Of a stretch of 64,000 nt of DNA, positions 1 through 64,000 are shown piece by piece. The notes beneath the pieces are model-generated. The model saw only the letters and a list, made by a program, of their open reading frames with translations. It was not told the DNA's origin and ran no database searches. This stretch comes from Mesorhizobium sophorae (lineage in GTDB: Bacteria > Pseudomonadota > Alphaproteobacteria > Rhizobiales > Rhizobiaceae), in the NCBI RefSeq assembly GCF_002270415.1, contig NZ_NNRI01000007.1:496001-560000 (forward strand). Reading direction: 5' to 3'. The position numbers and the translations under genes are program-made. How positions within the stretch are numbered: the first letter of the stretch is position 1; every line of letters starts with the position of its first letter.

Positions 1-544
1 GCTTGAGGATCGCGTAGTCGCGACGGGACGTGGCGATCAGCGCATCGCGGGCGGCGGGGTCGAGCTTGCTGATGTCACCGACGCCCGGCATGACGGGGCT
101 CGGGCGAACATACTGGATCAGGCCCCGGATCAGACCGACGCCCCTTGCCAGAGCCGATACGGGCGGATTCAGGAAGGCATCGTTCTGGTCGAGCTTCAGC
201 TTGTCGACGACCACGGCGGCAAGCCGCGTCGAGGTCAGGATCTCGATCTGGCTCAGGATGGCGGAATCGGTCTGCATGGTTGTCGACGCCGCCGAAATGT
301 CATCGACGATCTTGTTCAAGCCCTCGTCGATCAGCACGCTTGAGACCGACTGATATTGGGGCGGCGTGGTCTGCAGATAGAGCAGGCCTAGAAAGAGACC
401 GATGACGGCGCACACGGCAACCACCTTGGCTTGCCGTGCGGCCATGCCAAGCAGCCGCTCGATGTCGATGAAGTCTTCGCCGTCTCCTGCGTCCGAATTC
501 GGCAATGGCATCCTCTTGTCGAGAGGAAAGTTGGCATAATTCAT
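1..544 (-). CDS. exoP: Exopolysaccharide chain-length/export protein ExoP, N-terminal part (cut by window edge)
   Basis: The frame opens at an ATG at 542-544 and runs off the left edge without a stop, so about 181 N-terminal residues are seen. After a hydrophilic start there is one hydrophobic segment (about residues 45-60, VVAVCAVIGLFLGLLYL). A Wzz-type periplasmic domain follows, with the typical phrase SVSSVLIDEG and then SQIEILTSTRLAAVVVDKL. This is the N-terminus of Wzz/ExoP polysaccharide co-polymerases, inner-membrane proteins that control chain length and export and usually carry a C-terminal tyrosine autokinase, which is not visible here. The position downstream of galU/exoN and exoO matches S. 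meliloti exoO-exoN-exoP. Family assignment is firm. Presence of the kinase half is inference. Confidence 0.88.
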   Translation of the reverse strand, partial: MNYANFPLDKRMPLPNSDAGDGEDFIDIERLLGMAARQAKVVAVCAVIGLFLGLLYLQTTPPQYQSVSSVLIDEGLNKIVDDISAASTTMQTDSAILSQIEILTSTRLAAVVVDKLKLDQNDAFLNPPVSALARGVGLIRGLIQYVRPSPVMPGVGDISKLDPAARDALIATSRRDYAILK

Positions 545-610
545 CTTCGGTCCAATTCCAGAGCCTGTTCCATCCCGACGATCGGGATGGGGATCCATCT
601 CAGCGTTTGA

Positions 611-655
611 GCATGATCTTTTCCGAAAACCGGTGGTCATCTTTCGGGATCATGC
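611..655. repeat. Intergenic palindromic repeat, Mesorhizobium-type
   Basis: GCATGATC at 611-618 is the exact reverse complement of GATCATGC at 648-655. An inner pair, CCGAAAA (623-629) and TTTCGG (642-647), extends the stem. Elements with this GCATGATC...CCGAAAA...GATCATGC layout are frequent between genes in Mesorhizobium and related genera. It sits in the 235-bp gap between galU and exoP and could act as an mRNA-stabilising or attenuating hairpin. That role is inference. Confidence 0.7.
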
Positions 656-779
656 CGTGGCTTGCACAGCCGCGAAGATCGGGAGCATTGCGCAACAAAA
701 CGCAAACTTCGTGCCAGGCGGCGCGGGAGCTATCGCCCCGCGTCGCCAGCCATCTGTAAATGCTCCCGAAACATGGGCA

Positions 780-1676
780 TTATGCGGCTTCTTCCTGGCG
801 TTCATGCGACCGGACGAACTCCTGAAGCATCTCGAAAATCGGGCCCTTCATGTCGTCGCGCGCTAGCGCGAAGGCTATGTTGGCCTGGATGAACCCTTCC
901 TTCGAACCGCAGTCGAACATGCGGCCCTTGAAAGGTTGGGCGAAGAACGCCTGGTCCCGCGACAGCCGGACCATGGCATCCGTCAACTGGATCTCGTTGC
1001 CGGCGCCGCGCTGTTGATTGCCCAGAAGCGCGAAAATCTCGGGCTGCAGGATGTAGCGGCCGTTGATGTAGAAGTTCGACGGCGCGTTGGCAGGCGCGGG
1101 CTTTTCGACCATGGCCGTCACCTCGAAACCGCCGCCGATATCGGCGCCACGGCCGACGATGCCGTATTTGTTGGTCTCGGTCGGATCGCAGCGCTCGACG
1201 GCGATGACGTTGCCGCCGGTTTCAGCATAGAGATCGACGATCTCGGCCAGGCATCCGCGGCCACCGAACGACACCATGTCCGGCAGCAGCAGGGCGAAGG
1301 GCTCGTTGCCGATGACTTCGCGCGCGCACCAGACGGCATGGCCGAGGCCTTGCGGCGACTGCTGGCGGATGAAGGAGGTGGCGCCGGCCACCGGCAGCAT
1401 GCTTTCGAGCGCCTCCAGCTGGGTCTTCTTGCCGGTCTGCTCCAGGGTTCCGATCAATTCCGGATGCAGGTCGAAATAGTCCTCGATCACCGCCTTGTTG
1501 CGGCCGGTGACGAACACAATGTGCTCGATGCCCGCCTCGAAGGCCTCGTCCACCGCATATTGCACGACAGGCCTGTCGACGACGGGGAGCATTTCCTTCG
1601 GCATCGACTTGGTCGCCGGCAGGAACCTTGTTCCAAGTCCTGCCACCGGTATCACGGCCTTCCTGATTTTCTTCAT
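780..1676 (-). CDS. galU: UTP--glucose-1-phosphate uridylyltransferase
   Basis: 298 residues, full length for GalU/ExoN. It makes UDP-glucose from UTP and glucose-1-phosphate, the precursor for glucosyl transfer and for the UDP-glucuronate made by the ugd product at 11.8 kb. The N-terminus has the nucleotidyltransferase signature [20 protein letters not shown] followed by [10 protein letters not shown]. Further family marks are [21 protein letters not shown] and VEKPAP. It lies 74 bp downstream of exoO and upstream of exoP, the position of exoN in S. meliloti, so it is the exo-linked galU paralogue. Regulation probably follows the exoL-to-exoP transcription unit. Confidence 0.95.
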
Positions 1677-1750
1677 CGCAAATTCCTTCTGAGGAGATCG
1701 ACTTCAGTCCATTCACAAGCCACGAAAAATCCCTTCATGTGCCTGCATCT

Positions 1751-2701
1751 TCACCTCCCCACCCCAACGGCAAACTGCGCCGCTACTCTTCGCAACCGCA
1801 CGGCGATCGGCATGCCCATATGCCTGACCGCCGCCGGGTCGCTGAGCGCAGTCCGGATCGCCTTGAGCGGGGACCGCGCCTTGATGTGCTGAACCATAGA
1901 CAGGAACGATGCAGCCTTGCGCAGGCTGCGGCTGCGCCGGGCGAACGCGACTTGCGCGGCCTCGTCCATCGAATGGGTTTGAGCGAACACGGCATCTGCC
2001 TTGCGCATCGCTTCGACGTGGTGAAGTTCGAGCACGCGGGAGATGGAGCCGCTGCGGATATGATAGGCATAGCCGATCGCCGGCTCGACCACGCATTTGC
2101 CGCCCTTGGCCAAAGCGTTGGCGAGCAGGATGTAATCTTCGCCGATGCTCAGTTTTTCATCATAGCGAAGCTCGTTTTCGTTCAGGAACGCGCGCTGGAA
2201 GATCGGCTTGAGGTAGCCGAGATTGAACTTCGATTCGAAAACGACGTTGCCGGCGATGTAGCTGGCCAGCGAGATTTCGCTCAAATCCTCCAGATAGCGC
2301 GTTGGAAACATCGCGTCCTCGACGACACCGTCCTCGCGAATGACCTGCAAATTGTCGACGGCAATCTCGGCGCCCGCCTTTTCGGCACGAGCGATCATGG
2401 CCGCGATGCGGTCGGGAAAAACGGCGTCGTCGGAATCGAGAACCGCGATCCATCTGCCGCGGGCGACGTCGAGGCCGGCATTCCTGGCGCCGCCGGGACC
2501 GCGATTGCTGGCCAGGGCGACGACACGAACGATATCTTGCGGATAGGCCCGCGCCACGTCGAGCGTCGCGTCGCGCGACTTGTCGTCGACGACGATGATC
2601 TCGACGCTGACGTTTTTCTGCGTGATGGCGCTCGCGATCGCCCGGTCGAGGGTCGCCTCGGCGTTGTAGGCGGCGATGACAAAACTGACGTCAGGCTGCA
2701 C
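1751..2701 (-). CDS. exoO: Succinoglycan-type glycosyltransferase family 2, ExoO-like
   Basis: 316 residues from a GTG at 2699-2701. This start is preceded by GGAAGGGGG at good spacing and overlaps the exoM stop by 11 bp. A longer open frame exists upstream but runs through exoM. The GT-A fold begins at once (DVSFVIAAYNAEATLDRAI), followed by EIIVVDDKSRDAT and a DxD-type metal site in AVLDSDDAVFP. No membrane segment is evident, so it should act on the cytoplasmic face on the lipid-linked repeat unit. In S. meliloti ExoO adds a beta-1,6 glucose. The neighbours exoM, exoN and exoP are in the expected order. The exact acceptor in this organism is inference. Confidence 0.82.
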   Translation of the reverse strand: MQPDVSFVIAAYNAEATLDRAIASAITQKNVSVEIIVVDDKSRDATLDVARAYPQDIVRVVALASNRGPGGARNAGLDVARGRWIAVLDSDDAVFPDRIAAMIARAEKAGAEIAVDNLQVIREDGVVEDAMFPTRYLEDLSEISLASYIAGNVVFESKFNLGYLKPIFQRAFLNENELRYDEKLSIGEDYILLANALAKGGKCVVEPAIGYAYHIRSGSISRVLELHHVEAMRKADAVFAQTHSMDEAAQVAFARRSRSLRKAASFLSMVQHIKARSPLKAIRTALSDPAAVRHMGMPIAVRLRRVAAQFAVGVGR

Positions 2702-3632
2702 GCTTGCCCCCTTCCTGCGGCGAAGGCTGGCCGTAGAGGCGGATTTCGCGGATGCCGACAAGGCCGCTGACGACACCGACATGCATAATGCCGCGCAGCA
2801 CGCTGCGGTTCCTTCGAACCGGGCTGATGACGACCGGAAGCGCAGAGGCGAAGCAATAGATGGCCTTTGCCGACGCCAGGCCGACCTGCTTGACCAGGCC
2901 GATGCCGCGCGCGTTGCGCCCCAGAAGATGCCCGTGCGTCTGCCCGACGCGGAAGCGTCGGCGGCCGAGCCAGTCGAATGCCGCCCTCGAGCGCGGCACC
3001 ACCTCGTCGACCCAGGCGTCGGGCGAAAAGACGATGCGGCCGCCCGCTTTGTGCATCTGGTCGAAGAACTCGGTGTCCTCGCCGCCGGTCTGGCCGCGCG
3101 CCAGGCTGAAGCGGCGGCCACGCTGGCTGTCCGACCCCATGCGGAGCAGAACGTTGCAGGTGTAGCCGGTCTGGATCTCGCCGCGCACCCAGACCGGCAA
3201 GGTCGAATGGAAATCGCCGCGCTGCATCCAGTCCGGCGCATCCTCGCGATAACGCGCCCGGACCGGGCCGAGCACGGCGGCCGCTCCGCTCGCTTGCGCC
3301 ACCGCGGCCAGTTCGGCGAGCCAGCGCGCCGTGGCCGTCTCGTCGTCGTCGATGAAAGCGACGAAATCGGCTGTGCTGGCGTCGAGGCAAGCGTTGCGGG
3401 CGATCGAAATGTTGCGCGCCGGGCAATGTTGATAGCGGACCGGCACCGTCAATTCCCGCGACAGCGCCGTCACCAGGTCGCGGGCGGTCGGCGTGTCGTC
3501 ATTGTCGGCGACGATGATGCTGATATCGAACCCCGCCGGCATCTCCATGGCGTCGAGCGAGCGCAGGGTGTCGGCCAGCTCCGGCCGACGGAACGTGCAG
3601 ACGCCGATGTCGATGCTGAGCTTCTTGGCCAT
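2691..3632 (-). CDS. exoM: Succinoglycan-type glucosyltransferase, ExoM-like
   Basis: 313 residues from the ATG at 3630-3632, which shares one base with the exoA stop (TGATG), indicating translational coupling. A longer open frame extends upstream into exoA and is not used. Family 2 GT motifs: LSIDIGVCTFRRPELADTL at the N-terminus, then IIVADNDDTPTARDLV, NISIARNACLDAS and the acidic metal site VAFIDDDETATARW. This reads like ExoM, which transfers the fourth sugar (glucose) of the succinoglycan octasaccharide. The protein is probably cytoplasmic and peripheral. Acceptor specificity is inferred from homology and synteny only. Confidence 0.87.
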   Translation of the reverse strand: MAKKLSIDIGVCTFRRPELADTLRSLDAMEMPAGFDISIIVADNDDTPTARDLVTALSRELTVPVRYQHCPARNISIARNACLDASTADFVAFIDDDETATARWLAELAAVAQASGAAAVLGPVRARYREDAPDWMQRGDFHSTLPVWVRGEIQTGYTCNVLLRMGSDSQRGRRFSLARGQTGGEDTEFFDQMHKAGGRIVFSPDAWVDEVVPRSRAAFDWLGRRRFRVGQTHGHLLGRNARGIGLVKQVGLASAKAIYCFASALPVVISPVRRNRSVLRGIMHVGVVSGLVGIREIRLYGQPSPQEGGKRAA

Positions 3633-4627
3633 CACGCCACCCCGCGCCGCGACCCGAGGCCGAGAAGCTGCAGCCAGAAGCCGATCGACCAGCCAAGGTG
3701 CATGACCATCGCCGAGACGCCGGCCAGCGCGATGTCGGCATGGCGCTGGCGGATGGCCGTCCACAGGCCGTAACCCTGGCACACCGAGGCCCACAGCAGC
3801 AGTGGCACTGCTGCCAGCCAGTGCACGAATGAGAGCGCCGCCAGCAGCACGACCGGAAACACCAGGAGCGGCACCATCTGCCGGACCTTCGGGATGACGC
3901 GGTGCTTCAGCACATTCTTGGCGCGGCCGCGACCATAGCCGAGATACTGGAAATAGAGGCCGCTGAGCGAGGTGCGCGGGTAGTAGATCATATGCGTCTT
4001 GCCGCTCATCCAGATCTTGTAGCCGGCCTGTCTCAGCCTGTAGTCGAGCTCGGCATCCTCGTTGTGGCTGAACGTCTCGTCATAGCCGCCGACAGAACCG
4101 AACGCCGATATCCTGATCAGCGCGTGATGGCCGTGATCGACCCACTCTCCGGCGGAGCGGTGCCGGTGCTTGGAGCCGCCGGTGCCGAGCTTGGAATTCT
4201 GCGCCGCCGCGGCAGCCTTCTGCACGGTGCTGCTGCCGCTGGTCAGCATCGAAACGACAACCGAATCCGCTCCGGTGGCCAATGCCTCCTCGACCAGCCG
4301 GTCGCAATAGTCGTCGGGATAGCCGCCATGCGCATCGATGCGGATGAGATAGTCGGCACCTTCGCCGAAGGTGCCGACGGCGAGGTTTATCGCCGCGCTC
4401 TGGATGCGCCGTTCGTTGTGAAGCAGGATAACGCGCGGATCCTTGCTTGCGATGTCCTTGACGATAGCCAGCGTGCCGTCGGTGCTGCCGCCGTCGGCGA
4501 CGATGATCCTGGCGCCAAGCCTTGCCGCGGCGGGGCGCAGTTGATCGAGCAGCACACCGATATGGGCCGCTTCGTTCAGGCACGGAATAACGATCAGGCT
4601 GGATGAAGTCTTTTTAGTCTGCGTCAT
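3632..4627 (-). CDS. exoA: Succinoglycan-type glucosyltransferase, ExoA-like, membrane-anchored
   Basis: 331 residues from the ATG at 4625-4627 (MTQTKKTSSSL). An in-frame ATG at 4649-4651, just after the exoL stop, would add eight residues and cannot be excluded. GT-A motifs: SLIVIPCLNEAAHIGVLLD, RIIVADGGSTDGT, YLIRIDAHGGYP and FSHNEDAELDYRLRQAGYKI (the ED-R region). The C-terminal quarter has hydrophobic segments (VPLLVFPVVLLAALSFVHWL and a further pair) that would anchor it in the inner membrane. ExoA in S. meliloti adds the beta-1,3 glucose to the lipid-linked galactose. It is in an exoL-A-M-O-N-P operon with very short or overlapping junctions. Confidence 0.87.
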   Translation of the reverse strand: MTQTKKTSSSLIVIPCLNEAAHIGVLLDQLRPAAARLGARIIVADGGSTDGTLAIVKDIASKDPRVILLHNERRIQSAAINLAVGTFGEGADYLIRIDAHGGYPDDYCDRLVEEALATGADSVVVSMLTSGSSTVQKAAAAAQNSKLGTGGSKHRHRSAGEWVDHGHHALIRISAFGSVGGYDETFSHNEDAELDYRLRQAGYKIWMSGKTHMIYYPRTSLSGLYFQYLGYGRGRAKNVLKHRVIPKVRQMVPLLVFPVVLLAALSFVHWLAAVPLLLWASVCQGYGLWTAIRQRHADIALAGVSAMVMHLGWSIGFWLQLLGLGSRRGVA

Positions 4628-4652
4628 CAGCCTCTGTCCATGTTCAGCCATC

Positions 4653-5843
4653 CTATGCCAACGCCTCAGCTGCAAACGAACCCGATACGGCGGTCAGGCT
4701 GCGCAGCCGCTCGACAAGCGCCCGGCAATCGCTGCGGTCGTAGCTCCAGGTCCTCGGGTTGCGGGCAAGAACATGCGCCTTCAACCCGGCGAAACGATGC
4801 TCATCCATCTTGCCAAGCGTCGCTTCGAGCGCCTCGGGCGAAGCCTTCGGCAAGAGAATGCCGATATCCTGTTTGCTGAGGAACCGCCCGGTTTCGGTGT
4901 CGCCCATCGAGATCGGCACCGCGCCGAAGCGGCAGCCTTCGTAGAGGCGGTTGGGCAGGAGCCATTCGGAGTTCTGTCCCGCTTCGAAGAAATCGATCGC
5001 CCAGGAAAAATGGACGTCGCCATAGATCGACGCCATGTCCTCCGGGTTGCGATAGGGTCCGCCAAACGAGAGCCACGGCTCTGATTCGACGAAGGCATGG
5101 AAATCCGGGAATTCGGATAGAGCCGGACGGCCCCGCAGCACGATCTCGAAGCGTCCCTCCATCCGGCGAGAGAAATCGGCCAGCAGTTCGAGCGAGCGGC
5201 GGCAGCGCAACGCGCCGAACCAACCGATCCGCCACGGCGGTCCGACGGGACTCGCAACCTCGTCAGGGCTGCCGTGCGTCTCAGGGCTGCCGGGCAGAAT
5301 CGCGGCCGCCTCGAAATACTTGTTCTCGACCAGTTCGATCGGTGCCGCGACCTGTCCGAACGGCTTGAAGTAGTTGGCGATGAAGGCTGGCGAGCTGGTT
5401 ACCAGCAGCTTCACATCCCTGGCCAGGAAGCGTTCGACGGCGCGCAACGCCTTGCCCAGGACATCTTTGCGAAGCACAAGGCGATGAATGTCGAGGCACT
5501 CGTATACGATCGGAACCGATGCACCGAAGGCGGATCTGGCGCGACGGGCAAGCGCCAGCATTTCCAGATTGCGCGCGATGATGAGATTGGGCCTGGGCGT
5601 GTCGCCAAGCCTGGAGCCAATCGAGAACGCCGCCTTGGCGACCGCCGCGAGCCGCTGGCCGAATCGCCCGTCACGCGTCGCGCCAAGGTCGATCGGCCGC
5701 AATCCCTCGATATCCGCAATCGGATTTGTGGTGCGACGGAAGCCGGCCAACGTGACCTCGGCCCCACCTGCCCTGAGCATTATGATCCTCCGGCGCACGG
5801 CCGGATCGGAGACGTCGTGCACAAGGTACAAGACATGCAGCAT
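4653..5843 (-). CDS. exoL: Glycosyltransferase, ExoL-like
   Basis: 396 residues, about the length of ExoL. It starts MLHVLYLVHDVSDPAVRRRI and continues with a GT-B-like arrangement: an N-terminal domain (YECLDIHRLVLR) and a C-terminal domain (RIGWFGALRCRRSLELL, LLPNRLYEGCRFGAVPISMG). In S. meliloti ExoL adds the second sugar of the succinoglycan repeat. It is the first gene of the minus-strand exo block, and the 186-bp gap to the divergent exoT carries two TTGCRNTGCA boxes. The stop is 22 bp before the chosen exoA start. Substrate is inferred from synteny. Confidence 0.82.
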   Translation of the reverse strand: MLHVLYLVHDVSDPAVRRRIIMLRAGGAEVTLAGFRRTTNPIADIEGLRPIDLGATRDGRFGQRLAAVAKAAFSIGSRLGDTPRPNLIIARNLEMLALARRARSAFGASVPIVYECLDIHRLVLRKDVLGKALRAVERFLARDVKLLVTSSPAFIANYFKPFGQVAAPIELVENKYFEAAAILPGSPETHGSPDEVASPVGPPWRIGWFGALRCRRSLELLADFSRRMEGRFEIVLRGRPALSEFPDFHAFVESEPWLSFGGPYRNPEDMASIYGDVHFSWAIDFFEAGQNSEWLLPNRLYEGCRFGAVPISMGDTETGRFLSKQDIGILLPKASPEALEATLGKMDEHRFAGLKAHVLARNPRTWSYDRSDCRALVERLRSLTAVSGSFAAEALA

Positions 5844-5895
5844 GAAAACTCGACCGCTGTTGGCCCACCCAAGGAGAACCTAGTACAGCTCTTGC

Positions 5896-5905
5896 TGCAT
5901 CGCAA
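5896..5905 (-). promoter_or_regulatory. TTGCRNTGCA box upstream of exoL
   Basis: On the minus strand this reads TTGCGATGCA within AATGTTGCGATGCAGCAAG. A weak -10-like TAGGTT lies 17 bp downstream of the TTGCGA, so the box could overlap a -35 element for exoL. It is one of seven matching sites in the exo/lasso region. The binding protein is unknown. Confidence 0.5.
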
Positions 5906-5935
5906 CATTTTTGGCGCGACGATCCACCTTTTCTG

Positions 5936-5945
5936 TTGCACTGCA
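5936..5945 (+). promoter_or_regulatory. TTGCRNTGCA box upstream of exoT
   Basis: Reads TTGCACTGCA within CTGTTGCACTGCAAAATTA. TTGCAC followed after 16 bp by TAGTTT (5958-5963) would make a plausible -35/-10 pair, so a protein bound here should compete with RNA polymerase. It lies about 85 bp upstream of the exoT start and 31 bp from the exoL box. Function is inference. Confidence 0.5.
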
Positions 5946-6029
5946 AAATTATTGCCGTAGTTTGTCGTTGGCGGCGGTGGTGGATTTTTTCGGGGTCGGA
6001 AATCCGCACAAAAGTCAGGAATCCTGAAT

Positions 6030-7526
6030 TTGGAAGCCAATGCATTCGATCCGCCGGAAGGCTCCCTGCGCAAGTCCGTTGGGCGCGGCGTGGTTGTCAC
6101 GGCCATGGCGCAATCGGTGCGCGTCGCGACACAGATCATATCCGTCATCGTGCTGTCGCGGCTTTTGTCGCCGCAGGATTTCGGCGTCGTGGCGATGTGC
6201 GCGCCGGTGCTGGCCTTCATCGCGCTGTTCCAGGATTTCGGCCTGACCCAGGCGACAATCCAGAAGAGCGGCATCCGGCATGAGGAAGTGAACTACCTCT
6301 TCTGGATCAATGTGGCCGTCAGCGCGATTCTGGCCTGCGTGCTCGCAGGTGCCGCCCCTCTGGTCGCCGCTTTCTACGGCGAGCCGCGCGTGGCCGGCCT
6401 GGTGGCGGCGTTCGGGCTGCAGATCATGGCCTATGGGCTGGGCGCGCAGCACCTGGCGCTTTTGACGCGCCGCATGCAGTTCGGCCGGCTGGCCGTCATC
6501 GACGTAGTCAGCGCCGTCGTGGGGCTCGCCGTATCGATCGCCTGGACTTTCATCGACCGCTCCTATTGGGCGTTGTTTGCCGGCACGCTGACCGGTGCCG
6601 TGCTGCCGACGCTCTGCTACTGGGCAAGCTCGCGCTGGCGTCCCGGCCTGCCGCGCAAGGTCGCCGGAATCAGCGAATTGATCCATTTCGGCGCCGGCAT
6701 CACCGGCTTCAACTTCGCCAATTTCTTTGCCCGCAACCTCGACAATGTGCTGATCGGCAAATACTGGGGCGAAGCCCAGCTCGGCCTTTATGACCGCGCC
6801 TACAAGCTGCTTTTGTTTCCGCTGAGCCAGATCACCAATCCGTTGTCGAAGGTGATGGTTCCGGCGCTGTCCAGGCTGAAGGACGAGCCAGACCGCTACC
6901 GCAGTGCCTATCTGCGCGTCATGCCGCTGATCCTGCTGGTGGCGCTTCCCGGCGTCGCCTTCGCCACCGCGATGTCGGACGTGCTGATCCCCTTCGTGCT
7001 CGGCGAGCAATGGCGCGCGAGCGCCGACATTTTCCTGGCGCTCGGCTTTGCCGGGCTGCTGCAGCCGCTCAACAATCCGGCGGGATGGCTTTTCGTCAGC
7101 CAGGGCCGCTCCGGCGATTTCATGCGCTGGGGCATCATAACGGCGGTGACGTCGGTGCTGGCCTTCGCGCTCGGCCTGCCCTATGGCGCGCTGGGCGTGG
7201 CGATTGCCTATGCGATCAGCGAGTATCTGAGGACGCCATTCCTGTGGCTCTATGTCGGCAAGAGCGGTCCGCTGCAGGCGCACCACGTGCTGCGTGCGGC
7301 AGCGCCGTTCGTGCTTGGCGCCCATCTGGCGCTGGCCGCCATCTGGTTCATGAAGCCGGTGCTGCCGCAGCAGCATGTGATTGGCTTGGCCAGCGGCGCC
7401 GTTCTCGCCTATCTGATCACCATCGTCGTCGCCTTGGCATTCGCATCCGGCCGCGAAGCCCTGCGCGAGGCCTTGAAGATGCTGCCGGCAAGGCTGCCCG
7501 CAGCAGCACCACGCGAGGCGCAATAG
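6030..7526 (+). CDS. exoT: Wzx-type polysaccharide flippase, ExoT-like
   Basis: 498 residues of the MOP/Wzx superfamily with about a dozen hydrophobic segments, starting near residue 20 (GVVVTAMAQSVRVATQIISV). Marks of the group are ISVIVLSRLLSPQDFGVVAM and FNFANFFARNLDNVLIGKYW. It should flip the undecaprenyl-linked repeat unit across the inner membrane. The best start is a TTG at 6030-6032 with AGGA nine bases upstream; no ATG occurs until residue 26. It diverges from exoL. In S. meliloti ExoT is linked to low-molecular-weight succinoglycan, but here it may be the main flippase, since no other is seen in the window. Confidence 0.85.
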   Translation: MEANAFDPPEGSLRKSVGRGVVVTAMAQSVRVATQIISVIVLSRLLSPQDFGVVAMCAPVLAFIALFQDFGLTQATIQKSGIRHEEVNYLFWINVAVSAILACVLAGAAPLVAAFYGEPRVAGLVAAFGLQIMAYGLGAQHLALLTRRMQFGRLAVIDVVSAVVGLAVSIAWTFIDRSYWALFAGTLTGAVLPTLCYWASSRWRPGLPRKVAGISELIHFGAGITGFNFANFFARNLDNVLIGKYWGEAQLGLYDRAYKLLLFPLSQITNPLSKVMVPALSRLKDEPDRYRSAYLRVMPLILLVALPGVAFATAMSDVLIPFVLGEQWRASADIFLALGFAGLLQPLNNPAGWLFVSQGRSGDFMRWGIITAVTSVLAFALGLPYGALGVAIAYAISEYLRTPFLWLYVGKSGPLQAHHVLRAAAPFVLGAHLALAAIWFMKPVLPQQHVIGLASGAVLAYLITIVVALAFASGREALREALKMLPARLPAAAPREAQ

Positions 7527-7579
7527 TTTGCGCGACCTCGACAGGTACGGACATTCACTCCAGGACCAGGTCTGACCCT

Positions 7580-8602
7580 ATGCACTACCGATCGATTTCC
7601 GACATGAACGACGCCATTGTCAGGGGCCTGCACCGGCTGCCGCGCGACATCGACCTGGTCGTCGGCGTTCCCAGAAGCGGTGTGCTCGCGGCAACGCTGG
7701 TGAGCCTGGCGGCGAACATTCCGATGACCGATCTGGACAGCTTCCTGGCCGGGCGGATCTACACGTCGGGCATCACAAAGCGCCGGGCGGCACTCGACCG
7801 CAAGGTCTCCGAAATGCGCAAGGTGCTGGTGATCGACGACAGCGTCGCCGGCGGCAACGCCATGCGCGATGCACGCTCGCGCATCGAGACTGCCGGCATC
7901 GAGGCCGATTTCACCTTTGCCGCGGTGTTCGGCCTGCAGCCGCAGCACCAGGAGACCGATGTCGTCTTCGAGGTCGTGCCGCATCCGCGCATGTTCCAGT
8001 GGAATTTCATGCATCACAAATTCCTGGCGCAATGCTGCGTCGACATTGACGGCGTGCTGTGCCTCGATCCGACCGAAGCCGAAAACGACGATGGGCCGGC
8101 CTATGAGAAATTCCTCAGCGAGGCGCGGCCTCTCCATGTTGCGACCCACAAGATCGGCTGGCTGGTCACCAGCCGGCTGGGGAAATATCGCGCGCTGACC
8201 GAAGCATGGCTCGCCAAGCACGACATCAAATACGACCAGTTGATCATGCTCGATCTGCCGAGCAAGGCGGAACGGCAGCGGCTTGGCGCGCATGGCAGTT
8301 TCAAGGCCGATTTCTACCGCAAATCCGATGCCATCCTGTTCATCGAAAGCGAGCACGAGCAGGCGCTGAGGATCACCGAACTGTCCGGCAAGCCGGTGCT
8401 GTGCGTCGAAACGCATATGGTGAGTTTTCCCGACGCGCTGTCGCTGCCGGCACTTGGCCAGGCGGCCCGCAACCTGCCGGCAAGGCTGCGGCAGATCAAC
8501 TCGCAAGAGGGCCGCAAAAGCGCCGCCAAGACTCTTGCCCGCGCCCTGCTCGGTGCGCGCGGTTATGAGACGCTGAAGAGCCGGGTCAAACGCCCGGCCT
8601 GA
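7580..8602 (+). CDS. Phosphoribosyltransferase-HAD hydrolase fusion protein
   Basis: 340 residues from the ATG at 7580. The N-terminal half is a type I phosphoribosyltransferase fold: VVGVPRSGVLAATLV (about residues 27-41) and the PRPP loop KVLVIDDSVAGGNAM (81-95). The C-terminal half has a HAD-like start, CVDIDGVLCLDP (153-164), then WLVTSRLGKYRAL as motif II and AILFIESEHEQAL in the place of the acidic motif IV. Substrate and pathway are unknown to me. It follows exoT by 53 bp on the same strand, so co-transcription is likely. Possible roles are synthesis of a ribosyl or nucleotide-linked donor, or salvage. Both are guesses. It is not a classical orotate or purine PRTase. Confidence 0.75.
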   Translation: MHYRSISDMNDAIVRGLHRLPRDIDLVVGVPRSGVLAATLVSLAANIPMTDLDSFLAGRIYTSGITKRRAALDRKVSEMRKVLVIDDSVAGGNAMRDARSRIETAGIEADFTFAAVFGLQPQHQETDVVFEVVPHPRMFQWNFMHHKFLAQCCVDIDGVLCLDPTEAENDDGPAYEKFLSEARPLHVATHKIGWLVTSRLGKYRALTEAWLAKHDIKYDQLIMLDLPSKAERQRLGAHGSFKADFYRKSDAILFIESEHEQALRITELSGKPVLCVETHMVSFPDALSLPALGQAARNLPARLRQINSQEGRKSAAKTLARALLGARGYETLKSRVKRPA

Positions 8603-8666
8603 TCCGCACAACGCTACGAGCCTTGCCGCGAGTTGGGTCCTACGCGGCTGGCGCCGCGAGCCTGGG

Positions 8667-9746
8667 TTATGCGGCTTGCCGCGCGCGCTGCTGTATCGCC
8701 CTGTCCACGATCGAGAAGAAGGTGATGAACTGGCGGTCGGGTTCCAGTTCCGGCCGCCCGGCGAAGCTGCGCGCGAGGCCCGAGACCCGGTCATATTCCT
8801 GGCTGTCGTTCCACAGCCGCCTGACGGCCGCGACCCAGTCGGCGAGCGGTGCATCGTAGTCGAGCACCACGCCACCTGAGCCGATCGCCTCGGGCAGGCC
8901 GCCGCGCCGCGAGCCGACAACCGGGATTCCGCTGCAATGGGCTTCCGACGCGACGCGGCCCCATGCCTCTTCCCATTTGCTGGGAGCAAGCAGGATCTTG
9001 GTGCGGCCGTAGACCGTCTTCATGTCGCTGGTGCGGCTCTCCAGCACGACATTGCACAAAGGCGCGATCGTCTGTTCGATCCGCGCCCGATGATCGTCTT
9101 CCAGCTTCCAGCTTTCGACGAACAGGAACGATATCTCGGGGCAGGCGCCGGCGATGCGCACCGCAAGCTCGAAACCCTTTTCCTCATAGGGATTGATCAG
9201 CGTGACAAACTGGCCCGTCGTCGGCGTGCTGTAATGCGCCGGATTGATGGTCGGCGGGATCACCGTCGCGTTGATGTCGAACTCGTTCTTGTAGGTGCGC
9301 GCGGTGAACTCGGAATTCGCGATGTATAGTGCAGAACGCAGTTCGCGCAGGTCGCCGCCCAGTTCATGGAATTCGACATTGCGGAGATAGACGACCAAAG
9401 GCACGCCCTCCGCCTGCAGCGCCTTGCCGATCGGAACCGATTTGTGACACTGGACGACGGCCACATCCGGCTTCAGCCTGTCGACGGCAAAGGCCGCCGC
9501 TTCCCAGGGAAACCAGGCCCGCACCACCGGATAGCCGGGATAGCTGTCGATGACCGCCGGTTGCCGCAACAGCTTCATCTTGGCGCGCGCCTTCAAGCCG
9601 AAGACACCATCGCCGAACAGGGCGGCGAGCACAGCGGCTTCATGGCCATGTTCGATCAACTGCTCGGCCAGATGGTGCGTGCTCGACTGAACGCCGCCGC
9701 TGAACTCGGGTGGATAGCCGCTGCCACCTGCAAAAAGGACTTTCAT
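8667..9746 (-). CDS. Glycosyltransferase family 4
   Basis: 359 residues from the ATG at 9744-9746, preceded by AAGGAG nine bases upstream. GT-B fold: N-terminal KVLFAGGSGYPPEFSGGVQS, a mid-region YIANSEFTARTYKNEFDI, and the C-terminal donor site ILLAPSKWEEAWGRVASEAH with GIPVVGSRRGGLPEAIGSGG (the E-x7-E region of GT4). It should transfer a sugar from a nucleotide-sugar donor in the cytoplasm. It lies downstream of the Tat-signal/GMC pair on the same strand, so it may serve a branch or side-chain decoration. Donor and acceptor are unknown. Confidence 0.8.
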   Translation of the reverse strand: MKVLFAGGSGYPPEFSGGVQSSTHHLAEQLIEHGHEAAVLAALFGDGVFGLKARAKMKLLRQPAVIDSYPGYPVVRAWFPWEAAAFAVDRLKPDVAVVQCHKSVPIGKALQAEGVPLVVYLRNVEFHELGGDLRELRSALYIANSEFTARTYKNEFDINATVIPPTINPAHYSTPTTGQFVTLINPYEEKGFELAVRIAGACPEISFLFVESWKLEDDHRARIEQTIAPLCNVVLESRTSDMKTVYGRTKILLAPSKWEEAWGRVASEAHCSGIPVVGSRRGGLPEAIGSGGVVLDYDAPLADWVAAVRRLWNDSQEYDRVSGLARSFAGRPELEPDRQFITFFSIVDRAIQQRARQAA

Positions 9747-9813
9747 GGGATCGGGCTCCTTGTCGCATATCGTATTTCGTTCCGAGGCAACCGGCGGCGC
9801 CTCGCTTTCGACG

Positions 9814-10263
9814 TCAGGCGAGTTTCGGCGGCTCCAGATTCGCGAACGGGTTGGTACAGGATTGCCAGCCGGTAAACCGGATCGGGTCATTGGGCGAACT
9901 GCGCCATGCGTAGTCCGTCAGCATATGGAATTCAGCGATGACCCAGCGATCGAATTGGATCAGATCTTCCCGCTTCTCCTGGGGCAGCAGGCGGCGGACG
10001 GCGCCCAATTTGAGCTCCTCGACCAGGGTAACGGCGTCGCTAAGCTTGTCGCTGGGAAATATCCACGGGTTCCGGTTGCGGAACTCCAGCACGAACTGCT
10101 GCAGATGCTCGATACGGATGTTGAGCCTGCCGAGGTATTTTTCGAGGGTGACGCGCACCAGGTCCTCATCGGAAAACGAGCTGACGGCGGCAAAGGCGAC
10201 GCCCGTCGACACCACCCCACCGGCCACGATGGCCAAGGCTGAGCGTCTGGAAACTTCGATCAT
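9814..10263 (-). CDS. Tat-signal small protein, putative subunit of the GMC oxidoreductase
   Basis: 149 residues from the ATG at 10261-10263, chosen because AGGAGG lies upstream; a GTG six codons earlier is less likely. The N-terminus has a twin-arginine motif, SRRSALAIVAGG, and a hydrophobic stretch ending near AFAAVSS, so it should be exported folded or membrane-anchored. The rest is polar, with Trp in NPWIFPS and FTGWQSCTNPF. It starts 14 bp after the GMC gene, which fits a two-subunit enzyme like those where a small Tat-carrying subunit takes a GMC flavoprotein to the periplasm. No known family was recognised with certainty. Confidence 0.6.
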   Translation of the reverse strand: MIEVSRRSALAIVAGGVVSTGVAFAAVSSFSDEDLVRVTLEKYLGRLNIRIEHLQQFVLEFRNRNPWIFPSDKLSDAVTLVEELKLGAVRRLLPQEKREDLIQFDRWVIAEFHMLTDYAWRSSPNDPIRFTGWQSCTNPFANLEPPKLA

Positions 10264-10277
10264 CCGATGCCCTCCTG

Positions 10278-11720
10278 TCACGCAATGCGGCTCGCCGCCC
10301 TCAGGGAGAGGGCCGCGGCGGTCAGGCTCGGGTTGGCGCAGGAACAGCTCGGATAGGTGCTGGTGCCGACGACAACCAGGTTTCTCAACTGATGGTGGAT
10401 CATGTCGCTGTCGATCACCGAATCGGCCGGACCGGTTCCCATCCTCAGCGTGCCCTGGACGTGCGATTCGGTTGGCCGGATGCCACGATCGAAGAGCTTT
10501 TCGACCGGCAGCGGAGCCAGAAGGTCAGGCAATTTCTCCAGCGCGCGGGCCATGCCCTTGACCGCGTAGTCCGACGGCGCCTTGAAGTTGACGAAGGCGT
10601 TGTCGTCTTCGTCGAGGGTGACGAAATTTTCGTGGTCGAGCAGGTTTTCGGTGACCACGACGAGCGGCAGCGCCTGGCGCAGCCGCCCCTTTTCGGCACG
10701 CATTCCGTGCTGCCAGCGGTTCTCGAAATAGACCAGTGCCGCCGCATGCTCCGATCTGTGCGGACCGTCATAGAGGCCGAAGTTCAGGCCGGTGGTGATG
10801 GTGCTGCCGTCGAAATTGTCGACACCGTCGAGATAGACCTCGAAGTTCCAGCCGTATGATTCGTGCAGGCCGCGGCCGACGAATTCGCCGCCCAGGCCGG
10901 ACCGCAGCATGATCGCCGCGCTCTGGATGGCATTAGCGCCGAGAATGAAAAGGTCACCGCTGACCTGGTATTCCTTGCCGTCATGCATGAACGTGACCGA
11001 GCGGACCGTGCCGCCGACATGATCGAGCCGCCGCACCTCCGCACCGAGGCAAACCGAAATGTCGGGATGCTCGAAGACATGCATCAAGCCGTTGTTGACG
11101 GTGAATTTGGCGTCGACCGGACACAGCCAGCAGCGCAGGTTGGCACAGCACGAGGTGCGCTGCGCGGTCGGCACCCGCGCCCGCGCCGTCGGCATGACGA
11201 AATGCTGGCCGGGCTGCGCCGCCTTCATCATCCGGTCCGGCGTCGACATGCGATGCGGCGGTTGCGGGAACGGCTTCGAGCGCGGCAGCATCGCCGCCAT
11301 GTCGGGATCGCCGGAGATCGACATGATATCTTCAGCGTCACAGTAGAACGGCTCGACGTCGTCATAGCTGATCGGCCAGTCATTGCCGATGCCGTAGGTG
11401 CTTTTCAACCTGAAGTCATTGGGATGGAACCTTGGCGTCTGCGCGAACCAGCAGTTCGTTCCACCCCCCAGTCCGATGGTGTAGTTCCACGGCTTGTCGG
11501 AATTGGTCTTGTAGGTCGTCTCGTCGTCGATGTCGGTGTTGGCATTCTGCTGAAGTTGCCATTCATGGGTGTTGTGCCGGCCCCATTCGAGCACCAGGAC
11601 GCGCGCCTTTCGGCGCTTGGCGAACTCATGCAGGAAGAAGGCCGAGCCGAAGCCGGAACCGATCGCGACGAGATCGAAATGATCGCTGGTGATTTGCTCG
11701 GGCTTTACGTCCAGCACCAT
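10278..11720 (-). CDS. GMC-family FAD-dependent oxidoreductase
   Basis: 480 residues. The FAD-binding Rossmann motif AIGSGFGSAFFLHEFAKR is near residues 19-36, followed by VLEWGR. GLGGGTNCWFAQTPRF is the usual active-site loop, and the C-terminal GMC signature includes HVQGTLRMG and LVVVGTSTYPS. A Cys-rich segment (SCCANLRCWLCPVDAKF, about 200-216) resembles that of membrane-bound sugar or polyol dehydrogenases. It should oxidise an alcohol or sugar hydroxyl with FAD. With the small Tat-signal partner just downstream, periplasmic localisation by hitch-hiking is likely (inference). The position between ugd and a GT4 gene suggests oxidation of an EPS-related sugar, but the substrate is not shown. 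Confidence 0.82.
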   Translation of the reverse strand: MVLDVKPEQITSDHFDLVAIGSGFGSAFFLHEFAKRRKARVLVLEWGRHNTHEWQLQQNANTDIDDETTYKTNSDKPWNYTIGLGGGTNCWFAQTPRFHPNDFRLKSTYGIGNDWPISYDDVEPFYCDAEDIMSISGDPDMAAMLPRSKPFPQPPHRMSTPDRMMKAAQPGQHFVMPTARARVPTAQRTSCCANLRCWLCPVDAKFTVNNGLMHVFEHPDISVCLGAEVRRLDHVGGTVRSVTFMHDGKEYQVSGDLFILGANAIQSAAIMLRSGLGGEFVGRGLHESYGWNFEVYLDGVDNFDGSTITTGLNFGLYDGPHRSEHAAALVYFENRWQHGMRAEKGRLRQALPLVVVTENLLDHENFVTLDEDDNAFVNFKAPSDYAVKGMARALEKLPDLLAPLPVEKLFDRGIRPTESHVQGTLRMGTGPADSVIDSDMIHHQLRNLVVVGTSTYPSCSCANPSLTAAALSLRAASRIA

Positions 11721-11787
11721 CAGCCAAAACTCCTTGCCGCGCCGGGCACGCCCGCCGGATTCCGCTTCCGGCTCTTCGCTCCCGGCC

Positions 11788-13119
11788 TCATGCCGCCATT
11801 CTGCCGATCGAGTGATATTCGATGCCGTGGCGGGCGATCACCTTTGGGTCATAGAGGTTGCGGCCATCGAAGATGATCGGCGTGGTCAGCGCATCCTTCA
11901 TCGCGTCGAAGGACGGCGCGCGGAAACTCTTCCATTCGGTGGCGATCAGCAGCGCATCGGCGCCGCGCAGCGCGGCTTCCTTGGTGCCGCACAACAACAG
12001 GTCGTCGCGCAGCCCGTAGATGTGCTGGCATTCCTGCATCGCCTCGGGGTCATAGGCCTGCACTTTGGCGCCGGCGTTCCACAGCGCCTCCATCAGCGTG
12101 CGGGCGGGCGCCTCGCGCATGTCGTCGGTGTTGGGCTTGAAGGCCAGCCCCCACAGCGCAAAGGTCTTGCCCTTGAGATTGCCCTTGAAATAACGATTCA
12201 CCTTGTCGAACAGGACGGATTTCTGCTCGTTGTTGCGCTCCTCGACGGCGCGCAGCAGCTTGGCGTCGAACTTGACGCCTTCGGCGGTCTTGATCAGCGC
12301 GCGCACATCCTTGGGGAAGCACGAGCCGCCATAGCCAAGCCCCGGATAGATGAAGTGGTAGCCGATGCGCGGATCGCTGCCGATGCCCTTGCGGACCTCC
12401 TCGATGTCGGCGCCGAGCTGTTCGGCCAGGTTGGCCATCTCGTTCATGAAGCTGATCTTGGTCGCCAGCATGCAATTGGCGGCGTATTTGGTGAATTCGG
12501 CGCTGCGCACGTCCATCACGATCATCTTCTCGTGGTTGCGGTTGAAGGGAGCGTAGAGCTCGCGCATCACCGCTTCGGTGCCCTCGCTGTCGGTGCCGAC
12601 GATGATGCGGTCGGGCTTCATGCAATCGGCAACCGCGGAACCCTCCTTGAGGAATTCCGGATTCGAAGCGACGTCGAAGGACAGGTCCTCGCGCCCTCTT
12701 TTCTTCAGCGTCTCGGCGACCCTGGCCTTCACCTTTTCGCAGGTGCCGACCGGCACGGTCGACTTGCCGACGATGATCTTGGGGGTGTCCATCTCACGGC
12801 CGATGGTCTCGGCGACCGCCAGCACATATTTGAGATCGGCCGAACCGTCCTCGCCCGGCGGCGTACCAACCGCGATCATCTGGATTTCGCCGTGCCTGAC
12901 CGCGGCCGCTGCGTCGGTGGTGAACTTGATGCGGCCAGCGGCATGGTTCTCCTTGACGAGGCTTTCGAGCCCCGGCTCGAAAATCGGAACGAACCCCTGG
13001 TTGAGCCGCTCGACCTTATTGGCGTCGATGTCGACGCACACCACCTGGTGCCCGACTTCGGCAAGCACCGCTGCCTGCACGAGACCGACATAGCCAATTC
13101 CAAAGACCGTCAAATTCAT
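11788..13119 (-). CDS. ugd: UDP-glucose 6-dehydrogenase
   Basis: 443 residues, normal length. The NAD-binding start [20 protein letters not shown] is followed by [13 protein letters not shown], the substrate loop [12 protein letters not shown] and the catalytic-Cys loop [13 protein letters not shown]. It oxidises UDP-glucose twice to UDP-glucuronate. In S. meliloti this enzyme is RkpK, needed for K-antigen, LPS and galactoglucan. Here it sits between exoK and the GMC gene, so the polymer of this locus may carry glucuronate, unlike classical succinoglycan. That conclusion is inference. Confidence 0.95.
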
Positions 13120-13186
13120 TCGAGTTCATTCCCATGCAAGGCAGCGGACCGCTCTCGGCCCGGCCAGTTCAAATCGACTTTCCCAA

Positions 13187-14050
13187 CTACTTTATGCTGC
13201 ATGCCAGCGATTCTGGAAACTGACAGGGCTCGCCCAAGGCCGTGAACGCCACGCGATCGATCTGCAGCGTGAGCTTGCGGCCTGGATCGGCGAACTCTCC
13301 CATCCAACCGGTCATCTTGTCGCTGCCCCAAAGGCTGAAGAATATCTTCTGGGCATGCGTCGGCAATTTCGCCGGATCGGTGATCGTGTTGACCAGCTGG
13401 CCGTTGACATACCAGCGCAAGCTATCTTTCTGCCAGACGAAGGCATAGTCGTTGAAGGCCTTGTCGGTGCCGCCCGCCACGTCGACCAGCTTCTCATTGT
13501 TGCCCTTGCCGGCGATGTAGGCGTTGACCTGCACCTTGGAGGTGTCCTTGGTCAGGACCTCGAAGTCGATCTCATCCCAGGGCTGCTTGTCGGACGGTCC
13601 GATATAGGAGAAGAAAGCCGCATTGAGACCGGAGCCGGTGTCGGTCTTTATCCGCGCCTCATAGGTGCCGTAACCGAAGCGCTGCTTGGTCTGGATCTCG
13701 CCGCAGGCGTAGTCGCGGTCCTTCAGCTTCTGCTTTTCGAAGCCGAGCGACAGCACCCCGTCGGACAGCGCGACCAGGCCTTTCGACCAGGTGCAGTTTT
13801 GATGACTGCCGTTCGACCAACCGTCGGAAACATACCAGCGTGCACGATCGAAGCTGGTGAAATCATCGACGAATGAAGGCGACGACTGAATGTCCTGGGC
13901 GAGGGCGGGAGCCGTCACCAAGCTCCCAAGAGCGACGAGCAGCAACGCGCTGATCGCACTCAGCCGCTTGAGGCCGGCTCGTCTGGCCTGGCTTGTGAAC
14001 GGCGTTCCGCCGGTTGCGATGGTGGACGTAGTCTTCGGATTCGAATTCAT
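13187..14050 (-). CDS. exoK: Secreted GH16 endo-glycanase, ExoK-like
   Basis: 287 residues. A basic, hydrophobic N-terminal segment (about 31-51, SAISALLLVALGSLVTAPAL) with AQ at the likely cleavage site marks a secreted protein. The family 16 catalytic motif DEIDFE is at about 159-164, with W158 just before it, and GYGTYEARIKT and GLNAAFFSYIGP precede it as in beta-1,3-1,4-glucanases. In S. meliloti ExoK cleaves nascent succinoglycan to give low-molecular-weight forms active in symbiosis. The mature protein has cysteines at 86 and 116 and two near the C-terminus. It lies 67 bp upstream of ugd on the same strand. Confidence 0.9.
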   Translation of the reverse strand: MNSNPKTTSTIATGGTPFTSQARRAGLKRLSAISALLLVALGSLVTAPALAQDIQSSPSFVDDFTSFDRARWYVSDGWSNGSHQNCTWSKGLVALSDGVLSLGFEKQKLKDRDYACGEIQTKQRFGYGTYEARIKTDTGSGLNAAFFSYIGPSDKQPWDEIDFEVLTKDTSKVQVNAYIAGKGNNEKLVDVAGGTDKAFNDYAFVWQKDSLRWYVNGQLVNTITDPAKLPTHAQKIFFSLWGSDKMTGWMGEFADPGRKLTLQIDRVAFTALGEPCQFPESLACSIK

Positions 14051-14201
14051 ACCAAACTCACCTTTGTGCTGTGCATCCCCAACCCAAAGTCGACGTTCGA
14101 ACCACTTCCTGAACGGGCCAACCTTGACCTCCTGCTTGACCCTCCCCTGACCTTGTCCTGCCTCGCATCAAATCTGTTGCAGCAATTGCGAACCTTCACT
14201 T

Positions 14202-14606
14202 TCAACCTCTGCCAGCGCCCGCCGGCCTGGTGTACTCGGCGGCAGCGGTGGCCGAATCGGACGCCGCATTCTCGTCGAAGACCGTATCCAGCGAATGACG
14301 GAGTTCTTTCATCATGCCGTTCTGGCGCGACAGCTCCGCGATGCGGCGTTCGCAATTCAGGATCGACGTCGTCAGTGCGCTGACTTCGGACGACCGACGG
14401 TCGGAGGTGGAGCCGTTCTCCATCGCTTCGACCAGGAAAGCGGCGTTGGTCGCCTTCGTCCGATAGCGATTCTCCAACCCGGCTCTCTCGGCCTCGATCT
14501 CGACCGCGATCTGCTCAAACAGCTTTGCCAGGCGATCAAGACGTGAACCATCGGTCTGCCGGTCGCGGGCCGGATCCCTAGATCTGAAACCGAATATCGA
14601 AGCCAT
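14202..14606 (-). CDS. Hypothetical protein, helical, no recognised domain
   Basis: 134 residues, highly charged, with long predicted helical stretches rich in Ala, Glu and Arg (RLDRLAKLFEQIAVEIEAER; LNCERRIAELSRQNGMMKEL) that may form a coiled coil. No signal peptide or membrane segment is seen. I do not recognise a family. It is on the exoK strand with a 151-bp gap to exoK. A TTGCRNTGCA box lies about 160 bp upstream, as for several exo genes, so it may be part of the same regulon. Codon use resembles its neighbours. Confidence 0.6.
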   Translation of the reverse strand: MASIFGFRSRDPARDRQTDGSRLDRLAKLFEQIAVEIEAERAGLENRYRTKATNAAFLVEAMENGSTSDRRSSEVSALTTSILNCERRIAELSRQNGMMKELRHSLDTVFDENAASDSATAAAEYTRPAGAGRG

Positions 14607-14764
14607 GAACTCAGATTCCTGTCATCGCCGGCCTACGGGCCGGGCTTCTGGCCGATCCCCGCAGCCGGGGCTCAAAAAACTCATACTGCTCTGTCCTGCT
14701 CCCCTGAGGGAGAGACATCAGACCAATCCGATCGGGGGCCAGTTCGGCTGGTCGTCCAATTTGC

Positions 14765-14774
14765 TGCACCGCAA
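14765..14774 (-). promoter_or_regulatory. TTGCRNTGCA box upstream of the 14.2-kb hypothetical gene
   Basis: On the minus strand this is TTGCGGTGCA within ATGTTGCGGTGCAGCAAAT. It lies in the 290-bp gap 14607-14896, in which nothing else was recognised. No convincing -10 element was found at the usual distance. Confidence 0.45.
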
Positions 14775-14896
14775 CATAGACTGCCATCGTCTGGGCCGCG
14801 AGGCAACCACCCAGTTCGTAAACTCATAAATCCGACCGAAATGGTTTGCGCGATGAGCTTGTCGCCGGCGGGTCAACCCGGACGAAACGGACAGTT

Positions 14897-15919
14897 TCAC
14901 CGCTCCTTGCCGCTGCTTGTGCCTGCCATCAAAAAACGCAATGGCGGCACGTGCTTGTGCCTGGACACAAGGCCGACGCGGCGAAACAGCGCCTCGAGCT
15001 TGTCGGACGCCACGCCCTGGACGATGGGGACGAGGTTGGATTGGCTGGCAAATGCGTAGGCCGCTGCCGATGCCAGCCCGTGCTCGGCCTTGACGTCGAG
15101 GAAATTGCGCAGCCGGTATTTGTCGCGCACGTGCCGCTCGTGCCGTCTCAACACCGCTTTCGAGCCTTCCGGCAGACTGTCGATCGCCAGGAGCGCGAGA
15201 TCGGCATCGGCCAGACGCTTGAGGTCCTGAGTCTTGTGGCGGCCGCTGAGCGAATCGGCACGGACGATGGCGCCGTAGCCACACGAGCGGATGACCTTGA
15301 AGCGCGCGCCGCAGGCGACAGCGCGGGCATAGAGTTCATAGTCCTCGCCGAGCCGCAGGCTCTCGTCATAACGCAACCCATGGCGATCGAGGAAGGCGCG
15401 GCTGATCACCGGCTTGAGGAAGCCCAGTTCGCCCCTTTGCACGCGGCGCCTGGAAATATTGCCTTCGACGAAGCTCTCGAAATCGAGGAATTCCGGATCC
15501 GCGGCGAATTGCGGGGCGACGATTTTCGTCGCGTCGCCGGTTGCATCATCCCTGATGAGCATGATGTTGTCCGCCGCGAAATCCCAGTCGGCGACGGCAA
15601 ACAGGTTGCGAAACCGGCCTTCGAGGAAAAAATCGTCGGCGTCGAGAATGCTGATGAACGGCGATCTCGAACTGGCGATCGCGGCGTTGCGAGCGTAGGA
15701 GGGGCCGCGATTGACATCGAGGCGCATCACCGCAAGCCGGCCGCTGCCGTCGTCGGCGGATCGCGCGACTGCCGCAGTGTCGTCCGTGGAGGCGTCGTCG
15801 ACGACGACGACTTCCGCCACTTCCGGTTCGCGCAACGCGGACGCGATGGCGACGGCGATTGTCGCCGCCGCGTTCTTGGCCGCGATGATCACGCAGACCT
15901 GTGATTTCGTCATCGACAT
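14897..15919 (-). CDS. exoU: Glycosyltransferase family 2, ExoU-like
   Basis: 340 residues from the ATG at 15917-15919 (MSMTKS), with AGAGG six bases upstream; upstream in-frame sequence lacks such a signal. GT-A motifs: VCVIIAAKNAAATIAVAIAS, VVVVDDASTDDT, RGPSYARNAAI and the metal site SILDADDFFLEGRF. It resembles ExoU, which adds the sixth sugar of the succinoglycan repeat, and is also a distant paralogue of the ExoO protein at 1.8 kb (shared GFLKPVISRAFLDRHGLRYD and LGEDYELYARA). It is 89 bp downstream of the nucleotidyltransferase gene on the same strand. The ExoU name rests on recalled similarity and is less certain than the GT2 call. Confidence 0.7.
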   Translation of the reverse strand: MSMTKSQVCVIIAAKNAAATIAVAIASALREPEVAEVVVVDDASTDDTAAVARSADDGSGRLAVMRLDVNRGPSYARNAAIASSRSPFISILDADDFFLEGRFRNLFAVADWDFAADNIMLIRDDATGDATKIVAPQFAADPEFLDFESFVEGNISRRRVQRGELGFLKPVISRAFLDRHGLRYDESLRLGEDYELYARAVACGARFKVIRSCGYGAIVRADSLSGRHKTQDLKRLADADLALLAIDSLPEGSKAVLRRHERHVRDKYRLRNFLDVKAEHGLASAAAYAFASQSNLVPIVQGVASDKLEALFRRVGLVSRHKHVPPLRFLMAGTSSGKER

Positions 15920-16008
15920 GGATAGCCTCTCGTACAGGTGATATCGATTTGTGTTCGCCCCGTACCCGTTCGATGCCCGATTGCCATCAGCGCCAGATCT
16001 GTGTTCAT

Positions 16009-17139
16009 TCAACGACCGCCCGGCCGTTCAAAGATGCGGCGGCTGATATCGGCGGACGCCGCCCAACCGGCTTCCGCCAGATATCGGACCGGCGCGCGGC
16101 CGCACAGTTCCCACAGCACCGTTCGCCGCTGCGGCCACCGAAGCGACGACAGCCACGGCGCCATGACCATGTTGAGCAGGTCCTCATTGCCGATGCGCGA
16201 CAGGATGCGCGTCGCACGCTCCGACAGCAGCGTGCCGGCACCGCCGAGCAGTACATCGGCTGCGCGTATACCAAGCAGCAGCGTATCGTCCAGTCCCTGC
16301 GCTACCGCGGCATCGAGCACATGCCGCTGGTCCGTCTCGTCGAGGCGGCTGGCGCTGGCGCGCACGTCACAGACATAGCCCGCGCAGGGTTCCCGGTTGA
16401 ACAGTGCCTTGGCGACGCTGATGCAGGACAAAAGCAGCGTGTCGGCGGCCGAGGTGAACGGCACCGTCCCACCGGCGATTTCGACCTGCCGCTTTCGCCG
16501 CAGAAACCCGTCCGCGTCGCGCGGGCTCGGCGAGCCGGGCTGCTGGAGGCGGTAGTGGAGATCTACCGTGGACGGCCTCGGTCCGTCGCCGCGCGTCATA
16601 TGCTGTTCGCCAAGGAAGCGAACCCACCAGACGGAGCGCGACTTGCCGGCGACCTCGTAGCCGATCGAGCGCAGCGCATCCCGCGCTTTGAAATAGCCGA
16701 CCGGCGAAACCAGAATGTCGACATCGCCCGAGGGCTTCATGAAGTGATCGTCGTAGAGAAGCTGCTGCTGGAACGGACCCTTCAGAAAGACGAAATCGAT
16801 CCGGCTTTCGCGCAGCACGTCATGGATCGCCATCGAATCCATGATGCAGGACGCGTTCATCGAAACCGTCCTCCTGCGGTAGCTGTCCAGCCAATGGAAA
16901 AGCTCGGGCGGTCTGTCACTGACAGGCGCGCGCGACAGGGCCTTGAGGACAAAGGTCGCGACCTTGTTCAGCCTGGCGATGTCGGCAACATTGGCACCGC
17001 CTGGGCCGGGCATCGATACGTCGCCAGTAGTGGCTCCTGCCCCGGCGAAATACAACCGCAGGCAGGCCCGCACATAGGCAACCTCGTCGGCACAATCGGC
17101 GGCGCGCAGTCGTTCATAGGAACCATCCGGCAAGGCCAT
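16009..17139 (-). CDS. Nucleotidyltransferase-family protein (NTP_transf_5-like) of the lasso peptide cluster
   Basis: 376 residues. The diagnostic stretch is FVFLKGPFQQQLLYDD (about 116-131) followed by KPSGDVDILVSPVGY, giving the GDVDILV acidic pair of minimal nucleotidyltransferases of the uncharacterised NTP_transf_5 group. STVDLHYRL adds a third acidic position. Such proteins are found beside kinases in some lasso peptide clusters, where they modify the phosphorylated peptide or its phosphate. It is divergent from the lasso operon across a 517-bp region. Its own upstream region carries a TTGCRNTGCA box. It could alternatively act on EPS. Its place next to the lasso precursor favours peptide tailoring (inference). 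Confidence 0.72.
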   Translation of the reverse strand: MALPDGSYERLRAADCADEVAYVRACLRLYFAGAGATTGDVSMPGPGGANVADIARLNKVATFVLKALSRAPVSDRPPELFHWLDSYRRRTVSMNASCIMDSMAIHDVLRESRIDFVFLKGPFQQQLLYDDHFMKPSGDVDILVSPVGYFKARDALRSIGYEVAGKSRSVWWVRFLGEQHMTRGDGPRPSTVDLHYRLQQPGSPSPRDADGFLRRKRQVEIAGGTVPFTSAADTLLLSCISVAKALFNREPCAGYVCDVRASASRLDETDQRHVLDAAVAQGLDDTLLLGIRAADVLLGGAGTLLSERATRILSRIGNEDLLNMVMAPWLSSLRWPQRRTVLWELCGRAPVRYLAEAGWAASADISRRIFERPGGR

Positions 17140-17238
17140 TTAGCGCACAGTCTCCCCAAAAAGCGATTTGCGCGGCGCGTATGCTGCAAATGCGAAGCAA
17201 GCATCACCAAAAACCTTGATGGCGTAAAGCCTTTCCTT

Positions 17239-17248
17239 TTGCAGTGCA
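17239..17248 (+). promoter_or_regulatory. TTGCRNTGCA box upstream of the nucleotidyltransferase gene
   Basis: TTGCAGTGCA lies in TTTTGCAGTGCAGAATTTTG, about 100 bp upstream of the divergent nucleotidyltransferase start. A further half-like TTTTGCAAC follows at 17252-17260. It may also be read on the minus strand as CTGCACTGCA. It belongs to the set of seven boxes in the exo/lasso region. Confidence 0.45.
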
Positions 17249-17380
17249 GAATTTTGCAACCTGAGCGTTTACCGACACTTCTGAAAAGTCGGTCAAAACC
17301 GATGTTGAAATACCGCCCCTACCAAGGCGTTTTCAGCTGGCCTCACCATGGATTTGCCGGCTGAGTTCACCCTATTAGGG

Positions 17381-17503
17381 ATGCCTAAAATAAAGGCACT
17401 TGGCAAATGTTTTATTCAAGCAAAATCAAATGCTTAAAGAATCGGCATCGACATGGTCGCCAAACATAGGGAATCGGTCTAGAAGACGTCATATTTTAGG
17501 CAT
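17381..17503. repeat. 12-bp inverted repeat in AT-rich lasso promoter region
   Basis: ATGCCTAAAATA at 17381-17392 is the exact reverse complement of TATTTTAGGCAT at 17492-17503. The region 17360-17580 is clearly richer in AT than the flanking genes. It also holds shorter inverted repeats, AAGCA/TGCTT near 17418-17435 and GCCTG/CAGGC at 17546-17561. This may be a paired operator, a looping site or a trace of insertion. Nothing else was recognised in the 517-bp gap apart from the boxes and the promoter candidate listed separately. Confidence 0.45.
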
Positions 17504-17561
17504 GACCCACACATAATGTGCTCGCGCAACCTGTAATTGATTAATGCCTGGTAAATCAGGC

Positions 17562-17599
17562 TTGACTCATAAATGCTGCCATGCAGCTATTGCGCTGCA
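17562..17599 (+). promoter_or_regulatory. Candidate promoter and TTGCRNTGCA box of the lasso operon
   Basis: TTGACT at 17562-17567 is a good -35. The -10 at 17-18 bp spacing (AGCTAT or GCTATT) is weak. The box TTGCGCTGCA at 17590-17599 overlaps or follows the -10 and lies about 57 bp upstream of the precursor ATG, a typical place for a repressor operator. A second TGC-rich pair (GCTGCCATGCAGC) lies just before it. Promoter strength and regulator are not shown. Confidence 0.4.
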
Positions 17600-17656
17600 G
17601 CATGCAAGTGCTGACGGCACTCGACAAGCCGTTTCCAGTCCTTATTGGAGAGTAAA

Positions 17657-17809
17657 ATGGAACAGAATGTTGAAAAGCAAGAATACGAGACGCCAAGCCT
17701 GACAGTGCATGGTTCGATCGAAACCATCACCCAGGGCGGCGGCGGCAGCACGGCGATCGACGCGTCTTTCCCCGCGCATACGCCGATCGGCGACCTGACG
17801 TTTTCCTGA
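17657..17809 (+). CDS. Lasso peptide precursor (A protein)
   Basis: 50 residues from the ATG at 17657, with GGAGAG upstream. The leader (1-26, MEQNVEKQEYETPSLTVHGS then IETITQ) has the lasso leader pattern Y10-xx-P13-x-L15-xxx-G19 recognised by B1, and Thr25 at the penultimate leader position required by lasso leader peptidases. The predicted core is 24 residues, Gly27 to Ser50: GGGGSTAIDASF then PAHTPIGDLTFS. Core Gly1 and Asp9 are correctly spaced for a nine-residue macrolactam. The tail has 15 residues with His15 and Phe12 as bulky plug candidates. The C-terminal Ser24 is the target position of lasso kinases. B1-B2-C-K-D follow. It is easily missed by gene finders because of its size. Confidence 0.92.
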   Translation: MEQNVEKQEYETPSLTVHGSIETITQGGGGSTAIDASFPAHTPIGDLTFS

Positions 17810-17826
17810 AGCCTATCGCAATTACT

Positions 17827-17892
17827 CCAGAGTGATGACGTTGGGACTCTGGGTTTAAAAAATAAGAGAGTCGGGGGCACTGCCTCCGACTC
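17827..17892 (+). terminator. Tandem hairpins between lasso precursor and processing genes
   Basis: Hairpin 1 pairs CCAGAGT (17827-17833) with ACTCTGG (17846-17852) and is followed by GTTTAAAAAATAAG. Hairpin 2 pairs GAGTCGGGGGC (17868-17878) with GCCTCCGACTC (17882-17892) around a three-base loop, with one G-U pair, followed by CCCTTT. The two lie in the 132-bp gap between precursor and B1. A partial terminator here would give more precursor than enzyme transcript, as is usual for RiPP operons. Strength is untested. Confidence 0.65.
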
Positions 17893-17941
17893 CCCTTTCA
17901 TTGCCTGGAACTGCGAAGCGTAGTGTAAGCGAGGTTTTGGG

Positions 17942-18286
17942 ATGAACTGGAAGCAATCCGGCCAGGAGTTGGCCGACCAGGATTTGGCCGACCGATATTC
18001 AGCCGACCACGTTCGTGTGAGTGCGACCAAGGATGCCGTGGCTTGCGAGTTCGGCGATGGCCTGGCGCTCCTCAATCTGAAATCCAACATCTATTACAGC
18101 CTGAACGGCGTCGGCGCCTTCATCTGGGATTTGATCCAGGAGCCCAGGTCGGTGGCGGAGATCCGCAGCGCCGTGCTTGCGCGCTACAATGTCGACCCGG
18201 AGCGCTGCCAGGCCGACGTCGAGGCACTGCTGAAGGGCCTGGCCGATAACGGGCTTGCGAGGCTTGATCATGAGGAACTTGTCTAA
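17942..18286 (+). CDS. Lasso peptide RRE protein, PqqD-like (B1)
   Basis: 114 residues from the ATG at 17942 with GAGG seven bases upstream. The PqqD-like RiPP recognition element covers about residues 24-110: VRVSATKDAVACEFGDGLAL, LLNLKSNIYYSLNGVGAFIW and a C-terminal helical part ending GLADNGLARLD. In lasso pathways B1 binds the leader through the YxxPxL motif, present in the precursor, and presents it to B2. About 20 polar N-terminal residues with a repeated LAD pattern (ELADQDLADRYSAD) precede the domain. It overlaps B2 by 17 bp. A stand-alone B1 with separate B2 is the usual split arrangement outside McjB-type enterobacterial clusters. Confidence 0.9.
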   Translation: MNWKQSGQELADQDLADRYSADHVRVSATKDAVACEFGDGLALLNLKSNIYYSLNGVGAFIWDLIQEPRSVAEIRSAVLARYNVDPERCQADVEALLKGLADNGLARLDHEELV

Positions 18287-18788
18287 GCAGGTTCCGCACA
18301 AGGCCATGGTTTTGCGGCAGGAACCCGCGACCGAAAGGAGCCCCAGACAGAGAAAGCGCCGGCAAGGCCGACGAAGCCTGTTTGGGATTCTCTCCCTGAG
18401 CGGCTCGGAAATGATCTTCCTCGGCCGCTGCCTGCTGGTGGTCGCGGCGGTTCGGCTGGGGTTGACACTGTTGTCCTACAACCGTGTTCGCAGCCTGGTG
18501 ACGCGGCTCGACGCGACACAGTGCGCCAGCATGGGCGAACTGCGGCGCGTCGCCTGGGGAGTTGCCGCAGCGGCCCGTTTCGTTCCCAACGCCACGTGCC
18601 TGACCCAGGCGCTTTCGGGTCAATACATGCTTGCTCGACAGGGCAATGCCTCGAAGATACGCATCGGCATCGAGCGCGGCACGGGCGAGCAACTCAAGGC
18701 GCATGCCTGGCTGGTCAGCGACAATCATATCGTGCTTGGCGGATCGATCGACGGTTTCGCCCATCTGGTCGACCACGGCAGCCGATGA
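18270..18788 (+). CDS. Lasso leader peptidase, transglutaminase-like (B2)
   Basis: 172 residues from the ATG at 18270, with GAGG upstream; the frame starts within the end of B1. The transglutaminase-like cysteine protease core shows NATCLTQALSGQYML with catalytic Cys110, AHAWLVSDN with His145, and a following Asp (probably 151). A hydrophobic stretch near 55-70 (LLVVAAVRLGLTLLSY) is usual in B2 proteins. It should cut the precursor after Gln26, freeing Gly1 for ring closure, with ATP use normally coupled to the B1/B2/C complex. The basic N-terminal 35 residues (RSPRQRKRRQGRR) are unusual. It overlaps C by ATGA. Confidence 0.9.
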   Translation: MRNLSKQVPHKAMVLRQEPATERSPRQRKRRQGRRSLFGILSLSGSEMIFLGRCLLVVAAVRLGLTLLSYNRVRSLVTRLDATQCASMGELRRVAWGVAAAARFVPNATCLTQALSGQYMLARQGNASKIRIGIERGTGEQLKAHAWLVSDNHIVLGGSIDGFAHLVDHGSR

Positions 18789-20728
18789 GCGGCGTGGCCG
18801 GAATCCTGCTTCGACAGGGGCACGCGGCAGCGGCCCGGGGGCCCGCCCCAGCGGTCGCGGCGGCCGATATCCAGCAGATGCTGGCGCGCATGCGCCATCG
18901 TGGCCCAGATGGAAATTCGTGGTGGCTGGACACCGGCATCGCGCTTGGCCACGCCTGGCTCAACACCACCGATGACGCCGGCCCCGGTCCGTTGACGATG
19001 GCCGACGGCAAGCTCGCCATCACCGCCGATTGCCGGCTGGACAACCGCGACGAGCTGCTGGCCAGGCTTGGCATCCGCGACAGATCGGTCGCCGATGCGA
19101 CCCTGCTGATGCGGGCCTATCTGCGTTGGGGCGAAGCCTGCCCCGTGCATCTGCAAGGCGATTTCGCCTTCGCCATCTGGGATGCCGAGCGGCAGCTGCT
19201 GTTTTGCGCGCGCGACCATTTCGGGGTCAAGCCGTTCTACTACCATGCGGCGGATCGGCGTTTTGCCTTTGCCTCGGAGATCGGGCCGATCTTGGGCGTC
19301 GAGGGGGTTGGCGGACATGTCAGCGAGCACCAGATCTCGGGGTTTTTGGCCGGGCTTCCCGATGATCCGCAGGCGACACCCTACAGCGACATCTTCAGCT
19401 TGCCGGCGCGCCACAGCCTAACCGTCACCGGCCAACAAGTGGTGCTGCGCCGTTACTGGCAGATCGAGCCGTCGCAACGACCGATAGGGTCGGATGTGCC
19501 TGAGGAATTCGCCCATCTGTTCTCGCAATCGGTGCGCAATCGCATGCGCGGAACCTCGGCGGTCGGCGCGATGCTGAGCGGCGGCCTCGATTCCTCCTCG
19601 ATCGCCTGTGTCGCCGGCCTGCAGAACGCCGCCGAGCGCAAGCCGAGGCTGCCCACCTTCTCGCTAATTTTCGAAAAGGGCTCGTCGATGGACGAGCGCC
19701 CGTTCATCGATGCCGTGCTGGATCAGCAAAAGGTCGACGGAACGCTCATTCCAGTCGGCAACTATGCGCCATTCGCCGAGTTCGAACGGGTGCTGGAAGA
19801 GCAGGAAGGGACGTTCCTGGCGCCGGGCCTGACGCTGACCCGCGGCATCTACCGGACTGCCGGCGCCAAGGGCATCAAGGTGCTGCTGGACGGCCATGGC
19901 GGCGACGAGGTCGTTTCACAAGGTCATGGCCATCTGCATGAGCTTGCCAACGCCGGCAGATGGATGGATTTGTGGCGTGAGATCCGCAGCGCCTCCGACA
20001 CCTATGGCGACAGCACGCTGGGCCTGTATTTCCAGTTCCTGACCCTCTACGGACCGGCCTGGCGGATCGCGAAGCTGAGACATTTGGCAAATCGCGTCCT
20101 GAACAGGATACGCAGACCGGCGCAGGCGCCGCGCGGCCGCGGCTGGCGCGACCTGATCAATCCCGATCTGGCCAGGCGCACCGAGCTTGTCGACCGATTT
20201 CACCGGGCCGGATATATGCCGCCCGGCGTCCAGGCCAGCGACGCCTTGAGCCATCGCTGGATCCTGTCGAATGGCTATGTCGCGCATGCTTTCGAGGTTC
20301 TCGACAAGGCCGCGGCCAATTTCGGCGTCGAGCCGCGCTATCCGTTCTGGGACAAGCCGCTGGTCGAGTTCTGCCTCGGCCTGCCCGGTGAGGAAAAGCT
20401 CAGCCACGGCTTTGGTCGCTATGTGCTGCGTCGCGCCATGGAAGGCGTGCTGCCGACAGCGGTTCAGTGGCGGCGCGACAAGATCGACTTCACCGCCAAT
20501 CTCGTCAACGGCATGCTGCGCAACCACCGCGACCTCCTGGAACAGCTGCTGATCTCGGATGCGAGCCGCATCGCGCCCTACGTCAATCTCCCCCAGGTGA
20601 GTGCTGCCTATGCGCGGCTGCTGCGCCAGCCCGATCGGGCGGCGCCTTTGGATGTCCAGTATGTCTGGCGCTCGGCATCGCTGTCGCTCTGGCTGCGGCA
20701 GCTCCAGCGCAGCGGGAGCCCCGCATGA
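18785..20728 (+). CDS. Lasso cyclase, asparagine-synthetase-like (C)
   Basis: 647 residues from the ATG at 18785, which overlaps the B2 stop. It has an N-terminal glutaminase-like fold (MRHRGPDG, DCRLDNRDELL, GDFAFAIWD, CARDHFGVKPFYY) and a C-terminal synthetase domain with the PP-loop motif SGGLDSSS at 265-272 and LLDGHGGDEVVSQGH further on. Residue 2 is Ser (MSGVAG), not the nucleophilic Cys of true glutamine-dependent enzymes, so no glutamine hydrolysis is expected. The enzyme should adenylate core Asp9 and form the isopeptide bond with Gly1. It is followed by K with an ATGA overlap. Context makes ordinary asparagine synthetase unlikely. Confidence 0.9.
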   Translation: MSGVAGILLRQGHAAAARGPAPAVAAADIQQMLARMRHRGPDGNSWWLDTGIALGHAWLNTTDDAGPGPLTMADGKLAITADCRLDNRDELLARLGIRDRSVADATLLMRAYLRWGEACPVHLQGDFAFAIWDAERQLLFCARDHFGVKPFYYHAADRRFAFASEIGPILGVEGVGGHVSEHQISGFLAGLPDDPQATPYSDIFSLPARHSLTVTGQQVVLRRYWQIEPSQRPIGSDVPEEFAHLFSQSVRNRMRGTSAVGAMLSGGLDSSSIACVAGLQNAAERKPRLPTFSLIFEKGSSMDERPFIDAVLDQQKVDGTLIPVGNYAPFAEFERVLEEQEGTFLAPGLTLTRGIYRTAGAKGIKVLLDGHGGDEVVSQGHGHLHELANAGRWMDLWREIRSASDTYGDSTLGLYFQFLTLYGPAWRIAKLRHLANRVLNRIRRPAQAPRGRGWRDLINPDLARRTELVDRFHRAGYMPPGVQASDALSHRWILSNGYVAHAFEVLDKAAANFGVEPRYPFWDKPLVEFCLGLPGEEKLSHGFGRYVLRRAMEGVLPTAVQWRRDKIDFTANLVNGMLRNHRDLLEQLLISDASRIAPYVNLPQVSAAYARLLRQPDRAAPLDVQYVWRSASLSLWLRQLQRSGSPA

Positions 20729-21726
20729 TGCCGCGCAACGAGCCGCTCGCCGCATACAGTGATCATCCCCGCCCGCATGGCCGGACCGCGAGAGAGCGCC
20801 GCTTCTACCGCGCCTATGGCCTGACCATCGCGTCCGAGGTGACGTTGCCCGAACTGGAGCCGGCGGCGCCTGGGGCGGCGGATGTAGTGATCGCCGTCGG
20901 CCCGATCGACCTGCCAAAACCCAGCTTGGAAGCCGCGACCGAGTTTCGCTTCGAGGCGGACCAGCAATACCTCGCATGGCAGGCGGTCGGCGCATTCCTT
21001 ATCAGCGATGGCTGCCGCATCGACGTCGAGCCGGCGCCCGGCGTCGACGACATGCTGATCGCGTTTCCGCTGCTGGGTCCGGTGATGGCGCTGCTGCTGC
21101 ACCGGCGCGGCCTGCTCGTCCTGCACGCCAGTGCCATTGCGGTTGCTGGTACAAGCGCCATCTTCATGGGCGACAAGGGCGCCGGCAAGTCGACGACGGC
21201 AAGCGCGATGATCCGGGCCGGACATGACCTGCTTACCGATGACGTGGTGGCGCTGGATCTGGCCAATCCGGGTGAGCCGATGATCGTTCCGGGTTTTCCG
21301 CAGATCAAGCTGGCAGCCGATGCCGCGGCGGCGATCTCGCTCGGAGAAACCGAGGTGCGACCGCAAGTGCATCCGGCAATCGACAAGATGCAGCATCGCC
21401 TGAATGGTGCCTTTTCCGCCAACAGGGTGCCTGCGACCAGGATCTATATCCTCGAGCGCGGCGAAAAGGCCGCCATCACGCCGTTGCCCGGCATCGCCGC
21501 CCTGCCGGCCATCATCAAATTCTCCTATGTGACGCGGTTCGGCCGCGCGGCTCTGCCCAGCGATCTTGCAGAAGTGCATCTTCGCCAATGCGCGCGGCTG
21601 GTTGACCATGTCGGCGTTCGCCGCCTCGAAGTCCCGACGGGCCTCGACAGGATCGGTGAGGCCGTGGACCTGATCGAAAGGGATCTGGCGGCCGGGGATC
21701 TGACACCAGGTCGTTGGCGGCCGTGA
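20725..21726 (+). CDS. HprK-like kinase of the lasso peptide cluster (K)
   Basis: 333 residues from the ATG at 20725, overlapping the cyclase stop; ATG at 20728 is the next option. The C-terminal half has the HprK-like P-loop MGDKGAGKSTTASAM (about 148-162), preceded by LVLHASAIAV and followed by LLTDDVVALD, the acidic region equivalent to the HPr kinase catalytic Asp pair. The N-terminal half (YGLTIASEVTLPELEP) is the usual extra domain of the RiPP-linked kinases. In paeninodin-type clusters such a kinase phosphorylates the C-terminal Ser of the lasso precursor. Here the precursor ends in Ser. Alternative roles in sensing cannot be excluded. Confidence 0.85.
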   Translation: MMPRNEPLAAYSDHPRPHGRTARERRFYRAYGLTIASEVTLPELEPAAPGAADVVIAVGPIDLPKPSLEAATEFRFEADQQYLAWQAVGAFLISDGCRIDVEPAPGVDDMLIAFPLLGPVMALLLHRRGLLVLHASAIAVAGTSAIFMGDKGAGKSTTASAMIRAGHDLLTDDVVALDLANPGEPMIVPGFPQIKLAADAAAAISLGETEVRPQVHPAIDKMQHRLNGAFSANRVPATRIYILERGEKAAITPLPGIAALPAIIKFSYVTRFGRAALPSDLAEVHLRQCARLVDHVGVRRLEVPTGLDRIGEAVDLIERDLAAGDLTPGRWRP

Positions 21727-23579
21727 GCGCAATTATGTCGAAGTCCTCAATCCTTCGCCTGTCTCTGTTTCGAGACGTTGCCGCATTCGGCGCCGCCATT
21801 GCCCAGATCGGCGGTCGGCGAACCTGGACGGCGCTGCTCTTCCTGATCCTCGGCAGCCTGACCGAAGGCATCTCCATCCTGCTGCTGGTGCCGCTGCTGC
21901 ATCTGGTCGGACGCCCCGACCAGGATTTTGCGGTCAAGCTGCCGAACAATGATTTCATACGCTGGCTGGTGCCGGACGGAACGCTGCAACTGACGACCGT
22001 GCTTTGCGTGCTGGTCGGGCTTGTTGCCGTGCAGGCGGCGTTCAACCGCTTCAAGTCAGTCTACATGGCCAAACTGCTGTTCGATTTCATCAACCGCGTG
22101 CGCATGAATCTGTTCGAGAGCATCGGCAAGGCGCGCTGGGGCGTCTTCACGCGCATGCGCAGTTCCGATCTCGACCATGCCCTGACCGGCGATATCGACC
22201 GCGTCCAGGGCGCTGCCTTCTCGCTGTTGATGCTGGTGCAGATCGCCGTGCTTCTGGCCGGCTATCTGCTGGTTTCGGTGTTCATCTCGCCGGTGATGAC
22301 GCTGTTTGCGGTCATTATCGGCATCGTGATGTTCGTGGCGCTGCAGCCGTTTCGATCGCGGGCCACCGCCTTTGGCCGGGTTCTGACCGCCAATCGCCAG
22401 GATCAGTACCGGACGGTTTCGGAATTCCTCGGCGGCATCAAGGTGGCCAAGAGCCTGAATGTCGAGGCGACCTATTTCGCACAGTTGCAAGCGACGCTCG
22501 AGAAGATGAAGGCCGACAATGTCGACTATGTGCGCAACAGCACGATCGGCACCGCGGTGTTCCAGGTGGCGAGCGTCGTTGGCTTGAGCCTGTTCATCTA
22601 TGTGGCACTGGTCCGCTTCAACCTGTCGCTGGCCGAGATCGTCGTCCTGCTGCTGGTTTTCATGCGCATCGCGCCGCGCTTCATGGACATGCAGACGCAG
22701 GCCCAGCAGGTCTTGATCAATCTGCCCGCCTATACGGCGATGCGCGGCATGCAGGCGCGTTTCGACGCCGAACGCGAACCGAGCGATGCCGAAACCAGCG
22801 AAGGCGGCAAGCTGTCTCTGGCAACCGGCCTCAACATCAGGGACGTCTGTTTCGGCTATGGCGACGACCCGGCCAAGATGGTCGTCAGGGACATCACCTT
22901 CGGCCTGCCGGCCGGCAAGGTTACCGCGCTGATCGGCCCCTCCGGCTCGGGCAAGAGCACGATCGCCGACATGCTGCTCGGCCTGCTCGAGCCGACCGCC
23001 GGCACGATGCTCGTCGATGGCGTCGAGATCGATGCCGGCAACCGTCGCCGCTGGCGCGATCAGGTGGCCTATGTGCCGCAGGACGTGTTCCTGCTGCATG
23101 ACACGATCGCGGCGAACCTGCGCCTTGCCGCGCCGCAAGCCAGCGATGACGATCTGTGGACCGCGCTGCGCTCGGCGCACGCCGGCGAATTCGTCGAACG
23201 GCTCGACATCGGGCTCGAGACGGTGGTCGGCGACCGCGGCGTGCGGCTTTCGGGCGGCGAACGCCAGCGCATTGCGCTTGCGCGCGCGCTGCTGCGCAAG
23301 CCGTCCCTGCTCATCCTGGACGAGGCCACCAGCGCGCTCGACTGGCAGAGCCAGTCGCTGATCGCCCAGTCGATTGACGGATTGCGCGGCACCATGACGA
23401 TCCTGACCATCGCGCACCGGCCGTCGATGATCGCCTTCGCCGACTGGGTGGTGGCGATGGAAAACGGCCGGGTCGTCGAAGTCGGACAATATCAGCGGCT
23501 GAAGGAAAAAGCCGGCAGCCGATTGTCGCGAATGCTTTTGGGCGAACAGTCCGAGAGCCAGCCCGCTAACGTCGCGTGA
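21723..23579 (+). CDS. ABC transporter, fused permease-ATPase, lasso peptide exporter (D)
   Basis: About 618 residues from a GTG at 21723 that overlaps the kinase stop (GTGA); the ATG at 21735 is an alternative. The N-terminal half has about six membrane helices (LLFLILGSLTEGISILLLVP; VLLAGYLLVSVFISPVMTLF; VVGLSLFIYVALV). The ATPase part has Walker A GPSGSGKST at about 405-413, Q-loop VAYVPQDVF, signature LSGGERQR and Walker B LLILDEATSALD. It is a type I homodimeric exporter without a peptidase domain. As the last gene of the lasso operon it should export the mature peptide and give self-protection. An EPS role is less likely given the operon. Confidence 0.85.
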   Translation: MSAIMSKSSILRLSLFRDVAAFGAAIAQIGGRRTWTALLFLILGSLTEGISILLLVPLLHLVGRPDQDFAVKLPNNDFIRWLVPDGTLQLTTVLCVLVGLVAVQAAFNRFKSVYMAKLLFDFINRVRMNLFESIGKARWGVFTRMRSSDLDHALTGDIDRVQGAAFSLLMLVQIAVLLAGYLLVSVFISPVMTLFAVIIGIVMFVALQPFRSRATAFGRVLTANRQDQYRTVSEFLGGIKVAKSLNVEATYFAQLQATLEKMKADNVDYVRNSTIGTAVFQVASVVGLSLFIYVALVRFNLSLAEIVVLLLVFMRIAPRFMDMQTQAQQVLINLPAYTAMRGMQARFDAEREPSDAETSEGGKLSLATGLNIRDVCFGYGDDPAKMVVRDITFGLPAGKVTALIGPSGSGKSTIADMLLGLLEPTAGTMLVDGVEIDAGNRRRWRDQVAYVPQDVFLLHDTIAANLRLAAPQASDDDLWTALRSAHAGEFVERLDIGLETVVGDRGVRLSGGERQRIALARALLRKPSLLILDEATSALDWQSQSLIAQSIDGLRGTMTILTIAHRPSMIAFADWVVAMENGRVVEVGQYQRLKEKAGSRLSRMLLGEQSESQPANVA

Positions 23580-23596
23580 GGCTGCCAGGCTTCTGG

Positions 23597-23872
23597 TTAG
23601 TGCAGGCTTCGCCTGGCGCTGCCCAGCTTCTCGCCTTCGGCCACCTCGGGCGCATTCAGCTTTCTCTCCGCGTCGCGAGCCATGTCGGCCGGCGTCGGCG
23701 GGCTCCGGGCGATCATGGCATAGACGAGCACGAAGTAGCCCGCCTGAATGATAATTGCGCAGATGATGACGCGGATCAGCGTCGTACCGATCGAAGCGCC
23801 GCCTAGCCAGGACCAGGCAACGACGATTGAAAGAGCGAAAATCATCCCGACGATGAATTTTGGAAGTGCCAT
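23597..23872 (-). CDS. exoX: Exopolysaccharide production repressor, ExoX/SyrA-like
   Basis: 91 residues from the ATG at 23870-23872; longer starts would add a polar stretch not seen in the family. Two hydrophobic segments: FIVGMIFALSIVVAWSWLG near the start, and TLIRVIICAIIIQAGYFVLV, with the typical GASIGTTLI between them. This is the ExoX/SyrA/Psi group of small inner-membrane proteins that lower EPS synthesis, thought to act on the ExoY galactosyltransferase. It is divergent from exoY across a 601-bp gap, so exoX and exoY expression could be balanced against each other. It ends 17 bp from the lasso exporter, convergent. Confidence 0.82.
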   Translation of the reverse strand: MALPKFIVGMIFALSIVVAWSWLGGASIGTTLIRVIICAIIIQAGYFVLVYAMIARSPPTPADMARDAERKLNAPEVAEGEKLGSARRSLH

Positions 23873-24473
23873 ACCCAACAGCCCATAAACCGGCTCGGGT
23901 CTATATAACGATTGCCCCACCCGAGCGCCGTCCCTTGTCATGCGGGCTTGTTAAGGTCGCCCGCTCTCGGCCGGTTGCTTCCGGCCTTTTCTACCTGTCG
24001 CCACTCTGACAGGTATAATTTGCAATTCTATTAAGGCGAGCAGTAGGCGGCAAGGGCAACTCCGGATATTTTTGATTGAGCTTTTGCGATCGATTCGGCC
24101 ATGCTGCAACGCACGCAAAGGGATTTGAACCGACCTCGAATGGTCGCCATTCTTGAGTAAAAGAAACAATATTAAGTAGTATTTTACAGGATTTGCCTTG
24201 AGTATCGAGCTCTTCTGAAGCACTATTGTGCTCCATGCCTTACCCCATAGGACAGCCCGCCTAAGAACCGCCCCAAAAAGGCCCTTATTTTTCGAGGTTT
24301 GCCCATTTATTGTCACAAATGTGCTAAATATCCCGAAATTTGTGCATGGCTAGCTTATTATTTAGTCAATTCATGACGCGACTATTTCAACCGGTTGGTA
24401 AATTGTGTGTTGCGCTGCAACATTTTTTTGGTATCTTGCGGCGAACCATTCGTTCACGCATGGAGTTTACGGC
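23873..24473. other. 601-bp AT-rich regulatory region between exoX and exoY
   Basis: No convincing gene was found. The middle part (about 24000-24370) is much richer in AT than the neighbouring genes, a feature of targets of MucR/Ros-type regulators in rhizobia (known of the group; no specific site claimed). TATATA on the minus strand at 23902-23907 is a possible -10 for exoX. The exoY-proximal box is listed separately. Confidence 0.5.
24406..24437 (+). promoter_or_regulatory. exoY promoter candidate with TTGCRNTGCA box
   Basis: The box TTGCGCTGCA (24410-24419) lies in GTGTTGCGCTGCAACA, a near-perfect palindrome around the TTGC/GCAA arms. TTGCGC as -35 and TATCTT (24432-24437) as -10 have 16-bp spacing and end 36 bp before the exoY ATG. 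A protein on the box would block this promoter. It is the most symmetric of the seven sites. Confidence 0.55.
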
Positions 24474-25151
24474 ATGAGGGACGTTGCCAAGTCGGCCACA
24501 GCGGGCTTTTCGCAGGTCGACATCGATTTTCCGCCGCCGATCGGCGGCCTGCTCAAACGCAGCTTCGATATCACCGGATCACTGATTGGCTTGATCGCTC
24601 TCAGCCCGCTGTTTGTTATGATCGCTCTGCTCGTCAAACTTTCCGACGGCGGATCGATTTTCTACGGCCACAGGCGAATCGGACGCGGGGGACGGATTTT
24701 TCCGTGCCTGAAGTTCCGCACCATGGTTCCCGATGGCGACAAGGTGCTGGCCGCCTATCTCGCAACCAACCCGGACGCCAACGCGGAATGGGTGGCGACC
24801 CGCAAGCTGAAGAGCGATCCGCGCGTCACCCGCGTCGGAGCAGTCTTGAGGAAACTCAGCCTCGATGAGCTGCCGCAGATCATCAACATCCTGCAGGGCG
24901 ACATGAGCCTTGTCGGGCCGCGTCCGGTCGTGCGCGACGAGCTCGAGATCTATGGCACCTCCGCCGTCTACTATCTGAAATCCCGCCCGGGCCTGACCGG
25001 CCTGTGGCAAGTGAGCGGTCGCAACGACGTCTCCTATGACAGCCGCGTCGCCTTCGATCGCCACTATGTCGAGAACTGGTCGCTGTTCGAGGATGTTCGC
25101 ATCATCATCAAGACTGTCCCCGCCGTCTGGATGTCACGCGGTTCTTATTGA
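24474..25151 (+). CDS. exoY: Undecaprenyl-phosphate galactosephosphotransferase, ExoY-like
   Basis: 225 residues from the ATG at 24474, with GGAG eight bases upstream; an earlier in-frame ATG lacks this. One N-terminal membrane segment ([20 protein letters not shown]) precedes the conserved cytoplasmic domain of polyprenol-phosphate hexose-1-phosphate transferases: [49 protein letters not shown] and [16 protein letters not shown]. It starts the repeat unit by placing Gal-1-P on undecaprenyl phosphate. It is the likely control point of the pathway and the presumed target of ExoX. exoF follows after 82 bp. Confidence 0.95.
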
Positions 25152-25233
25152 CCGCCGCGATGCCAGGCTTTCGCGGCAAGCATCTTCGGGCGATGGGGCT
25201 AAAGCGGATCGGAACGTTCAGTTGAAAACAGAC

Positions 25234-26499
25234 ATGTTTGAAGCCCTTCGCAGCGGCCCGGTTTGCGGCCGGCTGCGAAGGGCGCGTTTGCTGGCCATAT
25301 GCGTTGCCATGTCGCTGGCCATCCCCCACATAGCCACGGCCGACGAGTACCGTCTTGGATCGCAGGACAAGCTCACCATCCGCGTTGCCGAATGGCAGAC
25401 GGTCGAAGGCACATTCCGTGACTGGTCGGCGGTGAATGGCGAATACACGGTTGGGCCTTCCGGCACGCTGTCGGTGCCGTTCGCCGGCGAGCTTCCGGCA
25501 TCCGGCAAGACCACGTCGGAAATCGCGGCGGCGATCGGCCAGGCATTGCAGCGCAAGCTCGCTCTGTCGGACAAGCCCGAAGCCTCCGTCGAAATGGCGC
25601 AGTACCGGCCATTCTACATTTCGGGCGAAGTCCAGAACCCCGGCCAATTTCCCTATGTGCCCGAGCTGACGGTGCTGAAGGCCATCAGTGTCGCCGGTGG
25701 CATCAGGCGAAACGCCGACTACGGCCCGCAGCTCGGCAAGGACCTGGTCACCGCCAAGGGCAATTTCGATATCTCTGACGACCAGCGCATTCGGCTGCTC
25801 GTCAAGCGCGCCCGCATCGACGCCGATATGGCCGGCAAGGCGAGTTTCGAGGTGCCGAAGGAGGCCGAGGCCGATCCCAGATTGCCAGCCATCGTCGCAG
25901 ACGAGATGACGATCCTGACGTCCGACCAAAAGGCGCTGAAGCTGAAGCTTGAGGCGCTCAGCGATCTGAAGGGGGTTCTGCAGTCCGAAATCGAGTCGCT
26001 GCAGAAGAAGATCGTCAACCAGCAGCAGCAGGTCGACCTGGCACAGCAGCAGCTCACCAGCATCGGCCCGCTGGCACAGAAAGGCCTGATCGCCAACGCC
26101 CGGCTGCTCGATTCGCGGCAGTCCGTCGCCGACCTGCAGGGCAAGATCCTGGACTACGAAACGGCCATCCTCACCGCCAAGCAGGCGATCAGCAAGGCGA
26201 CGCAGGACGCCATCGATGCCCAGAACACCTTGAGTTCAAATCTCGCCACCGACCGGCAGCAGACCGAAGCCGACCTCAACGAGGCCGCGCTCAAGGTGAA
26301 TATGCAGAAAGGCCTGATGGCCCAAGCCAGCGATCCCTCGATGAGGTCCGCCAGCGACACCGACCAGCAACCCAGCCTGCTCTACGCACTGGTGCGGGTC
26401 GTCGACGGCAAGAGCAGCGAAATCTCGGCGAAGGAAGATACGCCGGTGCTGCCCGGCGACGTGATCAAGGTCAAGCTGGCGCCGCTGACCAGTCAGTAG
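25234..26499 (+). CDS. exoF: Polysaccharide export protein, OMA/Wza family, ExoF-like
   Basis: 421 residues from the ATG at 25234, the same length as S. meliloti ExoF. A signal peptide (ARLLAICVAMSLAIPHIATA) is followed by the Poly_export motif EYRLGSQDKLTIRVAEWQTV, then a SLBB-like part (FYISGEVQNPGQFPYVPELT, VLKAISVAGGI). A long coiled-coil region follows at about 215-370 (LKLKLEALSDLKGVLQSEIE and SLQKKIVNQQQQVDLAQQQL). It should form the periplasmic/outer-membrane export channel with ExoP. It belongs to an exoY-exoF operon and faces exoQ across a repeat-rich 362-bp gap. Confidence 0.92.
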   Translation: MFEALRSGPVCGRLRRARLLAICVAMSLAIPHIATADEYRLGSQDKLTIRVAEWQTVEGTFRDWSAVNGEYTVGPSGTLSVPFAGELPASGKTTSEIAAAIGQALQRKLALSDKPEASVEMAQYRPFYISGEVQNPGQFPYVPELTVLKAISVAGGIRRNADYGPQLGKDLVTAKGNFDISDDQRIRLLVKRARIDADMAGKASFEVPKEAEADPRLPAIVADEMTILTSDQKALKLKLEALSDLKGVLQSEIESLQKKIVNQQQQVDLAQQQLTSIGPLAQKGLIANARLLDSRQSVADLQGKILDYETAILTAKQAISKATQDAIDAQNTLSSNLATDRQQTEADLNEAALKVNMQKGLMAQASDPSMRSASDTDQQPSLLYALVRVVDGKSSEISAKEDTPVLPGDVIKVKLAPLTSQ

Positions 26500-26861
26500 A
26501 CGCCCAGCCAGTAGACCCCTTGAGCAGTTCACCGTTTCACGGAAACGGCGAACTGCCCTAACTCTTTGTTTTGACGCAATTCCCTGAGGGAAAGCGCTAC
26601 GCGCTTTTCCCGTGAAAACCGTTTCATACTTTCCTGGAATTGTTCTAGCCAGCAGACCCGGAAACCCCAGCACGATCCGGCGTTTTGATCCATCCCGCCA
26701 GGGATGGATCCCGCCTTGGGCCAGGCCTGCATGGACGAAAGCTCCCAGGCGAAACCGCCGTTGGCCCGATAAAGCGCGTCGCGTTTGAAGGGATTCATGC
26801 GACGCGCTTCAAGCCTTTCTAATGCAGGTCAAAACCGCTGCGCAGTTTGCCCTGCATCGAC
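26500..26861. repeat. Cluster of four inverted repeats between convergent exoF and exoQ
   Basis: Four stems are visible: GCAGTTC 26524-26530 with GAACTGC 26550-26556 (extended by ACCGTTTC/GAAACGG); GCAATTCC from 26576 with GGAATTG 26636-26642, enclosing GGGAAAGCGC/GCGCTTTTCCC (26588-26611); GATCCATCCC 26687-26696 with GGGATGGATC 26701-26710; and AAGCGCGTCGC 26772-26782 with GCGACGCGCTT 26799-26809. The second resembles a dispersed Mesorhizobium/Rhizobium element. Together they probably end both converging transcripts. No gene is evident in the gap. Confidence 0.6.
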
Positions 26862-28175
26862 TCAGGACGGGTTGGCGGCCGCCGGACCATTCACATGCCG
26901 GGGCCAGGCGGCCTCTCTCTTGGCCGCCTCGGCCTGCTCGAAAGCGGGGCTCCACGCCGTGCGGGTGACCGGCAGCCGCGCCAGCTTGAAGAAGCTGAAA
27001 TACATCAGGAAGGAGCCCATGATGTAGGGGTTGAGAATCTCGACCTCGACGAAGGAGCGGATCAGGAGCAGCACCATCACGCCGAAGAGAATCACCGAAT
27101 CCGCTTGCCATGCCTTGAAGATCACCGCCGAGACATGGCCGTAGAGCGTGCGCAGCATGATCAGCGAGACCAGCGTCGCTCCGACGAAGCCGAGTTCGAC
27201 GAGGGCTTCGATATAGGTGTTGTGGAAATGGAAGCCGGTGCGGGTGGTGATGTAGAATTCGTTCCACAGCCGCTCGGCTTCGGCGAAGCCCTGCACCCAA
27301 TAGGCGGCATAGCCGAGGCCGAGAATCGGTGCTTTCTGCACGGCGTTCCAGCCCTGCTCCCACAGATAGGTCCGCCCGGTGAGCGTCGAATCCTTGCCGA
27401 AGAGGCCAAGGACGAAGTCCATCAGCCCGAGATTCAAGGCGACGAAGGCGACCACGACCAGCAGGCCGGCGCCGATCAGGAAGATCACCCGCCGATAGCG
27501 CCGCGACAGCAGCTTGCTCATGGTAAGAAGCGCGACCAGCGCCAGGACCGCCGGTATCGAGGCCATCGAGGTGGCGGAATGCGCAATGACGAGCAGATAG
27601 GCCGACAACAGCACGATAGGCACCGCCAGGATGACGCTCCGCCAGCCGCGCCTGTAAAAAGCAACGAAAACGACGCAGAAGTAGATGCCGAGCGAGGCGA
27701 CAAAGCCAATCTGGTTCTTGGAGGCGAAAGCGCCGACGAAGTTGTAGGTCCCGTCGAGAACGTCCTCGGAATAGTTTCCGACCCGCAGCGAGTAGAGCAG
27801 GACGACAAATATCCCGATCAGGGCGCCTATGGTCAATGTACGCACACTGACGGTGCGCGCCGCGACGTAGGCGCAGGCGATATGGGAAAAATATTGGATC
27901 GACGTCCTCGCGGTGACGCCGGGCGCCTGCGACCAGAAGACCGAAAAGCAGACATAGGCGGCAAACAGCAGCGGCAGCCAGGCGCTGGACAGGTGCCGCA
28001 GGAACCGCCGGTAGTCGACCAGGATGAGCGGCAGCCAGACCGCGTAGTAGGCGAGAATCAGGATCTGGCCGAAAATGACCGAATAGGAAAACGCCCAGAT
28101 CGAGACGGCAACGGCAAAACTGCCATAGACCGAATTCTTCTCGGGATCGACCAGCAGGGACTTTGGAATCTTCAT
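26862..28175 (-). CDS. exoQ: Polysaccharide polymerase, Wzy/O-antigen ligase family, ExoQ-like
   Basis: 437 residues from the ATG at 28173-28175 (MKIPKSLLVD). About eleven hydrophobic segments, for example VIFGQILILAYYAVWLPLIL and VIFLIGAGLLVVVAFVALNL. The Wzy_C region has the typical DSTLTGRTYLWEQGW and HFHNTYIEALVELGFVG. It should polymerise repeat units on the periplasmic side and works with ExoT and ExoP. It is convergent with exoF. Its upstream region carries a TTGCRNTGCA box about 100 bp before the start, so it is likely controlled with exoY although transcribed alone. Confidence 0.92.
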   Translation of the reverse strand: MKIPKSLLVDPEKNSVYGSFAVAVSIWAFSYSVIFGQILILAYYAVWLPLILVDYRRFLRHLSSAWLPLLFAAYVCFSVFWSQAPGVTARTSIQYFSHIACAYVAARTVSVRTLTIGALIGIFVVLLYSLRVGNYSEDVLDGTYNFVGAFASKNQIGFVASLGIYFCVVFVAFYRRGWRSVILAVPIVLLSAYLLVIAHSATSMASIPAVLALVALLTMSKLLSRRYRRVIFLIGAGLLVVVAFVALNLGLMDFVLGLFGKDSTLTGRTYLWEQGWNAVQKAPILGLGYAAYWVQGFAEAERLWNEFYITTRTGFHFHNTYIEALVELGFVGATLVSLIMLRTLYGHVSAVIFKAWQADSVILFGVMVLLLIRSFVEVEILNPYIMGSFLMYFSFFKLARLPVTRTAWSPAFEQAEAAKREAAWPRHVNGPAAANPS

Positions 28176-28269
28176 CTCAGAGTCCCGCCGGCGCGACCCA
28201 AGGCCGGCAGGCCGCGGGCCAGTCGGCATATCCGCAAACAAGGGCGTGCAATAAACGGCGTCTCCATTG

Positions 28270-28279
28270 TGCAGTGCAA
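28270..28279 (-). promoter_or_regulatory. TTGCRNTGCA box upstream of exoQ
   Basis: On the minus strand TTGCACTGCA, in TATATTGCACTGCACAATGG. TTGCAC with a weak GTTTAT 17 bp downstream gives a possible -35/-10 pair, the same layout as at exoY and exoT. Confidence 0.5.
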
Positions 28280-28391
28280 TATAACCTATCGCGCCCTGCG
28301 CTCAATGGCAAATCCGGTCACCTTGTCTTACAACGAGGCGATTGCCGAGATCAGGCCGGCGCTTGTCCGGCCACAGCTGCCTGGATCAGCG

Positions 28392-29219
28392 CTACCACAG
28401 TGCCCCGCCGGTGATCTGTATGTTTTCCATGGTGATGCCCTTGGCCAGATCCGAGCACAGGAAGACGGCAAGAGCCGCGATCTCCCGTGGCTGCAGGAGG
28501 CGCTGCTGCGGGTTGCCGCTGGCGATTTCGGCCATCGCTTGCTCCGCCGTGCGCCGCTTGCCTTCGCGCTCGACGACCTGCGCCACGTTGCGGCGCATCA
28601 GTTCGGTCTCAACCCAGGTCGGGCTGATCATGACGCAGGTGACGCCATGCGCCGCCCCTTCCAGCGCCACGCAGCGGGTCAGGCCGAGCAGGCCGGCCTT
28701 GGAAGCGCAATAGGCCGGGTTGTCCTTCCAGCCGACGGAGGCGGCGGTCGAGCCTATGTTGACGATACGGCCCCAGCCGCGCCCGATCATGCCGGGCAGC
28801 ACGGCACGGGTGACGCGGAAGGCGCCGGTCAGATTGGTGTCGACGATCTTGTCCCACAGCGCGTCGGAGTGGCCGCAGACCGGCTGCTCGGCGGTGGTGC
28901 CGGCGGCGTTGACCAATATGTCGGCGGGGCCAATAGCGGCTTCGGCTTCCGCCGCGAAACCGTTGGTGACGTCGCTATCGCGCACGTCGAGATGGGCGGC
29001 GTGAACCCTGGTGCCATGGGCGGCAAGAGCCGAACGCACACGCACGATTTCGTCGGCGCCGGGATAATAGGCGGCATCGGATTTGTCGGCGCCGGCGGGC
29101 GCAATGTAGGAGCCGACGGCGACATTGGCGCCAGCCTCAGCCAGTGCCGTGGCAATGGCAAAGCCCATTCCGGAAAACCCGCCGGTGATGATCGCGCTGC
29201 GGCCGGAAAGGTTTGTCAT
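28392..29219 (-). CDS. Short-chain dehydrogenase/reductase next to acetone carboxylase genes
   Basis: 275 residues from the ATG at 29217-29219 (MTNLSGRSAI). Classical SDR: nucleotide-binding TGGFSGMGFAIA near residues 14-25, LVNAAGT, catalytic Ser in NIGSTAASVGW, and YCASKAG with Tyr and Lys. The likely reaction is NAD-dependent oxidation or reduction of a small hydroxy or keto compound. The acx operon lies 78 bp upstream on the same strand. That suggests it makes acetone from 2-propanol or handles acetoacetate as a 3-hydroxybutyrate dehydrogenase. Both are inference; the sequence alone does not give the substrate. Confidence 0.75.
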   Translation of the reverse strand: MTNLSGRSAIITGGFSGMGFAIATALAEAGANVAVGSYIAPAGADKSDAAYYPGADEIVRVRSALAAHGTRVHAAHLDVRDSDVTNGFAAEAEAAIGPADILVNAAGTTAEQPVCGHSDALWDKIVDTNLTGAFRVTRAVLPGMIGRGWGRIVNIGSTAASVGWKDNPAYCASKAGLLGLTRCVALEGAAHGVTCVMISPTWVETELMRRNVAQVVEREGKRRTAEQAMAEIASGNPQQRLLQPREIAALAVFLCSDLAKGITMENIQITGGALW

Positions 29220-29297
29220 CAGGCGTGGTCTCCAAGACAATTCGGTGCGGGCAGCCAGGCTACCTTGCCTACAACGCGGCTCACAAGATCAGTGTCG

Positions 29298-29783
29298 TCA
29301 AAGTGGTTTGCCCAGCCATTCGCGATAAAAACCTTCGAGATCGGGTTCGAAATCATGCACGATCGGATATCCCGGCGCCGCCGCCTCGACCTCGTGCAAG
29401 GTACCGCACTGCGGGCAGATGAATTCGCGGATTTCCATCCATTCGGGATCGGGAAGATCGCTGTTCGGATAGATCTCGCGCAGGGATTGCTCGGTGTTGC
29501 GCACGTTGATGGCGGCGTTGAGCTTCCAGTTCTTGCGGTAGTCGCCGAAGGAGTGGCCGCACTCGCAGCGGGTTATCCGCTCATCGCCGCTCTGGCAGAT
29601 GAACAGGTGATCCGAGACCGGCAGCAGGATCGGATCCTTCCAGGCGACGCGATCCTGATAGACTGCGACCATCTTGAAGAAACGGTCATCGTCCTTGTAG
29701 GCACTCATGATGCGCCGCGTCTGCGGCCAGGGCAGCTGGCCGGCAGCCAGATCGCGGATGACTTCCTTGCTGTACGAGGTCAT
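29298..29783 (-). CDS. acxC: Acetone carboxylase gamma subunit
   Basis: 161 residues. It overlaps the alpha-subunit stop by ATGA. It reads as the small subunit of acetone carboxylase, with zinc-type cysteine pairs ITRCECGHSFGDYRKNWKLN and REFICPQCGTLHEVE, and a conserved C-terminal HDFEPDLEGFYREWLGKPL. Acetone carboxylase is an alpha2-beta2-gamma2 enzyme that turns acetone, bicarbonate and ATP into acetoacetate and AMP. The gene is the last of the acxABC set. The assignment is firm because all three subunit types occur in the usual order. Confidence 0.9.
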   Translation of the reverse strand: MTSYSKEVIRDLAAGQLPWPQTRRIMSAYKDDDRFFKMVAVYQDRVAWKDPILLPVSDHLFICQSGDERITRCECGHSFGDYRKNWKLNAAINVRNTEQSLREIYPNSDLPDPEWMEIREFICPQCGTLHEVEAAAPGYPIVHDFEPDLEGFYREWLGKPL

Positions 29784-31984
29784 GGCTTTGCTCCCGGCGT
29801 GAAGATGGACCTTGCGTCGACGTTCCAGAAATCACTGAAATCCTTGGTGAAGCGCGACGACAGCTTGATCGCGCTGGCGTACATTTTCTTCACCTCGGGC
29901 GCGAAGTCGGCCTTTTCGACCCTGCCTCGCTCGGTGGCGATCCAGTCCGCCACCGGGATTGCTTTCGCCAGCCGCTCTTTGCGCATGGCGGCACGCCGAG
30001 TCACGGTCGCATCGATATCGGCCGTGGGATAACCGTCTTCATCGTCCCTCAGCACGATGCCGAACACGCTGTCCGCCGCTTCGCGGGTGAGAAAACCGTT
30101 CTCGACATCCCAGGCCGTCTTGATCGGATCGCGCTCCAGCACGTCGCCGTAGCCGCCACCGCCATTGTAGGAATGGCTGAAGATATCGCCTTCCTTGTGC
30201 GGCGAGGTGATGTAGGGACCCTCGACCACGACATGGTCGCCACCAATGTTCTTCTCGTAGTCCGACACAAGCGGGTCGATGCCTGGCGCATGCGCCAGCG
30301 GTTCGCCCCTGGCCGCCAGTTCATGGATGTTGGAATTGCGCACGGCGCGGTGCTTCTGGCAGGTCGGCGCCGGATAGCCGCCGCACATGCCGCCATTGTC
30401 GAACACCCGCGAAGAGTGTTCCGAGGTGTGGAGCCGCAGATGCGAGGTCTTGTTGATCAGCCAGGTCGAGACGAAGGAACAGCCGCCGCGATATTTGCCG
30501 GCGCCGCCGGAATTCGGCACGATCGAGCGGCCGATATAGACCATCGGCATCGACTGTTCCCAGACCTCGATGTTGCCCATGTCGGATTCCGGGTTCCAGC
30601 CGACATAGGCGGTGTCGAGGCCATCCTTGATGGCCAGAGCGCCGGAGCCGGCGGCGGCGCATTCGAAGTGCGCCATGCCGAACGGTGTGCCGTACTGGCT
30701 TTCGCCGCCCATCTCGATCATCGGGCTGTTGACCTGACCGACGAACGCCTCCTCGACGAAACCACGGGCAATGAAGCTGCGCGACAGCAGCCGCTGGAAC
30801 ACGCCATAGGCCGGCAGCAGCAGCGCCCATGATGTGGCTGTCGCCACCATCTCGTTGTCGGGGTTGGTCCAGGTGCCGTGCGGCAGTTTCAGCTCGGTCG
30901 CCATCCAGGCGCCGTCATTGACCAGGCCTTCGAAATTCATGTGCTGGGTCAAGGTCACGAACATGCCGCCATCCATGCCGGCCGGCGTGCAGTTCATCGA
31001 ATGGTAGCCCCAGGGCTGGGTGCCCTCGAAGTCCATGGTGATCTTGCCGTCGGTGGTGATCTCCATCTCGATCGGGATGTTGTAGAGCCAGTCCGGATCG
31101 CCGAGCAGCTGGAAGCCGGGCTTGCCTGCCGTGACATGGCCATAGAAGGTGTGGCCGCGATAGATGCCGGGCACGGTGAGCTGGCGGGTACGGGCAAGCT
31201 GCGCGCGGCGGCCTTCCTCGATGAACTCCTTCGACACCTTCATCCAGTAGTCGAGGCCGATCTCGGAGATCAGCTGCTTGACGCTTTCGCGCATGTCGAT
31301 GCAGGAGGCGACCTTGGCCTTCTCGTCCAGCACCCAGTAGATCGGCATGCGCAGATTGCGCTCGCAGCGGATGACATAGTCACGGCGGATCTCGTCGTTC
31401 TCGCCGATCTTCTCGGCGCAGACGAACAGGCCTTCGGTGAAGCGCTCCTGCGCCAGGCAGACGTCGCCGCCGGGCGTGATGCCGCCGGCCTCGAGCTCAT
31501 GGCAGACGGCACCGGCCCAGCCGACCAGGGTGCCCTCATGGAAGATCGGCACCACGTCCATGACGTCGGGCACCTGCACGGTGCCGATGAAGGCGTCGTT
31601 GTTGGCGAAGATGTCGCCTTCGCGGATGCGCGGGTTTTCCTCGTAGTTGTTCTTGATCATCCATTTGATGAACCGGCTCATCGTGTGGACATGCACCATG
31701 ATGCCGTTGGAGAGCGCGATGGCATCGCCCTCGGGGGTGTAGATGGCGACCACCATCTCGCCGACTTCGCGCACGCCGGGCGAGGCCGAGATGCGGCGGG
31801 CCATTTCGCGTGCAGAGACGCAATAGGCGCGCAGCTTCGTGTGCAACGTCTCGAATTTCAGCGGATCCTGGTTGCGCAGCGAGAGTTCCGTGATGCCGTC
31901 ATAGCAGCCGGTCTCTTCCATCAGTCGCTCGGAATCGAGCAATCTTTCGCGAAGGCGCAGGGCCGAGGCAGGTTTGTCCAACAT
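29780..31984 (-). CDS. acxB: Acetone carboxylase alpha subunit (hydantoinase B family)
   Basis: 734 residues from the ATG at 31982-31984 (MLDKPASALRL), with GAGAGGG eight bases upstream and 13 bp after the beta-subunit stop; an earlier in-frame ATG would overlap that gene. HyuB-type features: VAIYTPEGDAIALSNGIMVH, GDIFANNDAFIGTVQVPDVM, FEGTQPWGYHSMNCTPAGMD, and YNGGGGYGDVLERDP near the C-terminus. This subunit carries the metal site for carboxylation in known acetone carboxylases. It acts in the cytoplasm with AcxA and AcxC. Length is close to characterised homologues. Confidence 0.92.
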   Translation of the reverse strand: MLDKPASALRLRERLLDSERLMEETGCYDGITELSLRNQDPLKFETLHTKLRAYCVSAREMARRISASPGVREVGEMVVAIYTPEGDAIALSNGIMVHVHTMSRFIKWMIKNNYEENPRIREGDIFANNDAFIGTVQVPDVMDVVPIFHEGTLVGWAGAVCHELEAGGITPGGDVCLAQERFTEGLFVCAEKIGENDEIRRDYVIRCERNLRMPIYWVLDEKAKVASCIDMRESVKQLISEIGLDYWMKVSKEFIEEGRRAQLARTRQLTVPGIYRGHTFYGHVTAGKPGFQLLGDPDWLYNIPIEMEITTDGKITMDFEGTQPWGYHSMNCTPAGMDGGMFVTLTQHMNFEGLVNDGAWMATELKLPHGTWTNPDNEMVATATSWALLLPAYGVFQRLLSRSFIARGFVEEAFVGQVNSPMIEMGGESQYGTPFGMAHFECAAAGSGALAIKDGLDTAYVGWNPESDMGNIEVWEQSMPMVYIGRSIVPNSGGAGKYRGGCSFVSTWLINKTSHLRLHTSEHSSRVFDNGGMCGGYPAPTCQKHRAVRNSNIHELAARGEPLAHAPGIDPLVSDYEKNIGGDHVVVEGPYITSPHKEGDIFSHSYNGGGGYGDVLERDPIKTAWDVENGFLTREAADSVFGIVLRDDEDGYPTADIDATVTRRAAMRKERLAKAIPVADWIATERGRVEKADFAPEVKKMYASAIKLSSRFTKDFSDFWNVDARSIFTPGAKP

Positions 31985-31997
31985 GGCGATCGCCCTC

Positions 31998-34175
31998 TCA
32001 AGCGTGGGTGTAGTGCAGCAGCGTCCATTCATCGACATGGACGCGGTCTTGCGGGTGGACGACGAGCGTCGTGGCGGGGTGTTCGATGATGGCCGGGCCG
32101 ATCACTTCGTGACCGGGCTGCAAGAGATCCATCTCGTAGAGATTGGCCTTGTGCCAGCGCCCACCGATATAGGCCTCGCGCACGCCCTTGTGGGCGGCAG
32201 CCGGATTGGAGGCACCGAGCGGCCGCTTGAGCAGCACCGGCTTGACCTTGTCGGCGGTGGCGATCAGGCCGAGTTCGGTGATGGTGAACCCGGCCTCGCC
32301 ATAGCGCGACACGCGGTGGTTGACCTTGGCATAGACCGCCTCGAACTCGTCGAGCACCTTGCGCATGTCGTCGGCCGAGTTGACCTCAGCGAGCGGCGCC
32401 ATCACTTCGACGTCCTCGAGCTGGCCGGTGTAGCGCATCATCAGGATCGGCACGGTCCTGATCTTTTCGCGCGCATGGCCGTCGGCGATCATCTCGTCGA
32501 CCGCTGCCTTGGTCAGATCGTTCCAGACCGTGGTGACCTTGGCGCCGAAAGCGGCAAGCGTCGCCTCGTCGGCGCGCGAGGGGATGTCGTGCTGCGTCGA
32601 CACCGAATGCCGGCGCATGAAATCGGCCGTTGTGCAGCCGAAGGCGGAGAAGGCGGCGGCGAACTGGAAGGTGATGATGTCCTTGAAGCCGATGCCCCTG
32701 GAGCAGCCGGCCAGGTGCAGCGGGCCCGAACCGCCATAGGACAGCAGCGTGAACTCGGAGGGGTGGATGCCCTGGCCGGAGATGACGCGGCGCAGCGCGT
32801 TGTTGGCGTCGGCCTCCAGCATGTCGATCATGCCTTCGGCGGCCTCCTCGACACCGACGCCGAGCACGTTGGCGCACTTTTCCTCGAAAGCCTTGCGGGC
32901 CTTCTCGACCTGCAGCACGACCTTGCCGCCGAGGAAGTAATACGGGTTCAGCCGGCCGAGAATGGCGTCGCAATCGGCGATGGTCGGTTCGGCACCGCCC
33001 CTGGCAAAGCAGATCGGGCCGGGATCGGAGCCCGCGCTTTCCGGTCCGAGACTGACTTTCTTGGTCAGCGGATCGACCTTGAGGATCATGCCGGCGCCCG
33101 CACCAATGGTGTCGAGATGCAGCGTCGGCACGTTGAGCTTGAAACGATCCATCAGCGGCTCGTTCTCGATCCGCGTCTGGCCGCGCGTGATGACCCCCAT
33201 GTCGAAGGAAGTGCCGCCCATGTCCGAACAGATCAGCGAGTCATTGCCGATCAGCTTGCCGACATAGGCAGCACCGAGAATGCCGCCGATCGGGCCTGAA
33301 ATCATGGTTTCATGCAGGCGCGGATGATTGATCGAGGTCAGGCCGCCGAAGGAGAGCAGCGTCTGCACGCCATATTTGAAGCCGTATTTCTTCGAGACGT
33401 CTTCGATCCCCTTGAGCTGCTTGCGGCCACGCGACGTGGCGTAAGCCTCGATCAGCACCGAGTTCAGCCGCGATTGTTCGCGGATGACCGGACGAACCTC
33501 GTGGCTGGTGTAGACGGTGATCTCGGCGCCGGCCTTTTCGATCTCTTCGCGGCAGATCTCGGCGATGCGCTTCTCGTGCACCGGATTGACGTGCGAGAAG
33601 ATCGTCATGATGCAGATCCCCTCGACCTTGTCGGCGATCAGTTTTTTCGCCGCCGCCGCGACCTCATGCTCGTAGAGCGGCAGCACGATGTCGCCGAACT
33701 GGTCGATGCGTTCGGTGACGCCATGGGTACGGCGGCGTGGCACCAGCGGGTCGGGATGATGATGGGTGACCGCATGCAGCCGGTCGGCGTAGGAATAGTC
33801 GGCCCAGGCCTGCAGGCCGCGACCCATCAGGATCATGTCCTCGAGGCCCTTGGTGGTGATCAGGCCGAGCCGGCGCCCGGTGCGCGACAGCAGCGTGTTG
33901 AGCATGCCGGTACCGGAATAGAGCACGACATTGACGCCGGAAAACAGCTGCTCCAGCGAGATGCCCCAGGCGTCCGCCGCGTCCTCGGCCGAAGCGAGGA
34001 AACCTTCGGCTTCGTTCTTCGGTGTCGTCGCCGACTTGCCTATCTTGAAGTGGCCGTCCTGATCGACAAGGATCGTGTCGGTCATGGTGCCGCCGGCGTC
34101 GATACCGATGACAATTGGATTGCCAATGATCGGCTGATTGCCAACGATGGGGCCGGTGAGGTTGGGCTGGGTCAC
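31998..34175 (-). CDS. acxA: Acetone carboxylase beta subunit (hydantoinase A family)
   Basis: 725 residues from a GTG at 34173-34175 with GAGG five bases upstream. HyuA-type ATPase features: VIGIDAGGTMTDTILVDQDG at residues 22-41 (phosphate-binding), ICSDMGGTSFDMGVITRG in the middle, and EFTLLSYGGSGPLHLAGCSR later. This subunit activates substrates with ATP, going to AMP, for carboxylation of acetone. First gene of acxA-acxB-acxC-SDR, transcribed away from the LuxR-type regulator. Broader-substrate ketone carboxylase remains possible. Confidence 0.92.
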   Translation of the reverse strand: MTQPNLTGPIVGNQPIIGNPIVIGIDAGGTMTDTILVDQDGHFKIGKSATTPKNEAEGFLASAEDAADAWGISLEQLFSGVNVVLYSGTGMLNTLLSRTGRRLGLITTKGLEDMILMGRGLQAWADYSYADRLHAVTHHHPDPLVPRRRTHGVTERIDQFGDIVLPLYEHEVAAAAKKLIADKVEGICIMTIFSHVNPVHEKRIAEICREEIEKAGAEITVYTSHEVRPVIREQSRLNSVLIEAYATSRGRKQLKGIEDVSKKYGFKYGVQTLLSFGGLTSINHPRLHETMISGPIGGILGAAYVGKLIGNDSLICSDMGGTSFDMGVITRGQTRIENEPLMDRFKLNVPTLHLDTIGAGAGMILKVDPLTKKVSLGPESAGSDPGPICFARGGAEPTIADCDAILGRLNPYYFLGGKVVLQVEKARKAFEEKCANVLGVGVEEAAEGMIDMLEADANNALRRVISGQGIHPSEFTLLSYGGSGPLHLAGCSRGIGFKDIITFQFAAAFSAFGCTTADFMRRHSVSTQHDIPSRADEATLAAFGAKVTTVWNDLTKAAVDEMIADGHAREKIRTVPILMMRYTGQLEDVEVMAPLAEVNSADDMRKVLDEFEAVYAKVNHRVSRYGEAGFTITELGLIATADKVKPVLLKRPLGASNPAAAHKGVREAYIGGRWHKANLYEMDLLQPGHEVIGPAIIEHPATTLVVHPQDRVHVDEWTLLHYTHA

Positions 34176-34293
34176 GGTCGCCTCGGAATCTGGTCTAAGT
34201 TGTCGCTAGGCTAGATTCGGCGGGTGGCCTCGCGCCATATGCCTAAAGACACAATGACGGGCTGACTGACATCGCCGAAAAAAGGGCATGCGC

Positions 34294-35067
34294 ATGGGGA
34301 CCATCTGGGCGCCGCTCGCCAAAGCGATCGCCGCCACCGGCACGGACAGGCATGTCGACTGCCTGATCGACCTGATCGGCGCGGACATCGCGCACGACCT
34401 CGTCACCGTGACGCGCTATTCGGCGACGCAGACACCGGAATTCGTCAAGCACCGGCGCTTCTCGGACGAGATGGTGCAGCGCTATCTCGCCAGCTACTAC
34501 GTGTTCGACCCCTTCTACGCCTCGTGGCGACGCGAGCGAAGGCTCGGCATCATGCCGCTGAAGCGGCTTGCCGACGACGCGGCCAAGCGCGGCCAGTACA
34601 TTGCCGGCTTCCTGGCGCAGTCGGAAATCTGCGACGAGGTTGGCATCATGCTGGCCGATGGCGGCGACTGGTGCCTCGGCATCTTCCTCGACCGCTCGAC
34701 CACCGCATTCAAGGACAGCGAGATCGCCCTGCTGGACGAGCGGCTGCCGGTGTTCGAGGCGTTGCATGCGCTCGACATCAAGGCGCGCGGAACCGAGTTC
34801 TCCCGCACCTCGGCACCGACCGGCCCCGGTGCCTCGCCCCGGCAGGAGCCGAGCATCCCGGCAAGCCTGTGGCCGGAACTGTCGCTGCGCGAGCGGGAAC
34901 TGGTCCAGCTGATCCTGGCCGGCCACCCGACGGCGAACATTGCCGAGCGCCTCGGCATCACCGTCGGCACCGTGAAGAACCATCGCCGCCGCATCTACGA
35001 AAAACTCGACATCACCACCGAGCGGGAACTGTTCCTGCAGTTCTTCCAGCACCAGGTGGACCGATAG
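34294..35067 (+). CDS. LuxR-family transcriptional regulator divergent from acx operon
   Basis: 257 residues from the ATG at 34294, chosen because AAAGGG lies seven bases upstream; another ATG two codons earlier is too close to it. The N-terminal 160 residues form a possible autoinducer- or ligand-binding-like domain (RYLASYYVFDPFYASWRRER). The C-terminal GerE/LuxR helix-turn-helix runs from about 195: LSLRERELVQLILAGHPTAN, IAERLGITVGTVKNHRRRIY. It is separated from acxA by about 118 bp and is the likely regulator of the acx genes. Known acetone carboxylase operons often use sigma-54 activators, so this would be a different arrangement. Confidence 0.78.
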   Translation: MGTIWAPLAKAIAATGTDRHVDCLIDLIGADIAHDLVTVTRYSATQTPEFVKHRRFSDEMVQRYLASYYVFDPFYASWRRERRLGIMPLKRLADDAAKRGQYIAGFLAQSEICDEVGIMLADGGDWCLGIFLDRSTTAFKDSEIALLDERLPVFEALHALDIKARGTEFSRTSAPTGPGASPRQEPSIPASLWPELSLRERELVQLILAGHPTANIAERLGITVGTVKNHRRRIYEKLDITTERELFLQFFQHQVDR

Positions 35068-35273
35068 ATGCTCCTGCGTCGGTGGCGATGTGACAGCGCC
35101 ATCCACCGGACCATTCCCTGCGTCGGCGGATATAGCTACAATTCTGCGTGACGGGGGCAACGAAGGGAGCGCTACACGCGTATGATTGCCAACGCCCGAA
35201 TTGACGAGAACGCAAGAAAGATATGGGAAAGCCATGACACCGAGTGACTGTTCGGCATGCGCGATGACCTGCC

Positions 35274-36662
35274 ATGGGCTCGCCATGCGACCGGCGGAAC
35301 CTGCGGCGGTCAGGCTGGAGTGTGCATCGTTTGCTTAGGGCCGAACCCGCCGCGCTGTCCGATGACGAGCTTCTGGATCGCTACCAGCGTGCGGCCTTCG
35401 ACTATTTCCAGGAGAATGTGAACGCGGAGAACGGGCTGGTCGCCGATACGTCGCGGCCGAATTCGCCGGCCAGCATCGCCGTCGTCGGTTTCGCCCTGTC
35501 CTGCTATCCGATTGGCGTCGAGCGCGGCTGGATGACACGCGAGGCGGCGGTGAAACTGACCCTTGCTGCACTGCGCTTCTTCTCGACCTCCACGCAAGGC
35601 AATGGCGACGACGTCACCGGCCACAAAGGCTTCTACTACCACTTTCTCGACATGCGGACCGGCCTGCGCGTCTGGCGCTGCGAACTGTCGATGGTGGATA
35701 CGGCATTGCTGATCGCCGGCGTGCTGGTGGCGGGCGCCTATTTCTCCGGTGACGATGACGAGGAAGCCGAGATCCGCCGGCTGGCCGAGGCGCTCTACCG
35801 GCGTGTCGACTGGCGGTGGGCGCAAGGCAGCAGTCCAACCTTGCGGCAGGGCTGGAAGCCGAAGAGCGGCTTTCTCCACTATGGCTGGGAAGGCTACAAC
35901 GAAGCGACGATCCTCTATGTGCTGTCGATGGCCTCGCCCGACAGCCCGACCTCCGGCGACAGCTACGAAGGTTGGACGGCGACCTACCAGTGGGAGAACA
36001 TCTACGGCTACGACGTGCTCTATGGCGGACCGCTGTTCATGCACCAGTTCTCGCATGCCTGGATCGATTTCGCCGGCATCCGCGACGCTTTCATGCGCGA
36101 GAAGAATTCGGACTATTTCGAAAACAGCCGCCGCTCGACCTACCTCCACCGCGACTATGCGCGGCACAACCCCTACGGCTATGGCGGCTACGACGAGAAC
36201 CTGTGGGGACTTTCGGCAGGCGACGGGCCGGGCGGCTTTCGTACCAGCGTGGATCGGCAGCGCCGCCGGTTTTCCGGCTATGCCGCGCGCGGCGCACCGT
36301 TCGGGCCGGATGACGGGACGATCGCCCCATGGTCCTACCCCGCGTCACTGCCTTTCGCGCCGGAGATCTGCCTGGCGGCGTTGCGCCATCTCGGGGATCG
36401 CTACCCCGAGGTGGTCGACAATTTCCGGCTGCCGAGCGGCTTCAATCCGACACTGGCGAACCGGCGAAAATTCGGCCGCAACGGCTGGGTGTCGGAAGGC
36501 CACTACGGCCTGGACCAGGGCATTGTGGTGATGATGATCGAGAACCACCGCTCGCGCCTGGTCTGGAAGCTGATGCGGTCCAACCAGCACATCCGTCGCG
36601 GCTTGCGCAAGGCGGGTTTCACGGGTGGATGGCTGTCGAGGGATGACGGCGATGGCGCGTGA
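35274..36662 (+). CDS. GH144/glycoamylase-like beta-glucan hydrolase
   Basis: 462 residues if the ATG at 35274 is used; the first 30 residues look untypical, and a GTG or TTG near 35322-35337 preceding LLRAEPAALSDDELL is possible. The glycoamylase (PF10091)-type domain follows: DRYQRAAFDYFQENVNAENG, HKGFYYHFLDMRTGLRVWRC, GWEGYNEATILYVLSMASP, YGGPLFMHQFSHAWIDFAGI. GH144 members are endo-beta-1,2-glucanases, and related domains occur in cyclic beta-glucan synthase NdvB. No clear signal peptide, so a cytoplasmic role on short or cyclic beta-1,2-glucans is possible (inference). The gene overlaps the next one by 11 bp. Confidence 0.75.
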   Translation: MGSPCDRRNLRRSGWSVHRLLRAEPAALSDDELLDRYQRAAFDYFQENVNAENGLVADTSRPNSPASIAVVGFALSCYPIGVERGWMTREAAVKLTLAALRFFSTSTQGNGDDVTGHKGFYYHFLDMRTGLRVWRCELSMVDTALLIAGVLVAGAYFSGDDDEEAEIRRLAEALYRRVDWRWAQGSSPTLRQGWKPKSGFLHYGWEGYNEATILYVLSMASPDSPTSGDSYEGWTATYQWENIYGYDVLYGGPLFMHQFSHAWIDFAGIRDAFMREKNSDYFENSRRSTYLHRDYARHNPYGYGGYDENLWGLSAGDGPGGFRTSVDRQRRRFSGYAARGAPFGPDDGTIAPWSYPASLPFAPEICLAALRHLGDRYPEVVDNFRLPSGFNPTLANRRKFGRNGWVSEGHYGLDQGIVVMMIENHRSRLVWKLMRSNQHIRRGLRKAGFTGGWLSRDDGDGA

Positions 36663-38175
36663 CCGGACTGCCGCCTTCCCTGTCGACCGCAATGACATCG
36701 AGCTGATCCAGCACGCCCATCCACCGCACTGGAAGAACCCGGAGCCGGACGGTCCCTACAACCTCGTCGTCATCGGCGCCGGGCCAGCCGGGTTGACCGC
36801 CGCCCGCGACGCGGCCGGCCTCGGCGCAAAGGTCGCTCTGATCGAACGCAACCTGATCGGCGGCGCCTGCGTCAATGTCGGCTGCATCCCGTCGAAGTCA
36901 GTCATCCGCACGGCCAGGCTCTATGCCGATATGCGCGATGCCGAAAGTTTTGGCGGCGACACGCCGGAGCGTCTTCACGTCGACTTCCAGCGGGCCATGC
37001 GGCGCATGCGGCAAATCCGGCAGCGGATAAGCCGCGCCGATTCGGCCGCGACCATCGCCTCGGAAGGCATCGATGTCTTTTTCGGCGAAGCGCGGTTTGC
37101 CGGACCGGACGCGGTCATCGTCGCCGGCAAGACGCTGCGTTTCAAGAAGGCGCTGGTCGCAACAGGTGCCCGTGCGAGCCTGCCGACAATTCCGGGGCTG
37201 GCCGAAGCCGGTTATCTCAGCAACGAGACCGTGTTCAACCTCACAGCGTGCCCGCCACGGCTTCTGGTCATCGGCGGCGGACCGCTCGGTTGCGAGGCGG
37301 CGCAGGCCTTCTGCCTTCTGGGCGCGAAAGTCATCCTGGCCCAGCGGGACCCGATGTTCCTGCCCGGCGAGGAGCGCGACGCCGCCCAGGTCCTTTCGGA
37401 TGCGCTGGCGCGCGAAGGGGTCGAGGTTCGGCTCAACACCGAGGTCGTGGCGGTACGGACGGCAGGCGGGAAGAAGCTCGCCGACCTGCTCCGGGACGAC
37501 GACACGACGACGATTTCCGTCGACGAGATCATCACCGGCATCGGCCGTTCGCCCAATGTCGACGGTCTCGACTTGGAAAACGCCGGGGTGGCATACGATG
37601 CCAACGGCATCAAGGTCGACGATTATCTGCGGACCACAAATCCGCGCGTCTATGCCGCGGGCGATGTCTGCCTCGACTACAAATTCACCCATATCGCGGA
37701 GGCAACGGCCCGCATCGTCGTGCAGAACGCCCTGTTCCTCGGGCGCAAGAGGGTGAGCCAGCTGGTCGTGCCGTGGTGCACCTATACCGATCCGGAAATT
37801 GCCCATGTCGGCCTCTATCCGGCACAGGCGCGCCAGGATGGCATCCCGGTCAAGACCTATACGGTGCTGATGCACGACGTCGCGCGTGCGGTCATGGACG
37901 GCGAGGAGGAGGGCTTTGTCAAAATCCACGTCAAGGAAGGGTCGGATCGCATTCTGGGTGCCACGGTCGTCGCCAGCCATGCAGGCGAGATGATCAATGC
38001 GGTGTCGCTCGCCATCAAATCCGGTATGGGACTGCACGCGCTTGCCGACGTCATCCATCCCTTCCCGACGCAGGCACAAGGCATAAAGATGGCCGGAGAC
38101 GCCTACCGGCGTACCCGGTTCACTTCACTGTGGAAGCGATTGTCGGCGCGCTGGCTGGCGTGGTCCAGGCAGTGA
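36652..38175 (+). CDS. MerA-like FAD/NAD(P)-dependent disulfide oxidoreductase
   Basis: 507 residues from the ATG at 36652, with GAGGG upstream. It has an FAD-binding motif LVVIGAGPAGLTAARDAAGL, the redox-active disulfide GGACVNVGCIPSKSVI (Cys-x4-Cys), NAD(P)-binding LLVIGGGPLGCEAAQAFCLL, and a C-terminal dimerisation domain with HPFPTQAQG, where lipoamide dehydrogenases have the active His. The MerA N-terminal heavy-metal domain and C-terminal Cys pair are absent, so mercury reduction is unlikely. It is translationally coupled to the glucanase gene (11-bp overlap). Role unknown. Confidence 0.8.
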   Translation: MARDRTAAFPVDRNDIELIQHAHPPHWKNPEPDGPYNLVVIGAGPAGLTAARDAAGLGAKVALIERNLIGGACVNVGCIPSKSVIRTARLYADMRDAESFGGDTPERLHVDFQRAMRRMRQIRQRISRADSAATIASEGIDVFFGEARFAGPDAVIVAGKTLRFKKALVATGARASLPTIPGLAEAGYLSNETVFNLTACPPRLLVIGGGPLGCEAAQAFCLLGAKVILAQRDPMFLPGEERDAAQVLSDALAREGVEVRLNTEVVAVRTAGGKKLADLLRDDDTTTISVDEIITGIGRSPNVDGLDLENAGVAYDANGIKVDDYLRTTNPRVYAAGDVCLDYKFTHIAEATARIVVQNALFLGRKRVSQLVVPWCTYTDPEIAHVGLYPAQARQDGIPVKTYTVLMHDVARAVMDGEEEGFVKIHVKEGSDRILGATVVASHAGEMINAVSLAIKSGMGLHALADVIHPFPTQAQGIKMAGDAYRRTRFTSLWKRLSARWLAWSRQ

Positions 38176-38333
38176 CCCCTGTGGCCCGCCGCCATGTTGC
38201 TGCACCAGACATCCAATGTATATCCGCCGCTTGACGCAAGCGCCGTTCAGCTAAACGAGTCGAACCCCTTTTGTGATCGCGGAACCGTCTGGAATGCCGT
38301 CTGGAACAGAGCCTTGGAGCGCCGAACGGGCGT

Positions 38334-39509
38334 GTGCTGGTCGTGTCGCACGATCCGGCCTTTCCGCCGCAGTCAGGCACGGATTTGCGCAACCACCGCA
38401 ATGCCGTGGCGGCAGCGGCGTTCGGACCCGTCTGCCTGGCATCGGTGCGGCCGCAGGCTGTGGAAGCCGTCGACCCGCCGATCCGCATCGAGGCCCTGTC
38501 GATCGACGGTGAAGCTCGCACCGGTTCGATCGGCTGGTGGCGCATAAGGGCAGAACATCGCATTTCGCGCTCCGCCCTGACGCGGCTCGAGACCCTCGTT
38601 CGAGACTTCCGCCCGGACACAATTGTGGTCGAGGGCATAGGCCTGTTCAAGCTACTGCAGCCTTTGAGACCCCTGACGAAACAGCTCATCCTCGACATGC
38701 ACAATGTCGAGTCCGACCTGGCGGGGCAATTGCATCGCGCCGACAAGGCGCGATCCGCCGCGGCCAGGCTCGCCACGACCATTGCCATCAGGCGCCTCGA
38801 AGGAACGGCGCTTTCCCTCGTCGACAGGGTATGGGTGTGCTCGAACGAGGATCGCGAAAGGCTGACGACCCTTTTCCCGCACAAGGTGCCGGTCGACGTC
38901 GTTCCGAACGGAATTCCGCACGCCGGCGATATCCCCGAAACGCTGCGCGCCCAGCATGCGGCTGACAATGACATTCCGGTGATCCTGTTCGTCGGCCATC
39001 TCGACTATCCACCAAATGTCGATGCCGCCAAGAGATTAGCCGGCATCATATTTCCCCGCGTCCGGCAGGCTTTTCCAGCGGCGACACTGGCTATTGCCGG
39101 GCGCAGGCCGAAACCTGCCGTACGGGCGCTGGCCGGATTGCCTGGCGTGGAGCTCGTCGAAAACCCGGAAACCATGGCGCCGCTGCTGTCCAGGGCGCAT
39201 CTCACCATCATCCCGCTTGCGGCAGGCGGCGGCACGCGCATCAAGATCCTGGAGGCGATGGCCTGGGGCGTGCCGGTAATCGCGACACCGCTGGCCGCCG
39301 AGGGGCTTGGCTTTGTCGAGAACCAGGAGCTGCTGCTGTCGGTTTCCGATGAAGTGCTTGCCGACATGGCGGTCGGACTTTGCCTGGACGCCGAACGCAG
39401 AGCAAAGCAGCGCATCCGCGCGCATCAGGCAGTCTGGGCCAGATTCGGCCCGCGAGCCATCCGCAACGCCGTTCGCGACGGGCTGGGGCTGGACGAAGCT
39501 GGTGGGTGA
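38334..39509 (+). CDS. Glycosyltransferase family 4
   Basis: 391 residues from a GTG at 38334 (MLVVSHDPAFPPQSGTDLRN). GT-B fold: LILDMHNVESDL in the N-terminal domain and C-terminal donor-site elements VILFVGHLDYPPNVDAAKRL, PLAAGGGTRIKILEAMAWGV and PVIATPLAAEGLGF. It fits the sugar transferase group of GT4 proteins with long N-terminal HNVE motif. The 158 bp upstream contain no clear promoter. Whether it belongs with the glucanase and flavoprotein or serves EPS is unknown. Confidence 0.8.
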   Translation: MLVVSHDPAFPPQSGTDLRNHRNAVAAAAFGPVCLASVRPQAVEAVDPPIRIEALSIDGEARTGSIGWWRIRAEHRISRSALTRLETLVRDFRPDTIVVEGIGLFKLLQPLRPLTKQLILDMHNVESDLAGQLHRADKARSAAARLATTIAIRRLEGTALSLVDRVWVCSNEDRERLTTLFPHKVPVDVVPNGIPHAGDIPETLRAQHAADNDIPVILFVGHLDYPPNVDAAKRLAGIIFPRVRQAFPAATLAIAGRRPKPAVRALAGLPGVELVENPETMAPLLSRAHLTIIPLAAGGGTRIKILEAMAWGVPVIATPLAAEGLGFVENQELLLSVSDEVLADMAVGLCLDAERRAKQRIRAHQAVWARFGPRAIRNAVRDGLGLDEAGG

Positions 39510-39531
39510 TTGAGGCGCAGAAGCGCAGGCT

Positions 39532-40107
39532 TCAGTCGTGCAGTTCCCGCGCTATCGGCGGGCCGACCGAAAAACCGGAGAACGTGACCTCAAAACCCTC
39601 GCGTTGCGGCGAACAGCACATCATGCCGACATCGACCACTTTCGAGATCGGAAAATAGGCGAGCCGCACGGGCTTCCATCGACCATCGGAAGCATCGAGA
39701 TACTGGACGCGGATCGTCTCGGCATGACGGCTCAAGCGGATCCGCACACCGTGCGGACCTGCTGGAATGGTGGCCAACGACCAGTCCGAGGTATCGTTGG
39801 TGACGACGACGGAAAAATACATGACGCCGTCGGTGTATTCGATGCCTGCCTTGATCCAGTGCGTTTCGCTCAGCCGGACCATCAATCCGGCCTGATCGTA
39901 GAGCACCTCGTAGCGCCCTTCGACAGTGACTTCGGCGGTGAAATCGCCCTCGACCTTACGGTAGAGGAAGTGGCCGTTGTCGCGCCAGAAATCGTAGAAG
40001 GTCTCGCGCCAGAAATCGGTCTCCTTGCCGGTGCGCACACGAACTGTATCGCCGTCGATGGCATGGTGCGGCGGCGGATTGAGCCAGGTCAGGTCTCGCA
40101 ATGTCAT
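39532..40107 (-). CDS. DUF1349-family protein (concanavalin-like fold)
   Basis: 191 residues with the DUF1349 pattern of a beta-sandwich: TDFWRETFYDFWRDNGHFLY, GDFTAEVTVEGRYEVLYDQA, GLMVRLSETHWIKAGIEYTD and VTNDTSDWS. No signal peptide is seen. Members resemble lectin/glucanase folds, but function is unknown; carbohydrate binding is a guess. It is convergent with the GT4 gene at 22 bp and downstream of the aldehyde dehydrogenase, from which a tandem repeat separates it. Confidence 0.8.
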   Translation of the reverse strand: MTLRDLTWLNPPPHHAIDGDTVRVRTGKETDFWRETFYDFWRDNGHFLYRKVEGDFTAEVTVEGRYEVLYDQAGLMVRLSETHWIKAGIEYTDGVMYFSVVVTNDTSDWSLATIPAGPHGVRIRLSRHAETIRVQYLDASDGRWKPVRLAYFPISKVVDVGMMCCSPQREGFEVTFSGFSVGPPIARELHD

Positions 40108-40147
40108 CGTCGCGCGCCGGTCCGATGTTCTTGATGTTGGCGTGTTG

Positions 40148-40235
40148 CCGGCATGATCGGCCCGGTTGGCCGATCAGCCCGGCATGATCGGAGGTGGCCG
40201 ATCAGCCCGGCATGGTCGGCACTGGCCGATCAGCC
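40148..40235. repeat. 28-bp tandem repeat with internal hairpins
   Basis: A 28-bp unit starting TGGCCGATCAGCCCGGCAT begins at 40167, 40195 and, truncated to 13 bp, 40223; a partial copy precedes at about 40148. Each full unit contains a stem (CCGATCA...TGATCGG in the first, 40170-40191; the second carries GGTCGG, one change). The third copy covers the stop codon of the aldehyde dehydrogenase. It may end or stabilise that transcript. Confidence 0.7.
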
Positions 40236-41669
40236 TGCGAACGTATAGGCGGTCTTCACCGTGGTGTAGAATTCCATGGCATAGCGGCCCTGTTCGCGCG
40301 GGCCGTAGCTCGACCCCTTGCGCCCGCCGAAGGGGACATGGAAGTCGACACCCGCCGTCGGCAGATTGACCATCACCATGCCGGCCTCCGAATTGCGCTT
40401 GAAGTGAGTGGCGTGCTTGAGGCTCGATGTGCAGATGCCCGAGGTCAGCCCGAACGGTGTGTCGTTGGCGACAGCCAACGCCTCGTCATAGTCCTTGACG
40501 CGGATGACGCTGGCGACAGGGCCGAAAATCTCCTCGCGCGAACTGCGCATGGCGTTGGTGGCTTCGGTCAGCAGGGCCGGGCTGAGATAGAAGCCGGGCG
40601 TCTTGCGGTCGAGCCGTTCGCCGCCGAAGGCGAGCGTGGCGCCTTCCCTGACGCCGATGGCAATATAATCCTCGTCCTGCTTCAATTGGGTCGCGTCGAC
40701 GACCGGGCCGATCTGGGTCTGCGCGTCGAGAGCGTCGCCGACGACCAGTTTGCCCATGCGATCCTTGAGGGCATCGACAAAACGGTCATGGATGGCGTCG
40801 GTCACGATCAGCCTGGACGAAGCCGTGCAGCGCTGGCCGGTCGAGAAGAAGGCACCGTTGAGCGCACAATCGACGGCGACCGCAAGGTCGGCATCGTCAA
40901 GCACGACCAGCGGGTTCTTGCCGCCCATTTCAAGCTGGAACTTGCGCATGTGCTCGACGCTTGCGGCGGCGACGCGCTTGCCCGTGCCGACCGAACCGGT
41001 GAAGCTGATAGCGTTGACATCTGGACTGTCGAGCATGGCCTGACCAACGACCGAGCCCTTGCCCATGACGAGATTGAGCACGCCCTTCGGCAGGCCGGCG
41101 CGATGCAGGATGTCGACGATGGACCAGGCGCTCTCGGGAACCAGTTCAGCCGGCTTGAAGACGACCGTGTTGCCATGGGCGAGCGCCGGAGCGATCTTCC
41201 AGGCCGGAATGGCGATCGGGAAATTCCACGGCGTGATGATGCCGACCACGCCGACGGCTTCCCGGGTGATCTCGACGCCAACGCCCGGCCGCACGCTTGG
41301 CACGACCTCGCCTGACATGCGCAATGTTTCGCCGGCGAAGAAATCGAATATCTGGGCGGCGCGAATGGTCTCGCCAATGCCTTCGGCCAGTGTCTTGCCT
41401 TCCTCACGCGCCAAATTGCGGCCGATCTCGTCCTTGCGCGCCATTATCTCGTCCGAGGCCTTTTTCAGCACTGCGTGGCGCGCCAGCGGACCAGACCGGG
41501 ACCATGCCGGAAACGCGGCCTTTGCGGCAGCGATTGCCTGCCCCGCCTGCGCGGCACCCGCCGAGGCATAGTCGCCGACGACATCGCCGGTGTCCGAAGG
41601 GTTGATGTTGCGGGAGCCGGCGTCGCCGACCCATTCGCCATCGATGAGGTTCTGTCGAAACAGGGTCAT
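40230..41669 (-). CDS. NAD(P)-dependent aldehyde dehydrogenase
   Basis: 479 residues from the ATG at 41667-41669 (MTLFRQNLIDGEWV). ALDH motifs: IITPWNFPIAIPAWKIAPAL, ISFTGSVGTGKRVAAAS, catalytic Glu in FQLEMGGKNPLVVLDDADL and catalytic Cys in NGAFFSTGQRCTASSRLIV. Similar enzymes include alpha-ketoglutaric semialdehyde dehydrogenase and betaine-aldehyde-type enzymes; the substrate cannot be fixed from sequence. It is divergent from a TetR regulator and lies near the sarcosine oxidase genes, so a C1 or amine-derived aldehyde is possible. Confidence 0.85.
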   Translation of the reverse strand: MTLFRQNLIDGEWVGDAGSRNINPSDTGDVVGDYASAGAAQAGQAIAAAKAAFPAWSRSGPLARHAVLKKASDEIMARKDEIGRNLAREEGKTLAEGIGETIRAAQIFDFFAGETLRMSGEVVPSVRPGVGVEITREAVGVVGIITPWNFPIAIPAWKIAPALAHGNTVVFKPAELVPESAWSIVDILHRAGLPKGVLNLVMGKGSVVGQAMLDSPDVNAISFTGSVGTGKRVAAASVEHMRKFQLEMGGKNPLVVLDDADLAVAVDCALNGAFFSTGQRCTASSRLIVTDAIHDRFVDALKDRMGKLVVGDALDAQTQIGPVVDATQLKQDEDYIAIGVREGATLAFGGERLDRKTPGFYLSPALLTEATNAMRSSREEIFGPVASVIRVKDYDEALAVANDTPFGLTSGICTSSLKHATHFKRNSEAGMVMVNLPTAGVDFHVPFGGRKGSSYGPREQGRYAMEFYTTVKTAYTFAG

Positions 41670-41882
41670 GTCTTGTCTTCCTGCTGGTTGGCCGCGCGGC
41701 GGCGTCTGTCTGAATTGGTATTTGCCAGACAATTGCCTTGCGGGAAAGCATGCAGTGGGCTGGCCGCCCGCGACAAAATCCCAGGCCTGGCATCATGCCG
41801 ATGGCGCGGCGGCGATAGCGCCATACGATCTCCAGTCCGGCTAACATCCGTGAGGCATCATCCGGGCCAGGCCGAATTGACC

Positions 41883-41898
41883 TGGACAGAAGTGTCCA
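41883..41898. promoter_or_regulatory. Perfect inverted repeat, candidate TetR operator
   Basis: TGGACA (41883-41888) and TGTCCA (41893-41898) are exact complements separated by GAAG. The site lies 42 bp before the TetR-family ATG and 214 bp from the divergent aldehyde dehydrogenase start, a standard position for autoregulation. A half-like TGGACA recurs at 42623, upstream of soxB. Confidence 0.55.
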
Positions 41899-41940
41899 TA
41901 GCCTTGATTTGCCTGATGCAGCGTGTCATGCGTCGTGACC

Positions 41941-42600
41941 ATGGAAGCCACCGATACGACGATCCAGCGCGCCGGCGCCACCGGAAACATCAAGGCCACC
42001 CGCGAAGACTGGCTCAAGCTTGCGCTTGAAACGTTGATCTCGGATGGTGTCGAACGCGTTCGCGTGCTGACCCTTGGCCAGAAGCTCGACGTCTCGCGCT
42101 CCAGCTTCTACTGGTATTTCAAGAGTCGTCAGGACCTGCTCGACCAGTTGCTGGATTACTGGCGGCAGACCAACACCAGGTTCATCGTCGAACGCGCCAG
42201 GCGACCCTCCACGACCGTGATCCGCGGGGTGATGAGCATCTTCGAATGCTGGGTGGACGAAAGGCTGTTCGATCCGCAGCTCGATTTCGCGATCAGGGCC
42301 TGGGCCCGTCGCTCGCCTGCCATCAGGCGCGCGCTCGACGAGGCGGACGAGGAGCGCGTCGATGCCATTCGCGACATGTTCGTGCGTCATGGCTATGACG
42401 AAGAAGACGCGTTCGTGCGCGCCCGCGTGCTCTATTTCATGCAGATCGGCTATTACTCGCTCGAACTCAACGAGCCGATGAGCAGCCGCCTGGCTCAGGT
42501 CGCCTTGTATCTGCGCAGCTTCACCGGCCAGGAGCCTTTGGCAGAGGATGTCGAGGCGTTCTCGCGCTACGTCGAGGAGACGATTTCGCGCAAACGCTAG
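41941..42600 (+). CDS. TetR-family transcriptional regulator
   Basis: 219 residues from the ATG at 41941. The N-terminal DNA-binding domain shows LALETLISDGVERVRVLTLG followed by the recognition part LDVSRSSFYWYFKSRQDLLD, with a ligand domain behind it (FECWVDERLFDPQLDFAIRA, VLYFMQIGYYSLELNEPMSS). It lies between the divergent aldehyde dehydrogenase and the soxBDAG operon, so either or both could be its target. A candidate operator sits just upstream. Confidence 0.85.
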   Translation: MEATDTTIQRAGATGNIKATREDWLKLALETLISDGVERVRVLTLGQKLDVSRSSFYWYFKSRQDLLDQLLDYWRQTNTRFIVERARRPSTTVIRGVMSIFECWVDERLFDPQLDFAIRAWARRSPAIRRALDEADEERVDAIRDMFVRHGYDEEDAFVRARVLYFMQIGYYSLELNEPMSSRLAQVALYLRSFTGQEPLAEDVEAFSRYVEETISRKR

Positions 42601-42634
42601 CACTATCCGCTACGTGCACGATGGACAGGCGTAC

Positions 42635-42650
42635 TAGACATATATGTACA
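42635..42650. promoter_or_regulatory. Imperfect palindrome upstream of soxB
   Basis: TAGACATATATGTACA is an imperfect palindrome with core ACATATATGT, 47 bp before the soxB ATG, in the 96-bp gap after the TetR gene. It could be an operator or contain a -10 element. Evidence is the symmetry alone. Confidence 0.3.
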
Positions 42651-42696
42651 ATACCATTACGCTTTACCCTGAGAGATCAGCCTTGCCCGGCACGCC

Positions 42697-43950
42697 ATGA
42701 CCAGAATTTATTCCGCTTTGTCGCTCTTCAAGGAGGGGCTGGCCGGCCAGACCGGCTGGCAGCCGGCCTGGCGCTCGCCCGAGCCGAAGCCATCCTATGG
42801 CGCGATCGTCATTGGCGGCGGCGGCCATGGGCTTGCGACGGCTTACTACCTGGCAAGGAACCATAATATCAGCCGGGTTGCAGTGCTGGAAAAGGGCTGG
42901 ATCGGTGGCGGCAACACCGGCCGCAACACAACCGTGGTGCGTTCCAACTACTATTATCCGGAAAGCGTCGAGCTCTACGGGCTGGCGCACCGGCTCTACG
43001 AGGGGTTGTCCAGGGACCTGAACTACAATGTCATGCTGTCGCAGCGCGGCATGGTCAATCTTTGTCACAGCACCGCCGAAATGGAGGTTGGGGCGCGCAC
43101 CGTCAACGCCATGCAGATCAACGGCATCGATGCGGAGCTGTTTTCGCCAGAGGATGTGCGCCGGGTGGCGCCGATCTACAATTTCTCAGCCGATGCGCGC
43201 TTCCCGGTGTTCGGCGGCATCTGGCAAGGCCGGGCCGGCACGGCGCGCCATGACGCGGTCGCCTGGGGTTACGCGCGGGCGGCGAGCCGGCTCGGCGTCG
43301 ACATCATCCAGAACTGCGAGATCACCGATTTCATCATCGAGGGCGGCCGCTGTCGCGGCGTCCAGACGACGCGTGGCGCGATCCGTGCCGACCGTATCGG
43401 CATGGCGGTCGCCGGTCATTCATCGGTGCTGGCGGCCAAGGCCGGCTTTCGCCTGCCGATCAACTCCTACGCGCTGCAGGCCTGCGTTTCCGAGCCGGTT
43501 AAGCCGATCCTCGACACGGTGGTGCTGTCGCCAGGCACAGGGGTTTATGTCAGCCAGTCGGACAAGGGCGAGATTGTCATCGGCGGCGGGCTCGACCGCA
43601 TCCCCTCCTATGCGCAGCGCGGCAATCTACCCACCTTGGAGACGGTGATTGCCGGCCTGCTGGAGATGTTCCCGATCTTCGGCCAGTTGAAGCTGATGCG
43701 GCAATGGGCCGGGATCGTCGATGTCGTGCCGGACTCCTCACCCATCATCGGTGAATCGCCGTTGCCCGGCCTGTTCCTCAATTGCGGCTGGGGCACGGGG
43801 GGCTTCAAGGCCATCCCCGCCGGCGGCACGCTGCTGGCGCAATTGCTGGCAACAGGCAAGCACAACGACATCAGCCGTCCGTTCGATCTGGATCGCTTCG
43901 CCAGCGGGCGACTGATCGACGAAGCGGCAGGCTCCGGCATCGCGCATTAA
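42697..43950 (+). CDS. soxB: Sarcosine oxidase beta subunit
   Basis: 417 residues, typical of SoxB. FAD-binding motif AIVIGGGGHGLATAYYLARN is near residues 35-55, followed by VLEKGWIGGGNTGRNTTVVR. The segment GRAGTARHDAVAWG holds the His that bears covalent FMN in heterotetrameric enzymes. C-terminal NCGWGTGGFKAIPAGG is conserved. It oxidises sarcosine to glycine and formaldehyde or methylene-tetrahydrofolate, with hydrogen peroxide. First of soxB-D-A-G. No strong ribosome site precedes the ATG. Confidence 0.94.
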   Translation: MTRIYSALSLFKEGLAGQTGWQPAWRSPEPKPSYGAIVIGGGGHGLATAYYLARNHNISRVAVLEKGWIGGGNTGRNTTVVRSNYYYPESVELYGLAHRLYEGLSRDLNYNVMLSQRGMVNLCHSTAEMEVGARTVNAMQINGIDAELFSPEDVRRVAPIYNFSADARFPVFGGIWQGRAGTARHDAVAWGYARAASRLGVDIIQNCEITDFIIEGGRCRGVQTTRGAIRADRIGMAVAGHSSVLAAKAGFRLPINSYALQACVSEPVKPILDTVVLSPGTGVYVSQSDKGEIVIGGGLDRIPSYAQRGNLPTLETVIAGLLEMFPIFGQLKLMRQWAGIVDVVPDSSPIIGESPLPGLFLNCGWGTGGFKAIPAGGTLLAQLLATGKHNDISRPFDLDRFASGRLIDEAAGSGIAH

Positions 43951-43959
43951 GAGGACTTT

Positions 43960-44226
43960 ATGCAGCTTTTCCCTTGCCCGTTCTGCGGCCCGCGCGACGA
44001 GACCGAGTTCCACTATGGCGGCGATGCCGGCAATGCGCGGCCAGATGGCGTCGATGTGCCGGTCGGGCGCTGGGCTGATTACCTCTATCTGCGCACCAAT
44101 CCGAAAGGCACGGCGCGCGAAATCTGGGTGCATATGAACTGCGGCGAGTTCTTCGTCATGGAGCGTGACACCGTCACCCACACGGTGCTGTCCTCAACCG
44201 CTCTCGGTGGGGAGAACGCGGCGTGA
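43960..44226 (+). CDS. soxD: Sarcosine oxidase delta subunit
   Basis: 88 residues, with GAGG five bases before the ATG. The small zinc-binding subunit is shown by FPCPFCGPRDETEFHYGGD at the start (Cys6, Cys9) and EIWVHMNCGEFFVMERDT (His and Cys ligands). It starts 9 bp after soxB and overlaps soxA by GTGA. Length fits the family. Confidence 0.94.
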   Translation: MQLFPCPFCGPRDETEFHYGGDAGNARPDGVDVPVGRWADYLYLRTNPKGTAREIWVHMNCGEFFVMERDTVTHTVLSSTALGGENAA

Positions 44227-47108
44227 CCGCCTCGCGCCTCGCCACCGGCGGCAGCGCCATAGACCGGTCACGGCCGATCCGCTTCAGCTTCGACGGCGCC
44301 ACCGTGCATGGCTTTGCCGGGGACACCATCGCTTCGGCGCTGCTGGCCGGCGATGTCGCGGTCGTCGGTCGCAGCTTCAAGTATCATCGGCCGCGCGGCA
44401 TCTGGGGCGCCGGCGTCGAGGAGCCAAACGCGCTGGTCGATATCGGTGGCAGCGTGCCGGCGACGCCGAACACGCGAGCCACTACCGAGGCGGCGCGCGA
44501 CGGGCTGGTGGCGAAAAGCGTCAACGCCACGCCAACCGCATTGGCCGACCGCAACGCCTTCCGCGATCGCTTCTCGCGCTTCATTCCAGCGGCGTTCTAC
44601 TACAAGACCTTCATGTGGCCGGACTGGCACATGTTCGAGCCACGCATCCGCGCCATGGCGGGACTGGGCAAGGTCGATACGGACTGGACATCGCAGGGCA
44701 CAGCCGACCAGATCAACCACCATTGCGACGTGCTGGTGGTGGGCGCGGGGCCGGCCGGCTTGGCGGCGGCAAGGCTGGCATCCGGCGCCGGTCTGTCCGT
44801 CACGCTGGTCGACGACCAACAGAGGCCGGGCGGATCGCTCGGCCACCGCGCCGGCGAGATCGACGGCAAGCCGGTCGCCGACTGGATCGAGGAGACGGTT
44901 GCGGAGCTTGCCGCGGCCGGTCACCTGGTCCTGTCTTCGACTACCGCCTTCGGCATCTACGACCACAATCTGGTCGGCCTGAACCAGCGCCATCGCGACG
45001 GACGGCCGGACACGCTGTGGCGGGTCAGGCCGCGCCAGATCGTGCTGGCGACCGGCGCCATCGAGCGGCCGCTGCCCTTCGCCAACAACGACCTGCCGGG
45101 CATCATGTCGGCGGATGCCGCACTCGCCTATCTCAGGCGGCATGCGGTGCTGGTCGGCCGCAGGATCGTCATCGCCACGAACAATGACAGCGCCTATGAA
45201 GTGGCGGAGGCGCTCGCCACGGCCGGCGCCGAAGTCACGCTTGTCGATCTGCGGCGCGACGACACGCCCGCCGGGCCTGCCAATGTCCGGCTGATCGCGG
45301 GACGCAGCCTCGCCGCCGCGCAGGGCAGGTTGCGTGTCCAAGCCGTGACCCTCGATGACGGCACCAGGCTGGATGCCGATTGCGTGCTGGTTTCGGGTGG
45401 CTGGTCGCCGACCATTCATCTCTTCGGCCAGGCCAGGGGCAAGCTCGCTTGGAGCGAGGCGCGCGCCGCCTTCCTGCCGGGCGACCCGGTCGATGGTATC
45501 GCCGTGGCCGGCGCCGCAGCCGGTGCGGTTACCTTGTCGGAGGTGTTTGCGGGCGCCGGCAAGGCTGTTGCATCGCGTGGCCAAACGACCACGGCAGTAC
45601 CACGCAGCACCGGGCCGGAAGCGACGGGCGGCATTCTCGCGGCATGGCCGATGCCCGGCTCGAGGGGACGCGTCTGGATCGACTACCAGAACGACGTCAC
45701 GGTGAAGGACGTCGAACTGGCGGCACGCGAAAACTTCGTCTCGGTCGAACATCTGAAGCGCTACACCACGCTCGGCATGGCAACCGACCAGGGCAAGACC
45801 TCCAACCTGCCGGGTCTGGCGCTGATGGCCGGGATCACCGGCCGCCCGGTGCCGGAGGTCGGCACCACCACCTATCGCCCGCCGTTCACGCCGGTGCCGC
45901 TGGAGAGCTTCGCCGGCGCGCGCGCCGGCGAACTGATGGCGCCGGTGCGCCGGCTGCCGCTGGAGAGCGTGCATCGTGCCAGCGGCGCCGTCTTCCAGGA
46001 GTATGGCGGCTGGCTGCGCCCGGCTCACTATGGCGGCAACGCCGACGCGCAACGCTCCATCGCGGACGAGGCGCGGCGCGCTCGCCGGTCGGTCGCGCTG
46101 TTCGATGGTTCGACGCTCGGCAAGATCGAGGTGATCGGACCCAAGGCGGCCGAATTCGTCGATTTCATCTACTACAACACCATGTCGACGCTGAAACCCG
46201 GCCGCTGCCGCTATGGCTTCATGCTGTCGGAGAACGGTGTGGTCTTCGATGACGGCGTGCTGGTGCGGCTCGACGAGCATCGCTTCGTCGTGTCGTGCTC
46301 GTCCTCGCATGTCGCTGCCGTGCATGCGCGGCTGGAGGAATGGCGTCAGGACCGCTTCGGGCGCGGCGCCGTCTACATCCACAACGCCACAGCCGAGATG
46401 GCGACGCTGACCGTTTCGGGGCCGAACGCCCGGAAGTTGCTCGAAACGCTGGATCTCGGCCTCTCGCTCGACGATGCCGACCTGCCGCATATGGCGGTCA
46501 GCCATGGCTCCCATGCCGGTGACGAGGTCCGCATCGCCCGCGTCAGCTTCACCGGCGACAGGAGCTACGAGATCTCCATCCGGGCTGATCGCGCCGAGCC
46601 GCTGTGGGCGCGTCTGCGCCATGCCGGCCAGGCGTTCGACGCGGTTGTCATCGGCCTCGAGGCCTTGATGATCCTGCGGGCCGAGAAGGGTTTTATCGTC
46701 ATCGGCAAGGACACTGACGGCACCACGCTGCCGCAGGATCTCGGCGTCGAGGGTCCGCGCGCCAAACGTCAGGGCGAATTCGTCGGCCGCCGCTCGCTGT
46801 TCACCGAGGAGGCTTCGCGCGGCGACCGCATGCAGCTTGTCGGACTGACAGTGCCGCAAGGCGAAGCGCCGCTGCCGACCGGCGCGCATGGCGTCAGGCG
46901 GAGCGACGGCAGATTGCGCAGCCAGGGCTTTGTCACCTCGAGCTACCAGAGCCCAGCACTCGGTCGTCCGGTCGCACTTGGGCTGATCGAACGCGGCGCC
47001 GCCCGCCACGGCGAGACGATCGACATCCAGCACCTCGGCAAGGTCAGCAAGGCGACGATTGCCGCCCCTTGCGCCTTCGACCCGGCAGGAAACCGGCTGC
47101 ATGCGTGA
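44223..47108 (+). CDS. soxA: Sarcosine oxidase alpha subunit
   Basis: 961 residues from a GTG at 44223 overlapping soxD. An N-terminal ferredoxin-like domain without iron-sulfur cysteines (IRFSFDGATVHGFAGDTIAS, FKYHRPRGIWGAG) leads into an NAD-binding Rossmann fold (VLVVGAGPAGLAAARLASGA). The C-terminal half is an aminomethyltransferase (GcvT)-like folate domain (SVALFDGSTLGKIEVIGPKA, ALMILRAEKGFIVIGKDTDG). The folate domain traps the methylene group as 5,10-methylene-tetrahydrofolate. The length is normal for SoxA. Confidence 0.94.
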   Translation: MTASRLATGGSAIDRSRPIRFSFDGATVHGFAGDTIASALLAGDVAVVGRSFKYHRPRGIWGAGVEEPNALVDIGGSVPATPNTRATTEAARDGLVAKSVNATPTALADRNAFRDRFSRFIPAAFYYKTFMWPDWHMFEPRIRAMAGLGKVDTDWTSQGTADQINHHCDVLVVGAGPAGLAAARLASGAGLSVTLVDDQQRPGGSLGHRAGEIDGKPVADWIEETVAELAAAGHLVLSSTTAFGIYDHNLVGLNQRHRDGRPDTLWRVRPRQIVLATGAIERPLPFANNDLPGIMSADAALAYLRRHAVLVGRRIVIATNNDSAYEVAEALATAGAEVTLVDLRRDDTPAGPANVRLIAGRSLAAAQGRLRVQAVTLDDGTRLDADCVLVSGGWSPTIHLFGQARGKLAWSEARAAFLPGDPVDGIAVAGAAAGAVTLSEVFAGAGKAVASRGQTTTAVPRSTGPEATGGILAAWPMPGSRGRVWIDYQNDVTVKDVELAARENFVSVEHLKRYTTLGMATDQGKTSNLPGLALMAGITGRPVPEVGTTTYRPPFTPVPLESFAGARAGELMAPVRRLPLESVHRASGAVFQEYGGWLRPAHYGGNADAQRSIADEARRARRSVALFDGSTLGKIEVIGPKAAEFVDFIYYNTMSTLKPGRCRYGFMLSENGVVFDDGVLVRLDEHRFVVSCSSSHVAAVHARLEEWRQDRFGRGAVYIHNATAEMATLTVSGPNARKLLETLDLGLSLDDADLPHMAVSHGSHAGDEVRIARVSFTGDRSYEISIRADRAEPLWARLRHAGQAFDAVVIGLEALMILRAEKGFIVIGKDTDGTTLPQDLGVEGPRAKRQGEFVGRRSLFTEEASRGDRMQLVGLTVPQGEAPLPTGAHGVRRSDGRLRSQGFVTSSYQSPALGRPVALGLIERGAARHGETIDIQHLGKVSKATIAAPCAFDPAGNRLHA

Positions 47109-47640
47109 TCTGGCTGAAAAATGGTCTGTCGCGCCCGACTGGCAGTCGGCGGTCATCACGGCACCCGGCCTCGTGGTGCGCTCGATCGCCGGCCTCAATC
47201 AGTTGTTGGTCAGCGGTGACCTCGACGCCTGGTCGCGGGCGTCCGGCCTGGACGGAAATGGGGTCGGTGCCTTTGGCACAGCGCAAGGCGACCGCTATGC
47301 GGCGCGGCTGGCGCGCGACCGGCTGCTCGTCGTGTCGAACAGCCCACTCGCCGTCGCGATGGGCTGGCACGCAGAAGGCTTCGCGGTGACGGCGGTCAGC
47401 GCCGGGCTGCAGGTGTTCGAGGTCGAGGGCTCGGCGCTCGACGCTTTCATCGCGCGCGGGACGACACTCGATGCCAAGCAAGCGAGTGCCAGCGCAGCGC
47501 TTTCCTACGCCGGCATAAGCGCCATCGTCTATCGCCATCAGGGCAGGCTGCGCATTCATGTCGATCGCGGGCTTGCCGCCTATCTCTGGACATGGATGGC
47601 AACGGCGGCCAGCAACATCAGCGTCGGGTCAGGAAACTAG
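47101..47640 (+). CDS. soxG: Sarcosine oxidase gamma subunit
   Basis: 179 residues from the ATG at 47101, overlapping soxA by 8 bp. The gamma subunit is the most variable of the four; the assignment rests on place, length and the pattern GLVVRSIAGLNQLLVSGDLD, with a C-terminal HVDRGLAAYLWTWMATAA. It completes soxBDAG. No glyA, purU or formaldehyde genes follow, unlike some other sox loci. Confidence 0.85.
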   Translation: MRDLAEKWSVAPDWQSAVITAPGLVVRSIAGLNQLLVSGDLDAWSRASGLDGNGVGAFGTAQGDRYAARLARDRLLVVSNSPLAVAMGWHAEGFAVTAVSAGLQVFEVEGSALDAFIARGTTLDAKQASASAALSYAGISAIVYRHQGRLRIHVDRGLAAYLWTWMATAASNISVGSGN

Positions 47641-47655
47641 CCGGCTATGCTCTGG

Positions 47656-48141
47656 TCAGAGCGAGAAGGACCAGAACAGGCAGGCCAGCGTCGCGGCGGC
47701 AAAAACCACGAAGAACAGGCTGCGCAGCAGCACATTGCGGCGCAGCTCGTTCATGACGAAGTGGCAACCGACGATCGCTGCGGCAAACAGGAACCGCCAG
47801 TTGAGCAGCGCCCACACGGCGCTGCCCTGGCCGAAGGCCCATCTGGCAGCGAGACAGCCGACGATGGCGGCAAACAGCACGATCACGGTCCAGAAGACCG
47901 CGTCGGCGGCATGGGTGAGAACGATGCTGGCCGCCCTGATCGGCAGGATCATCATCAGCAGGGCGCTGAAGAAATAGACCGCGGCAAGCGGAATGAACGT
48001 TCCGGCATCGGCAATGCCATCGAGCCGCCTGACGCCGATCGCGCCATAGGGATAGCCGTGCCTGGCGACAGCCAGGCTCAACGCCATGAGCAAGGCGGTC
48101 AGCACCGCGACCAGTGCGAAGGATGTGAGGGCTTTGCTCAT
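47656..48141 (-). CDS. Hypothetical integral membrane protein
   Basis: 161 residues with about five hydrophobic segments: LTSFALVAVLTALLMALSLA, FIPLAAVYFFSALLMMILP, AVFWTVIVLFAAIVGCLAA, FLFAAAIVGCHFVM and LFFVVFAAATLACLFW. No family recognised. It is convergent with soxG (15 bp) and lies 114 bp beyond the FMN reductase, so it could be the tail of the organosulfur block or separate. Confidence 0.65.
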   Translation of the reverse strand: MSKALTSFALVAVLTALLMALSLAVARHGYPYGAIGVRRLDGIADAGTFIPLAAVYFFSALLMMILPIRAASIVLTHAADAVFWTVIVLFAAIVGCLAARWAFGQGSAVWALLNWRFLFAAAIVGCHFVMNELRRNVLLRSLFFVVFAAATLACLFWSFSL

Positions 48142-48255
48142 GACGTTCCTGTCTCAGACGAATCAGACAGGAACAGATGTAGCGGGCGGTCGTAAATTGC
48201 GCGTAAGCGAGACTACCGCCCACAGGAATTATCGTCGCAATCCGCCGACGGAATG

Positions 48256-48816
48256 CTACTCGGCGGCGATCCTTCCAGCCGAACGGTTGGCCAGCACGAA
48301 GCCGACCTCGTCCACCGCCTGCGCCGCACGCTTCAGGATGGCATCGGAGCGCAGCACGCCGTCGGTAAAATCTTTGTCGGTGGCGTAGACGGCGGTGGGC
48401 AGCGTGAAGGCCTCGAAGAAGCCGAACAGCGGCCGCAGCTGATGCTCGACGATCAAGGCGTGGCGCTCGCCACCGCCGGTCGCGGTCAACAGGATGGGTT
48501 TTCCCCGCAAGGCGGCCGGATCGATCAGGTCGAAGAAGTGCTTGAACAGGCCGGTATAGCTGCCCTTGTAGGTTGGCGACCCGACGACGAGCACGTCGGC
48601 AGCGAGTATTTCCTCGAGGATTGGGTGCGCCTGGCTGTCGAGATCGCGAGCCCATCTTGCCGTTCCCAGCGACCGACCGAGATCCTCGATATCATAGGTG
48701 CTCGCCGACAGGCCGTGACGGGCTGCTATGTCCCTGGTGACCAGATCGACGAAGGCGCGCGTCTTTGACGGCCGGGTGATGTTGCCGGAAAAGCCGACGA
48801 CTGTTGGATTTGACAT
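48256..48816 (-). CDS. NADPH-dependent FMN reductase (SsuE/MsuE-like)
   Basis: 186 residues from the ATG at 48814-48816. Flavodoxin-like fold: VVGFSGNITRPSKTRAFVDL, LVVGSPTYKGSYTGLFKHFF and ATGGGERHALIVEHQLRPLF. It should give reduced FMN to the two-component monooxygenases SfnG and SsuD encoded at 55.4 and 58.1 kb. It is the last clearly related gene of the minus-strand sulfur block. SsuE or MsuE cannot be distinguished here. Confidence 0.85.
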   Translation of the reverse strand: MSNPTVVGFSGNITRPSKTRAFVDLVTRDIAARHGLSASTYDIEDLGRSLGTARWARDLDSQAHPILEEILAADVLVVGSPTYKGSYTGLFKHFFDLIDPAALRGKPILLTATGGGERHALIVEHQLRPLFGFFEAFTLPTAVYATDKDFTDGVLRSDAILKRAAQAVDEVGFVLANRSAGRIAAE

Positions 48817-48877
48817 GGCAGTGGGCCTCTTGATGATCGATGTCTGATGCGGCGAACCTATGCCCGCCGGTGGAAAA

Positions 48878-50127
48878 TCAGCTCCAGGCGTGCAGCGGCG
48901 GATTTTCGCCGTTGAGGAAATACTTGCCGAGGATGGAGTATTTCCAGCGCACCGGATCGTGCAGCGTGTGCGTACGGGCGTTGCGCCAATGCCGGTCGAG
49001 ATTGTGCTCGGCCAGCGTCGAGCGGGTTCCCGCCAGTTCGAACAGCTTGTTGGTGGCGGCGATGGCGATCTCGGTCGACAAGATCTTCGCCTCGGCGGTG
49101 ACGATCTGCGCATGCGCCACCGTCTCGGCGGTCGGCTCGGCCACCGCCCGGTCTATCGCCAGGCCGGCCTTTTCCAGCAGCGCCTGCGCCGTATGCAGGC
49201 GCAGCGTCAGGTCGCCGATGGCCTGGATGGTGTAGGGATCGTCCCAGGCATTGTCGACGCCACTGTCGATCCAGGCGCGGCTCTTGGTCCTGACGAAATT
49301 GACCGTCTCGTCGATCGCCGCCTGGGCGATGCCGGTGTCCACCGCCACCTGGATGATCTGGAAGATGGCGCCGTCGGCGGTCGGCTTGTCATAGCCCTTG
49401 TAGCCGGGCACCAGATGCGTCTTCGGCACCTTGACATTGTCGATGATGACGGTGCCGGACAGCGTCGTGCGCTGGCCGAAGCTCGACCAGTCGTCGATGA
49501 CCGTCAGGCCGGGCGCGGCGCGGTCGGCGATCGCATACCAGGCACGGCCCTCGTCATCGAGCGCCACGATCGGCACCAGATGGGCAAGCAGCGCGCCGGA
49601 CGAATAGAATTTCCGGCCGTTGACGACGACATGATCGCCGGCATCGGTGAAGCGGGTCTCGAAATCGGCGGCGCGCTTGGAGCCGAACTCGGAAAAGGCA
49701 TTGCCGAACCGCGTGCCTTTCAGCACTTCGGCGAACAGCAGCCTCTGCTGATCCGCATCCGACACCGTGCGAACGGCGGCGACGACACCGAGATGGTTCT
49801 GCGCAACCTGGCCGATCGAGGAATCCGCCGCCGAGATGATCTCGATCACCCTGGCGAGCGTGGCGTAGGACAATTCGGGACCACACCGAATGCCTTCGGC
49901 ACATTGATCGACCACAGGCCGCTTTGCGAAAACGCATCGAGTTCGGCAACGGGCCAGATCCGCTCGCGGTCGCGCCGGGAAGAATCCCTGGCGAATTCGG
50001 CGGCGAGCGCTTGGGCGATGGCAATCGCCTCGGCGTCGTCCTTGATGATGTGCGCTGGTACGGTTGGCCTTGCGACTGGTGGCACGGCGGCGGAGGCGTG
50101 GTCGGTCTTGACGGTCGAGACGGTCAT
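48878..50127 (-). pseudogene. SfnB-like acyl-CoA dehydrogenase homologue, frameshifted
   Basis: The first 80 codons (start ATG at 50127, MTVSTVKTDHASAAVPPVAR, then SQSGLWSINVPKAFG) and the remaining about 340 codons (GPELSYATLARVIEIISAAD through HDPVRWKYSILGKYFL) are in different frames. The break lies in the GGTGTGG at 49881-49887 (minus-strand sense); removing GT would restore ...AFGGPELSY. The family is the DszC/SfnB group of flavin-dependent oxidoreductases found with sulfone and sulfonate genes. The rest of the sequence has no other lesion. Either a real recent pseudogene or a sequencing error. A shorter protein starting at 49915 would lack the N-terminal domain. Confidence 0.8.
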
Positions 50128-50151
50128 TTCACTGTTCCTTTGGATTTCGGT

Positions 50152-50943
50152 TCAGGCAACGGCATGGAGATGGGCTGGCTTGGCGGCCGGCGATGCCTGT
50201 TGCCCCAGGTAGAAGGCCCGCACATCCTCGCGCTGGCGAAGCTCGGCAGCCGCACCGGAGAGGACGGAGACGCCGTTTTCGAGCACCGTGGCGTGGTCGG
50301 CATACCTAAGCGCGACCGCCGAGTTCTGCTCGGCGACGAGGATCGACAGGCCGGTCTCGCGATTGAGTTTCCGGAGCGTCTGGAAAATATCCTGGACGAT
50401 GAGCGGCGCGAGCCCCATCGAGGGTTCGTCGAGAACCAGAAGACGCGGCCGCGACATCAGCGCCCGGCCGATGGCCGTCATCTGCTGCTCGCCCCCAGAG
50501 GTGAGGCCGGACAGGGTCCGGCGCTTCTCCTTGAGACGGGGAAAATAGCCGTAGATCCGCGCGAGATCCCCGTTGATCTCGGCGCGGCGGCCGCTGCGGC
50601 CGATGCCGCCGGCGACCAGGTTCTCCTCGACGGTGAGGCTCTTGAAGCAATGCCGCCCTTCCAGCACCTGCACCAGTCCGGCGCGCACCAGATCGCCCGG
50701 CTGGCGGCGCGAGACATCGCTGCCGTCATAGCGGATGGTGCCGGCGTTGACGTGGCCGCGCTCGGCCGGCAGCAGGTTGGAGACGGCCTTCGGCGTGGTG
50801 GTCTTGCCGGCGCCGTTGGCGCCGAGCAGCGCCAGGATCTCGCCGCGCCTGAGCTTGAAGCTGACGCCGTGCAACGCGGTGATGGCGTGGTTGTAGGTCG
50901 CATGAACTGCATCCACGACAAGAATGACGTCATCGTTTGGCAT
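50152..50943 (-). CDS. Branched-chain-amino-acid-type ABC transporter, ATPase (LivF-like)
   Basis: 263 residues. Walker A GANGAGKTTTPKAVSN near 42-57, signature SGLTSGGEQQMTAIGRALMS and Walker B RLLVLDEPSMGLAP. It is the second ATPase of a HAAT-family importer, whose other parts (SBP, two permeases, LivG-like) lie directly upstream on the strand. It energises uptake of a ligand that is probably an organosulfur compound, given the flanking monooxygenases. Ligand is inference. Confidence 0.9.
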   Translation of the reverse strand: MPNDDVILVVDAVHATYNHAITALHGVSFKLRRGEILALLGANGAGKTTTPKAVSNLLPAERGHVNAGTIRYDGSDVSRRQPGDLVRAGLVQVLEGRHCFKSLTVEENLVAGGIGRSGRRAEINGDLARIYGYFPRLKEKRRTLSGLTSGGEQQMTAIGRALMSRPRLLVLDEPSMGLAPLIVQDIFQTLRKLNRETGLSILVAEQNSAVALRYADHATVLENGVSVLSGAAAELRQREDVRAFYLGQQASPAAKPAHLHAVA

Positions 50944-51021
50944 GAGCTCTTCCCGTGGTTCGAAAACCGGAAATGGGCCGGGCGTCGCGGAAAACTGGCC
51001 GTGACGCCCGGCTTGGATTGA

Positions 51022-52359
51022 TCAGTTGGTGGTCACGGCATCGGCGTCATCGGCTGTGCGCAACTTGATGCCTTTCTCCGCGGCATAGGCCTCGGCAGAC
51101 TTCTCGATGATCGGCCGCAGCAGAGCCCAGTCCGGCGCGATCCAGTTGGAGACGACGTTCCACTTCTTGCCGTCCCACTGCTGGAAGGTCACGTAGCCCT
51201 CGCCCTCGTGATTGTCCCAGCTGACATTGATCGAATGGAACAGGTCCTTGGCGCCGAGTGCCTCGACCTTGGCGGGATCAAGCTTGAGATGTTCGAAGCC
51301 CCAGCGGACCTCGTCGCCGGTCAGTGTGCGATGGCCGAACTTCTCCTGCGCAACGCGGATCGCCTCGACATTGAGGATGCCGTTGACGATGCCGAGGTTG
51401 TGATAGACCGAGCCGATGCGCGACTTGTCTTCCAGATTGCCCTTGCCGGCGTCGTAGACCGTCTTCACGATCTCCTGCACCACCGGATAGGAGTTGCCGG
51501 AGGCCTGCGTGGTGATGGCGGTGTAGCCCTTGGCGGCGTCGCCGGCCGGGATCACGTCCTCTTCCGAATTCGACCAGACATTGCCGACGATATGGTCGAC
51601 GGGATAACCGACCTTGACCGCCGTCTTCAACGCCACCGGATTCATCACGCCCCAGCCGCGCAGGACGACGAAGTCCGGCTTGGCGCGGCGGATGGTCAGC
51701 CACTGCGACTGCTGCTCGTTGCCGGGATGCGGCACCTCGATCTGCTGCACGGTGAAGCCGTATTTCTGCGCCAGCAACTCGTAGATCGGGATGGTCTCCT
51801 TGCCGTAAGGCGAGCCGTGATAGAGCACGACGATCTTCTTGCCCTTGAGCTTGTCGATGCCGCCTTCCTTCGAGGCGATGTAGTTCACGATGCCGGACGT
51901 CTCGCTGTAGGGATTGAGAAGCAGCGGGAAGACGTAAGGGAAGACACGGCCGTCGGTGGAGTCGGTGCGGCCATGGTTGACGGTGATCAGCGGCACCTTG
52001 TCGGCGGTGATGCGGTCGATCATGGCGTAGGCGATGCCGACCGAGAGCAGGTTCCAGGCGGCGGCGCCGGCATGGCTCTTCTGCCGTTCGTAGCACTCGA
52101 CGCCGCGCTCGACCTCATACTGGGTCTCGCATTCGTCCCAGGTCAGCTTGACGCCGTTGACGCCGCCGTCGCGGATGTTGATGAGATTGAGATAGTCGAT
52201 GAAGCCGCCGAAGAAGCCGGTGCCGCCGGCCGCATAGGGCCCGACGCGGTAGCTTTGCAGCGGGAAATATTGCTCGTCGGCGTGGGCGGCGGGCAAGGCC
52301 ACCGACACGATCATCGCCGCGGACAGCGCCGCCGCCTTGATGGTGCTCAGGAAGGTCAT
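51022..52359 (-). CDS. Periplasmic substrate-binding protein of HAAT-type ABC transporter
   Basis: 445 residues, with a signal peptide (TIKAAALSAAMIVSVALPAA then HADEQYF). The body is a type I periplasmic-binding fold: YAAGGTGFFGGFIDYLNLIN, VVLYHGSPYGKETIPIYELL, VPHPGNEQQSQWLTIRRAKP. Cysteines in WDECETQYEVERGVECYERQ are usual in this branch. It delivers the ligand to the LivH/LivM-like permeases. It is longer than classical LivJ/LivK, so the ligand is likely not a branched-chain amino acid. Confidence 0.88.
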   Translation of the reverse strand: MTFLSTIKAAALSAAMIVSVALPAAHADEQYFPLQSYRVGPYAAGGTGFFGGFIDYLNLINIRDGGVNGVKLTWDECETQYEVERGVECYERQKSHAGAAAWNLLSVGIAYAMIDRITADKVPLITVNHGRTDSTDGRVFPYVFPLLLNPYSETSGIVNYIASKEGGIDKLKGKKIVVLYHGSPYGKETIPIYELLAQKYGFTVQQIEVPHPGNEQQSQWLTIRRAKPDFVVLRGWGVMNPVALKTAVKVGYPVDHIVGNVWSNSEEDVIPAGDAAKGYTAITTQASGNSYPVVQEIVKTVYDAGKGNLEDKSRIGSVYHNLGIVNGILNVEAIRVAQEKFGHRTLTGDEVRWGFEHLKLDPAKVEALGAKDLFHSINVSWDNHEGEGYVTFQQWDGKKWNVVSNWIAPDWALLRPIIEKSAEAYAAEKGIKLRTADDADAVTTN

Positions 52360-52439
52360 GGCTAGGTACTCCCGGTATGGGCCGTCTTGGGTCCGGCCTC
52401 TGGTTCATTTTCAGTTCGGGGCGGTTGCCCCGGATCAGC

Positions 52440-53480
52440 TCAAGTCGACCGCCAGGCGAACAGGAGCCGTCTTCGGATCCTGTCCCACAGCGCCACCAGC
52501 CCGTCGGGTTCGAGGATCAGAAACAGGATGATGAGCGCGCCCAGCACGATGCGCTGGCTCATGTCGAGCACGCCCGAGTCAAAGAGATCGCCGAGCAGAA
52601 AGCCGCCGAGGCGAGACAGAGCGAGCGGAAAGACCACGATGAGGGCGGCGCCGAAAAAGGCGCCTCGGATCGAGGCCAGGCCACCGATGATGATGATGAA
52701 CAGTATCTGGAACGAGCGATCGAGGTCGAAACCATCCGGCTCGACGGTCCGCAGATAGGCGAAGGCCCAGATGACGCCGGCGACGCCGATGATGAAGGAC
52801 GAGATGGCGAAGGCCAGAAGCTTGGTCTTCAGGACCGGGATGCCGATGATGCGGGCGGCGGTTTCATTGTCGCGGATGGCGATGAAGTTGCGCCCGGTCT
52901 GTGACGACACCAGCCGATAAGCAAGGAAGGTGAGGACGGCGACGATGGTCAGCGCAAAGAGATAACGGCCGACGGCGCCATCGAGAGCGTAGCCGGCTAT
53001 TGATAGTCTTGGCGCATCGATGACGCCGGACGCCGAGTCGTTGGAGAACCAGCTGAACTTGGTCAGCGCCCACTGGACAAAGAACTGTGCGGCAAGCGTC
53101 GAAACCGCGAGATAGAAGCCCTTCAGCCGCAGGCTCGGCAGGCCGAAGACGATGCCGATCGCGGCCGCGACCAGACCGGCCAGGACAATGCTGCCGATCA
53201 GCGGCAGGCCCTCGACCCGCAGGTTGAAATTATAGGCGGCGAAGGCGCCCGCCGCCATGAAGGCGGCACTGCCCAGCGAAACCTGGCCGGCATAGCCGGT
53301 CAGGATATTCAAGCCCACGCCGGCGAGGCTGAGCGCCAGGAACGGCAGCAGGATGGCCTCGAACAGGTAGCTCGAGCCAATCAATGGCACGACGCCGTAG
53401 GCGAAGGCGAGCAGCAGGACGGGCGCGGTCCATTTCGGCAGCACCGGTGCGGAGGAGAAATCGCTTGATATCGCGGTCAT
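52440..53480 (-). CDS. ABC transporter permease (LivM-like)
   Basis: 346 residues with nine or so membrane helices (VPLIGSSYLFEAILLPFLAL; VLAGLVAAAIGIVFGLPSLR), and the LivM-type phrase LNILTGYAGQVSLGSAAFMA. The inner-membrane loop SSQTGRNFIAIRDNETAARI is the ATPase contact seen in the family. It is 3 bp from the LivH-like gene and probably co-translated. Confidence 0.9.
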   Translation of the reverse strand: MTAISSDFSSAPVLPKWTAPVLLLAFAYGVVPLIGSSYLFEAILLPFLALSLAGVGLNILTGYAGQVSLGSAAFMAAGAFAAYNFNLRVEGLPLIGSIVLAGLVAAAIGIVFGLPSLRLKGFYLAVSTLAAQFFVQWALTKFSWFSNDSASGVIDAPRLSIAGYALDGAVGRYLFALTIVAVLTFLAYRLVSSQTGRNFIAIRDNETAARIIGIPVLKTKLLAFAISSFIIGVAGVIWAFAYLRTVEPDGFDLDRSFQILFIIIIGGLASIRGAFFGAALIVVFPLALSRLGGFLLGDLFDSGVLDMSQRIVLGALIILFLILEPDGLVALWDRIRRRLLFAWRST

Positions 53481-53483
53481 GGC

Positions 53484-54383
53484 TCAGATCCTTTCGACGA
53501 GCTTCTGGCCGAACAGGCCGGAAGGACGGATCAAGAGGAAGACGAGCGCGACGACATAGGCGAACCAGCTCTCGATGCCGCCGCCGAAATAGTCGCCGAT
53601 ATAGACCTCGGCGAGCTTCTCGCTGGCGCCGATAAGCAGTCCGCCGACGATGGCGCCGAGGATGGAATCGAAGCCGCCGAGCACCAGCACCGGCAGCGCC
53701 TTCAGGACCACCAGGGACAGCGAGAACTGCACGCCAAGGCGAGCCCCCCAAAGCAATCCCGCCACCAGTGCGACGAGACCGGCAGCAGCCCAGACGGTCG
53801 CCCAGATCAAGGGCAGGCGCAGGCCAACCGCGAGGGCCGCGAACTGGTCGTCGGCGACAGCTCGAAAGCTGAGGCCGATGCGGGTGTAGCGGAAGAACAA
53901 CGACAAAAGCAGAACCATGCCGGCGGCCACCACCGCGGCGAAGATATCGAACTGGCTGATCAGCACGCCGCCGATTTCCAACGGCACGTCCTCGATGCCG
54001 AGATCGAGGCCATGGACCTGCGTGCCCCAGATCAACTGGGCCGCGCCCTCGATGATATAGGAGAGGCCGAGCGTCGCCATGAACAGCGTGATCGGCGGCT
54101 TGTTGGTGAGAGGCCGCAGCACCGTGCGCTCGATGGCGATGCCGATCGCCACCATGATGGCGAAGGTGACCACCAGCGCCAGCGCGAAGGGGATGCCGCG
54201 TTCGACCAGGCTGACGAAGGTCAGCGCCGCGAACAGGAGCAGCGCGCCTTGCGCGAAATTGAGCACGCCTGAGGTCTTGTAGATCAGCACGAAGCCGATG
54301 GCGACCAGCGAGTACATGACGCCGGAGAGCAGGCCACCGACGAGCACTTCGATGAAGAACTGATAATCGAAGTCGGCGATCAT
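53484..54383 (-). CDS. ABC transporter permease (LivH-like)
   Basis: 299 residues. LivH-type sequence: VGGLLSGVMYSLVAIGFVLI, YKTSGVLNFAQGALLLFAAL and SFRAVADDQFAALAVGLRLP (ATPase contact), with a C-terminal LIRPSGLFG. About eight membrane helices. Its ATG overlaps the LivG-like stop (ATGA). Confidence 0.9.
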   Translation of the reverse strand: MIADFDYQFFIEVLVGGLLSGVMYSLVAIGFVLIYKTSGVLNFAQGALLLFAALTFVSLVERGIPFALALVVTFAIMVAIGIAIERTVLRPLTNKPPITLFMATLGLSYIIEGAAQLIWGTQVHGLDLGIEDVPLEIGGVLISQFDIFAAVVAAGMVLLLSLFFRYTRIGLSFRAVADDQFAALAVGLRLPLIWATVWAAAGLVALVAGLLWGARLGVQFSLSLVVLKALPVLVLGGFDSILGAIVGGLLIGASEKLAEVYIGDYFGGGIESWFAYVVALVFLLIRPSGLFGQKLVERI

Positions 54384-55303
54384 ATGCCTGCCCCGTCCTC
54401 ATTGTCCGAGGCGACGCCGAGATAGGCGTCGATGACCCGCTGGTCGTTCCTGACTTCGTCGGGCGTGGCGTCGGCGATCTTGCGGCCATAGTCGAGAACG
54501 GCGATGCGGTCGGACAGGCCCATGACGACGCCGACGTCATGCTCGATCAGCACGACGGTGGTGGCGAAGCGGTCGCGCGCGGCACGCACGAAGCCCGCCA
54601 TCTCGCCCTTTTCGCTCGCGGTCATGCCGGCCATCGGTTCGTCGAGCAAAAGCAGGCGCGGTTCGGCGACCAGCGCGCGGGCCAGTTCGACCCGCTTCTG
54701 CAGTCCGTATGGCAAGGTGCCGACAAGACGATCGCGAACGGGGCTGAGGTCGAGGAATTCGAGGATCTGATCGGCGCGGCTCAAAGTGTCGCGCTGCTCG
54801 CCGCGCGAGCGGCCGATGCCGAGCACCTGGCCGGCAAAGTTGGAGCGGACCTTGAAGGCAAGGCCTGAGGCGACATTGTCGAGAACGCTGAGGCCCTTGA
54901 ACAGGGCAAGGTTCTGGAAGGTCCTGGCGACGCCGAGATGCGCCAGCCGCTGCGTCGGGACGTGGGCATGACGGATCCCGTCGAGCAGGACATGACCGCG
55001 ATCCGGTCGATAGACGCCGCTGATGACGTTGATCAGCGAGCTCTTGCCGGCGCCGTTCGGGCCGATGATGGCGCGTATCTCGCCTGATAGAACCGACAGG
55101 TCGATATCGGCCAGTGCGACGACGCCGCCAAACGACAGGCCGATGCCCTGAAGCGAAAGCAGCGGGGCGGCTTGCGCGGCAAGCCCGGCGCGGCCTTCGG
55201 ATGGCTGCGCTGGCGGTAGAGCTGACGGCAGGCCGCGCGCCAGGACTTCCGGCGCATAGACCGAAGCCTCCATCACTCCGAGGGCATAACTTGGCAACGG
55301 CAT
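54380..55303 (-). CDS. ABC transporter ATPase (LivG-like)
   Basis: 307 residues from the ATG at 55301-55303 (MPLPSYALG), with GAGGA eight bases upstream. Walker A IIGPNGAGKSSLINVISGVY, LivG-type ARTFQNLALF, signature LPYGLQKRVELARALVAEPR and Walker B LLLLDEPMAG. About 45 extra residues at the N-terminus (EVLARGLPSALPPAQPSEGR) precede the ATPase domain, which is unusual. First gene of the transporter block. Confidence 0.9.
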   Translation of the reverse strand: MPLPSYALGVMEASVYAPEVLARGLPSALPPAQPSEGRAGLAAQAAPLLSLQGIGLSFGGVVALADIDLSVLSGEIRAIIGPNGAGKSSLINVISGVYRPDRGHVLLDGIRHAHVPTQRLAHLGVARTFQNLALFKGLSVLDNVASGLAFKVRSNFAGQVLGIGRSRGEQRDTLSRADQILEFLDLSPVRDRLVGTLPYGLQKRVELARALVAEPRLLLLDEPMAGMTASEKGEMAGFVRAARDRFATTVVLIEHDVGVVMGLSDRIAVLDYGRKIADATPDEVRNDQRVIDAYLGVASDNEDGAGI

Positions 55304-55427
55304 TCCAATCGTCCTCGATTGCACCCTCAGGCGCGCAAATCCTCGTTGCCGCTCGAAGGATCGAGCGCGCCGGGCAAGCTTCATTCGTGGGTTGGCCGGC
55401 GCCTGTCCGGCCAACCTTTCAGGGTGA

Positions 55428-56531
55428 CTATTCCGCCGCCAGCGAGGCTGCTGCCTCGCTGTCTTCCAGCTCGCGGACAAGCGGGATGACATGCTTGCCG
55501 AAATACTCGACCTCTTCCTGGAAGTGCAGGAAGCCGAGCAGGATGAGATCGGCGCCGGCACGCTTCAGGTCGACGATGCGCTCGGCGACCTGCCTCGGCG
55601 TGCCGATCAGGTTCGAGCGGAAGCCGTCATTGTACTGGACCAGATCGTCGAAGGACGATTTCGCCCAATTGCCCTCGCCTTCCGGCGAGGCCTTGCCGGC
55701 ATTCTTGACCTCATGGCCAAAGGCGTTGACCGCTTCGGGATTGGCCTTGGCGATGATTTCGGCAAGCACCGCCTTGGCCTCGTCCTCGGTCTCGCGGACG
55801 ATGGCGAAGGCATTGACGCCGACCTTGACGGAATGGTTGTTGGCCTTTGCCTTGGCCTGGATGTCATCCACCTGTTTGGCGATCTCGGTCGGTGTGTTGC
55901 CATTGGTGAAGTACCAGTCCGAAACGCGCGATGCCATGTCGCGCGCGGCGCGCGACGAGCCGCCCTGGAAGATTTCGGGCAGCGGATGCGGCGGCTTCGG
56001 CTTCAGCGAATATTCGTTGAAGCGATAGAAATCGCCACGGAAGGTGAAGCTGTCATGCGTCCATATTCCGCGCAGCGAACGGATGAACTCCTCCGAGCGG
56101 CGATAGCGCTCGTCATGGTCGAGCCAATGTTCGCCGATGGCGTGGAACTCGCCACGGAACCAGCCGGAAACGAGGTTGATGGCGACGCGACCGTTGGTCA
56201 GGTAGCTGATGGTGGCGATCTGCTTGGCCGCCAGCGCCGGATTCCACGGTCCGGGCAGGATCGCCGCGATGACCTTGAGCGTGGTGGTCGCCGCCAGCAG
56301 GTCATGGCTGAACGCCACCGATTCATGCTGCTCGTCGGCGCCGTAGCCGGCGGTGAAACGGATCTGGCTGAGCGCATAGTCGAAGCCGGCCTTCTCGGCG
56401 ATCTGCGCCAGCTTGCGATTGTATTCAGCCGAATGGTTGGTGCGCTGCTCGATGTTGGAGATCACCAGGCCGCCCGAAACATTGGGCACCCAATAGGCGA
56501 ACTTGATCGCGTCGGTCTCTGCGTGTGCCAT
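55428..56531 (-). CDS. sfnG: FMNH2-dependent dimethylsulfone monooxygenase, SfnG-like
   Basis: 367 residues from the ATG at 56529-56531, with GGGGAG seven bases upstream. Luciferase-like TIM barrel: IKFAYWVPNVSGGLVISNIE, YNRKLAQIAEKAGFDYALSQ, ISYLTNGRVAINLVSGWFRG and LPEIFQGGSSRAARDMASRV. SfnG converts dimethylsulfone to methanesulfinate with FMNH2 and oxygen, supplying sulfur. The FMN reductase at 48.3 kb would supply FMNH2. Other alkane sulfone or sulfonate substrates remain possible. Confidence 0.85.
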   Translation of the reverse strand: MAHAETDAIKFAYWVPNVSGGLVISNIEQRTNHSAEYNRKLAQIAEKAGFDYALSQIRFTAGYGADEQHESVAFSHDLLAATTTLKVIAAILPGPWNPALAAKQIATISYLTNGRVAINLVSGWFRGEFHAIGEHWLDHDERYRRSEEFIRSLRGIWTHDSFTFRGDFYRFNEYSLKPKPPHPLPEIFQGGSSRAARDMASRVSDWYFTNGNTPTEIAKQVDDIQAKAKANNHSVKVGVNAFAIVRETEDEAKAVLAEIIAKANPEAVNAFGHEVKNAGKASPEGEGNWAKSSFDDLVQYNDGFRSNLIGTPRQVAERIVDLKRAGADLILLGFLHFQEEVEYFGKHVIPLVRELEDSEAAASLAAE

Positions 56532-56602
56532 GAACTGTCTCCCCTTCAGGCCGTGTCGTTGATCGATCCGACCGCAGCCGGGTTTCACCAATATTTATTA
56601 TG

Positions 56603-56612
56603 TTTATAGAAT
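56603..56612 (-). promoter_or_regulatory. ATTCTATAAA motif upstream of sfnG
   Basis: On the minus strand ATTCTATAAA lies about 72 bp before the sfnG ATG, in an AT-rich patch (56590-56640) of the 166-bp gap. The same ten bases occur upstream of ssuD. It may be the site of a sulfur-limitation regulator or a promoter element. Confidence 0.4.
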
Positions 56613-56697
56613 ATGTATACAAAGAAGGATTTTCCGTTTTTGAAGCCCTCTCGGGACGGAAATACCAATTTTGCGCGGCCAACCCGGCTTCCGGTTG

Positions 56698-58152
56698 TCA
56701 GTCCGTGACCAGACCGTGCGCGGCAGTGGCGCCGACGGCCTCGGCTGGCGTGTCGAGCAGCTTTGCAATCTCGGCCGCGACCGCCTGGGCGTGGCGGGCA
56801 ACCTCCGGCAGGCCCATGAGTTCGCCGAAAGTCCCCCGTGCCAGCGGACCGGCGACAAAGAGCGTCGTGACCACCCTGCCGTCCCGGGCAACGGCGCGGC
56901 TGTCGCGACTTGTCTCGATACCGAGCCCGTAAGGGTCGGCCCCGATCAGCCCGGCCTCGGTCAGCGAGCGCAGTGCCGGGTTGTTCTGTAGTGCCTGCCC
57001 ATGCGCCGGGCCCGTGGTGTTGATGACCGCGTCGAAGCGGGCCGTCTCGATCCGTGTCTGCCCGCGCCGTTGAAAGCTGACCGCCAGGCTGCCGTCCTCA
57101 TGGTTCGATGCGACAAGCCTGGCGGCAATGTTGTCGAATGTGCCGGCTGCATGTCGGCGGTCGAGCACGGCCGCGACCTGCGGTGCGATCCTGAAACGAT
57201 GCACGTCCCAGAACACGCGCAGCTGGCGGACCAACCTTGCCCGCTCGGGCGGGGCAAGCGCTGCCCACAGCACCGGTCCCTGCTGGCGCAGCTGGTCGAA
57301 GACGGACTGCCAGTTGACATTGGCTGCCTGTGCCGCTGCCAGCGTCGTACGGATCGTCTTGAGCAGAAGCAGCGCCGTCGTGGCCGGCTCGGACGCAAAG
57401 TCGCCGAAGGCCTCACCCCTGATGTCAGGGTGGCCGCGCGAGCGCAGCCCGCGGCGAGACAGCGCCAGGATGCGGTCGCGATGCCCGCGACGATCGAGTT
57501 CAGCAACCATGTCGGCCGAGGTCAGTCCGGAGCCGACGATCAGCACCGACGCTTCTCGCCCGATCCCGGCAAGTGCTGCAGGAGCGTACGGATCGGCGAT
57601 GAATCCCGGCGCCTCCGCCAGCGCGGCTAGCGCAGCGGGAATATTGGGCAGCGGATGCGTCGCCGCCAGGACGACGATGTCCGCGGCGACCGGCCCGCTA
57701 GTGGTGTGCACGGTCCAGCCCCTGCCATCCGAGTCACGTGCGACATGTGTGGCGAGACCGCCGACATGACGCACCGCGCCCGAACCGAGCCAGGGAGCGA
57801 GGTGCTCGGCGACGTAGCGACCGAACACGCGCCGACGCGGATAGGCGTCGCCATTCTTCCAGATGGCGTCCGGATCGCGTTCGAGTTCCCCATCACGGCT
57901 CAACCAGCGCGCAAAATGCTGCGGATCATCGGGAGCCATGCTCATTCTGAGCGCCGGGACATTGACCCGGTGCGCGGGCTCCTCGCTGGAATAGGCAAGG
58001 CCGCCGCCGAGCGCCGGTCGCGGCTCGATCACGGAAATCGACAGGCGCTCCGGCCGAGATGCCTGTGCCAGATGCCAGGCCACCGCAGCGCCGGAAAAGC
58101 CGCCACCGGTGATGGCGACGCGCAACCGACGGGTCGGGGGGAGCGCGTTCAC
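56698..58152 (-). CDS. FAD/NAD(P)-binding protein (FAD-NAD(P)-binding family)
   Basis: 484 residues from a GTG at 58150-58152 overlapping the ssuD stop (GTGA). N-terminal Rossmann motif [20 protein letters not shown] with [15 protein letters not shown], a second one at [20 protein letters not shown], and a C-terminal [12 protein letters not shown]. It looks like the uncharacterised FAD-dependent oxidoreductases often found with luciferase-like monooxygenases and ABC importers in rhizobia. Reaction unknown; supply or handling of electrons for organosulfur or amine oxidation is inference. Confidence 0.75.
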
Positions 58153-59321
58153 GAGGCGCTGGCGAGTGACTTCGGCCGGTGGTCGCCGGCAATGGTCTCG
58201 CCGAACGGGCCGGTGTTGACCGACGAGCCGGCAGCCTTCACCGGATGATCGGTGGGCAGTTTCGGCAGGACCAATTCGCCGAAGCGGTAGGCTTCTTCGA
58301 GATGCGGATAGCCGGACAGGATGAAGGTATCGATGCCGAGGCGCCGGTACTCGTCGATGCGTTCGGCAATCGTGTCGGGGTCACCGACAAGCGCTGTTCC
58401 AGCGCCGCCGCGCACCAGGCCGACACCGGCCCACAGATTGGGTGCAATCTCGAGCTTGGCGCGGTTGCCGCCGTGCAGTGCGCTCATCCGCGCCTGGCCG
58501 ACCGAATCCATGCGGGCAAAGACCTTCTGCGCCGAGGCGATCGTCGCATCGTCGAGCCGGCTGATCAGGCTGTCCGCCGCGGCCCAGGCCTGTTCGGTCG
58601 TCTCGCGCGCGATGACATGCAGGCGAATGCCGAAGGAGAGCTTGCGGCCGGCCTTCTCGGCCAGTTCACGCACCGTGTCCAGCTTGCGCTCGACATCGGC
58701 GGGCGGCTCGCCCCAAGTCAGGTATTTGTCGATCTCCTGCGCCGCCACCACGGATCCGGCGTCGGAGGAGCCGCCGAAATAGAGCGGCGGGTACGGCGTC
58801 TGCACCGGCGGAAACAACAGCCGGCCATCCTCGATGCGGAAATGCTTGCCTTCGTGCTCGACCGTCTCGCCGCTCAGCACGCGCTTGTAGATCTGCAGGA
58901 ATTCCTGAGTCACCTCGTAGCGCTCGGCATGCGACAGGAAGATGCCGTCACCCTTGTTCTCCAGCGGATCGCCGCCGGTGACGACGTTGATCAGCAGGCG
59001 GCCGTTGGAGATGCGGTCGAGTGTCGCCGTCATGCGCGCGGCGAGCGTCGGCGATTGCAGGCCGGGCCGCACGGCAACGAGGAAGCGCAACCGCTCGGTC
59101 GCCGGCACCAGAGCCGAGGCGATCACCCAGGAATCCTCGCAGGCCCGGCCGGTCGGCAACAGCACGCCGTAATAACCCAGCGTGTCGGCGGCCTTGGCCA
59201 CTTGCGTCAGGTAGGGCAGGTCGACGGCCCTGCCGCCTTCCGATGTGCCGAGATAGCGGCTGTCGCCATGCGTCGGCAGGAACCAGAGCACCTTGATGCG
59301 GTCTGGGATGTCCCGCGTCAT
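58149..59321 (-). CDS. ssuD: FMNH2-dependent alkanesulfonate monooxygenase, SsuD-like
   Basis: 390 residues from the ATG at 59319-59321 with GGGAGG six bases upstream. Luciferase-like fold with SsuD marks: [60 protein letters not shown] and [17 protein letters not shown]. SsuD releases sulfite from C2-C10 alkanesulfonates using FMNH2 and oxygen, giving the aldehyde. It is the first gene of a sulfur block on the minus strand. The cognate SsuABC importer is absent, and a HAAT-type importer takes that place. Confidence 0.88.
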
Positions 59322-59444
59322 GGCTTGCCTCCCGCGGTCTGATGACATTGGCCGACTGTGCCAGACGGAATTGAGGGTGAGCGCAAAAGGTTGGGCATGG
59401 CGGGGTCCTGTCCGGGTGGAAACCAGATCGCCAGTGCAGATTGC

Positions 59445-59504
59445 TTATTCTATAAATTCTGTAGAGTTAGTTTATTCTAAATCCGCGACGGCGATTAGAA
59501 TTTC
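59445..59504. promoter_or_regulatory. AT-rich repeated motif upstream of ssuD
   Basis: TTATTCTATAAAT (59445-59457) and TTATTCTAAAT (59472-59482) are near-identical direct repeats 27 bp apart, followed by an inverted TTAGAATTT (59496-59504). The block is about 125-185 bp before the ssuD start in the 274-bp gap between ssuD and the SDR gene. ATTCTATAAA recurs before sfnG. Confidence 0.4.
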
Positions 59505-59595
59505 TCTCCTCAGGTGGTGGCGCCAACCCGCTTCAACCCTTTGCCCGCCGAACCCGTACTGCGATCGTCTCTTGGTTATGATCTTTCCCCGGCAC

Positions 59596-60375
59596 TCAGG
59601 CGGGATGCTGCAGTTGGCTCAGCCCGCCATCGACGACGAGGGTGGCCGCGTTCATGAACGGGCACTCGTCGGAAATCATGAACACCGCGGCGAGCGCGAT
59701 CTCGTGCGTCGAGGCGATGCGGCCGCCGGGATGCAGCGCCATGGTGTTGGCGCGCGCTGCCACCGGATCAGGAAAACTGTTCCAGTAGTCGATGGCCTTC
59801 TGCGTCTCGACATAGCCCGGCGCCAGCGCGTTCACGCGCACGCCCTGCGCCGCATATTCGAGCGCCAGCGATTTGGTCAGTCCGAGCAGCGCGTGCTTGG
59901 CGACGGGATAGGGGAAGGTATGCGGAATGATGGTGAAGCTGTGCGTCGAGGCGATGTTGAGGATGACGCCACCGCCGCTTGCGATCATGCCCGGCAAGAC
60001 TGCCTTGCTGCAGTTCCAGGCGCCCTTGACGTTGACGTCGAAGTTGCGGTTCCACTCCTCCTCGCTGGTGTCGAGCGGCGTCGAGAACACATTGACCCCG
60101 GCATTGTTGATCAGCGCGTTGACGGAGCCGATTTCATCGTTCGCCCGGCTGACCGCCGCGGCAATCGCCGCCCCATCGCTGATGTCGGCTGCGGTATGCC
60201 CGACATGACCTTGCGGTGCGGCGAGGCCAGCAACGGCCTTGTCCAGCAACGCGCTGTCGCGGTCGACCAGGAACAGTCTCGCCCCTTCGACCAAACAGGC
60301 CTTGGCGATGGCGAGCCCGATGCCTTGCGCGGCCCCTGTCAGGAAGATGCGTTTGCCGGACAGGCGCTCAGCCAT
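59596..60375 (-). CDS. Short-chain dehydrogenase, sugar-type, linked to araFGH
   Basis: 259 residues. SDR with TGAAQGIGLAIAKACL, NNAGVNVFS, catalytic Ser in NIASTHSF and a Tyr/Lys pair in YPVAKHALLG. Sequence style fits sugar or sugar-acid dehydrogenases. It is 24 bp downstream of araH on the same strand, so it may oxidise L-arabinose (or D-galactose/L-fucose) to the lactone in a non-phosphorylative pathway, or a downstream intermediate. Substrate is inferred from the operon. Confidence 0.75.
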   Translation of the reverse strand: MAERLSGKRIFLTGAAQGIGLAIAKACLVEGARLFLVDRDSALLDKAVAGLAAPQGHVGHTAADISDGAAIAAAVSRANDEIGSVNALINNAGVNVFSTPLDTSEEEWNRNFDVNVKGAWNCSKAVLPGMIASGGGVILNIASTHSFTIIPHTFPYPVAKHALLGLTKSLALEYAAQGVRVNALAPGYVETQKAIDYWNSFPDPVAARANTMALHPGGRIASTHEIALAAVFMISDECPFMNAATLVVDGGLSQLQHPA

Positions 60376-60399
60376 TCTTGTTGCTCCAGTCGAAGACGG

Positions 60400-61350
60400 T
60401 CAACGCCGGCCCAATGCCGACGAGCGCAGATTGTCGAGCAGCACCGCCAGGAGCAAGATAACGCCGCGCACGATGTACTGGTAGAAGGCCGGGATGTTGA
60501 GCAGGTTCATGGCGTTTTCGGCGATGCCCATGATCAGCACGCCGACGATGACGCCCGACATAGTGGCGCGGCCGCCGGCGAGCGAGACGCCGCCGAGCAC
60601 GCAGGCCGAGATGACCGAAAGCTCCAGCCCGACCGCGGCGTTGGGCTGGCCGGAGGTGATGCGTGACGCGAGCAGGATGCCGGCGATGCCGCAGACGACG
60701 CCCTGGAGCGTAAAGATCCAGATGCGCGTCCGGTCGACATTGACGCCGGCCAGCCGCGAGGCCTCCGGATTGCCGCCGATGGCCAGCGTGTTCTTGCCGA
60801 AGACGGTGCGGTTGAGGACGAAGCCGAAGATGCCGAAGAGAACGGCCAGCACCCAGATCGGCGTCGGTATGCCAAGCAGTTTCGACAGCGCCAGCTGGTA
60901 GAAGTCCGGGCTGTTGATGCCAACGGCGCGACCGTCGGACGCGATCAGCGCAAGGCCGCGCACGATCTGCATGGTGGCCAGCGTGGTGATCAGCGCGTTG
61001 ATGCGGAATTTGGCGATGACGACGCCGTTGATGAAGCCGACGAAGGCGCCGCAAGCAATTGCCGCCAGAAGGCCAAGCAGGATCGAACCGGTGGCGTTCG
61101 ACGCCATCACCGCGACCATGCCGGCAAAGGCGACGATGGAGCCGACCGACAGGTCGAAGTCGCGCGCCGCGAGGCAGAACATCATGGTGCAGGCGACGAT
61201 GCCGACAGTGACCACCGACTGCAGCAGGCCGAGCATGTTGCGGTCGGTGAGGAAGTTCGGCACCAGAGCCGACACCAGCGCGAAGGCAACGACGAAAATG
61301 ACGACGAGGCCCTGTTCGCCGAGCAGGATCTTCTTCAACCGATCGGTCAT
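60400..61350 (-). CDS. araH: L-arabinose ABC transporter permease
   Basis: 316 residues with about nine membrane helices of the RbsC/AraH type: FDLSVGSIVAFAGMVAVMAS, FINGVVIAKFRINALITTLA, TMQIVRGLALIASDGRAVGI and GNPEASRLAGVNVDRTRIWI. C-terminal MGIAENAMNLLNIPAFYQYI. Eleven bp after araG. Works with AraF and AraG. Confidence 0.9.
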   Translation of the reverse strand: MTDRLKKILLGEQGLVVIFVVAFALVSALVPNFLTDRNMLGLLQSVVTVGIVACTMMFCLAARDFDLSVGSIVAFAGMVAVMASNATGSILLGLLAAIACGAFVGFINGVVIAKFRINALITTLATMQIVRGLALIASDGRAVGINSPDFYQLALSKLLGIPTPIWVLAVLFGIFGFVLNRTVFGKNTLAIGGNPEASRLAGVNVDRTRIWIFTLQGVVCGIAGILLASRITSGQPNAAVGLELSVISACVLGGVSLAGGRATMSGVIVGVLIMGIAENAMNLLNIPAFYQYIVRGVILLLAVLLDNLRSSALGRR

Positions 61351-61361
61351 GGCAGGGGTCC

Positions 61362-62897
61362 TCAGGATGCGATCGCGTCGGGGGTTTTCTTGTCGGGAAG
61401 TGCTGCGGCCAGGATCGCCTTCTCGGCGAACTGGTTGCGGTTAAGTTCAGCGCTGATGCGGCCGCCGCACATCACCAGGATGCGGTCGCAGATGCCCATC
61501 ACTTCCGGCAGTTCGGACGAGACGACAACGATCGCCATGCCGTCTTCGGCAAGCTGGTAGAGCAGTTCGTAGATTTCCGATTTGGCGCCGACATCGATGC
61601 CGCGCGTCGGCTCGTCGACGATGAGAACCCGCACGCCCTGCTCGGACAGCCAGCGGCCAAGGATGACCTTCTGCTGGTTGCCGCCGGAGAGGTTGATGAT
61701 GTCCTGCTTGCGCGACGGCGTGCGCACCTTGAGCTTCTTGATGAAGGTTTCGGCGGTCGCGATCTCGCTGGCGCGGTTCAAGACGCCAAAGCGTGTGTGA
61801 TGGCGGCGCGACGAGATATTGATGTTCTCCTCGATCGAGCGGCCCTGGATGATGCCGTCATGCTTGCGGTCTTCCGAGCACAGCACGACGCCGGCCCGGA
61901 TCGCGCCATGCGGATCGGTGGCGTGGATCCCCTTGCCGTCGACTGTGATGGCGCCGCCCGAGCGCGGATCGGCGCCAAAGACCAACCGCATCAGTTCCGA
62001 GCGCCCGGCGCCGATCAGGCCAAAGAAGCCGACGATTTCGCCGGCGCGGGCCTCGAAGTTGGCCGGCGTCCTCAGCTTTGCTCCTGACAGGGCCTCGATC
62101 TTCAGTCTGATATCGCCTGCCTTGCGGGGGCGAAAACCCCAAATGTCCGAAATCTCGCGGCCGACCATTTCGGCGACGACCTGGTCGCGGGTGACGTCCT
62201 TGAGCGAAATGTGGTGCGCCGCCAGCTTGCCGTCGCGCAGCACGGTCAGGCTGTCGCAGAGCCGGAACACCTCATCCAATCGGTGCGATACGTAGATGAT
62301 GACCTTGCCCTCGCCGCGCAGCCGATCGATCAGAGCAAACAGGATTTCGCTTTCGCGCGACGACAGCGACGAGGTCGGCTCGTCCAGTGCGATGACGCGC
62401 GCGTCGAGCATGATCGCCTTGGCGATCTCGACCATCTGGCGTTCGCCAATGGACAGCGTCTTGACCTTGCGGCGCATGTCGATGTCGATGCCGGCCGATT
62501 TCAGCTTGGCGCCGACGTCGTCCAGCATCCTGGCGCGCGCGATGATGCCGGCGCTGGCGGGAAAGCGGCCGAGGCTGAGGTTTTCGGCAACGGTGAGCTC
62601 GGGAACGAGCTGCAGCTCCTGGTGAATGACGATGACGCCATTGTCGAAGGCATCCCGGGTCGAGGCATAGGCCTGGACCTTGCCTTCGATGCTTATCTCA
62701 CCCGCGTCGGCAAGCTGGTCGCCGGACAGGATCTTGATCAGGGTGGATTTGCCCGCGCCGTTCTCGCCCATCAGGCCGTGCACGGCGCCCTTGTCGACGC
62801 CGAACGAGACGTCCGACAGTGCCTTGACGCCCGGATAGGTCTTGGTGATGCGCGAAAAGTCGAGAAAGGACACGGGCGTCGATCCTTGTTGTGCCAT
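61362..62897 (-). CDS. araG: L-arabinose ABC transporter, duplicated ATPase
   Basis: 511 residues from the ATG at 62895-62897. Two ATPase domains: Walker A GENGAGKSTLIKILSG with LSIGERQMVEIAKAI and VIALDEPTSSLSS, and a second half with NLSGGNQQKVILGRWLSE and VLIVDEPTRGIDVG. This follows E. coli AraG closely. The ATG lies three bases after a strong hairpin and lacks a ribosome site. The GTG at 62871-62873 (MSFLDFSRITKTYPG) has AAGGA nine bases upstream and may be the true start. Confidence 0.92.
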   Translation of the reverse strand: MAQQGSTPVSFLDFSRITKTYPGVKALSDVSFGVDKGAVHGLMGENGAGKSTLIKILSGDQLADAGEISIEGKVQAYASTRDAFDNGVIVIHQELQLVPELTVAENLSLGRFPASAGIIARARMLDDVGAKLKSAGIDIDMRRKVKTLSIGERQMVEIAKAIMLDARVIALDEPTSSLSSRESEILFALIDRLRGEGKVIIYVSHRLDEVFRLCDSLTVLRDGKLAAHHISLKDVTRDQVVAEMVGREISDIWGFRPRKAGDIRLKIEALSGAKLRTPANFEARAGEIVGFFGLIGAGRSELMRLVFGADPRSGGAITVDGKGIHATDPHGAIRAGVVLCSEDRKHDGIIQGRSIEENINISSRRHHTRFGVLNRASEIATAETFIKKLKVRTPSRKQDIINLSGGNQQKVILGRWLSEQGVRVLIVDEPTRGIDVGAKSEIYELLYQLAEDGMAIVVVSSELPEVMGICDRILVMCGGRISAELNRNQFAEKAILAAALPDKKTPDAIAS

Positions 62898-62900
62898 GAC

Positions 62901-62932
62901 AAACAGGCGGCGGGATGAGCCGCCGCCTGTTT
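62901..62932 (-). terminator. Strong hairpin between araF and araG
   Basis: AAACAGGCGGCGG (62901-62913) and CCGCCGCCTGTTT (62920-62932) are perfect complements around a six-base loop. The hairpin fills the 47-bp gap between araF and araG. Such intercistronic stems usually protect the 3' end of the binding-protein message and lower expression of the downstream ATPase. It also covers the region where an araG ribosome site for the ATG start would lie. Confidence 0.75.
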
Positions 62933-62944
62933 GTACAGGGAGGA

Positions 62945-63937
62945 TTATTCGATGCCGAGGCCCTGGCGGACCTTCTGATAGTCGTCGCGCTTGGCCAGTG
63001 CGCCGGAGGTCAGGATCAGCTTCTCCGGCTCCTTGTTGTTGGCAACCCAGTCATACATGTTGAGCGCCGTCTCATAGCCATGGCGCTTCGGCGAGATGAT
63101 CACGGTGCCGACAAAGCCAGTGGCGGCCGGCTTCTTGAACTCGTTGATCGCCGAATCCGCGCCGCCGATGCCGACGCCGATCATGCCGTCCGCCGGGATG
63201 CCGACGCTTTCTGAGGCGCGCACAGCGCCCAGCACGGCTTCGTCGTTGAGGCCGAAGGAGACCCATTCCTTGATGTCGGCATGGGCATTGAGCACGACCG
63301 TCGCGGCATTCAGCGCGGCTTCCGTGTCGGTCTTGGCCTGCGGCGCGTCTAAGATGTTCCCGGCCTTGAAGCCGTTCGCCTTCAGCACCGAGATGGCGCC
63401 TTCGACACGATCGACCGCCGTCGGCAGCTGATCATAGGAGACGCGGATGGCGCCAACCTCGTCGGCCTTCCAGCCACGCGCCTTCATTTCATCGACGATC
63501 GCCTGGCCGACGGCCTCGCCGATCTTGGTGGCCGAGATGCCCATATGCGGCACGTCTTCCAGCGCCTTGCCGTCGGCACCGACCAGACGGTCGTCGACGG
63601 TCATCAGCTTGAGATTGTTGGCGGCGGCCTTGGCGACGATGCCGGGTCCGAGCTTCACATCCGGCGTGCAGACGATGAAGCCCTGGGCGCCCTGGGCGCC
63701 GAGATTGTCGATCGCCGACATCAGCTTCTCACCGTCCTCGGCGCCGATCTTGACGAGGGTGAAGCCCTTTTCCTTGGCGGCCTGGTCGGCGAACTTCCAT
63801 TCGTCCTGGAACCACGGTTCCTCGGGCTGTTTGACGATGAAACCGATCTTGGTGTCCTGAGCATAGGCAGAAGCGATCGTCGTGACGGACAGCACGGCAA
63901 GAGCGCCCGCGACGAGCGCGGTCTTCAAAAGTCGCAT
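62945..63937 (-). CDS. araF: L-arabinose periplasmic binding protein
   Basis: 330 residues from the ATG at 63935-63937 with GGGAGG five bases upstream. Signal peptide LLKTALVAGALAVLSVTTIA, cut near ASAYAQ. The mature protein follows E. coli AraF: KIGFIVKQPEEPWFQDEWKF, AQGFIVCTPDVKLGPGIVAK, LMTVDDRLV and MIGVGIGGADSA. It binds L-arabinose in the periplasm for AraG/AraH. First gene of araF-araG-araH-SDR; the promoter should lie at or beyond the right edge, where only 63 bp are visible. Confidence 0.93.
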   Translation of the reverse strand: MRLLKTALVAGALAVLSVTTIASAYAQDTKIGFIVKQPEEPWFQDEWKFADQAAKEKGFTLVKIGAEDGEKLMSAIDNLGAQGAQGFIVCTPDVKLGPGIVAKAAANNLKLMTVDDRLVGADGKALEDVPHMGISATKIGEAVGQAIVDEMKARGWKADEVGAIRVSYDQLPTAVDRVEGAISVLKANGFKAGNILDAPQAKTDTEAALNAATVVLNAHADIKEWVSFGLNDEAVLGAVRASESVGIPADGMIGVGIGGADSAINEFKKPAATGFVGTVIISPKRHGYETALNMYDWVANNKEPEKLILTSGALAKRDDYQKVRQGLGIE

Positions 63938-64000
63938 GATTACCTCCCAGCGATAGGCCGGGCGCTCAGCCCGGGTGTCGGCGTTTCTATTCGCTTTTAT

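Follow-up and report, generated by a model that had tools for sequence, protein, structure and literature searches.

Alphaproteobacterial lasso clusters of the astexin type carry an isopeptidase and a TonB receptor. In Paenibacillus and in a proteobacterium (SyanK), HprK-like kinases place a phosphate on a C-terminal Ser, and in pseudomycoidin the nucleotidyltransferase PsmN adds hexoses onto the phosphate (reviews PMC9266682, PMC8498205). The purpose of phosphorylation and similar changes in lasso peptides is presented in one of these reviews as an open question (PMC9266682). The exo cluster of Mesorhizobium loti/japonicum was described as exoQFYXUKTLAMONP (mlr5249-mlr5276), with a role for ExoX in the control of exopolysaccharide (EPS) synthesis (PMC8227245). 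The DNA analysed here was a stretch of 64,000 nucleotides from Mesorhizobium sophorae (the window). A complete seven-gene lasso-peptide cassette was found at 16009-23579, consisting of N and, in the opposite direction, A-B1-B2-C-K-D, with exoX and an exoU-like gene as its neighbours:

11788-13119: nucleotide-sugar (UDP-glucose type) dehydrogenase
13187-14050, minus strand: exoK, endo-glycanase, left flank (NF052392, 446.9 bits, cut-off 350)
14897-15919, minus strand: ExoU-like family-2 glycosyltransferase, left flank, ORF open to TTG 16012 (PF00535, 8e-25)
16009-17139, minus strand: N, nucleotidyltransferase-family protein of 376 aa, predicted tailoring enzyme (PF14907, 6.9e-31)
17536-17656, plus strand: conserved region upstream of A, with a predicted promoter (CTTGAC) and a 5' leader with a possible hairpin (conservation over 101 loci)
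17657-17809, plus strand: A, lasso precursor with a 26-residue leader and the 24-residue core GGGGSTAIDASFPAHTPIGDLTFS (NF033528, NF033521)
17868-17892, plus strand: hairpin between A and B1 (11-pair stem)
17942-18286, plus strand: B1, predicted PqqD-type leader-binding protein (PF05402, 8.7e-22)
18270-18788, plus strand: B2, predicted transglutaminase-like leader protease (NF033537)
18785-20728, plus strand: C, predicted asparagine-synthetase-like isopeptide-forming cyclase (NF033535)
20725-21726, plus strand: K, HprK-like kinase with Ser24 as its predicted target (PF07475, sub-threshold)
21735-23579, plus strand: D, ABC exporter, alternative start TTG 21714 (PF00005, PF00664)
23597-23941, minus strand: exoX-like gene, right flank (NF052519, 42.3 bits, under the cut-off of 140)
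24474-25151, plus strand: exoY-like sugar transferase, right flank (PF02397, 1.1e-62)
25234-26499, plus strand: exoF-like export protein, right flank (PF02563 and SLBB)

Organisation of the cassette and comparison with described systems

The gene positions agreed with those of the sequence-only reading, which had proposed a complete lasso cluster in a succinoglycan-type exo locus. The precursor, B1, B2, C, the HprK-like kinase and the ABC exporter formed one chain, and the nucleotidyltransferase N on the minus strand was divergent from A on the plus strand. The overlap suggested for all the downstream genes was found for B1/B2 (17 bp), B2/C (4 bp) and C/K (4 bp), but K and D overlapped only with the TTG 21714 start and not with ATG 21735. 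EPS genes were present on both sides, ExoK being recognised by its own model and exoY and exoF by their Pfam domains, whereas exoX was a weak match only. A decaying cluster in the window was ruled out by the open frames, the intact motifs and the low dN/dS across the genus. The ORFs p26847 and m6015 had no Pfam match and are probably not real genes.

The exoF-exoY-exoX ... exoU-exoK order of the M. loti/japonicum cluster was the same in the window. The M. loti section of that paper contained no mention of lasso genes (PMC8227245); in the window the cassette was located between X and U. The locus resembled those of paeninodin (PadeK) and SyanK/ThcoK in the HprK-like kinase of the cluster, the Ser at the core end and the His-Lys-Asp-Asp residues. 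It differed from them in the low similarity of the precursor, the divergent nucleotidyltransferase and the exo locus, and the kinase here is a predicted one. Kinase and nucleotidyltransferase genes were also shared with pseudomycoidin (PsmK, PsmN); in that Bacillus system the PsmN gene is inside the operon, between B2 and D, whereas here N was divergent from A and tied to the exoU-like gene. The precursor and cyclase of the window passed the models of cyanobacterial-type lasso clusters (NF033528, NF033535), and those clusters shared the 24-residue layout and a kinase gene, but their order was B1-B2-C-A-K, the exporter was farther off, and exo genes were not nearby.

Like the astexin-type clusters, the locus encoded an alphaproteobacterial lasso peptide, but it had split B1/B2, a kinase and an ABC exporter. 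As in the sequence-only reading, no isopeptidase was found: the best NF033523 score in a genome-wide search was 20.7 bits against a cut-off of 400, and no TonB receptor was seen among the genes of the region. The location and the set of tailoring genes had both been thought undescribed. The tailoring set is already known in kind from PadeK/SyanK and PsmN, whereas the setting in an EPS locus looks new. Among the open-licence papers listed in literature searches, none dealt with a lasso peptide of Mesorhizobium. The NCBI annotation already calls the precursor a "lasso peptide" in Mesorhizobium.

Precursor, core and RNA elements

Precursor A scored above the NCBIfam cut-offs for both the "lasso peptide" model NF033528 (39.3 bits, cut-off 33) and the lasso leader model NF033521 (24.6, cut-off 19), and it was present in all 103 cassette loci read in the genus. 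The 24-residue core predicted from the window was upheld. Nine core residues (Gly1, Asp9, Phe12, Pro13, Thr16, Pro17 and Thr22-Phe23-Ser24) were invariant in these 103 loci, and the dN/dS in the genus was 0.20 for the core and 0.026 for the leader. At most 600 sequence pairs were used per gene for dN/dS, taken only from rows with a clean extrapolated frame; the rows in the dN/dS and motif counts numbered 103 for A, 101 for C, 100 for N, 99 for D, 63 for B1, 52 for B2 and 22 for K. As a rule, a lasso core starts with Gly and has an acceptor Asp or Glu at core position 7-9, and both Gly1 and Asp9 were found in 103/103 genus cores. Outside the genus, Asp9 was present in all 21 listed cores, three of which started with a residue other than Gly. 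The C-terminal Ser of the core was likewise found in 103/103 genus loci; the core extended beyond Ser24 in G1369 and Calothrix, and one Sulfitobacter core was without Ser24. The layout of 24 residues was common to several phyla.

Upstream of A, the motif TTGACTC was found in 101/101 loci. The consensus fold of the 5' leader was -13.6, compared with a column-shuffle mean of -4.1 (sd 2.3), and none of 100 shuffles was as low; the compensatory support for this hairpin consisted of a single A-U/G-C change at one pair. Scans of 16900-18300 returned 0 sigma-70 sites and 0 Rfam matches, and conservation was lacking for an inverted repeat of 12 bp that precedes A. The spacer between A and B1 (17805-17945) folded with a z of -4.3 and contained a stem of at least 10 pairs in 67 of the 103 loci. 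The hairpin in this spacer is a possible attenuator or partial terminator.

Enzymes and exporter

B2 passed the model NF033537 with 64.4 bits (cut-off 33). Its Cys and His were found in 52/52 rows compared and the Asp of DGF in 44/52, and a sequence search of B2 against the PDB gave no match. Cyclase C, with 781.6 bits, passed the lasso cyclase model NF033535 (cut-off 525); the SGGLDS motif was found in 101/101 rows, and position 2 was occupied by Ser in place of Cys. The score of K against PF07475 was 30.8 bits, slightly under the cut-off of 33.3, but K matched HPr kinase structures at E values of 2e-4 to 5e-4, and its His, Lys and Asp-Asp positions were kept in 22/22 rows compared. D matched generic ABC transporters only in the PDB. 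The K-G and D-x-D motif residues of N were found in 100/100 genus rows, and structure prediction suggested a nucleotidyltransferase fold, while N had no match in a sequence search against the PDB. FKRP, a ribitol-phosphate transferase, matched N in Foldseek only with E values of 0.07 or worse, and was not among the 50 matches listed in a second search.

Distribution in Mesorhizobium

The cyclase was found in 103 of the 146 genus genomes. The mining for this gene order that the sequence-only reading had proposed returned the full order in 97 of the 103 loci, and one genus genome, G019, carried the cassette with an identical core. These counts ruled out a recent insertion by chance in a single genome, and chance was excluded because the precursor was in the same place in 103/103 cassette loci with low dN/dS. 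The cassette and the exo genes were inherited together in the genus: the protein distances of C, D and N correlated with those of the exo proteins (Pearson 0.82-0.92, 93 loci), while the distances of precursor A correlated weakly with exoF (0.48). The tree was built without L066, L012 and L022, and the context comparison without G211 (4.5-kb contig) and G755 (5.9-kb contig).

Of the 43 cyclase-less genomes, 20 were listed and used for an exoF search, which gave a match in 18, and 15 loci were read. All 15 retained exoU-exoX-exoY-exoF, with N to D missing as a block. Clear remnants of the exporter gene D were seen in six of them, and therefore losses occurred; L176-L179, the four cassette-less loci with the greatest divergence, showed no remnant of N or D. 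The cassette is dispensable, because 43 of the 146 genomes were without the cyclase and two had broken copies.

Loci outside the genus

In other Alphaproteobacteria with the same core type, the best exoY-like gene was located 3.5-13.7 kb from the cyclase in 9/9 testable genomes from six other genera; these nine genomes are not independent. The order- and class-level searches were samples of larger groups. EPS genes and the cassette also shared a plasmid in a Paracoccus from river-bed soil, a bacterium of another order, and in family f6 the pairing was retained with an altered local gene order. A pairing peculiar to Mesorhizobium was ruled out by such loci. The linkage may be kept by shared ancestry and not by function. 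K adjoined the cyclase in distant loci too, including all seven cyanobacterial/Pyrinomonadaceae loci with the same core type. No exoY, exoF, exoU-like or exoK gene was found near the cassette in these seven loci, one of which spanned only 9.5 kb, and thus the peptide can exist without an EPS link.

Proposed pathway and role

Beyond the observed genes, motifs, position, core, co-inheritance, loss scars and EPS pairing, we infer the chemical steps and the surface role. The cassette probably, though far from certainly, makes a 24-residue lasso peptide with a Gly1-Asp9 ring and a likely phosphate on Ser24, which would be exported and would function within or on the exopolysaccharide layer. K would phosphorylate the linear precursor at its final Ser, the leader would be bound by B1 and cut by B2 after residue 26, and the Gly1 amine would be joined by C to the side chain of Asp9. 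N may put a sugar or nucleotide on the phosphate, perhaps with the ExoU-like glycosyltransferase, and the product would be exported by D. The fusion of N to the exoU-like enzyme in two species (G609 and G643) counts in favour of this scheme, along with the conservation and EPS pairing described above. A role in surface or symbiotic life had been suggested from the position of the cassette. A surface role is the best lead from the comparative evidence, but a role specific to symbiosis was unsupported, as the pairing with EPS genes also occurs on the river-bed Paracoccus plasmid.

It is rather unlikely that the peptide is a regulatory signal that adjusts EPS synthesis or conveys cell density while unattached to the polymer. 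The cassette adjoins the exoX-like gene and exoY, the predicted control point of EPS production given the described role of ExoX (PMC8227245), and the upstream region, the leader hairpin and the core are all conserved. However, the cassette contains no receptor or regulator gene, and exo genes persist in cassette-less strains, so that peptide regulation of EPS is not essential. An ordinary secreted lasso bacteriocin merely housed in the exo locus, with a linkage due to common descent or a permissive site, is unlikely. A compact operon with an exporter is typical of bacteriocin clusters, the patchy loss with scars fits a dispensable weapon, and the cyanobacterial relatives have no EPS link. In contrast to a fast-changing weapon, the core was under purifying selection (103 loci) and its 24-residue layout was the same across phyla; no separate immunity gene was recognised, and the EPS pairing survived both the gene-order change in f6 and the placement on a plasmid of another order. 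What looks new here is that an EPS locus contains a lasso peptide which is conserved and probably not a bacteriocin.

A further version of the surface role is distinctly unlikely: after phosphorylation of the terminal Ser by K, N and an ExoU-type partner would link the phosphate to a sugar, and the lasso would be displayed on the exopolysaccharide or cap it. To our knowledge, a peptide anchored in this way would be the first lasso to serve as a structural or signalling component of a surface polysaccharide in bacteria. It is also distinctly unlikely that N modifies EPS as a partner of ExoU and stands beside A incidentally. In favour of this reading, N abuts exoU on the same strand and is fused to it in G609 and G643. 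Against it, N was kept and lost with the cassette (missing with A-D in 15/15 cassette-less loci and present in 101/103 cassette loci, while the other two loci, of 5 kb, end before N), PF14907-like proteins follow lasso genes in Calothrix and Pyrinomonadaceae away from exo genes, and PsmN is a precedent for lasso tailoring.

The plant receptor EPR3 recognises the EPS made by this locus, and symbiosis is impaired in mutants of its exoU and exoK genes (PMC8227245, PMC6144797). Here a lasso peptide with a conserved core has remained linked to EPS genes, both in Mesorhizobium and in several further Alphaproteobacteria. Genetics is established in Mesorhizobium strains, and a non-antibiotic lasso function is therefore directly testable. 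Published exo phenotypes may merit re-examination, and a little-noticed peptide would belong to the surface system of most Mesorhizobium examined.

The lasso cassette and its place in the exo locus

Profile searches of the window revealed that the precursor (A), B2 and the cyclase (C) passed curated lasso models, that B1 was a PqqD domain, and that N and D were a PF14907 nucleotidyltransferase-family protein and an ABC exporter, respectively. The HprK-like kinase (K) scored slightly under the threshold. A complete lasso cluster without an isopeptidase, embedded in an exo locus, had been proposed by the sequence-only reading, and each point was borne out: the model search found no isopeptidase match above the cut-off in the genome, and exopolysaccharide (EPS) genes flanked the cassette on both sides.

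Left flank: exoU-like family-2 glycosyltransferase (GT2), exoK and UDP-glucose-type dehydrogenase
17657-17809, + strand: A, lasso precursor, 50 residues
Right flank: exoX-like gene, exoY and exoF

B2 had a single match in the whole genome, and a hairpin was located between A and B1. The position of the cassette corresponds to the boundary between X and U in the M. loti cluster published as exoQFYXUKTLAMONP; the M. loti section of PMC8227245 names no lasso genes there. A 12-bp inverted repeat (ATGCCTAAAATA / TATTTTAGGCAT, 17381-17392 and 17492-17503) lay upstream of A and was not conserved in other strains.

Conservation in Mesorhizobium

The cyclase was found in 103 of 146 genus genomes, including those recorded as M. 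loti DSM 2626, M. ciceri WSM1271, M. huakuii NBRC 15243 and M. amorphae CCBAU 01570. The 103 loci read (100 stretches of up to 20 kb, two 5-kb loci and the window) all contained the precursor, and mining for the gene order, as had been suggested, recovered exoK- GT2- N- A+ B1+ B2+ C+ K+ D+ exoX- exoY+ exoF+ in 97 of them. The other six were the two 5-kb loci, two stretches with no exoK match, one contig end and one broken cyclase. A 134-aa ORF (14202-14606, - strand) between the exoU-like gene and exoK was also conserved, with a match in 101/103 loci and no NCBIfam match.

Among the genus rows that allowed comparison, the SGGLDS motif of C (101/101), the Walker A of D (99/99), the K-G and D-x-D residues of N (100/100), the His, Lys and Asp-Asp of K (22/22) and the Cys and His of B2 (52/52) were all retained; the Asp of DGF in B2 was present in 44/52. 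In the core peptide, Gly1, Asp9, Phe12, Pro13, Thr16, Pro17, Thr22, Phe23 and Ser24 showed no variation across the 103 loci. The leader had a dN/dS of 0.026 and the core one of 0.20; the values for comparison were 0.19 (C) and 0.09 (exoY). A set of 21 listed cores, five of them from Mesorhizobium and the rest from other Alphaproteobacteria, cyanobacteria and Pyrinomonadaceae, was compared with core starts set by us from the leader motif. Asp9, Phe12 and Thr16 were invariant and Ser24 occurred in 20; two cores extended beyond Ser24, and three started with a residue other than Gly.

Inheritance and loss

For C, D and N, protein distances correlated with the exo-gene distances (Pearson 0.82-0.92, 93 loci), and the short precursor tracked them less (0.48 with exoF). 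Presence and absence required four changes on the GT2+exoY+exoF tree (119 rows). In all 15 cassette-less genomes read, GT2, exoX, exoY and exoF were adjacent, and N to D were jointly missing. The 3' end of D was recognizable in six of these loci (L165, L168 and L171-L174; E 4e-17 to 9e-53) and more weakly in L170 and L175; the most plausible reading of these D fragments is that they are scars of deletion. The clearest was L165 (genome G053), whose exoY was 98% identical to that of the window. Sequence from upstream of N was retained in 11/15, perhaps because it serves as the exoU promoter. Two further loci, L087 (G050) and L088 (G077), carried a broken cyclase gene within an otherwise recognizable cassette and appear to represent loss under way.

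EPS pairing outside Mesorhizobium

The cyclase was found in 10/394 genomes in the family search, 12/397 in the order search and 2/385 in the class search, with 4, 5 and 1, respectively, beyond Mesorhizobium. The same core type occurred in ten non-Mesorhizobium genomes (G211, G315, G331, G415, G609, G643, G849, G1308, G1330 and G1369), in one of them on a 4.5-kb contig. In each of the remaining nine genomes, which represent six genera, the best exoY-like gene lay 3.5-13.7 kb from the cyclase with exoF, exoK, exoU-like or exoX-like genes close by, although these linked cases are to some extent related by descent and thus do not count as independent trials. The gene order varied; in family f6, K was followed directly by exoF and exoK, and a D-like gene was either located elsewhere or not detected. 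A single open frame of 745 residues encompassed both N and the exoU-like glycosyltransferase in two species of genus g148 (L251:6234-8471 and L273:3739-5976).

A small Paracoccus plasmid of 41.8 kb (L295, NZ_CP067230.1, 1-24884; L296) carried N, GT2, GH16, a sugar transferase, the precursor, B1, B2, C, K and D with many glycan genes. EPS genes made up most of it, with the cassette among them, and the two travel together here. A related cluster on a Sulfitobacter plasmid had an exoY-like gene 4.6 kb away. On the Sulfitobacter indolifex plasmid (L293, NZ_CP084955.1, 11685-14144), two 24-residue-type precursors on opposite strands, one ending in TLS and the other in TTP without Ser, were both missing from the plasmid gene table.

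Three genomes (G755, G761 and G922) had cyclase matches with a different precursor kind or none recognized, and the two with enough flank gave no exoY, exoF, exoK or exoU-like match. As a counter-case, exoY, exoF, exoU-like and exoK matches were found in 0/7 cyanobacterial or Pyrinomonadaceae loci (one only 9.5 kb), and the neighbors in L253 were housekeeping-like. In a Pyrinomonadaceae MAG (L257, 12026 and 13176), one cluster contained a pair of precursor-like ORFs, of which just one belonged to the 24-residue type. Plasmid-borne clusters with other precursor types in Antarctobacter (L297, NZ_CP022542.1) and the archaeon Halopiger (L298, NC_015658.1) included a nucleotidyltransferase gene and lay among genes for glycosyltransferases, flippases or sulfatases; the association of lasso clusters with polysaccharides may accordingly be wider.

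Proposed pathway and role

The location and tailoring set had been thought undescribed. The enzymes and chemistry are of known kinds, and NCBI already names the precursor automatically. What looks new is the setting: no account of the fixed exo-locus place, joint loss, recurrent EPS pairing or N-GT2 fusion was seen in searches of open-licence papers. We infer every chemical step by analogy with the lasso-peptide kinases PadeK and SyanK and the pseudomycoidin nucleotidyltransferase PsmN, as outlined in passages of two reviews (PMC9266682, PMC8498205). Ser24 would be phosphorylated on the linear precursor, the leader removed, the Gly1-Asp9 ring closed, a sugar or nucleotide added to the phosphate, and the product exported by D. 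The predicted monoisotopic masses are 2257.07 for the lasso, 2337.03 with HPO3 and 2499.08 with HPO3 and hexose. Core conservation and linkage to EPS genes both favor, without proving, a surface or matrix role over that of a fast-changing bacteriocin.
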